A DNA stretch of 64,000 nucleotides, from contig ML996706.1 in NCBI GenBank assembly GCA_010356995.1, positions 507,509-571,508 of the forward strand, in the 5' to 3' direction. The notes under the pieces are model-generated. The model saw only the letters and a list, made by a program, of their open reading frames with translations, was not told the DNA's origin and made no database searches. The DNA comes from Trichodelitschia bisporula. Taxonomy: Eukaryota; Ascomycota; Dothideomycetes; Phaeotrichales; Phaeotrichaceae. The position numbers and the translations under genes were made by a program. This document shows positions 1 through 64,000 of the stretch, in pieces (position 1 is the stretch's first letter; the number at the start of each line of letters is the position of its first letter).

Positions 1-1980
1 GCCTCCATCTGAAGCTGCTTCGCCAACTTCGCGCGTTCAATTTTCTCGCGCATCAAGCGGTTTTGCATGGCCACCGGATCTTCGACAGAGAGCGCAGGCG
101 ATTGGACGGGATGAGCCTCTTGCTGCGGCGTGCCGTTAGCAGCCGTTCCGGGAGGCTGGACAGCGCCTGCGGCCGAATGACCTGTGTTGATGGCGATCGG
201 AGCGTTCGCTATCGACGATGTGCGCGAAAACGACTTCGACGCACGATCGGTAACAGACTCTGCCTGCTCCACGCTGATGGGAGACATGCCCTCGGGCTGC
301 ACACCAAAGTCCACCGGTCGACTGACAGAGAGCCGCCGGCCAGCACTACCACCGCTGACGTTCGACGACGTGCGACGACGCGCCCACACCTCTCCGCCGC
401 CGGAACGAGACGTTTGGAAAGCGAGAGACGGCTCCGCTGGACCTGCGGACGGCTGTGACGGGCGCTGGAGGACAGCAGGTTGACGAGGTCCGTGATCACG
501 AACGGGAGCGCGACGCGTGTCATTGACCGGCTCGTACCGCCCAGACTGCGAATTGAACAACTCTTTGTTCCCGCGATCCTCCCGCCAGGTTCGGTTAAAA
601 TCATCGGCCGCAATCTCCTTCGCCGGGAGTGGAGGGAGAGAGTCGAAGCTATGCGGATCGCGCTGAAACTTTGGAACACTCGCTGGCTGCGGAGGGTTCA
701 CAACGACCGGCGAAACCTTGTCGATAGGCGGCAATGAAGCCCAGGGAGACTTGGCCGGGACAGCTGTGGAAGCCTTTGCGACGAGAGTCGGCCGCTCCGA
801 GGCGCCCTTGAGCACCAGACTGCCAGGCTTCGTGGCCGGAGCTGGGACGCTCGGCTTTAGAATGGTCTTAGATGTGCCTACAGCACCGATCTGAGGGGTT
901 GTGGCCGGGATGGGGACGCTGGCTTCCACCGGCTTATCCGCTTTGACTGGAGATGGCGATTTCTTGCCGTCGCTGGGAGGCGCCGCGTGTGTATCGGCGG
1001 TGACGATGTTGGACTTGGTCCCGTCCATCCACTCTACAGTTTCCGGGGCCCAGTCATCCTCGTCATCATCGATGTCGGCCCATTTCGGATCTTTGCCGGA
1101 CTCGTCGGATTGCAGGCGCGTCGCGAGGTGGATGCCGTAACGAGTTTGCAGCTCTTCGTCTGTGAACTGCCTAGGCGGAGCTGGGGGAATAGCTTGATTC
1201 AGTTAGCATGACCACTACCTGTAAGGGGCGCAACTTACGTCGATTCTTGTTCCAGACCTTGCTGGCATCAGGGCCCGTACCGGCACCACTCATGCTGGCT
1301 ACACCCGCGCGCGATGCACCACCACCCAGCGCAGATTTCGCAACAAGACGAGGTTTCGCGGTCTGTTGCGCAAGCGTATTTGTCTGAGCGGTGCTCGGAC
1401 CTTCAACGGGTAAGTGCGGAACGTCAAGATCGGATTCATACCAACCTTTGTCAGTCGGCTTCGCATTCGGCGCGCCAACCGCAGCCTTCGCCAAGAAGTT
1501 CTTGGTTACAGAAACCGACTTGAAGGTGGTAGGTTTCTTGAGCGAATTGCTCCGAGCATGTCCGCCGTCCTTGAGACCTTCCGGCTTGCTAGTGTCGGTG
1601 TCAGAGCCAGCACTCATGTCGCCGGTGAAGTGGCCCGCGTGACCGTCGCTGTGTGAAGAATCGGCCGGCTCGTGAAGCGCGGATTCCCGGACAATGTGTG
1701 TTTCCGAGGGATAATTCGCCACGGCGCTGTCCGAATCTCCACCGTGATTGATCAAGTTGCTCTTTGATGATGCATCGATTTGTTGCGCCTTGCCGTTGCC
1801 GGCGGCGGTAGATGAGGTGGTTGACGCGATAACGTCGGCGGACGAGGCGTCGCCCGCCGACTGTGCTTCCTTTACCACATCGCGAACGTCCTGCTCTGCC
1901 ATAACAAATGTGGGGACTGTTTCGGCAGCGGGGAGTTGAATGTTAGAACTAGTTCGTTGACCATGCGCGGTGGCGGTCAT
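1..1980 (-). CDS. Unrecognised low-complexity conserved protein, 3' end outside the window
   Basis: Two exons are seen: 1239-1980 and 1-1180, joined across a 58-nt intron (GTAAGT donor, CTAAC branch, CCCAG acceptor). The frame stays open to the window edge, so the C-terminus is missing. The start was placed at the ATG at 1980 because the longer frame back to 2061 adds only untypical residues. The protein is Ser/Thr/Ala-rich and probably disordered. The most protein-like parts are a GWYESD stretch, VWNKNRPPRQFTDEELQTRYG across the splice, an acidic block (KWADIDDDEDDWAPE), FNSQSGRYEPVND, and a charged helix at the edge (REKIERAKLAKQLQ). I know no named family with this layout. Function and compartment are unknown. 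The clean splice joining two well-formed motifs makes the gene itself secure. Confidence 0.75.
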
Positions 1981-2529
1981 GACTGCGAGTCTGCAACGAA
2001 GTGCCGACAGGATCACGAAGCGCCACCGGAAATGGAGGTTGGAAGATGTACCTGATGTCAAGTGTTTGCTTCGAAGGTCGCCACGAGATTCGCGATGTTT
2101 GGTGAATGTGTGGGAATGGAAGCGTCGTCAGCGCAGTTGCTGGAGGAGTCTTGACGTGTACAAGGCGCGGGCGCAGTTAGGTGCGTGTACCAGGTTTGTG
2201 GGGAGGGGGGAGCTGTTGGGTGCTGCGGTGCTTGCAGGCAGGCTCTGAGAAGAAATGCGACAATCCGGTCTATGCGCTCACTGCACAGACGATTAGAACC
2301 CGGTTGGGCAGTATTAGGGAAGGTGGGGGGGGATATGCGAGAGGGGGGAAGAGAGAATGTTAGGAGGGGAAGGAGAGGAACAATGTTCGATGATGGTGGT
2401 GGAAAGGAGAGTGTTCGGCGGATTCGGTCAAGGATGGTCATACGTTGCAGCTGCCAAGGCGGGAGGTGAGTTACGCCTCCAACAACACCAGTCGGTCTCA
2501 TTAACCTTTGGTGTTTCTTCGCCTACGGA

Positions 2530-3054
2530 ATGGTAACACGCTTGACGTGTCGGAGGCTCTGAGAGAAAGAAACAATTTGTATCAAGTACTGTACCTTTGC
2601 AGGAGCTGAATGGTGAAATTGCCGAGTATCGTGAGAGTTATGAGAAAGGTGTGGGATTTGGTGAGGGTTTTCGGTGGGTTTTCAGTTGGTTGTTGTGGAT
2701 TGAAATGTTTTGCTGATGGCTGCAACACTTCACCATCAACAACTGCTGTGACAGTCTTGCCAAGAGCGTCACTCTGTCAATGAATTGCGGCAGCTGGCAG
2801 ATGCAGAACATAACAAGGAAGGTACGAGGGTCACGGCAGAACTCATCCATCTCGTCCCAACACTCAAGTTACTCCTATCACTTGCACCATCCGAACCGAG
2901 TAGCGACAAAACAGCGGCCGCTCGTACAATTCTGGCTTCACAGTTTCAACGAGGTCTTGAGCAAGTGGCATTGAGCACCGGTGTCTATTCAGTTACGCCA
3001 TATACATACACCATCCACTCGCCACATTCATGCGACAGACGAAAAGGTACTTGA
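2530..3054 (+). CDS. Candidate small coiled-coil protein (5' end uncertain)
   Basis: Two exons look coding: 2603-2648 and 2765-3054. Joined in phase they give a charged helix (ELNGEIAEYRESYEK then ERHSVNELRQLADAEHN) followed by an amphipathic segment around TAELIHLVPTLKLLLSLAP. An alternative, stronger donor lies 12 nt after the first exon end and keeps the frame. The start is unsure: the ATG at 2530-2532 directly before a GT could splice onto 2603, giving about 112 residues, but its branch site is weak. The stop at 3052-3054 lies 9 bp from the stop of the convergent subunit f gene. No family recognised; the heptad-like spacing suggests a subunit of a coiled-coil complex. The exon pair is likely real, the gene borders are a guess. 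Confidence 0.38.
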
Positions 3055-3063
3055 AAAGGTCGT

Positions 3064-3668
3064 CTAGTGAGCATTGTTCTTGTGATGCCCTGGGTTCGGT
3101 CAGAATTGTCTCCTCTGATCTCCATGATCGGGCGGAACTCACGCAGGTGGAAGTAGTAGTTTTGCGCATAGCCGAAGAGGGTCAGAGCGGCAATCGCGTG
3201 TACCAGAGCTAGTCACAATTTTCAGTTCCTCTTCCAACACCGGCAAAGATGGTACTCACGCATGGCCGACGGCTTGGCCCCAAAGTAGCGAGCCTTGTAC
3301 CGGCCGAACAGACCCCGCGCTTTCGGCTCAGGAGCAGGACCGCGAGGCAGCTTCTCGTAGAAGCTCACGACACGCTGCATGCGCACGGCATCCTGAGCAG
3401 CACCAATTCCCTTGAATCAATCAGCTCTCGTCCCATTTCCGCTTCTGATCGCAACTCGGTATGCAATCGATCCGAAAAGTCGCCAATACAAGTGGGAATG
3501 CTAGGAGTTGGGCCATAAAGGCAAGAGATCGGCTAAGAGTTCCGGAAACTTACGGAAGGCGATGCAATCTTGAGGAGGAACTGTCAGCACACAGTCTAAA
3601 AACGCAATTGGAGACGTTACCTTGGGCGGAATCAGGGTCGAAAGACCACGCCTCTGGATGAAGCTCAT
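3064..3668 (-). CDS. atp17: Mitochondrial ATP synthase subunit f
   Basis: Five exons: 3621-3668, 3554-3568, 3260-3410, 3143-3208 and 3064-3089, giving 101 residues. It is a subunit of the membrane Fo sector of the F1Fo ATP synthase in the inner mitochondrial membrane. Family signatures: the N-terminus MSFIQRRGLSTLIPPK (presequence-like), RVVSFYEKLPRGPAPEPK, GLFGRYKARYFG, and one membrane helix ending in GYAQNYYFHLRHHKNNAH at the C-terminus. Exon 2 is a 15-nt micro-exon coding IASPS, needed to restore the conserved PPK-IASPS-GIGAA run, and the last exon codes only the HHKNNAH tail. All four introns have GT..AG ends and phases agree. It shares a 299-bp intergenic region with the divergent complex I gene at 3968, which suggests joint control. 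Confidence 0.93.
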
Positions 3669-3967
3669 CACGGCAGATCTGTCGCAATCAGCAATACGCT
3701 CAATTGAAGCCGGCCAGTATAGCGGAGTCCTACGTAGCAAAGTTGTGATGGCGGGAGGGTAGGTGGGTTTGGTGGGGAAGAGTCGTGAGCGATGACCTCT
3801 GTGAAAGGTTCGCTCTCGGGAGTCGTTGCTCGGCTGCGCTTTGCGTTGCCAAGACCGGCTTCCGACGCAACCGCCAGGGTCATCACGTCGACCTGCCCGT
3901 GCTGCCATTACGACGTCCCCAGCGCCAACCATCACCACAACATCGCTCCTTGCAGCACAACACAGCC
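3669..3967. promoter_or_regulatory. Bidirectional promoter between two OXPHOS genes
   Basis: This 299-bp stretch separates the start codons of ATP synthase subunit f (-) and complex I NDUFS4 (+). It must contain both 5' UTRs and promoters. No clear TATA box was seen; the part next to the + strand gene is C/A-rich. Shared control is inferred from the head-to-head layout and the related functions. Confidence 0.6.
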
Positions 3968-4719
3968 ATGCCGCCAGTTCAACGGGTAATTGGCGTCAGA
4001 GTCGCCGGCTGTGTGGCCCGGCGCCCAGTCGCCTTCTCGCAAATGCGCTTCAGCTCCAACACCCCACCCACCCAGGGCTCCGACGAAGCTCCAGGCCCAA
4101 AAGCTGGGGAATCAAGCTTGGCTAGGACAGAAAGCGCATCGGAGGGGATGGCAAAGCATCAGCCTAACTACCACGCTGCGCTCGACTTCCGGACCTCGTA
4201 CGCTGCATCGATCCTTATCGTACCTTGCAGCTAACAGGCGAACCAGGACCTTCTCTCCCGTTCCCAAGCACGTCATGGATGGGAGCGAGTCTGACGTCTC
4301 CGTGCCCGCCGCCGTTACCTCTGGGGCTCCCATTGATTTGCAGGCACGTACGGTTCGGTAGGTCTATTCCCGGCAAACACGACATGGCTGGCCCGCTAAT
4401 CCTCAACAGCATCTACCAGCAAGCGAAGAATGCGATGCAGTCTGGGGCATGGCATGGCAATCACTGGTTGATGGACTGGGATGTGCTTTCCAAAGGCCAC
4501 CGGTGGGAGAACCCGTTAATCGGCTGGCAGTCAACGGCCGATGTAATGCAGGGTGAACGCATGGAGTTCAAAAGCAAGGAGGACGCCATAAACTTTGCCA
4601 ATAAGCAAGGCTATGAGTACTTTGTACAGGAGCCGAACGAGCGGCGGTTTATTCCTAAGGCCTACGCCAACAACTTCATGTACAGCCCGAAGAAGCTCAA
4701 GATCGTACGGACGAAGTAG
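3968..4719 (+). CDS. nuo-21: NADH:ubiquinone oxidoreductase 21-kDa subunit (NDUFS4 family)
   Basis: Exons 3968-4197, 4247-4357 and 4410-4719 give 216 residues. It is an accessory subunit of respiratory complex I in the mitochondrial matrix arm, which helps hold the electron-input module. The N-terminus (about 1-30) is an Arg-rich mitochondrial presequence ending near RFSS. The conserved core runs from DFRTSTFSPVPK through SGAPIDLQARTVRIYQ, WLMDWDVLSKGHRWENPLIGW, the KSKEDAINFANKQGYEYFVQEP segment and the end AYANNFMYSPKKLKIVRTK. Length and C-terminus match the fungal 21-kDa subunit. Both introns are about 50 nt; the first uses the later of two AGs (after GAACC), the only one that keeps the STFSP motif. 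Confidence 0.95.
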
Positions 4720-5229
4720 ATTTCGGCTTTCTGTACATAGCACACTCGGCGTTCTGCGGTTTAGTTCCAGAGCCTTGAGCTTTGCGCCGAAAGGTCATTG
4801 AAGCCAGTGCTCAATGCCACCTGCTGTAGGCTCCAAGGGCGCTAGTTTTCACAAACGGAGTATCTGAAAGCCAACTTTCTCCCATTCCCCGGATCTCGTG
4901 AAGTTCCAGACAGCCCCAACTGCGATCCGATATGGCTATCATAGAGCAAGAAAGCGTCCATGGGCTATCCGAAAAAGGTCATGGCACACCCGCCGATAGT
5001 TGCTGCCGTGTATTAAGCAAAGATCTGGGCAAGAGGCGGCCTTGATTTCTTTTTGGGTGTGCCATGACTTTTTCTGGATGGCTGTTGGTCTGTGCCTCGA
5101 GCATCGAACTCCGCCAATGGTAAAATCACGGGCAACGGGATCAGTGCGTCGCGTCCACTGCCGTCATCTGCAGCTCCAGCCTCGACACCTCTCTCGTGCC
5201 CCTCACCTTCCCTCTCGCGTTTGACAGCC
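4720..5229. other. Intergenic region, nothing recognised
   Basis: Between the complex I gene and bub3. Contains the 3' UTR of the first and the promoter of the second. No conserved frame, repeat or RNA gene seen. Confidence 0.5.
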
Positions 5230-6391
5230 ATGAGCTCTAGTAAGACGAGCGCTCCTCTTGTCCTACACGTCCTAATCTTCGCTAGGCCAATTTGAACTCA
5301 CGGACCCGCCGCGCGATGCCATCTCGGCGCTCAAGTTCGCGCCAAACGACGCGAACAAGCTGCTAGTCTCTTCATGGGACAGGAATGTGTATCTGTATGA
5401 TACGCACGATGGCGAGAGTGGGCGACTGACCCGGACGTTCGAGCATCCCGCCCCGGTGCTGGACGTGTGCTTCGGGCAGGATGACAACGAGGCCTTCACC
5501 GCTGGGCTGGATTGGAATGTGCGCCGGTATGTCTCACTTCGCGAATATTCCGTTAGTGTGTTGCTAATACCACTTGCAATCAGTATCAACCTCGAAACCG
5601 GGGAGCTCGAGTTCCTCAGTTCTCACACCGCTGGCGTCAAGTCCGTGGCATACTCCTCAACGACCAAGCTTCTCATCTCTGGCTCCTGGGACTGCACTCT
5701 CCATGTGCACAGCTTGTCGGACGACCGCTCCGCACACACAACATGCACCGTTCCCCTCCCGAGCAAACCCTTTTCCATCTCGATGACTCCCACCAAGGTC
5801 GTCGTAGCAATGGCCAACCGCGCCGTATACATTTACGACCTGAAGTCCCTGGCCCTTCTCTGCAGCCACGCCAACTCCACGGATAACACCCAGAACATAG
5901 TCGAGATTGAGCCGCTGCAGCGCCGCGAGTCGGCTATGAAGTTCATGACGCGGGCCATCGCATGCATGCCGAACGACTCCGGCTGGGCGGCATCCACCAT
6001 CGAGGGCCGCATCGCAGTGGAGTGGTTCGATCCCTCGGAGACCAGTCAGGCGCGCAAATACGCGTTCAAGTGCCATCGACAGACAGTGGACGGCGTAGAC
6101 GTGGTGTACCCGGTGAACGCACTTGCCTTCCACCCCATACACGGCACCTTCGTCTCAGGGGGTGGGGACGGCGTCGTCGCGGTGTGGGACGGCGTGGCTA
6201 AGCGGAGAATTCGACAATACCAGCGCTTCCCGACCAGCGTTGCGGCGCTGGCCTTCTCTGCAAACGGCAAGTATCTGGCCGTTGCGGTGAGCCCTGGGTT
6301 TGAGGACGGTAAGGAAGACCCGGAAGGCGTGGTCAAAGTTTTCATCCGGGAGCTTGGGGAGTCGGAGACGAAGGGCAAGGCATCGAAGTAG
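5230..6391 (+). CDS. bub3: Spindle checkpoint WD40 protein Bub3
   Basis: Exons 5230-5239, 5286-5526 and 5584-6391 give 352 residues. Bub3 is a seven-bladed WD40 propeller that brings Bub1 and Mad3/BubR1 to phosphorylated Spc7/KNL1 at the kinetochore. Seen here: N-terminal FELTDPPRDAISALKFAP, the blade motif LLVSSWDRNVYLYD, LDWNVRRINLETGELEFL, LISGSWDCTLHVH, and GTFVSGGGDGVVAVWD near the C-terminus. The first exon carries only ten bases (ATG AGC TCT A), a layout forced because the frame upstream of 5286 is otherwise without a start. Length is normal for the family. The kinetochore gene nuf2 lies 1.5 kb downstream on the same strand. Confidence 0.93.
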
Positions 6392-6911
6392 AGCGGGGTG
6401 CGGTGCATGGCGTTGGCCGTTGGGTCGGCTGGTTGAAGAAATGTATGGTAGCAGCGCATTTCGGCGTATGGCGTCATCAGGTCCGCAACAATCTCAGTGG
6501 CTCTCGCGTGGAGAGGTTCTTTGAGTATCATGAGACACTCGGACTTCTTGACTGAGGATTCGTACTATGCTTGATGTAATTCTTGCAGGCTAATATGCTC
6601 CCTAAGCCGACGCAACTTAGAATCCCGACGCAGGACCGTCTTTCTCGCAATGACCTGCTCACGGAGAGAGGCCATACTCTTCCAGCTGCAGAAGCCCTCC
6701 ACTCCGACCTCAAAGGGAACCGGCTGGTTTGATTTCCATGCGAGCCACCGGCCAACGCAATGACCATATATCTGAAGAGCTGTGCCTCCCGAGCAAGATC
6801 AAGTGGAGCGCCGATTTCACGGCCTCAACAGGCATTGTGCCCGAAGGTCCTTGCTTCCGTGCGCATAATATCCTCAATCCAGTCCAAAATCCGCAGGACT
6901 CCTTCTCACCC
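6392..6911. other. Convergent intergenic region between bub3 and pop5
   Basis: Holds the two 3' UTRs. C-rich towards pop5. No gene recognised. Confidence 0.5.
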
Positions 6912-6954
6912 TCACCCCTCACTACCACCCCCCCCCGAATCAACCTCCCTCCTC

Positions 6955-7001
<47 letters not shown>

Positions 7002-7243
7002 ACCCCCCACCCCCCTCGCCCTCAGCACCCCAATCTTCGCCCGCCTCACCGCCTCCTCCTCCGCCTTCCGTATCGTCCCACTACACCTTACAACCTGAAT
7101 AACACACTCGGCACCAATCGGCTTCGGCAAAGAAGTCACCAGCGTAAGCGCCGCCCAGACAAGCCGGTAGTAGTCGCGTGAGACGCGGATTATGGCCGTG
7201 GAGGTGGGGGGGGAGATGTAGATTACTAGGCGGGTTAGCTGGT

Positions 7244-7278
<35 letters not shown>

Positions 7279-7507
7279 TGGAGGTACTTTTGAGGCTTCC
7301 GGCGATCAGGCCCGCGCCGCAGTCGCCGAAGGAGGAGGCTACGGTGTCTCGGATTAGCCGGGCGAGGTAGGCGGGTGTGCACCTGTCGGAGGTGGGGTGG
7401 TGGAAGGCGAGTGTGTCTGGCACCGGGGTGGAGCTGGGGAGGGTATTGGGGGGTGGCGTCGGGTAGAGGATGTGGAGGAGGAGGTAGCGGTGCTTAAGGC
7501 GGACCAT
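6912..7507 (-). CDS. pop5: RNase P/MRP protein subunit Pop5
   Basis: Exons 7288-7507 and 6912-7225 give 177 residues. Pop5 is a core protein of RNase P (tRNA 5' processing) and RNase MRP (rRNA processing). It starts MVRLKHRYLLLHILYP, continues with LIRDTVASSFGDCGAGLIAGSLK, then YISPPTSTAIIRVSRDYYR, LVWAALTLVTSL and CVIQVVRCSGTIRKAEEEA, all family hallmarks. Odd points: the intron holds 32 consecutive Gs on the + strand (7246-7277), so the sense intron has 32 Cs between donor and branch (GCTAACC); and the C-terminal coding end crosses 46 consecutive Cs (+ strand, 6956-7001), read as about 15 glycines. The true C-terminus depends on the exact length of that run, which is hard to sequence, so the last ~35 residues are uncertain. 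Confidence 0.9.
6956..7001 (+). repeat. C46 homopolymer inside the 3' part of pop5
   Basis: Forty-six uninterrupted Cs on the + strand, flanked by further C-rich sequence to about 7017. On the coding strand it reads as poly-glycine near the end of Pop5. A run of this length is expected to slip and may be mis-sized in the assembly. Confidence 0.95.
7246..7277 (+). repeat. G32 homopolymer in the pop5 intron
   Basis: Thirty-two uninterrupted Gs on the + strand lying inside the single pop5 intron, i.e. a pure C tract in the pre-mRNA upstream of the branch site. Confidence 0.95.
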
Positions 7508-7950
7508 TGTGAGGCGGTGATGGTGTATGAGACGTGGTCTGAAGTTGCGGGGAGGCTTCCGATTCTACATGGTTGATGGAGAGTGTTGAACGTCAAAGCA
7601 TGTGCCAAAATTAGTTCGTGAGCGGAGACTTGGCAGGACAGAGCTCTCTCTACGAGGTAGACCGAATATGAATTTGAAGTCTACGGTAAGGGCCAGTCAA
7701 TTCACTACAGCGATCCTAGCTTCAAGCAGTACCTATTTCCTTGTAACCACAGTGTAGTGATGCTATTCGCGAAATTCTCCACGTCCGCCGCACGTCAGCA
7801 TCCCATCCCACGCCCGATCACGTGCGCGGCGCTACCCCGTCAACCCATGTTTTGTTTGCGCCCATCAACAACACCACCCCCCGCCAGCACGCGATACGAT
7901 ATCTCCAACCCACCCCCCCCCTCCACCACCTCAAAACCCACATACGCACA
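7508..7950. other. Divergent intergenic region pop5 / nuf2
   Basis: Contains both promoters. An ATG at 7757 opens a short frame without similarity and is not taken as a gene. C/A-rich before the nuf2 start. Nothing else recognised. Confidence 0.5.
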
Positions 7951-9456
7951 ATGGACTTCAACGGCCGCTACAGCATGGCGCGCGCGCAACAACCCCCAGG
8001 AACCTCACGCAAACAAGCCCCCGAAGAAGTCGACGCCTTCATGATGGTACTTCCCTCCCCCCCCCATCAAAAAACCCCCCAACTCAACTAACTCCCCCTC
8101 CCAGCCGGACACCGAGATAGCAACCTGCATAACCGAAATCGGCATCCCCTGCACCGTCCCCGACCTCCAAAAACCCGTCCCGCAACACATCCAGAAAATC
8201 TTCGAATACTTCGCCTACATCCTCATGAACACGAGCCGCGATGTCGTGTCGCCCGCCATGTCCGCCGCGGCAGCTGACATCGCCGGCGCCGACGCGGATA
8301 GGCTGTATTCCGCCGATACGCGCGATCTCATGGGGCTCTTCGTCATGCTGCGCGGCTTGCTCGAGAAGTGTTCAATCGATGATTTTGCGTTCTCAGACCT
8401 GTACCGCCCGACGCACGCCCGCCTGCAGAAGATCCTGAGTTATGTGATCAACTTCGTGCGTTTCCGCGAGAGCCAGACTTCCGTCATAGACACGCATTTC
8501 GACGAGGCAGAGCGCACGAAAGCGCGCGTCGCGCACCTCTATGCCGAAAAATCGGACCTGGAAGCGCGGCTCGCGGCTCTCCAACGTGCGCGCCCAGGGG
8601 TAGATAAGAGCGTCAAGGACAAGGAGGCCCGGCTTGCGGAGTTGAAGCCCCGTTTGCGGGCGCTGGATCAGACGAAGGATAAATTGGCTGCTGAGTGGCA
8701 CCGGTGCGAGGTGGAGACCGAGCGTTTGAAGGGTACGTACGAAGAGCGTGCGACGCAGCTGGATGGCCTGCGGGCGGAGGCGGCGCGTTTGAGGCCGTAT
8801 ACGGCGCATAAGCCGGATGCGCTTGAAGCCGGGGTGCGGGATTTGAATGCGGCGCTTGCGGGGGAGAGGGCGCTTATTGAAGCGCTTGAGCGGCGGACGA
8901 GGGCGCTTGGTAGCTCGGTGGAGGGATTCAGCGCTGTGTCTGGGGATGTCCAGGCTGTTACGCGGCTGCTGGCCGACCTTGCGGGGGAATTGGGGAAGGA
9001 AGAGGAGGAACGGGCGAAGGCGGCGCGGCATAGGGAGGCGTTGAGTGAGCGGGTTAGTTGTGTTGAGGATGTGGAGAGGCAGGAGCGGTTGCTGGTTAAG
9101 CAGCTTGATAGTATGAATGCCCGCACCGAGAAGTTGCGCAGGGGGGCGGAGGAGAAGAGTGAGGCTGCGCGGGTGAGGATGGAGGAGCTTAAGGCTGTGC
9201 ATGGGAAGTTGGTTAGGGAGAGGGGGGAGAAGGCGAGGGAGGTGGAGAGGAGGAGGGTGAGGATTGAGCAGACGGAGAAGAAGGTATGTCTTTCTGGCTC
9301 GTTTTGGAGTGTGTGTCTGGGTAAAGGCTAACGGGACAGATGGCCGATCTCAAGGAGAACATCGAGAACGAGGTTCACGCCGCACGGGAAGAGTATCTCA
9401 AGATGGAGAGCCATATCAAGCTCTACATCCACGAGATGGAGCAGAGCATCTCCTAG
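7951..9456 (+). CDS. nuf2: Kinetochore protein Nuf2 (Ndc80 complex)
   Basis: Exons 7951-8046, 8105-9283 and 9340-9456 give 463 residues. Nuf2 pairs with Ndc80 in the rod-shaped complex that links kinetochores to microtubules. The N-terminal calponin-homology-like domain (about 25-160) shows [34 protein letters not shown] and [19 protein letters not shown] followed by VRFRE. From about 165 to the end the protein is a continuous coiled coil. The start at 7951 gives MDFNGRYS, the typical short leader. The second intron (9284-9339) carries a CTAAC branch. The coding strand of exon 2 is so GC-rich that long open frames exist on the opposite strand; these are shadows. Confidence 0.94.
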
Positions 9457-9877
9457 TCTGCATGTTTGGGAATTTGAGCAACGGGCGGCAACGACAGGTG
9501 GGAGGAGTCTGGTGTTTTGTTGGGCGGGTGTGCTTTGGAGGACGATGTGACGGACACGCAAGATACCAGGACAGATAATGGACGGAGTCTTAGTTTGGAA
9601 TTCAATACTTTCCGCTGCGAGCGAATTTGCTGACACTGAAGACCTATTACAGAAGACTGAGTCGTCCAAATAGAGCTACTAAATGTGTGCTCGTAATGGA
9701 TATAAAGCGCTATCAACCGCCAAAACGCCCTGTCGTACCATCATAATCAGCCATCAAACCTCCTGCCCACCAACGCCAAAGGTAAGCCAAACCAGTGTCC
9801 GAGCTGCAAGAAATTAAGGTTCTAAACACTTTAGCCCTAGCTGCAAAAGATCAAGAGTCTAAACGCTTTAGCCCACA
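9457..9877. other. Convergent intergenic region nuf2 / gid8
   Basis: Contains two imperfect direct copies of TCTAAACNCTTTAGCCC (near 9820 and 9859). No gene seen. Confidence 0.45.
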
Positions 9878-11064
9878 TCACAGCATGTCGGTATCCTCGC
9901 CATTACCATTCATAACCTCATCATCATCTTCCTCAACCTCTTCGCCGTCCAGTCCTAACCTCATCCGCGCAGGAATGTCCTTCTTGCTCCGCCGCGCCTC
10001 TTGCTCTGACCACTTCCGCGCACGCACCCACTCCTTGATCTTGGCCTCGCGATGTGCACCTTGGCTGCGCAGGATGGCCGAGTTGACGCGGTCAGCGACC
10101 TTGAGGCGCAGATCCGGGTTGAGCAGCTCGGAAAGCTGTGGCATCAAGGTCTCGGTCGAAAAGACGAGGAGAGCCATAGTTTTCTCAAGGTCGTCGAGGA
10201 ACTCCCTGTTGGTCGAGGCACGCGGCGCCAGCTGCGTAGTGGCAAAGTTGAGCGCAGGCATGATGTCCGTCGACGGAGGAGCGAGCGTGGTGCGGATGAG
10301 CTCAATGAGTTGCAAACGCAGAAGTGCAAAATGCAGCGCGCCGTCACGCTCGAGGATCTAACTCTTGTCAGCCGCATCGCGAAGAAGCGTTAAGCAAAAA
10401 GAGTAAAGTATTGCGTTCATACTCTAAAATGAAGTTGAGTTATCTTCAGCACAGCCCGAAGGCTAAGAGTGGTGCATGTATACTCATCTAATCATACGGC
10501 AAGGGGGAGACATGACGGGGAAAAATCGACTAACCTCTGGGTTCAACTCGTTGATACGCTCAATCGCCGTCTGGATGTTGCCTGCGTTGATAGCATTGCG
10601 AATCTCAACGCGTGCCTGCATCGACTCCTCATCCGGCGCCGGCTTGACGTTGGCTTCGACGGCAAACTTGCGCGCCGAGTTAGGGTAGCCCTCCTTGATG
10701 AGGTAGTCCATGATGACGGCGTTGATATCCCTATGCGCCATATTAGCAGCTGTCGGTTGGGATATGCGACAAGCAAACAGGTGAAACAGTCAATCAGATA
10801 CAAGTTAACATGTTCTCCACACGGAATTTTCGGAGAGATTCCCAACTTGATGGTTCATCATGCGAGACAGGGAAGAGGAAGCACAAAGAGATACTCACAT
10901 CTTGGATGGCTTGTGCTCCTCAACACGCCGCTCAAAACTGTGGCGAGTGGGAGTTGAAGGTGAGACGGTAGAGAAGCTCTGGCTTCATGTGAGCTGGAGG
11001 AATAGCAGCAGCAGAACCACTAGGGCCGCTGTACCATGGTGAACAGCAGTCACCGCTGTTCCAT
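9878..11064 (-). CDS. gid8: GID/CTLH ubiquitin ligase subunit Gid8
   Basis: Proposed exons 11054-11064, 10899-10937, 10535-10730 and 9878-10357 give 241 residues. Gid8 is a scaffold of the GID (CTLH) E3 ligase that degrades gluconeogenic enzymes. The LisH motif is INAVIMDYLIKEGYPNSAR, followed by the CTLH region VEIRNAINAGNIQTAIERIN and the CRA region (LERDGALHFALLRLQLIELI; FLDDLEKTMALLVF). The C-terminus is acidic (EEVEEDDDEV). Exons 3 and 4 are certain. Exon 2 (FERRVEEHKPSK) is well supported by the family motif HKPSKxDIN. The 11-nt first exon (MEQR) is the weakest point: it fits phase and a GTGACT donor, but another start upstream is possible. Introns 2 and 3 (about 170 nt) are long for this window. 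Confidence 0.88.
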
Positions 11065-11589
11065 GTGAAGCCTGGCGCGCAGAGCACAGCACAGGAGAGC
11101 TCGGCGTAGAGCAAGCGATGGGTGATGTTGCCGATAGAGAAGAATGGAGAGATTGGGGGAGTGAAGAGCTTTTTGTAGCTAGCGGGGAGGTCGGGGGGAG
11201 AAGGAAAGGAAGCGAAGAGGTTGAAGAGGGCTAGGAGCCGCAAGAGAAACTCGTAGCCGTCGTGCGCATGAATATTTGCGGACAGAAGCGGCAACGACTT
11301 TCTCATGTGGCCCCAAGAGAGGAGAGTGAAAGTGGGACCGGAAGCTTATGTCATACATGCACGGACCGCACGTGATATGCTAGCAATATGCCGAGCTTAG
11401 ACTCGACCTAATTGGCCAGATGTTGAAGCTCGGAGCTCGGGGCAACAGCTCAACCTCGAATTCGAGACGACGCCGGTGATACGAGTAGAGCTCGTGAGGC
11501 TGCTGCGGGACAGTTGCCCACGACTTCATCGCATATGGACGTGGATTGAGGACTCTTTTCTCCTTTTATCTCGTGAATCTACCGAAGCA
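11065..11589. other. Divergent intergenic region gid8 / uridine kinase
   Basis: Probable gid8 5' leader and both promoters. A frame from 11306 to 10932 (-) has no family features and is not called. Confidence 0.45.
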
Positions 11590-13098
11590 ATGGCGCATTT
11601 AGGAAGTCCTCCGCCGTCCCCATCACCATCCCCATCTCCACTCTCCGCTCCACAATCCTCCCCACCCTCCCCCGTGACATCTGCCACAATGGCGACCGAC
11701 GAACCGCCCTCCCTCTCCCAGCGCGCGCACTACTCGCCGCCATGGGCAAATACGAGCATAATTGGCATCGCCGGAAGCTCCGGCTCGGGGAAGACGTCGC
11801 TCGCGCTGGCGATAATCGCCTCGCTGAACCTGCCGTGGGTGGTGATTCTGTCCATGGTATGCCCAGATATACATCTATCCAGTCTCCAGTCCCAGCTAAC
11901 AGCACGACTTCAGGACTCCTACTACAAGCCCCTAACCCCCGCCCAATCCCGCCTCGCCTTCGCCAACGAATTCGACTTCGACTCCCCCGACGCAATCGAC
12001 TTCGACATCCTCGTCTGCAACCTACGCGCCATCCAGGCGGGCAAAAAAGCCGAAGTCCCCGTGTACTCCTTCGAGAAACACGCCCGCCTCCCTAAGACCA
12101 CAAGCATCTACTCCCCCCACGTCCTGATTCTAGAAGGCATCTTCGCCCTCCACGACCCGCGCGTGCTGTCCATGCTCGACCTCAAAGTCTTCGCCGAAGC
12201 AGACGCCGACCTCTGCCTCTCCCGGCGCCTCCTCCGCGACGTCCAATCCCGCGGCCGCGACGTGTCGGGGTGCATAAAGCAATGGTTCAAATTCGTCAAG
12301 CCCAACTTCAGAAAATACGTCGAACCCCAGCGCGACCTCGCCGACATCATCGTCCCCCGCGGCATCGAGAACAAAGTCGCAATCGACATGATAACATCCC
12401 TAATCCGTCGCACCCTCCTGCAAAAATCCCACCTCCACACAAGCCACCTAGCTTCCCTCTCGCGTCTGACCCGCCCCCACCCCTTGCCGGATAGTATATC
12501 CACCCTGCCACGCACACCGCAAACCCGCGCCCTGACGCACACGCTCACCCTCCCGACTACTTCGCGAGAAACATTTATCCACACGTTCGACCGCCTGGCC
12601 ACACTGCTCATTGAGCAGGCCCTCACATATGCGCCTTTCGTGCCCCACACCGTAACAACGCCCACAGGCCACTCGTACGCCGGGCTCACGGAGGAAGGCG
12701 AAGTCAGCACGGTCCTGCTCCTGCGTGGCGGATCCTGTCTCGACACCGCGCTGCGCCGTTCACTCCCCGATTGCCGCGAGGGCCGCCTGCTCATCCAAAC
12801 CGACCACCGCACCGGGGAACCAGCTCTACATTTCCGCGCTCTACCCAAGGACATCGCCTCCCATAGCCTGGTCCTTTTGTTGGATGCGCAGATGAGCTCC
12901 GGGGGCGCGGCGTTGATGGCCGTACGCGTGCTTGTTGATCACGGTGTTGCGGAGGAGAGGATCGTGCTTGTTGCGTTTGAGGCTGGACGGGACGGGGTGG
13001 CGAGGCTGGTGGGTGTTTTTCCTGGTGTTCGGGTTGTGGTTGCTAGACTGGGGGGTGGGGAGGGGAGGTGGGTTGAGGGAAGGTATTTGGGGTGTTGA
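11590..13098 (+). CDS. urk1: Uridine/cytidine kinase with C-terminal UPRTase-like domain
   Basis: Exons 11590-11856 and 11914-13098 give 483 residues. The 57-nt intron is a multiple of three and has no stop, so an unspliced reading is also open; the GTATGC donor and CTAAC branch support removal. The enzyme phosphorylates uridine and cytidine in pyrimidine salvage. Residues 1-55 are a Pro/Ser-rich leader. The P-loop is GSSGSGKTS (62-70), followed by DSYYKPLTP, ANEFDFDSPDAIDFD, PVYSFEKHARL, VLILEGIFALHD and the lid RRLLRDVQSRGR. The C-terminal third is UPRTase-like with the PRPP loop region LLLDAQMSSGGAALMAV; as in other fungal Urk1 proteins the loop is altered from the active UPRTase form, so its catalytic state is unclear. 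Confidence 0.93.
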   Translation: MAHLGSPPPSPSPSPSPLSAPQSSPPSPVTSATMATDEPPSLSQRAHYSPPWANTSIIGIAGSSGSGKTSLALAIIASLNLPWVVILSMVCPDIHLSSLQSQLTARLQDSYYKPLTPAQSRLAFANEFDFDSPDAIDFDILVCNLRAIQAGKKAEVPVYSFEKHARLPKTTSIYSPHVLILEGIFALHDPRVLSMLDLKVFAEADADLCLSRRLLRDVQSRGRDVSGCIKQWFKFVKPNFRKYVEPQRDLADIIVPRGIENKVAIDMITSLIRRTLLQKSHLHTSHLASLSRLTRPHPLPDSISTLPRTPQTRALTHTLTLPTTSRETFIHTFDRLATLLIEQALTYAPFVPHTVTTPTGHSYAGLTEEGEVSTVLLLRGGSCLDTALRRSLPDCREGRLLIQTDHRTGEPALHFRALPKDIASHSLVLLLDAQMSSGGAALMAVRVLVDHGVAEERIVLVAFEAGRDGVARLVGVFPGVRVVVARLGGGEGRWVEGRYLGC

Positions 13099-13202
13099 TA
13101 TCAGTGGGCGCGACGTATATACACCTGCATACATCTGGGATGGGAAGCGGTTTAATGACTACGGGCTATGTCTACTGAGCTTCACTGCCACCGTCCACCA
13201 GC

Positions 13203-14230
13203 CTAGCCCTGCATCTCGATCCCCCCAGCGCCATGCAGCGTCTCTCCCGTGAAATACGATCCCAGCGGCGAAGCTAGGAACACATACGCCGTAGCCACCT
13301 CGACAGGCATACCGGGGCGGTTCAGCGGTTCTTCGCCGTGCGTGCCCAGACCCTCCATCGCCTCGGGCGGATTTCCCTTGGTCGCGGACTGGAGGGGCGT
13401 CCAGCTGGGATGACGTCAGCAAGAAATAGACATGGAAGTGGGAAAGGAGGGAAGACGCACATAATCCCCGGCGCAACAGCATTGACCCGAATACCCTTGC
13501 CCGCTAGCTGCTGCGCCAGCGAGCGTGTAAATGTGGTTATCGCCCCCTTGGTGCTGGAGTAGTCGACTAGTTGCGGGTTGCCCATGTAGCCCGCCACGGA
13601 CGCTGAATTCACGATCACAGACCCGCGCTTCATGTGCGGGACGGCGTACTTTGTGAGCGCGAACATGGAGAGGATGTTCGTGCGGTACGTCTTTTCAACC
13701 ACGGAGAGATCGATTTGCGTGATGTCTTCTGAAATCTCCTGCATCGCGGCTGCGTCGCGTCAGCCTTGCCCAGCATCCACCCAAAACCGCAACTCACCGT
13801 TATTAACCAGCACATCCACCCTCCCAAACTTCTCCACATGCTTCTCTACAAACTGTTTGCACTGGTTCTCATCTTTCACATCCCCCGGCATGAGATTCAC
13901 CCTCCTCCCCTCCTTCTCAATCCGCTCCGCCGTCCACTTCGCATCCTCCTCTTCCTCCGGCAGATACACAATGGACAAGTCCGCGCCCTCGCGCGCCATC
14001 AGCAGCGCCACCGCGCGCCCGATCCCCGAATCGCCGCCCGTGATCAGCACCGCTTTGTCCTTCAATAGCCCGCGCCCCTCGTATTCTTTCAGGTAGGGCT
14101 TGCCGTCGGAGGACCAGTGCTCGAGTTGCGTCCATGCGGCGGGAGGGTCGAGGTTTGCGTCGAGCCCTGGGCCGCCGGTTTGGGATTGCGGCTTTATGCT
14201 TGTGGAGGGGTAGGCTGTGGGGGTCGGCAT
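13203..14230 (-). CDS. Short-chain dehydrogenase/reductase (YhdF/YghA-like, NADP-type)
   Basis: Exons 13798-14230, 13461-13749 and 13203-13404 give 307 residues. Classical-type extended SDR: cofactor motif TGGDSGIGRA (64-73), LVNNAAMQE after the first splice, the Ser in IVNSASVAGYMG and the YSSTKG catalytic Tyr/Lys pair, ending in FTGETLHGAGGIEMQG. The N-terminal 50 residues carry the PGLDANLDP/KPYLKEYEGRGLLKDK lead typical of general-stress SDRs related to bacterial YhdF and YghA. Substrate unknown. No pathway neighbours; stress or sugar-alcohol metabolism is only a guess from the family. Confidence 0.9.
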
Positions 14231-15044
14231 TGTGTGTTGCGAGTATGTAGGTATTTGTGGTTAGGTCTTGGTTTGGTAGTTTGGGGTCAATGTGCGGGAG
14301 ATTGGAGGATTGGAGAGGAATTGGTGAGGGAATTGAAGATGAGGGGTTTCATGACGGATCGTCGGGGGATTTATGTTGGACGGGCAGATCGCGATTGCCA
14401 TGTTTGCCTTATGGGGAGTGTTTATGTGCCGCAGTATGAAGTCAATGGGACGTCATCGCCGAGGGGTCGGGATTGGTGGGGTGGTGGGGTTGCCTTGCAC
14501 CGTGGGAGGGAGCAGCTCCTCGCTTCAATTGAGCTCTTTTCGCAGAGCCTTCTATAGATGGCTTCTCGAACAGGCTGCTCTGCATCTAATGCAGCTTACA
14601 GATTGTGGTGATAATAGCTCCTTGACACGGCGTGCTTCCGTGCTGCATCTAACGCGGCTATCAAATTGGAGCGAGGATGCTTGCTTGAGGCTGAGATTTC
14701 GGGAGGCGACACAGAGCTGATGCGAGACGACGCAGTCCTTGATTGTCACCTCGATCCTGCAATTCATCCCTACCAACCTCGCAAGATTGCTGCTTAATGA
14801 CGGAGATGACTGTCTCGCATCTGGTCCGTGAAAACAGCCTCCACCTCCTCATCTCAGCGTCAGTGGCACGTAAACTCGACAAGACGGCATAGTACACGCT
14901 CTGCCTGGCTGTCAAGCACATGTGAGGTTGAAAGAAGTTACTGCCGTTACAAGGCAAGGTTCAAAATAACCGAGCCATCACTAACTGCCCATCCATCCCT
15001 CATTGCAACGAAGCAGCCGTCTCTACGCAACCAGATTCCGAAAT
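14231..15044. other. Intergenic region, about 0.8 kb
   Basis: Upstream region of the SDR and downstream of thioredoxin. A ~15-bp element (GCATCTAANGC) occurs near 14582 and 14645. No gene recognised. Confidence 0.45.
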
Positions 15045-15475
15045 TTACGCTTCAATGTACTTCTTGATAGCCGTCTCAATAGCCGGTGGGTTCGCACCCA
15101 CCACCTCGCCCAGCTTCTCGCCGTTCTTGAAGAAATAGAACGTGGGCATGGCACGCACACCCAGCTCGGCAGCGGCGTCGGCCACGTCGTCGACGTCGAG
15201 CTTGTAGAACTTGGCGTCGGGGTACCTTTTGGAGAATCTGCCATGTGTCAGTCCATATCCTCTCTTTTTCTCCGGTATTCGGGGGACGTACTCGACGATC
15301 TTGGGCGCGACGACCTTGCAGGGACCGCACCACGTCGCGAAGCAGTCGATCACGACGAGCTTGTCGCTCTGGATGAGCTCATTGAGAGCCTGCTTGCTGC
15401 GCGGGGGTCAGCGCGTTTTCATCGCAGGAGGCGCAGAGCTTACCTTTGAAGGTTGTGGACGCCGCCTTCGCTCAT
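15045..15475 (-). CDS. trxA: Thioredoxin
   Basis: Exons 15444-15475, 15292-15396 and 15045-15237 give 109 residues, the standard cytosolic thioredoxin length. It is a disulfide reductase for ribonucleotide reductase, peroxiredoxins and others. The active site WCGPC is at 33-37 in VIDCFATWCGPCKVVAPK; the core continues FSKRYPDAKFYKLDVDDVAD, the cis-proline turn AMPTFYFFKNGEK and the end AIETAIKKYIEA. The 32-nt first exon codes MSEGGVHNLQ. The exon-2 donor (GTACGT) and the third-exon acceptor restore PKIVEFSKRYP. Confidence 0.95.
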
Positions 15476-16446
15476 TTTGCTGGTGGTGCTGAATCTGAAG
15501 GCTTGGGGATAGAAGATGGGTTGTGGGCGGTAGGGGGCTCTTGTGACAGAGGTAAGTATGGATCTGCGGAGAGGTTGAGCGGCGAACATGGAGAGGAAGG
15601 GGAGTTAGATATATACACGGACGAGGGGCAGGCGGGGAGGTTTGGCGGCTTGTTTCTTTGCGGGGCGGACAGGGCTTTAGCGATGGGTGGCGCCAAGTGC
15701 CCGGGATATGTTGGGAGGGGTGACAAATGGGGGATGACGAAAGCGATGTGATATGATATTTTCACGACGTACCTCGATTCTAGCAGTGGGAATACTGTAG
15801 GAAGGCGGAGTTGGGAAGGCGGAAATAGTGATCACAAAAACTGACAGAGGGTGGCGCGAGTAGATATCAAATGATGGAGGTGGTTATAAAGCGCATGACT
15901 TCAGCCCTTCAGCCCGACTGATCTGCTTAGATATCCAGACATTCCAGGCTCTCGTTCCCTTGCCTTCGCTCCTGATCGATATTTGCTACTGGTCAATGAA
16001 GGGATAGTAGGGCAGGCACGTCATCACTAGCCTTCCACGTTCGATGCACGAGTACACGCTATTCGCTCCCTTCTCTCCCTTCGCTGCCCTTCGCTTATTC
16101 ACCCTCAAGGCCCAAAGTGTCGTCATGCATCTACCCCTCACCTCAACCCCGCACCGTCCGCATGCGAAAGGCACGAACAACCGCCTCGTCGGAATGCTGG
16201 GCGCTGCCTTTGCGCGCAGAAAGTGGCTGTGCGATAAGCTTCAAGCCTTATAGGCACCAGCATGCCACAGGCGCCACAATCGCGCGGAATTGAGCCACGT
16301 ATATACGCCTGTGCCACAACGGGGTCAACTTCTGCGACGCATCACATCTTGGCATTTGATGCCGCTCCCTATCTTTAACTCCCACGTTCTCTCCGATCTA
16401 CGTCTGGCCCTGCCTCAAACAATCTTTTACTCGAGATAGTCTCACC
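15476..16446. other. Intergenic region, about 1 kb, divergent thioredoxin / H4 variant
   Basis: Contains both promoters. Pyrimidine-rich, CT-repeat-like sequence precedes the H4 variant start. No frame with protein-like features; no RNA gene seen. Confidence 0.45.
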
Positions 16447-17285
16447 ATGGCGCGTATGAATTCATTGTCTGCCGCTCGGGGCCGCGCTATCCCCCGCTCC
16501 ACTACTCGCTCAGTCACCGTCGATGACTCGTTCTTTACCTCGTCCAACCCGGGCCATGCGTATGGCACACGTCGGGCTGATCCTGGGGAACCTTCGACCG
16601 GCTCCCGCGCGGCTGCTGAGGCTCGCGCCGCCCGCGCCCGTGCCGTGTTTCAGCAGAGTGGTGGGAAGGGTTCTAGAGGTCTAGGCGTCTCTGGTCTTAA
16701 GCGTCACCGGTAGGACTCATGTTGGCCTTTCTCATATCAAGCTGATTACTTGTAGCAAGGTGCTACGCGACAACATAAATGGCATCACCAAGGGTGACGT
16801 TCGGTGCACATTATGGTGCTCTTGTTGTATAATTCGACGGGTTACTGACACTCTGTAGTCGCATGGCTCGTCGTGGCGGGGTCAAGCGCATCTCTTCAGA
16901 TATCTACTCTGCTGCTCGCCTTGCGTTGAGGGAGCGGCTGAGTCTTGTATGCTGCTATCTAACGGGAGACATGGAGCTTGTTTGCTGATATATCATAGCT
17001 ACTGAAGCAGATCGTTCTCATGGTTGGTACGTACTGGCATGTGCAGTATGTATCTGAGACTACGCTAACTATCACAGAGGTGTGCAACCGGAAGACAGTC
17101 ACTGTCATGGACGTAGTTTGGGTGCTCAACAGGGTATGGTCCTCCAAGCCCTAGGAAGAAAGTCATGCTAACAGTAGTCCACAGAACGGCGCCCCGATTT
17201 ACGTGAGTGACATTGTCGACGCGTATCGTCCTCCTACTGACAGTTGCAGGGCTTCGGTGAGCCTGAGTTTGGCCGCCACAAGTAG
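16447..17285 (+). CDS. Divergent histone H4 variant with ~70-residue N-terminal extension
   Basis: Seven exons (16447-16709, 16756-16803, 16859-16946, 16999-17026, 17078-17133, 17185-17202, 17250-17285) give 178 residues against 103 for canonical H4. After an Arg/Ala/Ser-rich extension (1-70) comes an H4-like tail GGKGSRGLGVSGLKRHRK and the histone fold: VLRDNINGITKGDVRRMARR, GGVKRISSDIYSAARLALRE, a diverged alpha-2 (LLLKQIVLMVEVCNRKTVT) and the end VWVLNRNGAPIYGFGEPEF. The tail lysines of canonical H4 at 5, 8 and 12 are partly lost or moved. Loop 1 and the C-terminal YGFG are kept, alpha-2 is strongly changed. Six introns, including 18- and 28-nt exons, contrast with the few introns of core histone genes. 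Filamentous ascomycetes are known to carry an H4 variant (hH4v); this is probably such a gene. Its role is unknown. Confidence 0.9.
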
Positions 17286-18128
17286 TTTCTGTTGGGATTT
17301 CTGCATCTCGCTTATGATACCCACGGTCTGTCCGGTCTTCGGCGTTATGGGACACTCTTTCGGACATTATCTAGCGGAGTTCAGCGGGGCGACGGGTCAC
17401 AAATTCTCAACATAGTCGGGTTGTGTACGGCAGATAGCGCAATGAACCAGGCTTTTCCACGGAGTTTCTCCCCTTCTTTTCCGGACATGCATAGATGGTG
17501 ATTTGCCCACCGCAGCGCGACGCGCATAGCGTAAGCCCGGACCCGGCGATGGTTACACGGCGTCTTTTGACGCTTTGTAGCACCCGATTCCATTCACGTC
17601 CGATATCTGACAGCGCGCCCCAAGCAGGCAACCCAGTTCGCTCTTTCGTTGCGGTGGCCCGGACGTTTCGGAGGATTCAAATCCACAATGACCTGCAGGA
17701 ACAGGATCATTCGCTTGTTCCGGTGCCACACCCTACTGCACTCACCCCGTTACAGAGTGTCTGCGGCTGAGATGTCCACACCGTCGGGTCTTGGACAAGC
17801 GTTTCATGTTTTATTTGCCCGCATCCTGGTGCTCGGGATGAATCTCGGAGGCGTGGTTGTGCAGCGTTAAGCCACCGGAATATCGGCGATTTCATGGGTT
17901 TGAAAGCCCGGTTTCTGGGAATGCGAGGCTGAGAGTGGGATGAAGGAGCTTGTGGTGTTGGGTGTCTTTTTTCTGGTGAGTATATATGGACTGGAGAGGG
18001 TTGGCATTTCTGGTTCTTCGTCAAGCATCGTCCTTCCCATTCTGCCCTTTTCACGGCTCACTCGCTCGCTAGCCGTACTCTAACTCTTCGCCATTCGTTC
18101 AGTGTCCACGGGTGGTCATTCTTTCACG
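17286..18128. other. Intergenic region, about 0.8 kb
   Basis: Between the H4 variant and the secreted repeat protein. A pyrimidine-rich stretch (18020-18100) just before the next start resembles a fungal core promoter. No gene recognised. Confidence 0.45.
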
Positions 18129-19583
18129 ATGATTTTCCCTCTTCTCGCGTTGGCTCTGCCCGGCCTGGTCATCGCTAGCTCGGAGGCGCCTTGCTCGACT
18201 AGCAGCTTCACTGCGGTCGTGGATCCGACTCTGACGGCTTCCATCTCGGGACATGCGAGCTCCGGGCGTGTCAAGCCCGCTCATTCATCTCGCCGCCCCG
18301 CGCTATCAAATACGACCACGCGTGCCCCATCCCCTGTGGACGACGAACCGACCACGCCTCTCCTCGCCTCAACCTCCACAGAGACCCCAACCATCTTCAA
18401 CGTCTCAAGCAAATTTCCCTTCTCCCTCTCCGGCTCCACCCTCATCCACCTCACTACCGCCTCCCTCCTCCCCCGCTCCGAACCCTGCACAACCCACACC
18501 ACCTCCACCACCGTCACAGTCACCGTGGACCCAACCACCACCTCCATGGCCGCATTCATAACCCCCTGGTCCGCCGGCATCTCAGACGCGCAGTATGAGA
18601 CGGCGGCCGCCCCCCCTCCGGTTGTGTTCGTAGCTCAGGCTCAGGCAGGGGTGAGCGGGACGAACACCACGCTCACGCGGACGGAGGCGAGGACTAGGAC
18701 CGCCACCCTGGTACTCACCGACCCGCGCACCTCGCTCACATTCACGGATGCCAGCACCAGCGCTACGGCGACGCTGACGATCACCGAGCCGCTCACAGAC
18801 ACGGCTGATGCGGACATGGCTGATGCCGAGCTGGCGTCTACGAGTTATGATCTGCTGAGCAAATACCCCTTCAGTCTGTCCGGGAGCACGATCATCCACC
18901 TCTCCACCGTGACGGGCCTGGGTAAGCGCAGGCGCGCATATGCGACTGGGCATGCGGGGAGTGTGAACCCGGAGGCTACGGGGCGTCCGGAGGCGAAGAA
19001 TGAGACGGGGCATCATCACGAGCACGGGGCTAACTCGACGGCCGAGAATCCAGCACCTACCTCCACGGACCTGACCATCGCCTCGGCAGCCGCGCTTGCC
19101 GTTCCCGCTGCCGCTCCCGCTGCCGCTACGACGCAGGCTCCGGCCGAAGCTCCGGCAACCACGGAGGAAGCGGCGACGAGTTATAACTTACTGAGCAAAT
19201 ATCCCTTCTCGCTGTCTGGGAGTACGATCATTCACCTCTCCACCGTGACGGAGCTGGGTAAGCGCGAGGAGCCGTGCACAACCCACGCCTCGCCCTCCCC
19301 CTCGGGCACGGACAAGAGCGTATCCTTCGGACATCCGCCCTCGGGTGTGCCGGCAAGGTCAACGCTTTTGACGGTTGCGTCGGGGGTGGGTAATGGTTTT
19401 GGCGATACTGTGCGCTCGAGTCTTGAGACGGGTGGGTTCCCGAGTGCGTCGGACGCTGGGCATGAGAGGCGGTATCAGTCGCCGGACTGGCGCCGGCGGG
19501 ATCAACCGCCGACATGGCGCCGTCGGGATCAACCGCCGGCCTGGCGCCGGCGTCGTGGGGTTGCGGTGCTGCCGGCGGTTTGA
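18129..19583 (+). CDS. Secreted Ser/Thr/Ala-rich repeat protein with dibasic processing sites
   Basis: Intronless, 484 residues from the ATG at 18129; an ATG 27 nt upstream adds nine residues. The chosen start gives a clean signal peptide (MIFPLLALALPGLVIAS). The body is rich in Ser/Thr/Ala with N-glycosylation sequons. A ~26-residue element occurs three times (18396-18476, 18846-18929, 19182-19265): core SKYPFSLSGSTIIHLSTVT, nearly identical in copies 2 and 3, variant in copy 1. Copies 2 and 3 end in LGKR and copy 1 in LLPR; EPCTTH follows copies 1 and 3. The C-terminus repeats RRRDQPPxW (19476-19559). Lys-Arg and Arg-Arg are Kex2-type cleavage sites, so the protein may be cut into peptides, like fungal kexin-processed repeat proteins such as the repellent Rep1. 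No tyrosinase-like or UstYa gene lies nearby. Function not known. Confidence 0.8.
   Translation: MIFPLLALALPGLVIASSEAPCSTSSFTAVVDPTLTASISGHASSGRVKPAHSSRRPALSNTTTRAPSPVDDEPTTPLLASTSTETPTIFNVSSKFPFSLSGSTLIHLTTASLLPRSEPCTTHTTSTTVTVTVDPTTTSMAAFITPWSAGISDAQYETAAAPPPVVFVAQAQAGVSGTNTTLTRTEARTRTATLVLTDPRTSLTFTDASTSATATLTITEPLTDTADADMADAELASTSYDLLSKYPFSLSGSTIIHLSTVTGLGKRRRAYATGHAGSVNPEATGRPEAKNETGHHHEHGANSTAENPAPTSTDLTIASAAALAVPAAAPAAATTQAPAEAPATTEEAATSYNLLSKYPFSLSGSTIIHLSTVTELGKREEPCTTHASPSPSGTDKSVSFGHPPSGVPARSTLLTVASGVGNGFGDTVRSSLETGGFPSASDAGHERRYQSPDWRRRDQPPTWRRRDQPPAWRRRRGVAVLPAV
18846..19265 (+). repeat. Two near-identical coding repeats (third, diverged copy at 18396-18476)
   Basis: The 84-bp segments 18846-18929 and 19182-19265 code almost the same peptide and share most bases despite 250 bp of unrelated sequence between them. 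This suggests either recent duplication/gene conversion or strong selection on the peptide. Confidence 0.85.
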
Positions 19584-20064
19584 GTGGATGTGGTGAGTGG
19601 GCGGCGGTAGAGTCGAGGCTTCCGCGTTCTTGAGTCTGTGGCTGTGTCCTTTTGGGTTGTCGAGTCCGATACGGGAAATCGGCAGGCCGGGTGCGAGAGC
19701 GGGCTCATGCGCGTTCACTTCATTTCGTTACTCCTTTGGGTTCTTTGGGTTCTTTGGGGGAAGAGATGGTTGGCGGATATACAAATGCTTCGGGGCAGAG
19801 ATGCTGTTGGAGGATATATAAGTGGAATTTGAATGGATTGGGCATGGATATGGCGACTGAACCTCAACCTCGTGATAGCGAACCAATCTCAAAGCTTTTA
19901 TGGATAGCTCTACTTGCCTTATCGAGCCGGAGTTCCTACGTCATAGGTTAAGCGAATGCGGGGCTTGGGCTTGGTGCCCCTCATCAACCTCTCTATAAGC
20001 AAACACTCACGAACGTGTGTTCACTTCGTCCAATTCCACACTTTCGACAATCCCCACAGCCATC
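19584..20064. other. Intergenic region
   Basis: Contains a short TTTGGGTTC tandem near 19735 and a G-rich 3' UTR of the repeat protein. No gene seen. Confidence 0.45.
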
Positions 20065-21575
20065 ATGTCCCTCGAACAGCTCATAACCATCTCCCCCTCA
20101 ACCAACAAGCCTGTCACAACCCGCACCGGCCTCTCAGACTCAGCCCTCGCCACTCTCCCCTCCACCGCCACCGCCGCCTTCGCCTCCTTCCGCCAGACCA
20201 CCCTCAAAAAGCGGCAGGCCATAATCCACAAAGCCCTCAAACTCCTCACCCAGCGCAAAGATGTCCTCGCGCGCGAACTCACCGAGCAAATGGGCCGGCC
20301 AATAGCGTATACGGCTAAGGAGATTACCACCGCCGTCGCTCGCGCAGAGTACCTGCTTAAGATCAGCGACGACGCGCTCGCGGACACGGACGGCGAGGCG
20401 GAGAGCGGGTTTAAGCGGTATATACGGAAGGTGCCTGTCGGGCCGGTGCTCATCCTCTTTGCGTGGAACGTGAGTTCCCCCCCATAGGTGCCGCGGCGTG
20501 CAGGGCTGACCAGCAGTACCCATACCTCATCCTCGTGAACTCGCTAATTCCCGCGCTCCTGGCTGGTAACACGGTGATTCTGAAGCCTTCGCCGCAGACA
20601 CCGAGTATTGTCGAGCATATCCACGAGATCTTCACCGAGGCCGGGCTCCCGGAGAATGTTATGCAGTATTTCCACTGCGGCTCGTATTTCCAGCTCGAGA
20701 CGCTGGTGCGCGCGCCGGAGATACAGCTCGTGTGCTTCACCGGCTCCGTGGCAGGCGGGCTGTCCGTGCAGCGCGCGGCGAGTGACCGCGTTGCCGTGCG
20801 GGTGGGGCTGGAGCTCGGCGGGAAGGATCCTGCGTATGTGAGGGGCGATGTGGATGTTAAGTGGGCGGCGGAGGAGATTGTCGACGGGGCGGTGTTTAAC
20901 TCTGGGCAGAGCTGCTGCAGTATCGAGCGCGTGTATGTCGCGGCGGAGATTCATGATGAGTTCGTTGCGGCGGTGCAGGAGGTGCTCAAGGGGTATGTGC
21001 TCGGCGATCCGAGCGATCCGAAGACGCATCTCGGGCCGGTGGTGTCGAAGCGGTCGGCGGAGACTATTCGGGCGCATATCAAGGACGCGTTGGAGAAGGG
21101 CGCGGTCGATGCTACGCCTGCGAACGAGAGCTTTGAGCACCCGCCGCCGGATGGGAATTATGTCGCGCCGACGCTGCTCACGGGTGTCGATCATGACATG
21201 GCGGTTATGAAGGAGGAGACCTTCGGCCCTATCATCCCGGTCATGAAGGTGGCAGATGACGCCGAGGCCATCCGGCTCATGAACGACAGTAACTTCGGCC
21301 TGACGGCGAGTATCTGGACCAAGGACGTTGAGAAGGGCCATGAGCTTGTGGACGAGGTCGAGGCGGGCACGGTATTTGTCAATCGCTGCGACTTTCCTAG
21401 TCCCGTGAGTGTTCGCCCCGTGCGCGGTTTTTTGCAACTTACTTACCCCCTTGTGTTATAGGACTTAGCCTGGATAGGCTGGAAGGACTCTGGAAAGGGC
21501 CAGACACTGAGCAAGTTCGGCTTCGATCAGTTCGTCAAGCTTAAGAGTTATCACATCAAGGACTATCCCAAATGA
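20065..21575 (+). CDS. NAD(P)-dependent aldehyde dehydrogenase (succinate-semialdehyde/medium-chain type)
   Basis: Exons 20065-20469, 20517-21404 and 21462-21575 give 468 residues. ALDH superfamily enzyme that oxidises an aldehyde to an acid. Seen: VGPVLILFAWN then YPYLILVNSLIPALLAGN, the cofactor segment VILKPSPQTPS, FTGSVAGG, general base Glu in GLELGGKDPAY (about 234), the catalytic Cys in FNSGQSCCSIERV (about 268), PTLLTGVDHDMAVMKEETFGPI, and FGLTASIWTKD. The end (GWKDSGKGQTLSKFGFDQF) is the family's closing motif. The N-terminus lacks a targeting signal, so cytosolic action is likely. The substrate cannot be fixed from sequence; succinate semialdehyde or aromatic aldehydes are possible. 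Confidence 0.92.
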
Positions 21576-22593
21576 AGCGGTTATGTGAGACAGCGGAGAC
21601 CGAGGCTGAGACTGGTAGCATCGGGGATACGCGGACGCGAACACGACGCGCCCGGTTGTTTTGCACATGTCTCCAATTTTGAACTCTGGTAACCATATCG
21701 CGTCGTCACGCGTGGGGTGGAATGTGCCAGCTTTCGTCACGCAAGGGCCGTTGCACAAGGCTGGCCCTAGGGCGGGGGATAACTTGTCCGAACGGGTAGA
21801 TGATTGCGGCGCCCTAGCAACGGCAACATCTCTCAATAGAGTGAAAGAAAGTTTAAAGATTTATATCATCTCTGTAGACTTCAGTTATGTCTCTCCCCGT
21901 CTCGTGCGGTGTGTCTTCAGCCTTGAGCCTAGCCTAGCCTCCCAGCCCCTCCGCTTCGCGTCACTCCCTCTCGTCTGTTCTTCCAACCCTTCTCCCCCGC
22001 AACGACATTCCTGTCTCAACCTCCCCCCAACCAAAGATCACCGCGTTCCCCTTCCCTTCGCCGCCCTCACTCACAGAATGCAGCAAAGGAGACCTCTCCG
22101 CCCTCGCGCCGAGCAGGTGTTCAAAGCAAGGGCTAGACCAGCGCAGTTCCGTTGCCTGGCGCACAAAATTTCACTGGCGAAGGGGAGCTCATTGTCTGCC
22201 TTTGTTAGGGTTCGTATATAGACCGTTCTTTGCCCCGCCATAGTAGGGTATACCCCGCGCAGACATTCCTTCCAGTCGCTTTCTTGTGAAAGGGTCGAGG
22301 TGCGGACGGCTACGCTTATTGTCGGAAATAGAACTAGTCGTTATACGTTTGATTGGCTATTTGTCCACTCTGACTTCTATTGTCATTGTTGTATACCACG
22401 CCGAGGGCCAGCCAAGGCTCACGATCTTCCGCATATACTCACTGTTCGAGCAACTTTCCTTCACCTTTGCCAGCGCGAGCAACTATCTTTCACTTCTGCC
22501 ACCGCGAGCAACTCTCCTTCACTTCTGCATCCGTGAGCAACTCTCCACCTCTCCACTCCCTCATCCTCACCACCACCACAACGCAAACGCAAA
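21576..22593. other. Intergenic region, about 1 kb, with a 29-bp tandem repeat
   Basis: Downstream of the aldehyde dehydrogenase and upstream of the small gene at 22594. Besides the tandem repeat at 22448 nothing is recognised. Confidence 0.45.
22448..22542 (+). repeat. 29-bp tandem repeat, about three copies
   Basis: GAGCAACT recurs at 22448, 22477, 22506 and 22535, exactly 29 bp apart, with CTTTCACTTCTGCC-like sequence between. It lies 50 bp upstream of the start codon at 22594, so in the promoter or 5' UTR of that gene. Confidence 0.9.
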
Positions 22594-23136
22594 ATGCCAG
22601 CCCTTACCGCGCTCGCGTCCTTCGTGCGCTCCCTCCTCTGCGGCACAGAGCAGCCCACATCACCGACGAAGCTGGAGATCGTACGTCCCCTGCCCCCTCC
22701 TTTCCCCTCACTTCCTCCCTTCCCCCCACTGTCGAAGATACCCCAAGCTAACCAACCCCAGTCCGCCCCCACCGACTTCCGCCGCGAAGAAGTCATCCTC
22801 CCCGGCCTCACTGACGAAGAGTAAGCTCCCTTCCCCTCCCTCCTCCATAAACGTACTAACCCTACCCCCAGCCGCGCCTTCCTCGCCGCCAAAACAGCCG
22901 AGAATCCGCGCTCGCCTGTGGTGCCCCTGATCGTCGCGGCGCAGGAACTCCCCTCTACGGGCGGGGCCGATCCTGTTCCGACAGCTCCTGCGGCGCTGCG
23001 TACTGAGCATCGGGGTCGGCTTGCGCGTTTCCTGGGCCGGCTCAAGCCAGCCCGTGGGCGGGGGATGGTCCGCGGGGCTGTGGGGGCGAGTCGGGCGAGT
23101 AGTCTTACGCTTAGGGGAGATGAGAAGCGTGATTAG
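22594..23136 (+). CDS. Small unrecognised protein
   Basis: Exons 22594-22680, 22762-22820 and 22872-23136 give 136 residues. Both introns have good donors (GTACGT, GTAAGC), branch sites (CTAACC) and CCCAG acceptors. The N-terminus MPALTALASFVRSLL could be a short amphipathic or mitochondrial-type leader. The middle has DFRREEVILPGLTDEDRAFLAAKTAE and the C-terminal half is Arg/Gly/Ala-rich and basic (RLARFLGRLKPARGRG). No known domain. The three correctly phased exons argue for a true gene. Confidence 0.6.
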
Positions 23137-23392
23137 GCTTCAGGGGGAGAGTGGAGGATACTAGGGGAGACGGCGGCGGTTAGATTTCTTCTGCATGGCG
23201 CGGTTGCTAGTTGGGTGATACATGTTCTTTGACATGGCTGATACTGTGTGGCGAAGAGAATGGGAGATTGGTATCGCGGTCTATGTGTGTCCTATCTACA
23301 GTAAAACCTGATGGGTGTGAAGACCTAGAGTACAATGTTATACACACCTTCTTTCCCTCATCACCTCCCAAAGCCGTCCAAAACACCCTCTT

Positions 23393-24906
23393 CTACCGCG
23401 GCCTAAACACAAACAGCACCACCCCCGCCACCGCCGCGCCAACGCCAACACCACTCAGCGCCGCAGCTGTGATATCCACCTTACGCACCGTAACCGGGTC
23501 TTCGCTGAACAGCGCTACCGCTTCGTCCTTGACACGTCCCAGGTCCCACGACCGGGGCTCCGAGGGTTCCACAGGCTCCGTGGGCACTGCAGATTCCGAC
23601 TCCGGAACAACGGGAGCGGGGAGCGGGGTCTCGGGTGCAGGCACGGGTTCCTTAGGCACTTCCGGCATCGCGGCCACCGGCGCCTCCTTTCCAACCTCCG
23701 GCTCCGCCGCCGCAGGCAGCGGCACAGCCTCCGCAATCGCCGCCGAAAGCGCCGCCGCTGCCGTACTCGCAACATGCTCATCCAGCGCGGCTCTCACCTC
23801 GCGGACCAACCTCTTCCTCCTCCACGGCTCAATAAGCACAAGACTAAACAACAACAAAAAAATATTAACCCCCATGAGCCCAAACGTAACCCACGTCGAA
23901 TTGCGCCTTATCGTATCACTCCAAATCTGCTCCTCGTGGTATTGAGCTCTTTCGCGTTTTTCCAGCCGCGAGCGCGCTTCTTCGAGCGCCCGCTCTGCAG
24001 CTGCGACGGCGTCTTTGGCGCCTTGTACGGCTTGGTCGTTGATGTGCTCGGAGCGGATGAGGGACATGTACCGTTCTAGGTCTGTTGCCGACCAGGAGTG
24101 TTTGCGTTCGAGGAGGCCGACGACTTCTTTCTGTGAGGAGGCTTGTTGGGCGTGGGCGGCGTCGAGGGCGAGTTTGGCGGTTGAGACGGCGGCGGAGTGG
24201 GATTTTACTAGTTGCTCTGCTGGGGGTTAGATGAGGGTCAAGGGAGGGGTTGAGGGGCAGGAGGGGAAGGGGGGGGCGAGAGCGGACCTTGTTCCTTGAT
24301 TTCCCGCCGCAAAGCCTCGATCCCACTGTAGTCGGTACCGGTGAATTGGTTTATGCGCTGGCCCGCCATTATGAGTTTTGGCATCAGGTTGTCCATGAAG
24401 TGGTTTAGGCGCTTGGATAGGGACCAGCGGTTGCGTTCGGTGTGGGAGGGGAGGTCTTCGTCGGCGGCTTGTTGGACAGGGGAGGGTGGTGGTGGTGGTG
24501 ATGGTGAGATAGGCGGCGTAGGGGGAGGGACGGGTTGCGACGGAGGTGGAGCTTGAGGCCGAAGTGGAGTATTTCGTAGGCCATCTGCTTCTGATATCGT
24601 GCTCGAGCTGGACGCTGGAAGACTGCTCCTGGAGCTTTGTTCTCCGGGTGCGCCAGTTGGCGGTACGTGTATCGTCGTCCCGTCGCTCCGCCCACTGTCT
24701 TCTCTCCACGCTCGCGCACTGCTCGACCACATCCGAAGACCAATTGACCCTCTCTCCCCCTCATTCACTCCATTAAACGCGCCCCATCTCCCCCAACATC
24801 CCCGCACCTCGGCCGCAATCCGCGCGGTTGTTCGTACCGGGCCGGGACCGGGCCCCGAAGTCAAGGCTCGTAGTGAAGTGCGTAGGAGCCGCGGGCGGAA
24901 CGTCAT
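23393..24906 (-). CDS. mdm33: Mitochondrial inner-membrane protein She9/Mdm33
   Basis: Exons 24288-24906 and 23393-24216 give 480 residues. Mdm33/She9 acts in the inner mitochondrial membrane in shaping and fission of that membrane. The N-terminus is Arg-rich without acids (presequence), followed by a Ser/Pro-rich stretch. The conserved part is WSLSKRLNHFMDNLMPK, INQFTGTDYSGIEALRREIKEQ, then a coiled coil (HSAAVSTAKLALDAAHAQQ; ERKHSWSATDLERY; LIRSEH) and the first membrane helix WVTFGLMGVNIFLLLFSLVL before EPWRRKRLV. A second hydrophobic segment closes the protein (GVGVGAAVAGVVLFVF). The intron uses an unusual GTCCGC donor. Divergent from the phosphatase gene at 25390. Confidence 0.92.
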
Positions 24907-25389
24907 TGCAAGGCCGGGGCCTGCGTGTTGCCCCCGAGTGGGATCGTGGAATAAGTGAGTGTGGTGTTGAGGTTGAAGTGGGGTGGGGAGGTGAGGTTGG
25001 TGTTGTGCGCCGGCTCGGCGGTCGGGCGGGGCGCGGGTCCGGGGTGCGGAGAGTCGGCCGCAGAGAAATTTCGCCGGAAATTCTGCCGAAAAGGAAGATT
25101 ATGCGATGCTTCGTGAGAATTGGTATTCAAACTATAAGTTGTTGAAGAAATTGACTACTGCTTACTGAGGTTCGTGTCCCTGGTGAAGAGAATGGCACAT
25201 ATTCGTTCATTCCCGCTTCCGGCGTTCATAGCCGATCTTTCTCCCCGCCGATTGCCCCGTTTAGCGTCCGCTCGACCACCCGTTGTCCGATCAGTAGGCC
25301 GATACCGTTAGAATATCTGAACTTTTTTTCTCTGTACATCTTCAGCCTTCTCGTATCACCCCGCCCAAAGCCCAGCCTCGCCTATCAAA
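24907..25389. other. Divergent intergenic region mdm33 / HAD phosphatase
   Basis: Contains both promoters; G/T-rich next to mdm33. Nothing specific recognised. Confidence 0.45.
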
Positions 25390-26382
25390 ATGACGTCTCC
25401 GCCCTCTGACCTCCCGGCTATGGCCACAAACCCCAAGTTCATATTCTTCACCGACTTCGACGGGACCATCACGCTGCAAGACAGTCCGTATCACATACCC
25501 CCCATCCATCCCCTCACTAACTCCCCAGGCAATGACTACCTCGTACCTCCCGCCTGCTTCTCCTCCTTCACCCTAACCCTAACCCGCGTAGACAGACACT
25601 TATGGCATGGGCCGCTCGCGCCGTCTAGAGCTCGGCGCCGCAGTCCTTGATGGAAGTCTAACCTTCCGCAGCGCCTTTGCACAGATGCTCGGCTCCGTCC
25701 CTCTGCCTTTCAGCGCGTGTACAGCAGCACTGGCCCAACAAGCCCGCTTCGACGCCGGCTTCGTCCCATTCCTACGCTACGCCGCGGACAACAACATCCC
25801 CGTCGTAATCCTAAGCGGCGGAATGGCGCCCATCATCTCCTCCATGCTGCACGCCGAACTCGGGTCCGAAATGGCGGAGAAGTTACAGGTCGTCGCGAAC
25901 GGAGTGCGGGTTAGAGATGGCAAGAAGGACCTGGACGAAGAGGGCGGGTGGGAGATTGAGTTTCGGGATGAGAGTGGGTTTGGACATGATAAGGCGCGGA
26001 CGATAAGGCCTTATGCGCAGCTGGGGGAGGGGAGGCCGGTGATGTTTTATGCGGGGGATGGGGTTAGTGATCTTAGTGCGGCGAGGGAGACGGATTTGTT
26101 GTTTGCGAAGAAGGGGAAGGGTGAGTTTGGGATGTGTTTTTTGGGATGGGGCTGATAGGGGGCAGATTTGGTGACGTATTGTGTGAGGGAGGAGGTGCCG
26201 TTTACGGTGTTTGGGGATTGGGGGGAGATTTTGGAGAAGGTGAAGGCGGTTGTGTAAGTTACTCCTGTGGTTTGGGAGGCGAGGCTAATGGATGTAGGGA
26301 GGGTAGGACGACGGTTCAGGAGGAGGCTAAGGAGGGACTGAAGACGTATCATAAGGGTGAGGCTGGAGTGCCGGTGGTGTAG
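25390..26382 (+). CDS. HAD-superfamily phosphatase (MtnX/phosphoserine-phosphatase-like, YNL010W type)
   Basis: Exons 25390-25483, 25529-25542, 25592-26120, 26166-26253 and 26298-26382 give 269 residues. HAD motif I is FTDFDGTIT (nucleophile Asp22, acid Asp24), motif II is VVILSGGMAPI, and motif IV is FYAGDGVSDLSAA. The cap region includes NDYLTDTYGMGRSRR, which exists only if the 14-nt exon 2 is spliced in. The N-terminal location without signal suggests a cytosolic enzyme; substrate unknown (the yeast relative is an uncharacterised phosphatase). The first intron has a GTCCGT donor. The second intron contains CCCTAACCCTAACCCG at its branch region, identical to 2.5 fungal telomere units, probably chance use of a CTAAC branch repeat. 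Confidence 0.9.
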
Positions 26383-26654
26383 AGGACTGGGTCGTACTGG
26401 GCAATATATACACGTAGACGGTCGGATGGCAATAGACGGGACGGGGAAACGGAATGGACAACATAGACGTAATAGGCAAAGGGTGATCACACTCCACATA
26501 TACCATCACTCTCACCCTTGTCAGCCGCTTGGAGAGACCACATATCCAACTTTTGAACCTGCCATATCCGGCCATTAACCCCTAGCGAGAAACGGCTTCT
26601 AAACCGTCTACTATCTACAGTCGCAGGATAGAACCATATCCTTTATCTACCCCA

Positions 26655-27691
26655 TTATTGATAGATCTTGATCGAGTTTATAACCCAATACGCCTCCGAA
26701 AACGTCCCCGGATTCCTGGCCACATACTCATTGCACGTCGGCGCCCTCCCCGCACAACTCCCCTTATCCCACAACTGTCCCGCCCACCCGCCACAAAACG
26801 TCGTCTGCACAATCTAGCATCCCAGTCAGCCTCACCTACAGCCTTCTCCGCAGTACTCACCACACTCATATCCCGCAGGTAATTATTAAACGCACACCCA
26901 ACCCAATTCGCCACCGGCTGTCCCCACCCCGCCGGATTCGGATTCCCCATAAGCACATCAAACGGCACATTCCCCTTCGTCCACTGCCACGTCTTCACCC
27001 CCTCATTCGTCCACTGCGTCGCATAAACACCCCCCCCTACGCCATTAAACCCATCCCCCATGCCCGATCCCGCCGTATTAAACACCCCACACCCCACATC
27101 TCCATTCCCCGCCCCACAATCCGTCTGCCCAGTCCTCGCCCCACTCTGTCCCTCCGGTCCAACCCCCGGCACGCAACCGGGCGACGTGTGAAGCGTGATC
27201 TGGTTCTGCGGCATTTCGTTCACAGCTTCTATGATATCAATCTCCCCGTCCTGCGGCCACTTCGGCCCGACCATCCAGAAGGCGGGCCACACGCCGCAGG
27301 TCATTTTGGGCATGTGGTCGAAATCGCCTATCACAAGCACGTTGTTGTACGTCGCCTTGGTCCTCAAGCGGACGCTGTGGCGCCCGGGGGCGGAGGGGTC
27401 GAGGGAGATCCGGGAGTCGGCGCGGAGGATGAGTTTGCCGTTTTGCGTTTCGAGGAGCCCGGCGAATTGGGCTTGGGCTTCGCTGAGGTAGTCGACGAAT
27501 TCGTAGTTGTTGCGGACGCCCTAGTGGGGGGGGTTAGTAGGGTGCGAGAGTAGTGGATGGTATCTTACGGATTCGATGAACATGCCATCGCGCCAGTTGT
27601 TGCCGTCCCAGGAACCGACTAGTTGGTAGGCCATGGCGGGCTGTAGAACGGCGGACGCCAAAAAGACATTACGAGGAGATAGAAGCAGCAT
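26655..27691 (-). CDS. Secreted GH16 endo-1,3(4)-beta-glucanase
   Basis: Exons 27569-27691, 26861-27520 and 26655-26804 give 310 residues. Glycoside hydrolase family 16 enzyme that cuts beta-1,3 or mixed-linked glucans of cell walls. Signal peptide about 1-21 (MLLLSPRNVFLASAVLQPAMA). Catalytic motif DGEIDIIEAV with nucleophile Glu134, Asp136 and acid/base Glu139; upstream CGVWPAFWMVGPKWP and downstream NQITLHTSPGC are conserved. The C-terminal exon has VTTFCGGWAGQLWDKGSC and the terminal NSIKIYQ strand. Eight or more Cys suggest several disulfides. No GPI signal or binding module, so a free secreted enzyme. Confidence 0.94.
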
Positions 27692-28776
27692 GATGTCAGG
27701 GAGTGTGTAGAGAAAACGAGGGCTCCTTCAACGAGGGCTCCTTCAACAAAGGATCTAGAGAGTCAGTGTCTAGAGCGTCAATGTCTACACCGTCAAGATC
27801 TCAGAGAATCAAGCCGACGCCAGAGCATTGCACTTATCAACACCATCCACGCCGCACGTAGTCCATCTCCAAGATAATGGCTGTGCCGCTTTAAAGGATC
27901 AGATACAGGAACATGTCGGATCAGGGCGTATACAAGCTTCGATAATGATCCAATCTCGGAGCAGCAAGCTTTCAGCGGCAAAGTCATCTATCAGAACTGC
28001 TGAGCACTATCCGATACCCAGACCACTGTTGGCCAGCGACACCCCGGATCCTAGGGATAATCGCATTTGGGGATCGGTTTGCGACTTTCAAGGCAGAGCC
28101 GTAGAGCAGGGCCGCCGGCGAAGAGATGAGGTGGGTGAGAACTTGCTGGCACGTCGGAAGGGGCCAACCTAGATCCACAAGCTTCTTGGAGTGAAGGAAC
28201 ATGTTTCATCGTAAAAATAGAGTCCTGCCTTCCGCGGCTCATTGGTCAGGAGGGGGCATCCAGAGATCGAAATTAATTTCCGAGGCATGTATATTGCCCT
28301 TCAACATAATCAGCAACCAAGTATCAGAATCCCGTCACCGCACTACGATTGACGGAAAGGGGGACGCGGGAACGTATGGGGAAAAGTGTGGGAGCGATAG
28401 CAGTCGACAGAATCCGGAATTGAGCACCTCCCACACGTCATAGGCGAGCTCTTGCGGCTGAATATCAAGACTAGCAAGCTTGCCAGGGATTCGTAAAGTA
28501 GTGGTTCATTGCGGCGGCGAGGGTGCCTTGAGCCATCCATGGGTATATGATACCGTTAGGGCGAATAGGAAGCGCGGGAGATTGCGATTCGAAGCTCTGA
28601 CCAGCCTGTCAGTACATTAAGTCCACAGGCAAATCTTAGCGACGGACAAGCAAGAGGTGAAGAACACATGCACATTATCAATTTGCACCCAGACCCAGCA
28701 CCCGCCAGCTGAGTGGGCTGACCATTATCCAAATCGCACCGTTTCGCTTCCGAGAAGGTATGCATTACGGACCATC
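27692..28776. other. Intergenic region, about 1.1 kb
   Basis: Upstream of the glucanase and downstream of kei1. Holds a perfect 15-bp direct duplication (ACGAGGGCTCCTTCA, 27718-27747) shortly before the glucanase start. No gene or RNA recognised. Confidence 0.45.
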
Positions 28777-29769
28777 TTAGACCAGGCCCGGCGGCGGCCG
28801 TGGAGGATCGGTCCCGCTCCGTCGCCTCCGTTCGCGCTCATGAACACCCGACTGGTCGGCATTCTTGCGGAACTTGGTCCCCATGCTCTTCATCCACGCC
28901 TCATCCTCCTCGTCCCGTCCGAGCCAGTACGTCCGGCCGAGTCCAACCATGAACCGACCAACCTTGCCCTTCCAGCCCCAGCCCTCTTCTTTCCCTTCTT
29001 CGAACGGACTCTCGGCCAGCTCCGAGGACTTGCTTCCGGAGTGGAGATCGTAGTTGCGCGTGCTGCTGACCTGGATGGATTGGTGCAGAACTTGGCGCGC
29101 GTATGCCATGACGACGAGCACGGCATATACGCGAAGCGCCCAGAAAAAGCAAACGATGATGATGCTCATCACGCCGCCGGGGCTTAGAACGACGTTCGCA
29201 AGGCCCTGGCCGCCCGATGCGGTCCCCGATCCCACGGCAACCGCATCCTGGCCAGGCCGCAGGCCCGAGGCAGGTGCGGCTACAACATCAACCTGGCTGA
29301 CGTTGTACTGAGGGTTTGTGAAGCCGCTGGTGTTGTCGATCGTCTTCCCACCCGGGATCTTGGTTGCAACATCTTTGGAAGCGACGACCATGAACCAGGT
29401 GAAGGCGAAGACGGCCGTGTAGAGAGAGTTGATGATCGTGTCGAGCACATACAGCTGCGCGAATGCGAGACAGTGCCATGGAGTCTGGCTGCGAATGTGC
29501 GGCGCAAGGTAGACGGTAAGGGCGAGTGCGATGAGAGAGTAGAGGTACATGGAGAGTTGGAAGGAGGAGATGGAGTAGCCCGTCAACAGGGCGAGGATGC
29601 CGTAGACGCCCGTGGCCTTGTTTATGACATGTGCGAGAAGTATAGTAGACGTGCCCGTCCTAAGTGACATGAAGTGAAGGAATTTCTGCTATCGTGAGCC
29701 TCGAAGCGCGCTTAGTCGTTGCCTACTTACGGTCGGGCGCGGCACCTTCAACAGCGAAAGGCGCCCCAT
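28777..29769 (-). CDS. kei1: Kei1, regulatory subunit of inositol phosphorylceramide synthase
   Basis: Exons 29731-29769 and 28777-29685 give 315 residues. Kei1 is a Golgi membrane protein required for IPC synthase (Aur1) activity in sphingolipid synthesis. The first exon codes MGRLSLLKVPRPT, then KFLHFMSLRTGTSTILLAHVINKATGVYGILALLTGY, the family's opening (long motif spans residues 14-50). Hydrophobic segments: about 23-50, 58-75, 88-115 (LYVLDTIINSLYTAVFAF) and 180-205 (IIIVCFFWALRVYAVLVVMAYAR). A luminal Ser/Gly loop lies between the last two, and the C-terminal 100 residues are polar and cytosolic. Confidence 0.92.
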
Positions 29770-30206
29770 TTTGAGTCGCGGGATCCTTATGCAGGCGGTT
29801 TGTAGGACATGCAGGTTAAGTCGCGCGGTCGGAAGAGGTCCACAGTGTAAGAAGAGGCCGTGGTGGAGGTTGGAAGTTTGATGGAGCGACGGGTTGCTTG
29901 AGGGCGGGAACGGGCACGGGGGCAACGAGCGAAGCACTTGGCGTAACGGGTCCGGGCGATCCGGCAACCCGCTAACCGGCTAACGACTCGTTAGTCAGCC
30001 CTTGGCCGACGAGCACAATTATAAGTGACCAACCATTCAGGCCTTGAGGATGATCATTCTGCCTTTCACTGCAGCGATGATGAGATAGGAAGGTGTCTAG
30101 TTGGTCGCGAATCCCGGGCATTATTGGACAGTTGAGAGCACCATGCGTGCACCGCTGCGAAAATCATTCCGAACCTTAACGATGTAATTGCAACAACGCT
30201 ACGGCT
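29770..30206. other. Intergenic region
   Basis: Kei1 promoter and gpn2 3' end. A short imperfect repeat of CCGGCTAACGACTCG-type sequence around 29968-29990. No gene seen. Confidence 0.4.
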
Positions 30207-31445
30207 CTAGGAGGGCGGCTTTCGCACAATCTTGATGCCACTGTCCCTGCCCATCATGCCACGCCCTTCTCCGACAAGCCCATCAAGCCCTTCAATACCC
30301 TCCATTGGATCCGTGTGATTACCTCTCTCAGGACCCCTCTTCCACTCATCACCCTCGGCCTTCCACTTCTCTCGCTCAGCTTCGTCGTATTCCTCTCGTC
30401 GATCAATCCACCGCTCCTGGACGTCCCTGATATCCATCGTCACCGCATCATCGCGCATGGCCACTTGCCACACAGTGTCATTTGCCCCATTCGCACTCCC
30501 AAACACGTAACCGCTGGCGCGGTCAATAGCGCGCAGCAGCATCGCCATGGACTCCTTGTCTTCTACCGCCAGAGTCTCAAAGCCTACCAGTGAAAAGTCC
30601 TGGACAAGGTCCACGATGGCACTGTTTAGGGCGGCGAACTTGGAAGGTGGCTCTTCAGGAGGCTCCGTCTCAGAGTCATTATCGCCGTCTTCATGGCCGG
30701 GCGGTGCCTCGCCGCTGCGCTCCGCGTCGAGAAGGGGGAGCAAGTATTGTAGGTCATGGACTTCTGTGTAGAAGTCTAGGTTGAATGGTAGAGAAGGGTA
30801 GTTTATCAGGTTGTCTATCTTCGTAAGGACGTTGAGGTGCGGTAGTTCCATCTGGAGCATGCTACGCAGCGCAAGAAGGAGAGCCGAGATGTAGAGTGAC
30901 GGTTGCGTCAAGACGAAAGAATCTGTAAGATGCAACACTATGAGCTAGAGAACTAGACGTTAGCTGCTACCAAGGAGAAGGTGTGCGTTGATCAACAAAC
31001 TCTGTACCCCAGTTTCTGCAGCCGGAAGAAGATATTGCGCAGCGAGGAGTGGTGCGTGAACACCTCGACTTGTCCCGGGCAATCGAAGATGACGTATTCG
31101 TCATCTACGGCTCAAGTCAGCCATCCGCACGGCATCCAGCGTCTTGCGCGGCTCACCTCCGAGCTCCTTCAGCCCTTTTTCTAACCATTCGAAGTTGTGC
31201 TCCAACTCTTCGAGTGCATACAGCACACCGCCGTTCGGCCCCAGCTCCTCCGCCTCCATTATCTCGTCGAGGGTAACCAGGTCGCGGACATCGACGGCGG
31301 CGGGGTAGGAGGTTTTGTCGTTGGCGGGGTCGAGGTTCACGACGGAGACCGGGCGGCCGATGGCGGACATGAACTGGTGCATGCCATCGCAGTATGTTGA
31401 CTTCCCGGACCCGGGAGGGCCGATCACTAATTGTGCGAAAGGCAT
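30207..31445 (-). CDS. gpn2: GPN-loop GTPase 2
   Basis: Exons 31157-31445, 31001-31104 and 30207-30944 give 376 residues. GPN GTPases help assemble and import RNA polymerase II and III. The P-loop GPPGSGKS is at 9-16, VVNLDPAND at 36-43, the signature Gly-Pro-Asn at 69-71 (EELGPNGGV), DCPGQVEVFTHH carries motif G3, and VLTKIDN is G4. The family run FFRLQKLGYR-LIVLHLTDS is restored exactly by the second splice (GTTTGT donor, GCTAAC branch, CTCTAG acceptor). An acidic insert (about 205-225) and a charged C-terminus are as in other fungal Gpn2. Confidence 0.94.
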
Positions 31446-31856
31446 ATGGGCGGCGCGTTGGTTGCGATCGTTTGAACGGTGGAGAAGGTGGCTTGTCCGT
31501 CGAGCTGCAGAGACGCGTCGCGTAAAGTGTGGGGGTGAAAGCGCGGCTTGTGAGCTTGCTGACGTCAAAGTTGATGCCTTATCGTCGTTTCTCTGCCTTA
31601 TATCCTCACGCCAGACAGCAGTCCATTCTGTCGAGGTTGAGATGTATGAGAATGGACGTTGATGATCTCTCTTTAGAGGAATAAGGCGTGGAACATGTCT
31701 GTAATGCACAATCTTGCCTCTTTCATGTTGCAGCCCAGACCGTTGCTTTCCCAGTTGCACGACACATCAGCTCATGATGCTCCTGTTCAGTGGCAGATGA
31801 ATGATCAAGACACTTTGAATATAGAAAGAAATCAGACGCCATGTCCCCCAGATATC
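31446..31856. other. Intergenic region gpn2 / TMEM42-like gene
   Basis: Holds the gpn2 promoter and the 3' UTR of the next - strand gene. Nothing else seen. Confidence 0.45.
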
Positions 31857-32387
31857 TCAGTCCCCCTTCGCCTTCGGACTCCCTGTCTGCCTCCCAATGA
31901 TGACACTCCCCGTAATAAGCAGCGCAGCTCCCAACCACCACTGAGGAGGCAGCCGCTCTCCAAACACCGCGACCCCAAGCAGCGCTGCGATGATAAAGTT
32001 AGACGACGTGTTAACAACATTTGCATGCACCGCTGACGGCGCCAGGGACAGGGCCCGAGTAAATAAGCCCCACATCACGCTGGAAAACAGAAAGGAGAGA
32101 GCAAAGACGACCTGAACCGGTTAGCTTGACCAAAAGTCCCCACATTAGAGTCTTACGCAGCGGATGCCATAGTCTATGGATGCATTAGAGGGCGTGGTTC
32201 CCAGAGCTTCGGCGATGGATGCTGCCCATGACGATGTGAGCTCATCCGTAGTCCTGAGACGAATGAGTAAAGATGAACCAGAGGCTTGGGAGACGAACAA
32301 TTTTGCAAAGACACCGTTAAATGCGGCGCAGGCCCCGCTTGCAAGGGCGATTACTTGCCAGGGGGTTTTTGTTGATGAATCGGCCAT
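31857..32387 (-). CDS. TMEM42-like EamA/DMT-fold membrane protein
   Basis: Exons 32157-32387 and 31857-32111 give 161 residues, the usual size of the TMEM42 family. It is a half-size drug/metabolite-transporter fold with about four membrane helices: VIALASGACAAFNGVFAKLFV, a VVFALSFLFSSVMWGLFTRAL helix after the splice, NFIIAALLGVAVFGE and WWLGAALLITGSVIIG. The motif VNTSSNFIIAALLG is the EamA signature. Substrate and membrane unknown; it would need to dimerise to make a transporter. The C-terminus (SPKAKGD) is cytosolic. Confidence 0.87.
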
Positions 32388-32734
32388 CTTTTGCTTCCTA
32401 TTTATCGGTGTTCATGAGCAACGATTTGCGAACATAGGGTCAGCCACTCGGGCCGGTGAAACTCCGTTCACATCGATGAGCAGTAAGGCACGATGACGAA
32501 GTTCAAAATATATACAATTTCATTCAATTTCATCTAGCGGGCTCCTCTGGTATCCATAAAGCCATCGGCTTTCTTGCCCACAAAACAAGGTATCTCGCGC
32601 CCATAACGCCATACACTTTTACACTCCCCATGCCTTTCGCTCCAGTCTGGGCCGCATGATAAATCGACGCCGGTTTGCCCTAAACGCCATAAAAAAACTG
32701 GAAGAGCAAAAGACCGCAGAAGAACTGCGGTTCC
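32388..32734. other. Intergenic region
   Basis: Promoter of the TMEM42-like gene and 3' UTR of TFIIA gamma. No other feature seen. Confidence 0.45.
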
Positions 32735-33194
32735 TTACGTCTCCCCAGGCTTCTTGCTGTTCATAGCGACGATTTTGATACGATCCGAATGCAGCATATT
32801 GTTGTTGTCCAACTTGAAGTTGATGTCCTTGATGATGAACGTCCACACCTCGTCACAGAACCGGTATGTGTCAAGGTGGCCCTACGAAGCAGCCCATTAG
32901 CAATTCCAACGATGACGTACACCGGCGCACTTCGCGCGCACCTTGAAGCTCATTCGCGCCTTGACACGCTCATTCAGCACCTCCGACACAATCCGATCGA
33001 AGTGCTGAAGCATCTTAATAGCGATCTGGGGATCGATACGGTCCTCTGTGATGTATAGATCAAGCGCATCGGTGAGAGCGGAACCGATACTGTGCCCGTT
33101 AGTCCTCGCGGTCTGCCCGCCGTTTCACATCATAGTACCTGCTGCGGCGGTAGAGCTCATAGAAGTGCTGCTGCGGCGGCGGTTGACCGGACAT
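32735..33194 (-). CDS. toa2: Transcription factor IIA small (gamma) subunit
   Basis: Exons 33139-33194, 32942-33089 and 32735-32881 give 116 residues. TFIIA gamma binds TFIIA alpha/beta and stabilises TBP on promoters. The N-terminal four-helix part reads [19 protein letters not shown] followed by [21 protein letters not shown], and the beta-barrel part [18 protein letters not shown] then [20 protein letters not shown]. These are near-universal motifs. Length matches Toa2. Divergent from vma16, with 238 bp between start codons. Confidence 0.95.
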
Positions 33195-33432
33195 GATGAA
33201 GTGAAAGTGGGGTAGAGAGGTTGGCGTTTGAAGGTAGTTCCAGACGACAGTGTTGCCGCCTCTGGCGACGTCGGAGATGCCAAGACACGTGAGCCACCCG
33301 TGTCTTTCGCCGGAGCAATCGCACCGCGCCCCCGAACCCTTGCAGGCATCAGAGGGGAGAGCAACACCAGCATCGGCGACAGCAACTGTTCATCTTTCCC
33401 ACCCACTGCTTCACGAGATATCTACGTCCAGG

Positions 33433-34221
33433 ATGGGTCTCATATATCCTGCTGGCGGCGCCACAGCTGCTTTGACTGTCATCGGCCTGTGTATGTCCCT
33501 GCGCCTTTTGTCCCGCGGGCGGCGAGCTAACAGCTTCAGACATGCTCTTCAATGGCGAGGGCGAGCAGTTCAACGTACGGACCTACTTTCACGCGCATTG
33601 TCAGTAGCTGACGTCTTCCCAGGTCGGCGCCTTCCTAGAGAGCATATCGCCCTACGCGTGGGCCGACATGGGCATCGGTCTGTGCATCGGTCTATCCGTC
33701 GTAGGAGCAGCATGGTACGCAGCACGCGCTCGCCATTACCGGACCAATCTGACAATATACAAGGGGAATCATGATTACTGGCGTGTCGATTCTAGGCGGC
33801 GGCGTCAAGGCCCCGCGCATACGAACCAAGAACCTGATCTCCATTATCTTCTGTGAAGTCGTCGCCATCTACGGCGTCATCATGTCCATCGTTTTCTCGG
33901 CTAAGATCGACGCGGTGCCCGCCGATCACGTACACTCGGCGAATAACTACTACACGGGGTTTGCGCTGTTTTGGGCGGGAATTACGGTGGGCATGTGTAA
34001 CTTGATTTGCGGCGTGTCGGTTGGTATCAATGGGAGCAGTGCGGCGCTGGCGGATGCGGCTGATCCTACGCTGTGAGTGTGGAGAGTATGTTTGCGGTTC
34101 TACGCTAACGCTGTATAGCTTCGTCAAGATCCTGGTTATTGAAATCTTCAGCTCCGTGCTGGGTCTGTTTGGGCTTATCATCGGGCTCCTCGTGTCGGGC
34201 AAGGCGCCAGACTTCGCATGA
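33433..34221 (+). CDS. vma16: V-type ATPase proteolipid subunit c''
   Basis: Exons 33433-33490, 33540-33574, 33623-33714, 33764-34072 and 34119-34221 give 198 residues. It is one of the rotor-ring proteolipids of the vacuolar proton pump. Order: helix 1 [12 protein letters not shown], the loop [23 protein letters not shown] (33540-33670 region), helix [40 protein letters not shown], the proton-binding Glu in [31 protein letters not shown], and the last helix [15 protein letters not shown]. Five-helix layout and length are typical of c''. Five exons, all introns 47-49 nt. Confidence 0.95.
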
Positions 34222-34616
34222 GACAGAAGGCAGAGGAAAATACAGGACAGCGGATATGTTGGAATGGGAGATCAGCCCTGGGGGCGCGAGTTGAGTAAGC
34301 GTTCATCAGCCGCGGGTGTAAGTCCAATTTCAAGGCGTTGGGAGCTACAAAGTCTCGGCCACCGCCGCGACTGGATTTGGGATTGGGCACGCGTAGAGCG
34401 TGAGGCAAGTGTACATATGTAGACCCGATAGCCGCTGTAACTTTACTGTTGGTAATTGAAGGCCAGGCACGGTTTCTTTGCACGGTTTGGCGGTTGCTTG
34501 CCCCACTGTTGCAATCCCGAGTTGTTCTACCCCGCAACCGGGGGTGGAGCATCACTCAGCGTTGGAGCTCTCGAGACCAGTCAACTCCCGACTGTGGATA
34601 ATCACATCGAAGCAAC
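34222..34616. other. Intergenic region vma16 / cnxE
   Basis: vma16 3' UTR and cnxE promoter. No further feature recognised. Confidence 0.45.
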
Positions 34617-36865
34617 ATGACGTCTAACACTCTCAAAGCTGCAATCCTGATCATTTCAGATACAGCGTCGGCCGATGCATCGACGGACAAGACCGCCCCC
34701 GTCTTGCGCGATGTCTTCAGCGAGCAAGAGCAAGGCGGGGCTACGTGGGAAGTCACCGACACAAAAATTGTCCCCGACGATGTCGACGAAATTCAACGGG
34801 CTATTAAACTCTGGGCCGATTTTGAGTCCCCGGTAAACTGTATCATCACGAGTGGCGGCACGGGGTTTGCGGTTAAGGACAGGACACCTGAAGTATGTCT
34901 TCTGCGGAGTTGATAATAGATACTAATGGTGCTAGGCGATCGAACCATTGATTCACAAACAAGCCAGTGGATTAGTGTACATCTTTCAGTCCCTATATAA
35001 CCCAGCTAATTGTTCTCCAGCCACGCCATGCTCTCCTCCTCCCTCACCGTCACGCCCTGTAACCCCCCCCCAGTCTCAGTATCAAGAGCTCATCCTAACA
35101 CCCAACCCAGTCGCCATGATGTCCCGCCCCGTAGCAGGCGTTCGGTACAAGACCCTAATCATCACCCTCCCCGGCTCACCCAAAGGCGCGAAGGAGAACC
35201 TCGAGTCCATCGTCAAGCTCCTGCCCCACGCGTGTATACAAGCCGCCGGCACGGATTCGAGGCAGATTCATGCTGGGGGGGTGAGGAAATTGGAGAAGGA
35301 GGCTGGTGTTGGAGATGGAGCGAGCTCAGCAGGTGCGTATCTCCTGAAAGGAGAGATTGAAACGCTTTTGAGCCAGTCTAACAGCCGCAGAACCCCGGCC
35401 TTCTCACGATCACTCCCACCATCACCACCACCACGGCCCTGGCGGCTTTCATCATGGTCCTAAGCCGCACACGAAACCGGAGTCCAATGACCCGTCTGCT
35501 GGTCCAACGCGCCGCGCCCGCATCTCGCCTTACCCCATGCTCTCCGTCTCCGACGCCCTGGCGCTAATCAACCAGCACACGCCGCCCCCAACCATTGCGA
35601 CTTTCCCAGTGGACGAAGAGCTTGTCGGCCACGTCCTATCCGGAGACGTCCGCGCAAACGAGGCCGTCCCCGCATTTCGCGCCAGCATCGTCGATGGCTA
35701 CGCCGTGCGCATCCCAGCATCAGGAGTGTTTGAGAAGGGTGTTTACCCGGTGGCGATGGTGAGCCATGCGCGGGGGGGTCAGGTGGGGGAGCTACAGGAG
35801 GGAAGTATAGCAAGGATAACGACGGGCGCTCCCCTACCGCCGGGCGCGAGTGCGGTGGTTATGGTTGAGGATACGGCGTTGAAGAGTGTAACGGGGGACG
35901 GGGGTGAGGAAGCAGAGGTTGAGATTTTAACGTCTGATATTAAGCCCGGGGAGAATGTGCGCGAGGTAGGCAGTGATGTCAAGGAAGGCGAGGTGATTAT
36001 GCGTAAGGGGGAAGGCATATCAGCAGTAGGGGGCGAACTCGGACTGCTTACTTCCGTGGGCCTGATGCAGGTGGTCGTGTACAAGAAACCTGTTGTTGGG
36101 ATCTTGAGCACGGGGGATGAGATCGTAGGCGCACGCTATGTACCCCTCCAGTACGGCGAAGTCCGCGACACGAATCGCCCGACGCTGCTCACCGCCGTCC
36201 GAGGGAGCGGCTTCGAGGCCATCGACCTCGGGATCGTATCTGACAAGTAAGTCTATCTCATTAGCACACCCACACCACTAACCGGCAGACCCGGCGCCCT
36301 CGAAAGCGTGCTGAGAGCCGCCCTCCGCCAAACCGACGTCCTGATCACGACCGGCGGCGTCTCAATGGGCGAGCTCGACCTACTCAAGCCGACGATCGAG
36401 CGTCAACTCGGCGGGACCATCCATTTTGGGCGCGTGGCCATGAAGCCTGGTAAGCCGACCACGTTCGCGAGCGTGGTGACGAAGAACGATCACGGCGACG
36501 ATGTCACCAAGCTTATTTTCAGCCTGCCGGGGAATCCGGCGAGCGCGATGGTTACGTTTCACCTGTTTGTGCTCCCAGCTTTGCATCAGATGAGTGGGAT
36601 TGAGCCTGCGGGTCTGCCGCGAGCGAAAGTCGTGCTTGATGAGAGGGTGCGGTGTGATAAGGAGAGAGCGGAGTATGTAAGGGTTGTTGCGTCGTGGGGT
36701 GCGGATGGGCGGTTGCATGTGCAGAGTACAGGGGGGCAGCGGAGTTCGCGGATTGGGAGCTTTAAGGGAGCGAATGCGTTGCTGTGTTTGCCGGCGAAGG
36801 AGGGGGTGTTGAGTAAGGGAGCTTTGGTTGATGCGCTTATCATGGGGAGGATTCATGGCTTGTAG
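34617..36865 (+). CDS. cnxE: Molybdenum cofactor synthesis protein CnxE (gephyrin type: adenylyltransferase-Mo insertase)
   Basis: Exons 34617-34892, 34936-34976, 35021-35058, 35111-35332, 35391-36246 and 36289-36865 give 669 residues. The fused enzyme adenylates molybdopterin and inserts molybdate, making cofactor for nitrate reductase and purine hydroxylase. N-terminal MogA-like domain (1-190): AAILIISDTAS, CIITSGGTGFAVKDRTPEA, MMSRPVAGVRYKTLIITLPGSPKGAKEN. A His-rich linker (HDHSHHHHHHGPGGFHHG) follows. C-terminal MoeA-like domain: VDGYAVRIPA, TTGAPLPPGASAVVMVEDT, VVGILSTGDEI, DTNRPTLLTA, TTGGVSMGELDLLKP, FGRVAMKPGKPTTFA and FSLPGNPASAMV. The order (Mog before Moe) is the fungal/animal one. 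Exons 2 and 3 are about 40 nt. Confidence 0.95.
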
Positions 36866-36889
36866 CATGGTCGATTTGTGCTATCGACG

Positions 36890-39760
36890 TTAAGTATGGA
36901 GAACTTGCCATCCTAACGATGTCCCGATCTCAGCCTTCCGAACGTTCGTCGAGAACCTTGCCGCTCTGATCATGGCGACGATGGCATCTTGTCTGGTTAG
37001 CAGCCCCTCCCCCCCCCCCATCGACGTGGTTTGGCTTTGCGTACCAAGTGTTTGTCAACTCGTTCCTTAGGCGCAGACGCCTCCCAGAACGTCAGAGCGG
37101 GCCGACTTGGTACTTCTGCGAATGCCGGTGGTCAGAACTCTACGTGTGGCTGGGTAACAAACTAACATGATTTTCGGACACGGGAACGTATACGTTCACC
37201 AGCGCCCTTATCATCTCCGCCGCCATCTCGCAGTTGCAGGATTCGGTGGTAAGGAGGGTGTCAAGCTCGAAGGTGCGAAGACACCTGTTGAGGTAGTTCC
37301 ACCATCTCTCCCAGTCTGACCCGTGCCTGGGCTGGGGCATGTCATTGACGCCTAATGGCTCGTCTTGATGCGAATCACGAAAGGGCATGATGGACAGTGT
37401 TGCGGGCAGTCGATCAGTGGAACTGAGATGCAGACTTGGTGTGGGTGTTCTGGTTGGAGGTGGTGGTGGGAGTGTGCAAACTGCAGATTGAAGTGAAGAC
37501 GAAGAGAGGAAGAGACTTTCAAGAATAAATACACGATGATGACAAGTATCTTCCTATGCTTCTTCCTCCCATCATGCTCACATTACATCATGCCCTTCCC
37601 AAGAGTAAGATGCTCCTTCCTGACATAACATTGTCCTGATCTCAGCCTTCCTCATATGCGTCGAGAAGTTTGCCGCACTGGCATCGTGGCGACGGCATCT
37701 TGTCTGGTTAGCAGTCCCCCGATCATTGACTTGGTTTTGTGTACCAAGTGTCAGTCGACTCATCTCTTCAGTCCATGTATGCGGACTCCAGCTCCTTCAT
37801 CATCTCAGCCGCCGTCTCGCAGTTAACGACTATGTACTTTCCGAGGCCAGTAAGACTCTCAGTAATCACGCACATAGCTTGGTTTTGATGGCAGTTCCAG
37901 TTTTTAAGCCGGTCCTCGTAGGGCGGTATTTTCTTCATTGGGTCGCTTTTCAGGTTTATAAGGCTTCGGTCTTGAGGAGCGTAGTGAGGTCTAAGGTGTC
38001 AAGACATATGTAGAGAAAATTCTCCCACAGTCCCAGTTTGAAGGGGACTGGAGCTTGGGTATATCATTTATGCCGTTCGGGGGGTAGTCCCAGAGGTGGC
38101 GAAGGGACATGATGGACAGCTTTGAGCAGTCGATCTTTGGAACTGAGAATGTGGATTGAGGTAATGACGAGGAGAAGAAGAGAGTCAGAGACTCTCAAGA
38201 CTTAAATACATGACGCCAAGTATCCTCGTTTGCTCCTGCCTCCCATCATGCTCACATTACATCATGCCGCTTCCCAAGAGTGATATGCTCCTTCACGACA
38301 TAACAACGCCCCTGCCTTATGTCTACATCATCGAGGAGCTTGCCGCTCTGACTATCGCGGCGATGACATGTCGTCCAGTTAAGCACCCTCCATACCGGCG
38401 TGATTTAGCTTTGTGTATGACAACTAAGTGCTCATCCACACCTCTGGTGGGGGTTCGTATACGGACTTCAGCTCCTCCATCATCTGAGCCGCCGTCTCGC
38501 AATTAGCAACCAATTGACGACCTCTTTCATTAAGACCCCAGGTAATCGCCGCCCTTGCGAGTTCCTGTTTTTTGTTCCAGTAGTCAAGCCGCTTTTCATA
38601 GGACCTGCTCCCTTCTCGGATTTCTCTTTCAGGTTTGCGGTATTTGATCTCGAGGACGTTGTCGAGGCGGTGGTCCCAAAATAACCGGCGGATGGAAATG
38701 TACCACTGAACCCAGTCTGCCTGGGATTCGAGCCTGGGAATATCGTCGATTTCGAATGGAGTGGGGCTTCTTGCGTTGGGATGGGACATGAGGGGCAGTC
38801 GATCTTTGAAACTGAGATGTAGACTTGGTGTGCGTGTTTAGGTTGGACGTGGTGGTGGGAGTCTCCCAGGGGCCTCTAACAGGTGCAAAGGCAACTGGGC
38901 AAACTGAAGATTGAGTGTAATGGCGAGGAGAAGAAGAAAGTCAGAGACTCTCAAGAATAAATACATGATGCCAAGTATCCTCGTTTGCTCCTTCCTCCTA
39001 TCATGCGCACATTACATCATGTTCAGCCTGTTCCTTCCTAACAGAACCATGCCCCTGCCTCATGTCCACATCATCGAGAACTTTGCCGCGCTGATTATCG
39101 CGGCGCTGGGATCTCGTCTGCTCGAGCGCTCCCTATCAGCGCGTCTCGGATTTGTGTACGAAGACCAAGTGCTCGTTGATACTTTCGGGGGCTTATACAC
39201 GGACTCTAGCTGATCCATCATCTCAGCCGCCGTCTTACATTTAGCAACTAATTGACGACCCCTTTCAGTGAGACCCTAGGTAATCGCTGCCATTCTGAGT
39301 TCCTGTTTTTGGTTCCACCTGTCAAGCCGGGCCTGGTAGGCCTTGTCATCTTCGTCGGGTCGCTTCACAGGTTTGTGGGCTTCGCCATAGGATTGTCTGG
39401 TATCGAGGAGGGGGTAGAGGGGAGTTCGCGCGAAAATATCTTTTCAACCAGTACTGCCATGTATTCCAGTCTTCTTGGGACATGAGCGCGGGAATTTCAT
39501 CGACCCGGACTGGGAATTCGCCTCTTGCATTGAGCCTTTCAGGGGCCGAGATCGGGGGTTTATCCCTCGGATTGAAAAAGGATAAGATGGACAGCTTTGT
39601 GTACAGTCGGTCTTTGGAACTGAGATGTAGAACTCGCTCGGAGCTGGCCTGTCGTCCCTCGCATTGAAAGCCCATGGCGTCACAGTGTACCCCTACGGGA
39701 AGTTTTAGCTGTGATCGGGATGTCCCATATTTTGACGTGTAATCAGTCACCTCTACGGAA
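36890..39760 (-). mobile_element. Tandem array of four ~700-bp units with Gag-like frames (Ty1/copia-type fossils)
   Basis: Four direct units begin near 36890, 37600, 38280 and 39010; shared landmarks (GTACCAAGTG; CAAGAATAAATACATGATG) recur every 670-760 bp. Each unit carries on the - strand a Gag-like frame; the clearest is 38424-38789 (121 codons), with W-W spacing as in ADWVQWYISIRRLF, ELARAAITWGLNERGRQLV and TAAQMMEELKSVYEP. This resembles the N-terminal part of copia-type Gag (UBN2/DUF4219-like). No protease, integrase, reverse transcriptase or flanking LTR was seen. One unit looks open across its Gag-like part; the others look broken. Strong divergence between units suggests an old duplication. 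It could also be a host gene family derived from Gag. Confidence 0.55.
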
Positions 39761-39781
39761 ATCTGCTACCAAAAAGTGCCT

Positions 39782-39855
39782 GATTGCAGTCGGAACCGTG
39801 CGATTGCAGTGAGAAACCGTTCGATTGCAGTGAGAAACCGTTCGATTGCAGTGCG
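39782..39855 (+). repeat. 21-bp tandem repeat, about 3.5 copies
   Basis: GATTGCAGTGAGAAACCGTTC starts at 39802 and 39823, with a variant copy at 39782 and a partial one at 39844. It lies just past the Gag-like array in a gene-free stretch that runs to 40453. Confidence 0.9.
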
Positions 39856-40453
39856 TGCCACGAGGACGTCGAAAAACAGGGGAATTACAGCTAAAATGTA
39901 CCGTATCGAACATGATAGGCAGTTCTGTGTACAGTCGGTCTCTGGAACTGAGAGGTGGATTTGGTTGGGGTTGGAGTGGGTGCTGAGAATCTCCCATTTA
40001 ACACCTCACCAGCGAACGCATCGTTTGAAGGCCACCTGGAAAAAGTCATGGCGGGCTCCGTTTGCATACATCACCCGGCAGGGCAGCCATGACTTTGTCA
40101 CGGGGTCCTGGGTTACCGCCGCGATCGGAGGATACGTCACTTGATGCAGGGACGCGACGAGGTCTCGCGTTGGAGCTGCAAATTCTTCTTCACGGGCAAA
40201 CGGCCATCTTTAGACCTTGCCATTTCTTCTAACGGGATCCTACCTGGACGGATACCGGACTCATTCAGCTGCTTCTATCCGTCATTCAGCTGCGGCTGCG
40301 CGCTTCGGGACCGGATGGAAGCGCGGCGTCCGTGGAGAGCTTAACCACAGTATTTCGTTAGCGGCCACGAAGACAGGTAGGGTGTAGAGACAGAGCCAGT
40401 TCTCATCATTTGCTTAGAGCCTCAACTCAAGCCAAAGGGGAGGCTACTCCGCC
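39856..40453. other. Intergenic region upstream of the Zip2-like gene
   Basis: Promoter side of the next gene. A stretch CTGTGTACAGTCGGTCTCTGGAACTGAGA (39924-39952) resembles the leader of the Gag-like units upstream, so the array's edge may reach about 40000. No gene seen. Confidence 0.4.
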
Positions 40454-43247
40454 ATGGACGGCCTCAAACCCGAGAAACCCTCCATGGTTGCCTTCGCTCG
40501 GTTCCACGGGCTTACCGTAGACTACTTTTCCCAGGATCCACTGGGTTCGCTCATCCTACCGGAGAAGATAAACAATGGCCCAGAACCACTTAATCCGCTG
40601 GAGGGCGTCTTCACGATCCCAATCTCGGCTGGCGGTTTGTTGTCGGCGCGACTGGAGGCTCCTCGCGAGGCGGCCTTGTTCCTGAGATCGGTTATTGTCC
40701 CCCCGGAGCCGGCGCCGTGGCTTGAAGACGACCTGCCGAAGGGTCTTGAGATTGTAAAACTCAAGCTGGAGGAGCCGATCCTGCGGACGGACAATGAACT
40801 CGATGTGCTGCATTTCGGGCGTAGAGCCGTGCCTGATTTTGCGAGTATGCCATTCCAAAAGGTTCGCGTGGATGAGGAGAACGACGAAGGACTCTCGTGG
40901 CCTAGTGGGTATGTTCGACTGGAACAGCAATGTCAAAAGGTGGCGCGCTTGGAACGTCTCGCTATTCCCAAGGAGGCGTTCTTGTTTCTCCAGAGTGTGT
41001 TGGTGGATGATGTCTCCGCGAGTGATGAAGAGGCTTTCTTCGCTGTAGAGTCCGAGTACCAGGTCTGTTCATTGACTGAGAGTGCCATGTGCTTATGCGG
41101 CTAGGATCGAGCGTCAGCGGTTGCGATACCGGTTACGCCACCATTGCTCCCCTTGAGTCCCAAGCTGTCTCCATTCGAGCCGGAACCTGCAGCGTACGAT
41201 CTCGAGCTCTCAGACGAGCCAGAAGACCCATTCGCCAATGAACTGGAAGTCATCGAGGCGTATCTAGCAAAAGAGGACGCAATCATGCCACCTGGCCTCG
41301 GAAGCGATGACCTGTCCTCCATCAACAGTTCCAACATCGGCGTCTTCTATCCACCCCTCGACCCTCGCTCCGAACCCGGCATCCAATCCCCACCAAAACG
41401 CAAGCTCAGCGACCTTAAAATCGACGTCCCACTCACCCCACCCATTCCCTCCACCCCCACAAAGCGCGCCAAAACAGTCCACTTCCCCGAGCTGCTGCAC
41501 GAGATTATCGGCGAATCCGCGCCCGAGCGCTCAACTCCCGAGCCCTCATCCGAAGACCCGGTCTTTCAAGCCCTCGCTCCCCTTGCCGCATCCGCTGAGC
41601 AGGATATCGCGAATGAGCGCCTCCACGACGCAGACTCGCTGCTACGAGTCGATGTAGCGGTGCTGGACTTCACGCCGCCGATTCCGCCATGGAAGCGTCT
41701 CGGTCGTAGAGCGCGTGGCAAGCACCCCGAGGGCGCGACGGAGATGGACTGTCAGCGGCGCTTGCTGCAGGAAGTTAAGAGCCGGGAGCTCAAGGACGCG
41801 GAGCGCTGGCACGGTATATCTAAGGTGGAGCGCCAGCTGACGTGGAGTCCCTTTCCGGCGGATTTGGCGCGGGGCGCCGCGGAGGAGAGGATTGAGGAGG
41901 AGAGGTACCTCGCGGTTGTGATGGATGATATGACGCTCGAGGGCGTGGTTACGAGTGAGGATCTTACGTGGAAGTTGGAGGGGTTGAGGGTGTTGGATGA
42001 AGATGAGGAGGAGAGTGATATCGAGATTGACGAAGAGCTGGAGAAGCAAGGGTTTGAGGCCTTGATCAAGAAGAGGAAAAGGGAGATGGAAGAGGAGGGG
42101 GAGGTTCATGCGGCGCAGGAGAAGAGGCGGCCGAGAGAGCTGGAGAGACGTCTTGATGAACCGAGACGCCTTGATGAATCGGCAAGACCGTCAACTGAAG
42201 CGCAAAGGACCGGCCAACGACAGTGTGCGGCCACGGTACAACCCCGCCTCCAAAGACTAGGAACCTTCTCAACCTCGACCGCCCTCGCCAGCTTTCTCCA
42301 AAGCATGGGCGCGCCCGTCCCAGCACCAGCACCACCTCCGCCTCCGCCTCCAAAACCAGTATCGAAGCCAAAACCAGCCGTCGAACCACGCCCTCCCTCT
42401 CCACCCCCAGCACCCTCCCTCTCCCTCCCTCCCCTCCCCTCCCCCGTCCCAACCGCATCATTCATAATCTCCACCCACCTCTACCGCACCCACCGCCCCC
42501 TCCTCCGGCACATATCCTCCCTGTACCCCACCGCCACCCTCATCGAACGCGACTTCGCAGCCGACGACCCGCTCGACCCCCCAGACGCAGATATCCTCCT
42601 CTCCCCTGCTTGTGGACTGGTGCTTACGTCCATCGCGCACTTGAAGCAGCGCCCGCTGCCCGGGCAGGCGCGGACGAGGACGCGGACGGTGCTCGGGCGG
42701 ATCGCCCGGCTGGTGGGAAGGTGGGAGCGGCTCATCGTGCTTGTGAACGGGGAGACGGGGATGGCTGATGCAGGGGACGTGGATGCGCTGAACGAGTTGA
42801 GCGTTTTTGCGAACGGCTTGGAGGGTGATGTTCAAGTTGTGTACGTCCCTGGTGCGGAGGTCGAGGCCGCGGGTGTAGTGGTTAGGTTTATGGCGGTGTA
42901 TGGCAAGGGGGAGAGGGCGGATTTGCTTGAGGTTGAGACGCAGGTATGTGCCCCTTTATCGTTGGGATGGTAAGCTGATGAAGGAGTGGGAGCGGTTCCT
43001 CCGAAGAGTCGGGCTTAATGCGTGCGCGGCGCAGGCGGTGCTTTTTGCGCTTCGGGTGCCGAGGGAGGATGAGAAGGTGGAGGGGAGTGGTAATGCGGAG
43101 ATGCGGAGTGGAGGGGTGTATGGCCTTAGGGCGTTCCTGGCGATGGAGCCTTGGGAAAGGGTGAGGCAGTTTTGCGGGATGATGGGGGGGGAGAGGGTGT
43201 TGCGATGCGTGAGCAGGTGTCTCGAGGGAGAGATTGACGGGATATAG
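40454..43247 (+). CDS. Large protein with XPF-like and helix-hairpin-helix C-terminus (Zip2/SHOC1-like)
   Basis: Exons 40454-41062, 41105-42943 and 42984-43247 give 903 residues; the introns are only 42 and 40 nt. The N-terminal half has conserved-looking blocks (FHGLTVDYFSQDPL, FLRSVIVPPEPAPWLEDDLP), an acidic linker (SDEPEDPFANELEVIEAY), TPPIPPWKRLGRRARG, and a charged helix region. After a Pro-rich spacer comes an alpha/beta domain: FIISTHLYRTHRPLLRHI, ADILLSPACGLVLTSI, ERLIVLVNGE, VQVVYVPGAEVEAAGVVVRF. The last exon has WERFLRRVGLNACAAQAVL and GLRAFLAMEPWERVRQFCGM, a likely tandem HhH. This layout is that of Zip2/SHOC1, the XPF-like ZMM protein of meiotic crossover. No ERKX3D nuclease motif was seen. 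The assignment is inference from layout, not from a clear family signature. Confidence 0.8.
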
Positions 43248-43306
43248 AGCGTGATCTAGCTCGGATAGTGTTGAGGTTGAATCGAAGCGCCGAAGTAGGT
43301 GATGTA

Positions 43307-44143
43307 TCAACGTGTATCAGCGCCGGCTTCTTCGAGTGTACGAAACACACAATACCGCCCAAAAACCTTCCTCACTTCCACCGTCCTGCCGACCCACCCC
43401 TCCCTCCCCACACCCCAGCTCTTCGTGGAGGCATTCAATATCCCCACGCTCTCGGCCCAGATATCATCCCCCGGCGCCAGCCGGCCTTCCTCCCTAACAG
43501 GACCCAACCACCCATCCCTCTCATCCTCCTCGTCCTCCATTTTAACCTCATCGAGCAACATCTCCCCTTCGTCAGTCTGCATCGCCGCCCGCAACGCCTC
43601 CCATTCCTCGTCGTCTGGCGACGGATTCGGAGAGGGGCATTCGCCGATGAGAAGGGCTTGACCGGAGCGGGCGGAAGCTTCGACGCAGGAGGAGAGGGTC
43701 CTGGTTAGGCCTTGTGCTGAGAAGGAGGGGGTGGAGCGGTGGAGGGTTAGGGGGGAGAGGAGGGCGAGGAGGGGGGTGCGGCGCGGATCTGAGGCGCGGG
43801 GCGGGACCTCTGCGTCCGCTTCACCTGGCGCATTTACTTCGGCTACAGCCTCGGGTAGCCCGTGTGCGGCGAGGAAGGCCTGGAGGTGCGGCAGTGTAGG
43901 ACAGAATGCCACTTTCAGCGTGGCCGAGGCGGCGAGGGTTGCGAGGGTGGGAGGTGCCAGTGGGGAGGCGGTGGTGGTAGAGGCGGTAGAGGAGGTGGAG
44001 ACGAGGAGTTGAGATATAAATGTCGCCTGCGAGGAGCAGATTATGAGGAGAGAGGGCGGCGCATGGACGGCTAGGAGGTGCGATATGAATGATTCGAGGG
44101 TGATGGGATGGAGGATTGTTGGCTGTGGTATCGGTGGGGGCAT
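43307..44143 (-). CDS. Unrecognised protein, possible RecA-like fold
   Basis: Single exon, 278 residues from the ATG at 44143; an in-frame ATG at 44329 would add 62 unlikely residues. The N-terminal part reads like alternating strands and helices: SLLIICSSQATFISQLLV, TLKVAFCPTLPHLQAFLAAHG, LLALLSPLTLHRSTPSFSAQG and GQALLIGECP, then an acidic linker and a C-terminal basic strand TVEVRKVFGRYCVF. The order of a hydrophobic strand plus Ser/Thr loop, then a second strand ending in small residues, recalls Walker-like RecA folds without a GKT motif (as in Shu-complex or Elongator Elp6-type proteins). This is inference. The stop is 59 bp from that of the convergent Zip2-like gene, and it is divergent from AP-3 beta. 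Confidence 0.65.
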   Translation of the reverse strand: MPPPIPQPTILHPITLESFISHLLAVHAPPSLLIICSSQATFISQLLVSTSSTASTTTASPLAPPTLATLAASATLKVAFCPTLPHLQAFLAAHGLPEAVAEVNAPGEADAEVPPRASDPRRTPLLALLSPLTLHRSTPSFSAQGLTRTLSSCVEASARSGQALLIGECPSPNPSPDDEEWEALRAAMQTDEGEMLLDEVKMEDEEDERDGWLGPVREEGRLAPGDDIWAESVGILNASTKSWGVGREGWVGRTVEVRKVFGRYCVFRTLEEAGADTR

Positions 44144-44412
44144 GGTTTGGTTGCCGGTGGACGGTGGTTTGAACAGATGGAGGGAGCTGAAGGGAGGTGC
44201 ATTGTAGCCATTGAAAGGGGTGGAATGAAGCTGTACAGACTGGCGTTCGTGATGATGTTTGCTGAACCGAGAGCTGACGTCGCGATCGCGGCTGTGGCGC
44301 ACACCATGGCTTGTGGCTTGCCCTCCCATCCCACCAACGTCAACCCCACCACCAACACCAAGCTATCGAGCTTCATCATCACCACTCCGCCTAATCCCCC
44401 TCCGCCACCACC

Positions 44413-46829
44413 ATGGAGTCCATATCGCGCATCTCCAGCATGCTGGAAGCAGGTCCGTCTCCCCCACCACCTCTTGATACGTACTAACCTCCCCAACAGC
44501 CCGCGACCTCACCCTCGAAGCCGCCCGCGACGCCAGCACGCGCAAACCCACCACCCGGCCCCTCCCCGCCCTCGCACTCAAAAAACTCCTCGACAGCCGG
44601 CGCGAAACCGACATCCTCGAAGGCCTGCGCAAAGTCATCTCGCTCTCCTACCAAAAAGCCCCCACCCTGCAATTCTTCTCCCACATCGTCAAGAACATCG
44701 CGTCCCCGAACCTCGAGGTTAAGAAACTAGTCTATGCGTACCTGGTCCAACATGCAGAGGAGGCGCCGGATACGGCGTTGTTGAGTATTAATACGATTCA
44801 AAAGAGTTTGAGTGATGCGGATCCGCGGTTGAGGGCCCTGGCGCTGAGGACGATGAGTAGTATCCGTGTGCCGGTTATTAGTCAGATTGTGGCACTTGGG
44901 ATTAAGCGCGGGGTGGGGGATATGAGTCCGTATGTGAGGCGGGCGGCGGCGCTGGCGATTCCGAAGTGTTATCGTTTGGATCCGGGGATGGGGCCGGAGT
45001 TGGTAAGACTGATTGCGGTGCTGCTGGGGGATAAACAGTACTATGTTGCGGGGGCGGCGGTGGTTGCGTTCCTCGAGGTGTGCCCTGAGCGGATCGAGCT
45101 TGTGCATCCGCATTACAAGGCGCTGGTGCGGAAGCTGGTGGATATGGATGAGTGGGGGCAGTTGGCGACCATGCAGATGATGCTGGGCTATGCGCGGGCT
45201 TGTTTTCCAAGGAAGACGAGGTGGGTCAAGACTGCGAAAACCAGAGACGCGGCCAACCCGACCAAAGGCTTCTACGACTCGGAATCCTCAGACAACGACG
45301 AAGACGAGGGTGAGGAAGTTACTATTCTCGATCCGGACCTAGACTTTTTCCTCCGCGCCGCAACCCCGCTCCTCCACTCCCGCAACCCCGCCGTCATCCT
45401 CGCCGTCGCCCGCTGCTACATCTACCTCGGCGACTCCGCCTACACATCCCAGATCCCAGGGCCGCTCATCAGTCTCCTCCGCGCCCCGGCGGACATCCAA
45501 CACATCGCCCTCCACAACATAACCCAGATCGCGCTCTCCCACGCCGCGCTCTTCGCGCCGTATACCAGCCACTTCCTGCTGCGCTCTACCGACCCCATTG
45601 CCATCAAGACGCTAAAACTGGATCTCCTGACGCTGTTGTTTCCCCCTTCGCCACCGACTACGCGCTCCCTGATCCTGGCTGAAATTAGCCATTTCACCGC
45701 CGCCCCGGATCCCGTGCTCGTCCGCGCCGCGGTGCGCGCGCTGGGTGCGTGCGCGACCGCCGCGCCCACACCCGCGCTTCAAAACCACTGCCTCCGCCTC
45801 CTGCTCAAGCAACTCGCGAGTCCGGACCCGCATCTCGTCGCCGCGGCGCTGGAAGTCGTGCGGCATCTCATTCAGCGGGCCCCCGAGAAACACGCTAGGA
45901 CCATTGTGCGCCTGGCCAAGCATTTGGATGTGTTAAGCGCCCCCCGCGCCAGGGCGGCGATTGTCTGGCTGGTGGGGGAGTATGCGGCGCGTGCGGGGAA
46001 GGGGGGAGTTGCGCCGGATGTGTTGAGGTTGCTGGTGAGGGGGTGGGGGGGGGAGGGGGATGAGGTGAGGCGGGAGGTGCTGGGGTTGGGGGGGAAGGTT
46101 TATTTGGCTTGGTTGGGGAGTGAGGAGGGGAAGAAAGCTCTGGAGGGCGAGAAGAAGGAGGGAGGGGAGGGGGATGAGGCCGGCTGGGGCGGCGAGAGGG
46201 ATGGGGAGGGGAAGGAAGAGAAGGATCCGATTCCGGCGCTGTTCGCGCATGTGTTGTTATTGGCGCGGTATACGCCCAGCTATGATCTCCGGGACAGAGC
46301 GAGGTTACTGCGCGCGTTGTTGGCCAATCCGCAAGAGGGCGCGCAACTTGCGTCTCTCCTTATGCTGGCGCCGAAACCGGCTCCACTTGCGGAGTCGAGA
46401 GCGGCGGGACGGGCGGGGTTCACGCTGGGGAGTGCGAGCTTGGTGGTTGCGGATTTGGTGGGGGAGGGGGGGGTGNNNNNNNNNNNNNNNNNNNNNNNNN
46501 NNNNNNNNNNNNNNNNNNNNNNNNNNNNNNNNNNNNNNNNNNNNNNNNNNNNNNNNNNNNNNNNNNNNGCTGGGGTTGCTGGGGGGGAGAGGAGTGCGGG
46601 GAGTGTGTTGGATGAGAGGGCGGGGGTTAAGGAGGTTGGGGTTGGGAATAAGGGGAAGACGTTGGATGATTGGCTTGCTAGTGAGGAGGAGGAGGAGGAG
46701 GAGGAGGAGGAGGAGAGTGAGGAGAGTGGGGAGGAGGATGAAGAAGAGGAGAGCGAGGAGGAGAGTGAGGACGAAAGCGATAGCGAGGAGGATGAGGATG
46801 CGGCGCAGAGGGAGGGGCTCATGCGGTAG
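44413..46829 (+). CDS. apl6: AP-3 adaptor complex beta subunit
   Basis: Exons 44413-44452 and 44500-46829 give about 789 residues; the 93 unknown bases at 46476-46568 keep the frame if the gap size is right. AP-3 beta sorts cargo from Golgi/endosome to vacuole. Adaptin trunk: ARDLTLEAARDASTRKPTTR, READILEGLRKVISLSYQK-like segment, FFSHIVKNIASPNLEVKKL, VYAYLVQHAEE, LSINTIQKSLSDADPRLRALALRTMS, YVRRAAALAIPKCYRLD. The hinge near 280 is acidic (ESSDNDEDEGEE), the C-terminus is an extreme Glu/Ser tail (about 735-785), as in AP-3 beta. The intron has a GTCCGT donor. The bases around the stop codon are copied twice downstream (see repeats). Confidence 0.93.
46476..46568. other. Assembly gap (93 N) inside apl6
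   Basis: Ninety-three unknown bases in a G-rich coding stretch (GGGGGAGGGGGGGGTG just before). The size is a multiple of three, so the reading frame continues, but the true sequence and length are not known. Confidence 1.
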
Positions 46830-47625
46830 ATGTTTACGGGATGTAGATCAATCAAATACACCGGTATCCCGTCAGTACTGCTAGCAATGCTTCATCGTAC
46901 AGGTGGTGGTTCCCGTTGGATGTTGCTAGCATTCTCATCATTCGGGATGGTGTTTGATCTACCGGACGCCCGCGATGATAAGGAAAATGAACTCTAAGCT
47001 AAAGAAAGTAGTATAGAAATGAACTCTGATTTAACGAGAGTAGATCTAACACGGAAATGAACTCTGCGTTAGCGAGAGTAGAACTAGCACGGAAATGAAC
47101 TCTAAGTTAAGAGTAGTACGGAAATAAACTCTAAGTTAAAGAGTAGTACGAAAAAACTTCATGTTAACGCCCGGCTCACCTACCAGCCCACCGGCCGGGA
47201 CGCTTAACTTTACGAAGTACTTAAACGCGGCACATAGAAGGCAATCGCGTGGATACTAAAGTACTGTACAGTACAGTAAGAGAGAGAACCTACTATGGAA
47301 GCTAGCCGGTAGATATTACGGGATATAGGTTAATCGCACAATATCCTGTCAGAATTGCTAGCGTTGCTTTATCGTATGGGTGGTAGTCCCGTTTGAGCTA
47401 CTGGAAGTATAAGTTGATAATGGAAATAAACTTTCAGTTAATGAAAGAAGTATGGAAAAACTTCCCTGTTAACTTCACGAAGTACACGGACATAGTAAAC
47501 TGAAAGCAGTAGATATTACGGGATACAGATCAACCACAGCGGTATCCCGTCAGAATTGCCAGCGGTGCTTCATCGTGCGGGTGGTATTCCCGTTAGATGG
47601 GGCCGCTGGCGTTAATCATCATTCC
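46824..47625 (+). repeat. Three direct copies of a ~100-bp block starting at the apl6 stop codon
   Basis: Copies at about 46824-46950, 47307-47403 and 47507-47625. Shared order: CGGTAGATnTTACGGGATnTAG, then GGTATCCCGTCAGnAnTGCTAGC, then GCTTCATCGTnnnGGTGGT and TCCCGTTnGA. The first copy includes the last codon and stop of apl6 (ATGCGGTAG), so the 3' end of that gene belongs to the repeat family. Confidence 0.85.
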
Positions 47626-49020
47626 GGAGTTGCTGCGGAAGGTAAGGCCTCCTAGATAAAGGTAGAGAAAGCGGACACGGGCGCGTTGGCGAACTTACCT
47701 GGCTGGTCTTTTTGGACTGCGGTTGCTGGAGGGTGGGGTGTTGTGGTGGCCTCAGGGGCGGAGGAGATGGGGACCTAGATCGATGTAAGCGTGTTTGGGA
47801 TGAATTTGAGAAGATGTACGAGAGATCTGCCTCGTGAGAGGACAAGAAGGGATCCGGGAAGAGTACGAAAGAAATCTGCCCTATGGGAAAGGCGAGAGTG
47901 AGGTAAGACTACGAAAGAGGTCTGCCTGGAAGGAGAGTGAAGGAGGATTGCGAAGGAACTCTGCCTCGAAGGAGAGTGAAGGGGGATTAGGAAAGAACTC
48001 TGCCTCGAAGGAGAGTGAAGGAGGATTACGAAAGAACTCTGTCTCGAAGGAGAGTAAAGGAGGATTATGAAGGGACTCTGCCTCACGGAACAGCGAGAGT
48101 GAAAGCAGACTACCAAAGAACTCTGCCTCACGGGAACAGCGAGAGTGGAAGCATACTACGAAAGAGGGCGACGAAAGATGGCACGACAGAACCCTGTCTC
48201 TGGGGACGAGAGTGGATACAAGGAGATACGAAAAAAGTCTGTCCTCAAGGATCAGAGTGGGAAAAGAGATACGAAAGAGGTCTGTCCCTAAGGACAAGAC
48301 TAGATCCAGAAAGGTTACAAAAGCGTCGGTCTAAAAGGGATACGAAAGAACTCTATCCCTAAGGACTAGGGTGGATAAATGGTACGAAAGAGTCTATCTA
48401 AAAGGGATACGAAGGAACTCGGTCCCATGGACTAGAGTAGATCCAAAAAGGTTACGAAAGAGTCGGTCCACAAAGGACAAGAGTAGCTACAAAGATACGA
48501 AAGAGTCTATCAAACGGGATACTAACGAACTCTATCTCAAGGACTAGAGTGGATATAATGTCGGCATACCCAATGTCGGGATACCCGAAAAGCAGGCTTG
48601 GCAAGGCAAACACCGAAGTGGCGAAGATGGACGACGCCGAAGTCCGATGAAATTCAGGAACGTCCTGAAGGACCCTCACGGACATATACTGTTCCTTCTG
48701 TAAAGTAGAGAAAAAAAAAAGCTGGGCAATCAATCCTTTCTCACACAATTCTTTGAGCACTTCCGCCAGGATATAACGACACAAGAGTCTAGCAAAAGGG
48801 ATACGAAAGAACTCTATCCTAAGGACTAGAGTGGATGCAATGATATAAGAGTCTATCAAACGGGATACGAAAGAACTCTGTCCCAGGGACTAGAGTAGAT
48901 AAAAGATACGAAAGAGTCCATCCAAGGGAGACATGAAAGAACTCTGTCCCAAGGACTAGAGTGAATAAAAAACTACGGAAGAGGTCTGTCTCCAAGGACT
49001 AGACCGGATCTAAGAAGAAT
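46985..49020 (+). repeat. Array of hairpin-forming short repeats (ACTCT...AGAGT family)
   Basis: At least 18 degenerate units, each an imperfect palindrome. First group 46985-47144: e.g. 47023-47041, 47061-47079 (ACTCTGCGTTAGCGAGAGT), 47099-47114, 47128-47144. A diverged one is CTTTCAGTTAATGAAAG near 47425. Second group 47920-48100: period 39 bp at 47958, 47997 and 48036 (ACTCTGCCTCGAAGGAGAGT). Third group to 49020: ACTCTGTCCCAAGGACTAGAGT types near 48348, 48416, 48527, 48809, 48873 and 48937. Stems of 5-9 bp with a bulged base and 3-6 nt loops. Stem bases change in pairs: GGTCT...AGACC near 48980, GTCT...AGAC near 48270. Units are separated by GGATACGAAAGA-like spacers. Confidence 0.8.
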
Positions 49021-49039
49021 ACGAGATACCTTGCCAACC

Positions 49040-49320
49040 TCTAAAGACATGGAGAAAGTGGAGGGGGTGGAGGAGGTGGAGGAGATGGAGGAGGTGGACG
49101 GGGTGGAGGAGGTAGAGGAGTTGGTCGAGTGGAGGAGTTGGGTGAGGGAGTTGGTTGAGTGAATGTGTTGTTCCGGAGGAGTTTTTCCAGTGGCGGAGCT
49201 GTGTGGGGGGTTGGTTGGATGGAGGAGCTGTGTAGGTGGAGGAGGTGAGTGGGTGAATGAGATGTGTGGAGGAAGGAGCTGTGTGCTGGAAGGGGCTGTG
49301 TGGGTTGAATGAGTTATTCA
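49040..49320 (+). repeat. Purine-rich GGAGGTGGA microsatellite-like tract
   Basis: Repeated GGAGGNGGTGGAGGAG between 49045 and 49145, then a looser GGAGGAGCTGTGTG pattern to about 49310. G-rich on the + strand with many GG/GGG steps. Open frames through it are compositional only. Confidence 0.75.
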
Positions 49321-49337
49321 AGTGAATGGGATTGGGG

Positions 49338-49640
49338 GAAATGGAAGGCATGGCGGACGAGACAGCAGCTACGGGATGGAGGGTTGCTGAAGGCGCCCAG
49401 GGGCTGAATGGAAAGTACTGCTGCTGTCAGGTCTCTAAGAAAGGGCTGCAGGCAAACGCTGGACTTGAGCTACAGAAATGGAAGGCCATGTGCTACGAGA
49501 CCGAGTCTACGGGAGGGAGGTCTACAACGGGAGGGAGGTCTGCTAAAGGCGCCGGAGGCTGGAGTGGAAGCTGCGGTTGCTGTGTTGGTCAGTAAAAAAG
49601 GGTGACTTGGCTAGGCTGGACACTGGTTAGGAAAATGGAA
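49338..49640 (+). repeat. Tandem duplication, ~145-bp unit, two copies plus start of a third
   Basis: AAATGGAAGGC starts at 49338, 49478 and 49635. Between them run parallel segments: GCTACGGGATGGAGGGTTGCT / TCTACGGGAGGGAGGTCTGCT, GGCGCC, TGGAAnnTGCnGnTGCTGT and AAGGGnTG. The second copy has an extra internal 18-bp duplication (CTACAACGGGAGGGAGGT). The 49640-49973 remainder has nothing recognised. Confidence 0.75.
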
Positions 49641-49973
49641 GGCCCAGCTCTAGTCACAATGGCAGTGTTTGCACTCAGCCGCACATGACGCCGAGGGGAG
49701 CGGCTCAAGGCCGAGACGACAGGAAGGACATTCTATCGGAAATGGGTCTAAAGAAACAGCTGCCAGCTCAGAGCGCCGGTTTGAACAAATGAAATGTCTT
49801 CCCCATTCCTTTCCAATCCATCTGCAGAGCTACGAGGTTTCTTTAGGGATTTTGTGAACAGGCGCATGCCAAAGCATGGCATCACCTACCCACGGTCAAC
49901 CTCGTCTAAACCGGTGCCGCGATCTATTGGGTGTTAGTATTATTCAGCTGAAAGGTAAGGGATACATACCGCT

Positions 49974-51448
49974 TTAAGCAGCCGCGGCAGAGTCGGCGCC
50001 GCCAGCGGAGGGGTCGCGCTTAAAGCGCTTCCCGTCTCCACTGCGCTCACCCTCATCCTCGTCCTCACGAGGACGCTTCAGGTCATCCGTGAGGTTACCA
50101 CCTTCCTGTGCATTCTTCAGGGCGGACTTCTTGGCCTTGGCCGAAGAAGTGCCCGAAGTGCCGGTGGCATTCGAGGTTTGGGTGGCGACGACGCCGTGCC
50201 CGGTGGGAAGCTGGTCACCAGCGGAGGAGGAGGAGGGAGAAAATCCCTCAACGTCGCCGGAATCTCCCGTGCCCCCCGCTCCCGAGCTTGTCGTGGCCTT
50301 CGCCTGAGCAGCCAGTTTGGCTGTCAGCTCGGCATGGACCGCTCGGAACTCCTCATTAGAATTCGTGGTGCTAGAGAGGTTAGTGATGTTTGAGATGGGA
50401 GCTTTAAACTTACACTGGAGCGGGCATCTGATGGGGGGCCACACCGACTTGCCCGAAAGCAAACGCCTGGTTGACTGCCTCCTGCCCCTGATAAGTCAGG
50501 GGCTGAGTTGCCTGGCCAAGATACCGAGACATCTCGAAGGCAGCCAAGTTGAGCACCTGGTCAACAGTGAGATTCCCCGATCTCATCACGTTGACCAGCT
50601 GCGGGCCAACCATCGTATCCGAGAAGGTGTTTACGATGTGGCGCCGCAGCTCCGGATCCTCCAACTGAGGCGGCGGCTCGTCACGAACGCGCTGCGCCAG
50701 GAAGGAAGAGCCGGCGATGCTCAAGTAGTTGAAGGCGTTAGCCAGGGAGTCTGTTCAAAGTGTTAGTGATACATAAGTCAATGATGAAGGTATATAGCCG
50801 TGATTCGATGAGAGAGAAGATTCATCGTATAGATCAGGATGTTGTGAGCCAAAAGTTTGTTCGTTTAATCTCTTACCGCCGTGGCTCGCATCATACTGCC
50901 TATCAAGGCCAGGGACATTGCCAGTTGGAAGGGGAGCGTGGACGCGCTCAATTGCATCCGGACCGCGCAACTGATCGCCCGTCAAGGCCGGACGGATCGC
51001 AGCATGATCGCGACGGATCCTCGAACCGATGGGGACAAACCGACCAGAAGTCATAACACTAAAAGTGTCAGCGAAACTAGAAAGTTGAGGAAGGGACTTA
51101 CAGAGACGTCTCCGCAACAGGAGGAGTGTACTGGGCCGGTGGAGGAGGAGGCCGCGGAGGTGGATTCCTCCCCCCCTGGCCAGGCTGACCACGGCCACCG
51201 TAACCACCGTCACGGCCACCACCCAAACCTTGGCGGGAGTTGTCGTGCTGGGAGCGGTCCCAACTGTCGCGATCATCGCGGCGGGAATAGTCTTCGCCAT
51301 AGTTTCTGTTGCGAGCGCCGACCTTTGGCTTCATCAAACGTCCCTTTTCGTCCTTGCGGACGAGACGATTCTCGGAACCCTTGCGATCATCGCCATTGCC
51401 GCCAGAACCAGAACCCATAGCACCACCACCAGAGATACCGGACGACAT
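49974..51448 (-). CDS. Unrecognised protein with RGG/Gly-rich N-terminus
   Basis: Exons 51102-51448, 50877-51058, 50414-50750 and 49974-50370 give 420 residues. N-terminus Gly/Ser then RNRNYGEDYSRRDDRDSWDRSQHD and RDGGYGGRGQPGQGGRNPPPRPPPP, an RGG-type low-complexity part typical of RNA-binding proteins. After the first splice: GRFVPIGSRIRRDHAAIRP. The most ordered part is in exon 3: SLANAFNYLSIAGSSFLAQRVRDEPPPQLEDP, HIVNTFSDTMVGPQLVNVMR, LTVDQVLNLAAFEMSRYLG, a helical block. The C-terminus has a coiled stretch (EEFRAVHAELTAKLAAQ) and a basic/acidic tail with nuclear-signal-like KRPREDEDEGE and GKRFKRD. All phases agree. No known family; a nuclear RNA- or chromatin-associated role is a guess. 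Confidence 0.78.
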
Positions 51449-52571
51449 TGTTGAAGGTCCGAAAGACTTGACTGAGAAGTCTGAGGTGAGGAGTCTTAAA
51501 GGCAGTGGGGAGTATGAAGAGGTGCTGAGTTTGATCAGGTCAGTAGGTCTTGCGACAATGGAAGGAGAAACTTACACAATGAAGGCCTTGGGTGAAATGA
51601 ACCGCACACAGGAGGATGCAGTGAGTGCAGGTGGATGCAGAGGCAATGAGAGTTGATGTGAGGTAAAGACAGCAAAAGCTGGCGAAAAGTAGAAGGGACA
51701 CAGTGAAGCTGGTAAAAATTCAAACAATGCTGACTGAAAGACAGGATTTGATATTGGAAGTCAGACTTTGAAATCAGACTTTGAATCGCTGTGGTTGACG
51801 AGGAGAAGAAGAGGATGGCTGCAGAGGCCCGGCTTTTAAAGAAACCTGTGGGGAAATAAATCAACTAGCGAGTGAATATTAATTGGTCCTGAGAACACTG
51901 GCAGCAACTTACACGCAAACCCACACGTTTTGTTGGTGTTGGCCTGCAACTATATATCTATCAGTGAGCGTGATTGCCTATTCGGGAAAGGCAGCGTTCG
52001 ATGGGCCCGTGCGCGTCACTGGAAATCGTAGCAAAGCTGCACCCGGAAAAACTTTGGGCCGGCATTCGGCCGTGCTAAGCCAAAAAGGGTAAACACAATG
52101 CATCATATACAATTATATCGATGAGTGGGAGTATATGGAGGAAGGAGCTCATCATCGTGGTCGTGCCTGCGCGATATGTACCCGCGACTCCAGACATGAA
52201 GTCAAGCACCGCCCCTTGGCGCGGGTGAACATTCCGCCGAAGATTGTAGACATTGGCGCCGGGTTTCCCCAACTTCACATCGCGCCTCGCATCCGCCACC
52301 ATCAAACCGCTGCAATCACTCCCACGAACGCAGTGCGCAGCTCCTTTTCCCGTCCCATGACCCGCGTGCGATCGCGCTGTCAACTCATATAATCGCCCAC
52401 CGGTGTAGTCCCATGATAGCTCCGTTCTCCGCACGCGCCGCCGCAAAGCTTGCCACCCACAGCCGCAGTATGCGCCTTTGCCCTGCCCCTCCCGCGCCGC
52501 AGACCAAGACCATGCCCGTTCGGCTCCACCTCCACCCTTAAGTTTGTACCGCGTTTGCAGACTGTAGAAAG
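51449..52571. other. Intergenic region, about 1.1 kb
   Basis: Divergent upstream regions of the RGG protein and ppg1. A G/A-rich leader lies before the RGG gene, and TATATATC-like sequence near 51952. No gene recognised; frames on the - strand at 52075-52752 lack protein character. Confidence 0.45.
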
Positions 52572-53642
52572 ATGCCTGGACTCCCGGGTTTGTAGCCACT
52601 GTATGTCGGTGGAAGGGCGCTTGGCTGACGTTAGCAGCGACGGTCGATCTCGACGAGTGCATTTCGCGGCTGTACAAGAAGGAGTTGCTGGCGGACTCGG
52701 TGATCGAGGCGATATGTGCGAAGACGAAGGAGTTGCTCATGAAGGAGAGCAATGTGGTGCATATTGCGGCGCCGGTTACTGTGGTGGGCGATATTCATGG
52801 ACAGTTCTTTGATATGCTGGAGATTTTTCGCATTGGGGGGTTTTGTCCGAATACGAACTACCTCTTCCTAGGTGAGTGGCGACTACCGCTGGGCCTCCCG
52901 CTGGTCTCCTACCATTCAGTGCTAACGCCTCCCAGGTGACTACGTCGACCGGGGCCTCTTCAGCGTCGAAACCATCTCCCTCCTCGTGTGCCTCAAACTC
53001 CGCTACCCCCACCGCGTGCACCTAATCCGAGGCAACCACGAATCGCGCGGCGTAACCCAATCCTACGGCTTCTACACCGAATGCAACCGTAAATACGGGT
53101 CCGCGAACGTGTGGAACTACTTTACGGACATGTTCGACTACCTCACGCTCTCCGTCGTTATCAACGACCAGATCTTCTGCGTGCATGGCGGGTTGTCGCC
53201 TTCCATACATTCTATTGATCAGATTAAGGTCATTGATCGGTTTAGGGAGATTCCGCATGAGGGCCCGATGGCGGATTTGGTTTGGAGCGATCCGGATGCG
53301 GAGAGGGATGAGTTTTCGCTGAGTCCCCGCGGGGCGGGGTATACGTTTGGGGCGCAGGTGGTGAAGAAGTTCCTTGAGGTTAATAGCATGACGCATATCC
53401 TCCGCGCGCATCAGCTTTGTCAAGAGGGATATCAGGTGCTCTACGATGATCGGCTGAGCACTGTCTGGTCGGCGCCGAATTATTGCTACAGATGTGGGAA
53501 TATGGCGAGTGTGCTGGAGGTCAGCGATACTGGGGAACGCTTCTTTAATGTGTTTGATGCAGCGCCGGAGAATGAGCAGCATCGGCAGGAGCAGCAGCAG
53601 CAGCAGCAGGGGCAGGTTGGGCCGCCGGATTACTTTTTGTAG
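52572..53642 (+). CDS. ppg1: PP2A-like Ser/Thr phosphatase catalytic subunit Ppg1
   Basis: Exons 52572-52587, 52638-52871 and 52936-53642 give 318 residues. Ppg1 is the catalytic subunit of the fungal Far/STRIPAK-type PP2A-like complex. Metal-site motifs: [55 protein letters not shown] and [32 protein letters not shown] and [12 protein letters not shown] set it apart from PP4 and PP6 and match Ppg1. The C-terminus is DYFL with a Gln-rich insert (EQQQQQQ) just before, a CAG repeat at 53590. The 16-nt first exon (MPGLP) is inferred: it fits phase, GTTTGT donor and CTGAC branch, but family members often start MxVDLDE, so the extreme N-terminus is unsure. Confidence 0.93.
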
Positions 53643-54227
53643 GGGGTGGGCTGGAGGGACATGGACACGGGGACATGGCATGAGGCATGGGAGATGGCAT
53701 GGTAGATACACCGGTGTTTCGGGGTGTATAATAGGTTGAATTTGATGCATTGACGATTGTTTCGCGGTTGTTGCTGGTGTGAGATGGCATTGAGGGTGGG
53801 TGATTCTACGGTGGAAGGCGCGATCGGGGTTGCAACGCGATTTTGTCATATCACAAGTACGTAACCCACTCCATGGAGAGCTTGAAGCTGCGATTGATAG
53901 TAGCCGCAGGATGACCTGGGGTATTGCTCGACGTACAGCCGCCAGGAAAGGCATGACAGCACCTACGAAAAGCATAGGGTCTTCAAACAGCTGACAACGC
54001 CGAATCCGCAATCGTAGCTGATATCCCAGACGCTAAACGGACGTAGTTGGCTACGTTATCGGCTGGCAAAATGATCATGCGTACATATTCAGAGGTGGTG
54101 ATGGCATCAATCACTCAACATGACCACCTGGACATAGAGCGTATCAAACGCTCGACACAGCACTCGCATTGCTCATAAACAGCCAGGGATATCCCCCCAG
54201 CAGCCCCAAACCCCAAATGCCCTCAAA
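53643..54227. other. Convergent intergenic region ppg1 / RhoGDI
   Basis: 3' UTRs of both genes. Nothing further recognised; the long - strand frame over 53022-54011 is a shadow of ppg1. Confidence 0.45.
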
Positions 54228-54987
54228 TCACCAGTCCTTTTTTACCTCAAAGCTCCACTCAAACATCAAATGCTGGACCTTATCATCATCCACGAACTTA
54301 GCCGTAGCATTATACTTCCCCCGCCCCATGAGTCCGCCCGGCGCATCCTGCTCCGCAAAGCTAACCTCGTAAAAGGGCTTATCCGCCGTGTTGGGCGCGT
54401 AGGAGCCGATCATCTCCTGCTGCCCGTGGCTGAGGCCCATTCGTGTAAACTTTTGGATGAGTTTCAGGCCTGAGAGGATTTGGTGCTGGACCTTGAATTT
54501 GATTTTCAGGTGGAATTGGGCGTTTTCTTTGATTGTAAAGGGTTCGGAGCGCAGTTTTTCGACTTGGCCTGGTTGGCTTAGGTCGATGACGATGGGGGGG
54601 CGGTCGGCGGTCTGTGGGTTGGGTTAGGTTAGTTTTCGGTTGTGGTGTGTGGGGGATGGACTTGGGGTCACGTACCTCGAGTGTCAGCGCGAGAATGATG
54701 CACGTCCGTGGGTCGCTTGGGTCGGAGAGGTCCTTGCCCGTCGCCAGGCCGAGCGACTCCTTCCACTTGCGCAGCGACTCGTCCTGGGCATCTAGGGTAA
54801 AACTTTTATTAGCCATAGATTGTGCGGTGAGTGAGGACAGGCACACGGCGAGTCAGACGCCCGTATGCCTTGTGTGGGGAGGCTGCTTACCCAGCTGCTG
54901 GTACTCGTCGATGGTCTTCTTCTCGCCGACTTTGAAGCCTGGGGTCTGCTCGGGGTTAAGATCGTCGTCTTTCACTGGCTCAGCCAT
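54228..54987 (-). CDS. rdi1: Rho GDP-dissociation inhibitor
   Basis: Exons 54891-54987, 54676-54791 and 54228-54611 give 198 residues. RhoGDI extracts prenylated Rho GTPases (Cdc42, Rho1) from membranes. N-terminal regulatory arm: YQQLDAQDESLRKWKESLGL, the switch-binding helix motif. Ig-like domain: CIILALTLETADRPPIVIDL, FTIKENAQFHLKIKFKVQHQ, ILSGLKLIQ, MIGSYAPNTADKPFYEVSF, EQDAPGGLMGRGKYNATAKF and the end HLMFEWSFEVKKDW. Length and motifs are typical. First exon encodes the acidic leader MAEPVKDDDLNPEQTPG. Confidence 0.95.
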
Positions 54988-57329
54988 GGTGGTGGTTATG
55001 AGAGTTGTGAGGAGAGAGAGTGTGTGTACGGAGAGAAGTGAAAGGTATAGAGGAGGAAGGGACGGCTGCGGGGTGCGGTGTCGTTGGCGAAGTCGCGGTG
55101 GTGGGCGCGGGGTTGTGCAGGTGGGGCTTGTGCGGCGTTTCACTGGGTTGGAGCTTGTGTTGGTTTTCTTTGATTGGATGGGGTGGGGAGCTTTCACCGC
55201 TTGGGGTCACGTGGTGTGAGAGGGGGATTGAGGGGTAGATGTGAGTGGAGATGGGAATCGAGAGGGAGAGAGAAGAACTGAGCTCGAGGCCTCAATAATT
55301 GAAGCTACGGATGCAGACTCATATAGCTTACACCAAGCCCAGGCGTAGAGGCGAGCAGCATGTCCTCGCCGTGCTTGCTGTGATATCGCGACTTCTAATT
55401 TACTGCGATCGAGTGGTTGCCATCCGTCAGTCTCGATACAATTTTGCTCGAGGAAAGGGAATGTGCGTGCGAAGATCTTCATCAACGATATGGCGCCTGA
55501 TGCATTGCCTTGTGGCTAGCGTCCAACGGCATTGTCGAGGCGAGGTGAGCGGACGGCAACAAAGGCAATTCTAAGCAACAGCTCACTTTCTGTATTGTGT
55601 TTTCACAAAGAGGGAGAATCCCAATCTGCGAAACAATCTGTGATGCAAGAGTGTTTGGAGATCCAGCAAGCGAGCGCTTGTCTGAAAGGACAGGTGTACT
55701 TTCGCTGGAGTTGAAACGACATCGCTGCAGAGTGACTTCCTTGCCAATGCATACACTATATCTCAGGGGCTGGAATGGCTTCCACAGTAGTTGTGAGTGC
55801 TGCAGAGATGTGGATGAATTGTGACCATTTTATCGTTGTCATCGTGGGCTGAATTTCGGTCCCGAAACTGGGCGGAATGGACAAAACCTTCAACCACAAG
55901 ATAGTCATCTCAAACTCCAGATTCCCCAATCTCGTGATAGCATTATGCCTTCAGGCGGAGTTGATAAAAGGTATCTAGACAATCAATCCTTCCTCTATCG
56001 CATTTATCGTGAGGTCAGCGGACGACATCTCAAGTTTTGCCATGATGATTATCTCGCGTTTGCATCATGAAGGCAACTCCGCAGCACTACCGGCCTCAGT
56101 TATATCACTTGGGTCCTCCGGCTCAACGATTCTAATCCGGCAAAAACGACACCGTACGTGGTCACATTCAGAACAGCTTGGATTCATCGAGCACAGCTTT
56201 GGGCCGTCGCTGCATCCGCACTAGGATCCTCATCAGCACAAGTCTCCCCCAAGGACAAGTCAAAACGTACGCAGTACCACCTCAAACATATCATTGACAC
56301 ATTATCCTCCGTCTTCTTCAGCTCAGCGGCCCTGGCCTGTTGATGTGTAGAGTACTAGACGCAGAGATGGTGTACGGAAGGTACGAAGAGAACAGAGTCT
56401 TGAATTCAGTATTTGTGATCTGGATGAAGAGAAGAGAACGCAAGGCTAAGCTAAGGTACGATATATAAAGTCTGCTCTTCTTTCTGTGTAACCTACCTTC
56501 GCCCCTCCTCGTGGAGACCTCCGCCCCTCTTCGTGGAAACCTTCGCCCCTCTTCGTGGAAACCTTCGCCCCTCTTCGTGGAGACTGCGGTCGCGATATGC
56601 AGGCCTCCCGCCTCCGAAATCCCGACTGGCGGCACTATATCGTCGTTAGCCGATTGGAAGATTCCGCGTACCTGGATTGGACCATGTGCTCTCCCGCAGC
56701 TGCAACCCTGGCCGAAGACGGAGGTGGGGTAGATTGACGGGGTGATAGAGAGAGAGAGATAGAGAGAGAAGGAGGGGAACAGTGACCACCTCTCTTCACT
56801 CTCCACATTCCACAAGCACTAGAACACTCCCACAGGTCCTCCACCCTCTACATTCCGCTTGCGGAAGCTTAAGCAGTTTCATCTTGAGCGTTGTCTCCTC
56901 AAAGCGTCCTTAACAAGCATCCGCTACAGACGCGCTTCGCTGGCTTCTCCTGCAGCTATTGGCGGATCCCCAGTCGAGGTGGAGTACAACGCATCATTCG
57001 CAGTCACGCCGGCAGAAACTACCCACCACTTGCTTTCTTCATCGTCGCAAAGCTGCTTGCTACTCACCAGTCGCAGTATTCACTTTATTGAATAACCGTA
57101 CAAACGAAGCTCTTCGGCAGCCAGCACTCGAACGAACCTCGACGCCCTTGCACCAGCCACACACCAGCCACGCAAAAAAGCAAGGTACACCGAGGAGCGC
57201 GTCCGCCGAACTAAGCGCTATTGGCGCGCCAGAACCCCCCGAACCCCCCGAACCCCCCAAGCCCTTCCCCAGATCTTGCTCCACTCCAACACCCATCAAC
57301 CCTCCCATCCCCCATCGCAAACCATCACC
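54988..57329. other. Gene-free region of 2.3 kb
   Basis: Upstream of RhoGDI and of bqt4. Contains the 22-bp tandem repeat at 56497 and C/A-rich sequence before bqt4. Short frames at 56318-56815 (-) and 56959-57570 (+) follow repeat or low-complexity sequence and are not called. No RNA gene seen. Confidence 0.4.
56497..56584 (+). repeat. 22-bp tandem repeat, four copies
   Basis: CTTCGCCCCTCTTCGTGGAAAC starts at 56497, 56519, 56541 and 56563 with one or two changes in the outer copies. Not a multiple of three, so not a coding repeat. Confidence 0.92.
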
Positions 57330-58785
57330 ATGGTGTCGGCCACGCGATCCCTGCCCGAAGCGCACAATCCGCTGCTCGATCCAGAGCACACTCCGCCGCG
57401 TACGTTCCTCTTTCCTGCGCCGCGTCGGCGCGCGTGCGCCGCGCAATCGCGTCTTCCAGCCACCTTGCCAACGTCAAACTAACGCGCCGTCGCAGTCGAG
57501 ATCCTCGTTGAGCGCCGTCGCCTCGGCCAGACGGATCTGTCCGTCAAGCATATGCAGCTGGGCCTGGTGAACGCAGCGAAGCCGGAGAATTTGGGCTTGT
57601 TCGACTATGCCCACTTGCGCGTGCCGCTGCCCAAGGATCTCAATGGGTCGGGCATCTTTTCGCTGCAGAAGACCCATACGTATCCCGAAAGCTACTTTCT
57701 GATGGTGCGCGCGCTCTTTTTTTGTCGTTTGGTTTTGTGACTGACGATGCGACAGCGCCGCTCGACGGATGGGTACATCTCCGCAACCGGCATGTTCAAG
57801 GCGGCCTACCCGTGGGCCACGGTCGAAGAGGAGCAGGTCGAGCGCAAGTACCACAAGGAGCTGCCGAGCGCCGGTCCAGAAGAGATCGCAGGCAACGTGT
57901 GGATCTCCCCCGAGCAAGGTCCGTTTCTCCAGCGCAACCAAACCCGCACAAACTAACATCACCAGCCCTGACCCTTGCCGATGAGTACCGCATGCGCCCC
58001 TGGATCGTAGCCCTCCTCGACTCCTCCCCCATCGAAAAGGGCGCCAAGGACAAATCCGCCACGCAAATCTCTACCCCGCCCAAGTTCGTCGTCCCGGACA
58101 AGGACAAGCTGTTCACCGGCCCGCGCCTCGACGCGAGCACCATGCGCCGCCGTCTGCGGTCTGCGTCGCCCAGCAAGGCGCCCTCGCTCGCTGCGACCCC
58201 CACGCAGGCGGCGCGCAAGATCGCGTCCCCGCGCAAGCGTGGCCGGCCTAAGAAGGCGCCTGTCTCGGATACGGACGAGAATGCGTCGAGTCAGCTTAAC
58301 GGCGGTGATGAGGTGGGTGTGGTTGTCCGGCCGGAGAGCAGCAAGCCGAATCCGGCGGAGGACGATGTCGTGCGTGTCCAGGTCGATGAGACGGTTCAAG
58401 CGACGGGTGATGTGGAGACGACGACGACGAGCGTGCGCGTTGAGATGCCTGCTTCGCATCCTGACCTTCCGCTCCCTGAGACGACGGAGGAGATGATTGC
58501 GCGTGCGCGCGAGATGGTCGAGGAGGCGGCGCGGTTGGAGGGTGAGGGTAGTTCGAGTGGGAAGAAGCGTAAGGCGGAGGAGGAGCTAGTGGAGGTGGAT
58601 GGGGAGGCGCTGGTGAGGCCGGAGAAGAGGGCGCGGGGTGGCTTGGTCGAGCAGTTGAGGACGGAGAGGGTCAAGACGCGCGCGTTGATTGGGTTGACGG
58701 CTACGTTGGGGCTTGGGTGAGTTTTTCCGTTGATGTGGGAGGGCGATGCTAATGAAACAGTGTCATCATTCCGTACTTCATATAG
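57330..58785 (+). CDS. bqt4: Bqt4-like inner nuclear membrane protein (APSES/KilA-N domain, C-terminal helix)
   Basis: Exons 57330-57399, 57496-57704, 57756-57918, 57966-58716 and 58761-58785 give 405 residues. Bqt4 anchors telomeres to the inner nuclear membrane and supports the meiotic bouquet. APSES-like domain (about 25-165): [70 protein letters not shown]. Next [21 protein letters not shown], a Ser/Pro-rich region with an AT-hook-like KRGRPKK, and a helix [20 protein letters not shown]. The protein ends in a single hydrophobic helix [21 protein letters not shown] (split by the last intron), as expected for a tail-anchored membrane protein. Intron 3 has a GTCCGT donor; the last exon codes only GVIIPYFI. 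Confidence 0.92.
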
Positions 58786-61700
58786 GGATCGCATGCTGGC
58801 ATCTGGCTGACGTGTGGTAGTTGACCTGGCGGGTTGATTATCCGTTCGGCTGTGGTGTGCGCGTGTGGTGCTGATGCGGAGTAGCGGAGGTAAATGGCAC
58901 GGAATGCCTTGTGTGATACCAGGTTTCCCTTTTCTCTTTGTTGTCCGTTGGGTATCTGCTTTTCCTGACATGTCGTTTTTGGTTGGTCGCTCTTGGAGAT
59001 TCAGGGTCCTACTCTCGCGGTGGACGTGGGTCATTGGGTGTTCTAAATTTTTATTGCGAGGCTATCGCTGGCTTCTAGCTACTGGTGGAGGGGTTGAACT
59101 GAACTGAAAAAGTGGCGTTTGGAGGCCTGGAGTTGGCGGGGATGGGGTTGGGCGGGGAGGGAGGGAGGGCGAGGCGGAGGAGACGGGGAGGAGATGGAGA
59201 GGGGTGTACCACTGTAATTTTGGATGTTTCCGGGGATGAAGGGAGAGTTGTAGGGGAGTAGGTAGAATGACGATGTGTCTTGATTTTTGCGTGCGATGGA
59301 GTGATATGGATACGGCGGGGAGTCAAGAGGAAGGTCTCCACATCCACAGTAGCATGTCAAGTGAAGAAATGCGTGTACATAGGAAGGTTCGCGCGAAGCG
59401 GCCGCGGAGATAGACTTTGAGCTTTCCATCCTTCGTCCGATATAGCATGCCCGTCTCGACATCTCACCTCTCATCACCCTCAACAAAGTCATCCCTGCTG
59501 CGAGATGGAAGATAATGTCACCCGCCGGCAAACCATACACCAATCCACCACCTCACGTCACGTCTCCAGCACTCTCTTCTCGGCATGTATACTTAATGGT
59601 ACCATGATTCCCCTCACCATCCTCGCCATCCACTCCTCAACTACCTCGCCGTCAAGCACAAACCGGGATGTAGTTCTCACGATCGTCACCCTTCCTCTTC
59701 CACCATCTCGCCGCCCCCCAGCCACTCATATCCCAGCGAGCCTTACACACCAGCCCTAGTCAGGCCAAGCCCCCGCGGCTAGTCGTTGTGGAATCGGCGG
59801 CCGGGGCTCGCTGCTGCGTCTGGCAGTGGTCGGCGCGAGGCTGGTGGGCTGCGATGGTGTGTATATAGGAAAGTAGTTCTCAATGCAGATGTCGTTGCCA
59901 GCCGGCAGGGCGAGCGGCAAGTGTACGGCTCATCGACGACACGGGCGAGGTGGGGAGCGCGAGGGATGGGACGAAGAGATGCCTCACGATTCGGATTTCG
60001 CGACGACGGGATTCGGAGTCCGCCTGGAAGTATTCGGGGGAGCGGAGCGGGGACTAGCACCGCACTGCTGATTTCGGAGGCCCGATGCCCATGAAGCTGT
60101 GCGCGGTGGTGTTTGAGCATCAAGTCGTAAAAGAGGCGCTGCTTGGGCGTGAGGGACGAGCGTGAGGGTCTCCGCAAGCTCGGGAGCTATATGACCAATT
60201 GCCTGCCGGACCGGGGGATGGGTCTTTCCTTGGATGATGGGAATGGTTAAGCTTTCCTTGGTGTCCAGGAGGAGGAGCAGGGAGAGTTGTGGGCGTTTGA
60301 TGTGTCGAGGTGGGTTCGTCGTGCCATGCTGTTGGGTAAACTAACTGAGGTACTGTAGATGGCCGAAACGCCGCCAAAATGACCTCCAGTCTCCATCCCG
60401 CAGCCAGACGCATCCCTTCTTGTCCTCGCGTTCCACCGTCTGAGTCTTGCGGGTAGAGCGATGAACCGATTCACCTCGTCTGCCTTGGCCTTCTTCGGCT
60501 TGGTGTTTGGGGCAGGCTCAAGGACAGAAGTGGCTACCACAGTGCATGTCTTATCCGCGGAAGACTCCTTACGAGATGGAGCAGGGTGCGTTGCTTTGGG
60601 AGTCGTTGCATCGGAAGAACCGCCATCTGCAAAAGCAGTGGATGCCTCGTGAGCAACGGCGGCCGTGGGATGTACGGTCAATCCCACAGACGTTGAGGGC
60701 TGCTCGTCGAAAAAGTCCTGTTGTGCGGGGGCGAGCTCACCGCACGATCAAGGTCAAGTGCTAGGCAAGCCGTGCTTCGTTGTCGCTCTTTCTGAGCCTT
60801 TCGGACAGTGATTACTGCTCGGGGGCGCGAATGGAAAAGGATCCGTCGAGAGTGTCGTGTCCATGGACTGGGACTGAATGCCATTTCCCGGTTAGACCAG
60901 CCCCTAGAAAAACTCCGTCCCGTCTTCGGTCGTCCAGATCCATACATACTCGTCGTCGTGGTATGTAAACCGCGAGCCTTCGAACAGGTTGCATGGCCCA
61001 GGGATCCAGATGTCACTGAAGAAGTCGAGGCCGATGCGCAGACCCTCTGCCGTCGAGGCCTCGAGTCAGGGGAGGCGTGAGGTGGTGCGTTGAGGGGAGG
61101 TGGTGCAATGTGAGATGGAATGCGAAGGGTTGATGAGCACGGGGATGGCGTTGGTGAGGTTGGAGGTGAGGGTTGGAGAGAGGCTGGACTTGCGGTGTGG
61201 ACGGTGGGAGTGGTTGGTTTTGGGGGCTGTGTATGCGGAGTCCGCGCTATTGAGCGAGAAGGACAACCCGGTCCGTTCCCAAGAGTTGAGGTCCGCGGAT
61301 TTGTGGGCGAGCGGTCGGGCGAGACAGTCGGTGATCATCTCGTCGGGTGCGGAGAGGCATAAGAAGATAATGGTGGATGCAGGAGATGTGAAAGCAATGT
61401 CATCCTCGATGAGTTCGAACATCACACCGTCCCCAAAGTCCTTGCCAGTAGGCCAGATCCACCGCCAGTGTAAGGCTACTAGAAGGAGATCGCCTTTGTT
61501 GTGCATTAAGAACCTCTTGATCGTCAAACAGGCGCCGAGATGCGTGAAGTCGTTGAGTTCCCGAAGTGTCATGCGTATGACCTCCGGCTTCAAACCACTT
61601 CATAGAAGTGCTTTACAGCAATGGTCGGATTGACCCGAAGATGGCGCGGCCTCTTCGAAAGCTCTTCCGTGGGGTCTCGGCTGGCCACGAACAGTGGAGC

Positions 61701-61900
61701 CGGAGCTGAGTTTCGTGCGGTTGATCATGAGACACCGAGGTGGTCGTCCTCCTGACATACCTCCGAAAACTGACACTCGAAGCTAAAAGGGAAGTTAGAC
61801 CGATGACAAGAGGTAGTTCCAGCACAAATTCTCACCATCCGTGTAGCTGCGTCTCCATCGGGCCGGCGAGGCAGAGGGGTGGAGATTGATGTGAGAGGGT
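58786..61900. other. Gene-poor 3-kb region, no supported gene
   Basis: Many medium frames, none with a consistent family pattern. Small stretches look protein-like on the - strand, e.g. SDIWIPGPCNLFEGSRF with DDEYVWIWTTEDG around 61020-60910, and TIKRFLMHNKGDLLLVALHW around 61540-61460, but no splice pattern joins them. They may be decayed genes. A G/A-rich tract runs 59110-59200. Confidence 0.4.
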
Positions 61901-61989
61901 GGCTTGAGGTCTGTGGAATTGCCCATCGTTTTCAACACAGCCAACCATTCTTCTCCTCTGCTGCCTGCTCCTTGCTCTGTTGCTCCCCT

Positions 61990-62804
61990 TCCCACTCGAC
62001 ACCTGCTAAGGTGCGATGGCTGCATGCAGGTACGGCCTGATAGCACCGAATACAACTGGAAGATGATGCCCTTTCCGAGCACCGTTCGAGCTATCAGGAG
62101 TACGTCGCCTTCCTAGTATACCAGGAGTTTTAGCGCCTGTACCAGCTGCAAGTGTGGCTCATGGCCGCCGAAAGGATGGAGCACCTTCAACGCATCCAGT
62201 TGTTCTTCTCCGAGTCTGCTGATAGGCGATAGCTGAATACACGTGCGACCTGTTAGCAGCGCGTAGAGCTGGAAGATGATGCTCTTTCCGAACGCGAGAG
62301 CACGTCGCCTTCCTGGTATGCCAAGCGTTTCGGCGCCTGTACCTGCTGCGGGTGCGGCTCATGGCCACCGGAAGGATGGAGCACCTTCAACGCATCCAGT
62401 TGCTCTTCTCCGGGGCTATTGAGGGGTGAGAGCTACATACACGTGCAACCCAGCTAGCCAGCGACGGGATAGCTGGAAGACGATACTCTTCCCGAACGCC
62501 GTTCGGGATATCAGGAGCATGTCGCCCTCCTGGTATACCGAGAATTTTAGCGCATGTACTTGCTGCGGGTGTGGCTCATGGCCGCCGGAGAAATCGATCG
62601 CCTTTAACACATCCAGTTGCTCTGCTCCAAATTTTTGAGGGGCGGTAGCTGCAGACACGTACGGCCTGTTAGCAGCGGGTAAAGCTGGAAGATAATACTC
62701 TTCCCGAACGCCGTTCGGGATATCAGGAGCACGTCGCCCTCCTGGTATAACAGGCGTTTCAGCGTCTGTGCCTGCCGCACGTGCGCCCACACCCATCTAG
62801 CCAT
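61990..62804 (-). repeat. Four tandem ~210-bp copies of a helicase Walker-A fragment
   Basis: Units share TTTCCGA/TTCCCGA at 62072, 62285, 62489 and 62701 (spacing 204-213 bp). On the - strand each codes a piece of a RecQ/DEAD-type helicase: GAEQLDVLKAIDFSGGHEP, PQQVHALKFSVYQEGDMLLI then the P-loop ISRTAFGKSIIFQL, PLLTGRTC and, in one copy, PPLKNLEQSNW. Only this ~65-residue portion (around motifs 0 and I) is present; the downstream helicase motifs (DEAH, SAT, motifs IV-VI) are absent. Copies are diverged from each other. Fragment of a gene rather than a functional helicase. Confidence 0.7.
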
Positions 62805-63345
62805 CGTAACCTCGGATCAACCTCCGCGGTGCCGGCGGACGAAACATCGGTAGAATCGAAAAACCTTGGACCAGAGCCAGATAATCCGAGCCGAGTGCCA
62901 CCCATACTCTCAGCGAAACGGGGTTTCGAATTGGACGCCCTTTCCCACATTCGGTGCGCGATGGGTATATGACGGGCGTGGGACATCGCCGGGCTCGATG
63001 GTGTTGCGGAAGAGAGCAACCGGGCAGGTGTTTGTACGGGTACGGTACCAGAGCGATGGAACTCAAGGGCGCCAGCAGACAAAGCCCGGCTAGCATACTG
63101 GACGGAAGCCCTTGGTAGGGGGTGAGTCGAGGCCATGCGCGGCATCAGGAAGAAGTGCAGACCGCAGGCCGGGGTGTCCGTGGTCAATGAGTCTTTCTTG
63201 TGTCACAGCAGAGCAGATGGTTCGCAACTTCGGGTCTTCCTCGCAGGCACATCGCGGAGCGTGTGGCGGGCCAAGGGAGGCATTGCCGTGCCCCAGCTGG
63301 TGCGCTGAAGGCTTCGAGGAAATGATGAAACGTTTCCCAGAAGCG

Positions 63346-63561
63346 TCACACTACGTTCCAACAGTCGACTAGGCGTACCATTACAATTGCTGGGTTGTTG
63401 ATGGCGAAGAAGAGGCCCTTCCTGAAGGGATTATACACAACACTGACCACGGGCTGCTTGACGGCGGACAAGGAGGGCAAAATTGCTGTGCTCCGGAAGG
63501 CGTGAATGAAGTTCAGAGTCTCATCAATGGAGTCGACAACGAAAGTGAGTGGAACGCGCAC
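63346..63561 (-). pseudogene. Inositol monophosphatase-like fragment
   Basis: An open stretch of 71 codons contains VVDSIDETLNFIHAF, matching the IMPase motif (W)xxDPxDGTxNFxHxFP, followed by STAILPSLSAVKQPVVSVVYNPFR and LFFAI, the next strands of that fold. The metal-binding Pro and Gly of DPxDG are changed to Ser and Glu, and the N-terminal metal site (GEES) and the C-terminal WDxA motif are not found nearby. Host-gene relic rather than an active enzyme. Confidence 0.6.
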
Positions 63562-63710
63562 TCCCGAGGCTCCCGGCTCCGCGTGCGGAGGGTGCGAGTC
63601 GGATTCGCCTCGTCGGGCTTAAGCCAAGGGACAGAGTGGAAAAGGATGCTCAGTTTTTGGAATTTATAGAGCCAACCACGCCCGTCGGCGGAGGCCTGGA
63701 CATCGAGCTC

Positions 63711-64000
63711 CTAAAGGAAGGGATGGAGTTTTTGGGCTGTCTGATTTTGGCGACGGGTAAGGGGAGTTGGTGTGAAAGTGAAGGGCCGGGTCGTATATTC
63801 TTCGGCCGGGACGGGTTCTCCAGGCCTGTATGGAGACCGGCCGGTTGCTGACTGAACTCACCGGGCGAAGGCGACCCATCCTTCGGGGTATGTAGGCGGC
63901 ACGTAAGACTTGGACTTCTTCGAGGGCTCGTCAGCCCAATTTGAAGCGTCTTTCTTTCGCCGCTTGGAGGCGGCCTCAATGCCGGCATGGGTGCTGGCGC
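63711..64000 (-). CDS. 3' end of an unrecognised gene entering from the right edge
   Basis: Two terminal exons: 63862-64000 (continues past the window) and 63711-63825, joined by a 36-nt intron (GTGAGT donor, ACAG acceptor), short even for this genome. The sequence is basic and then Thr/Pro-rich: EAASKRRKKDASNWADEPSK, YVPPTYPEGWVAFARPGEPV, FTFTPTPLTRRQNQTAQK and the end LHPFL. No family recognised. The nearby relics mean it could also be part of a decayed gene. Confidence 0.4.

Follow-up and report, generated by a model that had tools for sequence, protein, structure and literature searches.

Variants of histone H4 are rare. One family of them, H4E, is a divergent H4 of most Pezizomycotina that has been lost in some groups; it is encoded by hheA in Aspergillus nidulans, and the H4v of Neurospora crassa (hH4v) is its orthologue (PMC10878826, of which a part underlies this and all later statements on H4E). 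The typical gene begins with a phase-2 intron (i1), an exon 2 of 29-32 nt, a phase-1 intron (i2) and a 16-nt exon, and continues through a phase-2 intron (i3) and an 88-nt exon to phase-0 introns from i4 on; Dothideomycete genes have an 18-nt exon close to the 3' end (PMC10878826). Intron losses have been reported in different taxa and intron gains in Dothideomycetes, no stable tree has been obtained for the family, and its tails vary, with stress laid on their paucity of both lysine and arginine (PMC10878826). In A. nidulans the protein is found in the nucleus and, in a BiFC (split-YFP) assay, interacts with H3; it cannot replace H4.1. No phenotype follows from deletion of hheA or its alcA-driven overexpression, a mild one appears when the H4.1 promoter drives the gene, and after deletion and overexpression the family is still described as having no known function (PMC10878826).

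The window considered here is a stretch of 64,000 nt from the Dothideomycete Trichodelitschia bisporula. Splicing of positions 16447-17285 on the forward strand yields a reading of seven exons, 537 nt and 178 amino acids with a single terminal stop (Table 1). The coordinates given in the earlier note proved exact, and the six introns and the exons of 18 and 28 nt that it had read there were recovered. All six introns are bounded by GT and AG, measure 46-55 nt with 41-53% GC, and carry a CTRAY branch-point motif 9-13 nt from the intron end (script count). The chance of such a motif in shuffled introns is 0.09-0.13 for each, or 2.0e-6 jointly for six out of six. These features are good evidence, as a prediction from the DNA, that this intron set is real and maintained.

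Table 1. Predicted features of the H4 variant gene (positions in the window; intron names i1, i3 and i4 and published exon sizes follow the H4E model in the part of PMC10878826 used here).
Feature	Positions	Strand	Description
Exon 1	16447..16709	+	263 nt, end phase 2; residues 1-70 form the Ala/Arg/Ser extension, followed by tail SGGKGSRGLGVSGLKRH(R)
Predicted N-terminal extension	16447..16656	+	70 residues ahead of SGGKG; N-terminus 68 residues longer than in canonical H4
Intron 1	16710..16755	.	Phase 2, within the R19 codon; matches H4E i1
Exon 2	16756..16803	+	48 nt; read as a fusion of published exons 2 and 3 (29-32 + 16 nt), i2 being absent
Intron 2	16804..16858	.	Phase 2; matches H4E i3
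Exon 3	16859..16946	+	88 nt, the size of published H4E exon 4; remaining alpha-1, L1, first half of alpha-2
Intron 3	16947..16998	.	Phase 0; matches H4E i4
Exon 4	16999..17026	+	28 nt; alpha-2
Intron 4	17027..17077	.	Phase 1; additional to the published general H4E model
Exon 5	17078..17133	+	56 nt; end of alpha-2, L2, alpha-3 (RKTVTVMDVVWVLNR)
Intron 5	17134..17184	.	Phase 0
Exon 6	17185..17202	+	18 nt, NGAPIY; the 18-nt exon described for Dothideomycetes
Intron 6	17203..17249	.	Phase 0
Exon 7	17250..17285	+	36 nt, GFGEPEFGRHK and stop TAG

The architecture to which the earlier note had drawn attention, with its many introns and tiny exons, is not out of the ordinary: it lies close to the published H4E signature. 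Phase-2 i1 and i3, the 88-nt exon and phase-0 i4 are all present, as is the 18-nt exon between phase-0 introns, and the intron positions differ from those of both canonical H4 genes of the genome, as they do in H4E. The phase-1 i2 of the typical model is absent, with a single 48-nt exon (32 + 16) in its place; the part of the paper used here does not state i2 to be universal. By our own sum, the 28 and 56 nt split by the phase-1 intron make 84 nt, equal to the 63 and 21 nt of published H4E exons, although the small exons are given there in another order (PMC10878826). The protein combines a core that is recognizable as H4, yet diverged from the genome's own canonical H4, with 68 additional residues at the N-terminus, a figure that depends on the gene model, and seven at the C-terminus, longer tails at both ends being a trait of the family. 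Because the intron phases and the 88-nt and 18-nt exons match the H4E model, the gene is, judged from its sequence, an H4E (hheA / hH4v) orthologue, and a solid, well-preserved representative of a family that is known but enigmatic. The earlier pointer to hH4v was well aimed. What is particular to this gene is the 68-residue extension, the absence of i2, the extra intron and a site away from nudA and svf1.

The A. nidulans protein (ANID_12228) provides the closest comparison. It too is a divergent H4, with tails lengthened at both termini and fewer tail lysines, its C-terminus is likewise seven residues longer, the basic patch is kept, and two canonical H4 genes stand alongside; the typical H4E gene shares phase-2 i1 and i3, the 88-nt exon, phase-0 i4 and small 3' exons with the gene described here (PMC10878826). 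In contrast, the A. nidulans protein has five extra N-terminal residues where 68 arginine-rich ones are predicted here, and the present gene lacks i2, has an extra phase-1 intron, carries no TIPSS-type insertion as described for Eurotiomycetes and does not lie between nudA and svf1. The N. crassa hH4v likewise is an H4 variant of the Pezizomycotina whose exons are arranged differently from those of canonical H4. An extended N-terminal tail, of 38 amino acids, is also found in CpBV-H4 of Cotesia plutellae bracovirus (PMC10878826), but that protein is viral, close to insect H4 and lysine-rich in its tail, whereas the present one is fungal and its extension lysine-free, and no kinship is claimed. 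Pattern searches in the non-fungal collections viral_contigs (13 matches) and genome_contigs (118 matches) gave no confirmed relative, and are silent on the extension in relatives.

The assignment to H4 itself is borne out by sequence comparison with the PDB and within the genome. A phmmer search of PDB sequences matched 96 distinct entries (best E 1.1e-29, residues 71-170), and the best 60 of the 96 were all named H4, one of them also labelled H2A. Aligned without indels to the canonical H4 encoded on contig C5, the histone part is identical at 55 of 100 positions (residues 2-101), in agreement with the divergent H4 variant that had been proposed. Identity is uneven: 15/23 in the tail, 12/17 in the alpha-1 region, 6/7 in L1, 7/28 in alpha-2, 4/5 in L2, 6/12 in alpha-3 and 5/8 at the C-terminus, where the region limits, like the contact roles of H4 residues below, are those commonly given for the nucleosome structure. 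The divergence of alpha-2 remarked on previously is therefore genuine. Of the five tail lysines K5, K16 and K20 are kept while K8 is replaced by arginine and K12 by valine; two of five are lost and the extension holds no lysine but 11 arginines, a mixed picture beside the lysine- and arginine-poor tails of the family. Substitutions spare tail residues 16-20 together with most of L1 and L2. Residues R35, R36, K44, R45, R78, K79 and T80, which we take to be DNA contacts of H4, are all kept, as is R92, whereas K77 has become asparagine. Changes are found at D68, Y72, H75, Y88 and K91, presumably facing H2B, and T96, presumably in the strand that meets H2A, is replaced by proline.

NG86 estimates against the C5 gene over 97 codons give dN 0.49 and dS 0.90 (dN/dS about 0.54), a weak sign that the variant may be under constraint; between the two canonical H4 genes the values are 0.015 and 0.46. 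A Pfam search with the variant returned no family at E 0.001 nor at E 5, the yardstick being the canonical C5 H4, which at E 5 matches nine families, with CENP-T_C and TAF reaching their cut-offs.

Across the genome (25.65 Mb in 30 contigs) a search with the variant protein at E up to 1 found its own locus and two canonical H4 genes, on C5 (match 478789-479070) and C27 (matches 42456-42801), and no second copy. The canonical genes differ from the variant in having no extension and a pair of introns apiece, all of phase 1 and placed elsewhere than the six of the variant (codons 4 and 96 in one gene, 4 and 50 in the other). Conversely, the near-invariant sequence, the codon-4 phase-1 intron and the MTGRGKGG start of canonical H4 were not found in the variant. 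The C5 gene is divergently oriented from an H3 gene. The canonical query also matches C17 weakly (34% identity, E 0.003), at the place of the strongest CENP-T_C match. A further histone-fold-like CENP-T_C match, of 31.2 bits and above the cut-off, lies at C1:132558-132701. A diverged H3 of 71-72% identity is encoded at C2:908517-908869, and may be the centromeric H3.

In Eurotiomycetes and Dothideomycetes H4E sits between nudA, which encodes dynein, and svf1 (PMC10878826), a matter of gene order and not of protein character, and one that is not kept here. In this genome svf1 (C20:319234-319767) lies close to the dynein match (C20:335637-336836), and the H4E gene begins at 523955 of the same 677-kb contig, 187 kb beyond the dynein match. 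Between svf1 and the end of the dynein gene are a kinase reading frame and an acetyltransferase-like (GNAT-like) one, within C20:319000-328900, and a tblastn search for a second H4E in the 29 kb of the nudA-svf1 locus gave a best E of 0.047, with nothing histone-like among the best 25 matches. Mesosynteny has reportedly been described for Dothideomycetes, and a move of H4E within one chromosome would fit such a pattern. Other genes of the window include a thioredoxin-like one at about 15057-15520 on the reverse strand, upstream of the histone, with a WCGPC stretch seen by eye. Downstream of the histone, a long open frame at 18084-19583 holds three copies of SK(F/Y)PFSLSGST(L/I)IHL and a start that by eye resembles a signal peptide, with no Pfam family at E 0.001. 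An adaptin-like reading frame at 44478-46829 has an internal stretch that reads as X (N bases).

The one unusual point of this H4E gene is a predicted stretch of about 68 extra amino acids at the N-terminus. That such a length is exceptional among fungal H4 variants, as the earlier note had it, agrees with the five extra residues of A. nidulans H4E, the single tail length used for comparison; the stretch may plausibly project from the nucleosome, as was also suggested there. The extension of about 70 residues rich in arginine, serine and alanine that the earlier note had placed ahead of the tail stands as a predicted gene model: the 70 residues before SGGKG comprise 14 alanines, 11 arginines, 9 serines, 6 threonines and no lysine. 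The predicted start has the context TCTCACCATGG, and in-frame methionines occur at residues 1, 4, 106, 141 and 153 only, so that before residue 106 just the first two are available. By codon usage the extension frame scores best of the six, a score reached by 126 of 5000 shuffles and by 164 of 2000 stop-free shuffles. The distributions overlap, with 28.9% of 325 wrong-frame stop-free pieces scoring as high and 10.0% of 281 true coding pieces as low, and the test is a weak one, as in the following 51-nt tail piece a reverse frame beats the coding frame. A frame without stops arises in 5517 of 20000 shuffles of the extension, GC3 (0.64) is not raised over GC2 (0.70), and the amino acid composition departs somewhat from that of random translation (equally far in 137 of 3000 stop-free shuffles). 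The extension thus belongs to the best predicted gene model, for which codon statistics give no proof of translation; all in all, we consider it quite probable that it is translated.

The alternative that fares best is that exon 1 hides a 5' intron, whose removal leaves a short-tailed protein like the H4E of A. nidulans. At 16454 there is a donor-like GTATGA; it stands in phase 1, 7 nt beyond the ATG start, which resembles the phase-1 intron that both canonical H4 genes have after nt 10, and in-frame joins from there to 16678 or 16684 would give MARLGVSGLKRH or MARVSGLKRH. The GC3 of the extension, no higher than its GC2, also counts for this reading, and four ATGs within 300 nt upstream of the start, one of them in the same frame and closed by a stop after 43 codons, leave room for a different transcript start. 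Both joins from 16454, however, would delete the H4-like SGGKGSRG. The 24 splice pairs tabulated for exon 1, from 4 of 11 GT and 6 of 8 AG sites, include eight in frame, yet a CTRAY within 45 nt of the acceptor is missing from all 24, which argues for a real extension, and the sole CTRAY of exon 1 is at 16577; the motif occurs in all ten introns of the variant and the two canonical H4 genes. Moreover, the 24 candidate introns have 65-72% GC, against 41-55% for those ten. We regard a spliced-out 5' intron as unlikely.

A related possibility is that the extension is translated but originated, in its first part at least, from a 5' intron that ceased to be spliced. Its first 30 nt or so (CGTATGAATT...CATTGTCTGCCGCTC) show similarity to the exon 1/intron 1 junction of the H3-linked C5 H4 gene, with the shared pattern CGTATG.ATT...CATTGT.TGCC.CTC at 16447-16480, a likeness noticed before it was tested and hence post hoc. 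Anchored at the start, the score is reached by one of 2000 shuffles and by one of 1987 ATG-anchored 45-mers of the window, apparently the gene itself. Scored over the whole extension, the likeness is matched in 24 of 1000 shuffles and in 73 of 1488 72-mers of the window, and the other canonical H4 gene shows no likeness, either whole (420 of 1000 shuffles) or anchored (439 of 2000). An exonized intron is a weak, post hoc lead, and such an origin seems very unlikely to us; if true, this branch of H4E would have gained a new arginine-rich chromatin domain from noncoding DNA.

That the locus is a decaying or non-functional H4 duplicate is less probable still. The few identities left in alpha-2, the pairwise dN/dS and the failure to reach any Pfam family even where canonical H4 reaches nine speak for such a copy, but the seven exons are all open and in frame around six good introns, substitutions have left tail residues 16-20, L1 and L2 largely unaffected, and the exons bear the signature of an old family. 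Least credible is a mitochondrial presequence or other sorting signal that would make the long form not only nuclear: residues 1-25 carry a net charge of +5 and no acidic residue, and the hydrophobic moment peaks at 0.49 in the 18-residue window from residue 13, but it is lower in other windows (0.09-0.36) and H4E-GFP of A. nidulans is nuclear (PMC10878826).

Our preferred reading, to which we assign a probability of roughly 0.6, is that the gene encodes an H4E orthologue that pairs with H3, is less acetylatable than canonical H4, and occurs in few nucleosomes with an extension that contacts DNA. The gene structure as read from the DNA, the homology and the substitutions are established, and no second copy turned up; translation of the extension, entry into nucleosomes in this fungus and each functional consequence we infer. 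The kept H4 fold would pair with H3, and the protein would enter a small share of nucleosomes. Its tail, with K8 and K12 replaced and K5, K16 and K20 kept, would be less open to acetylation, while the lysine-free, arginine-rich extension would provide further electrostatic contact, either to DNA or to an adjacent nucleosome. The changes in the diverged alpha-2 and alpha-3 at the five presumed H2B-facing positions would be expected to alter docking to H2B, and T96P to disturb the short strand that meets H2A; as a result of both, H4E nucleosomes would possibly be less stable. Several observations count against the H4E reading with its functional role. Published H4E tails are poor in lysine and arginine, which an arginine-rich extension does not fit, and the lack of a phenotype on deletion or overexpression in A. 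nidulans weighs in the same direction, as do the change of K77 to asparagine, the absent i2, the lost nudA-svf1 synteny, the overlapping codon statistics of the extension and the weakness of the sign of constraint in dN and dS.

Should the extension prove to be an artefact of the gene model, the locus would be an ordinary H4E gene. If it is real, a member of this family with a long, lysine-free and arginine-rich tail would be a natural case for testing whether H4E works by way of its tail.
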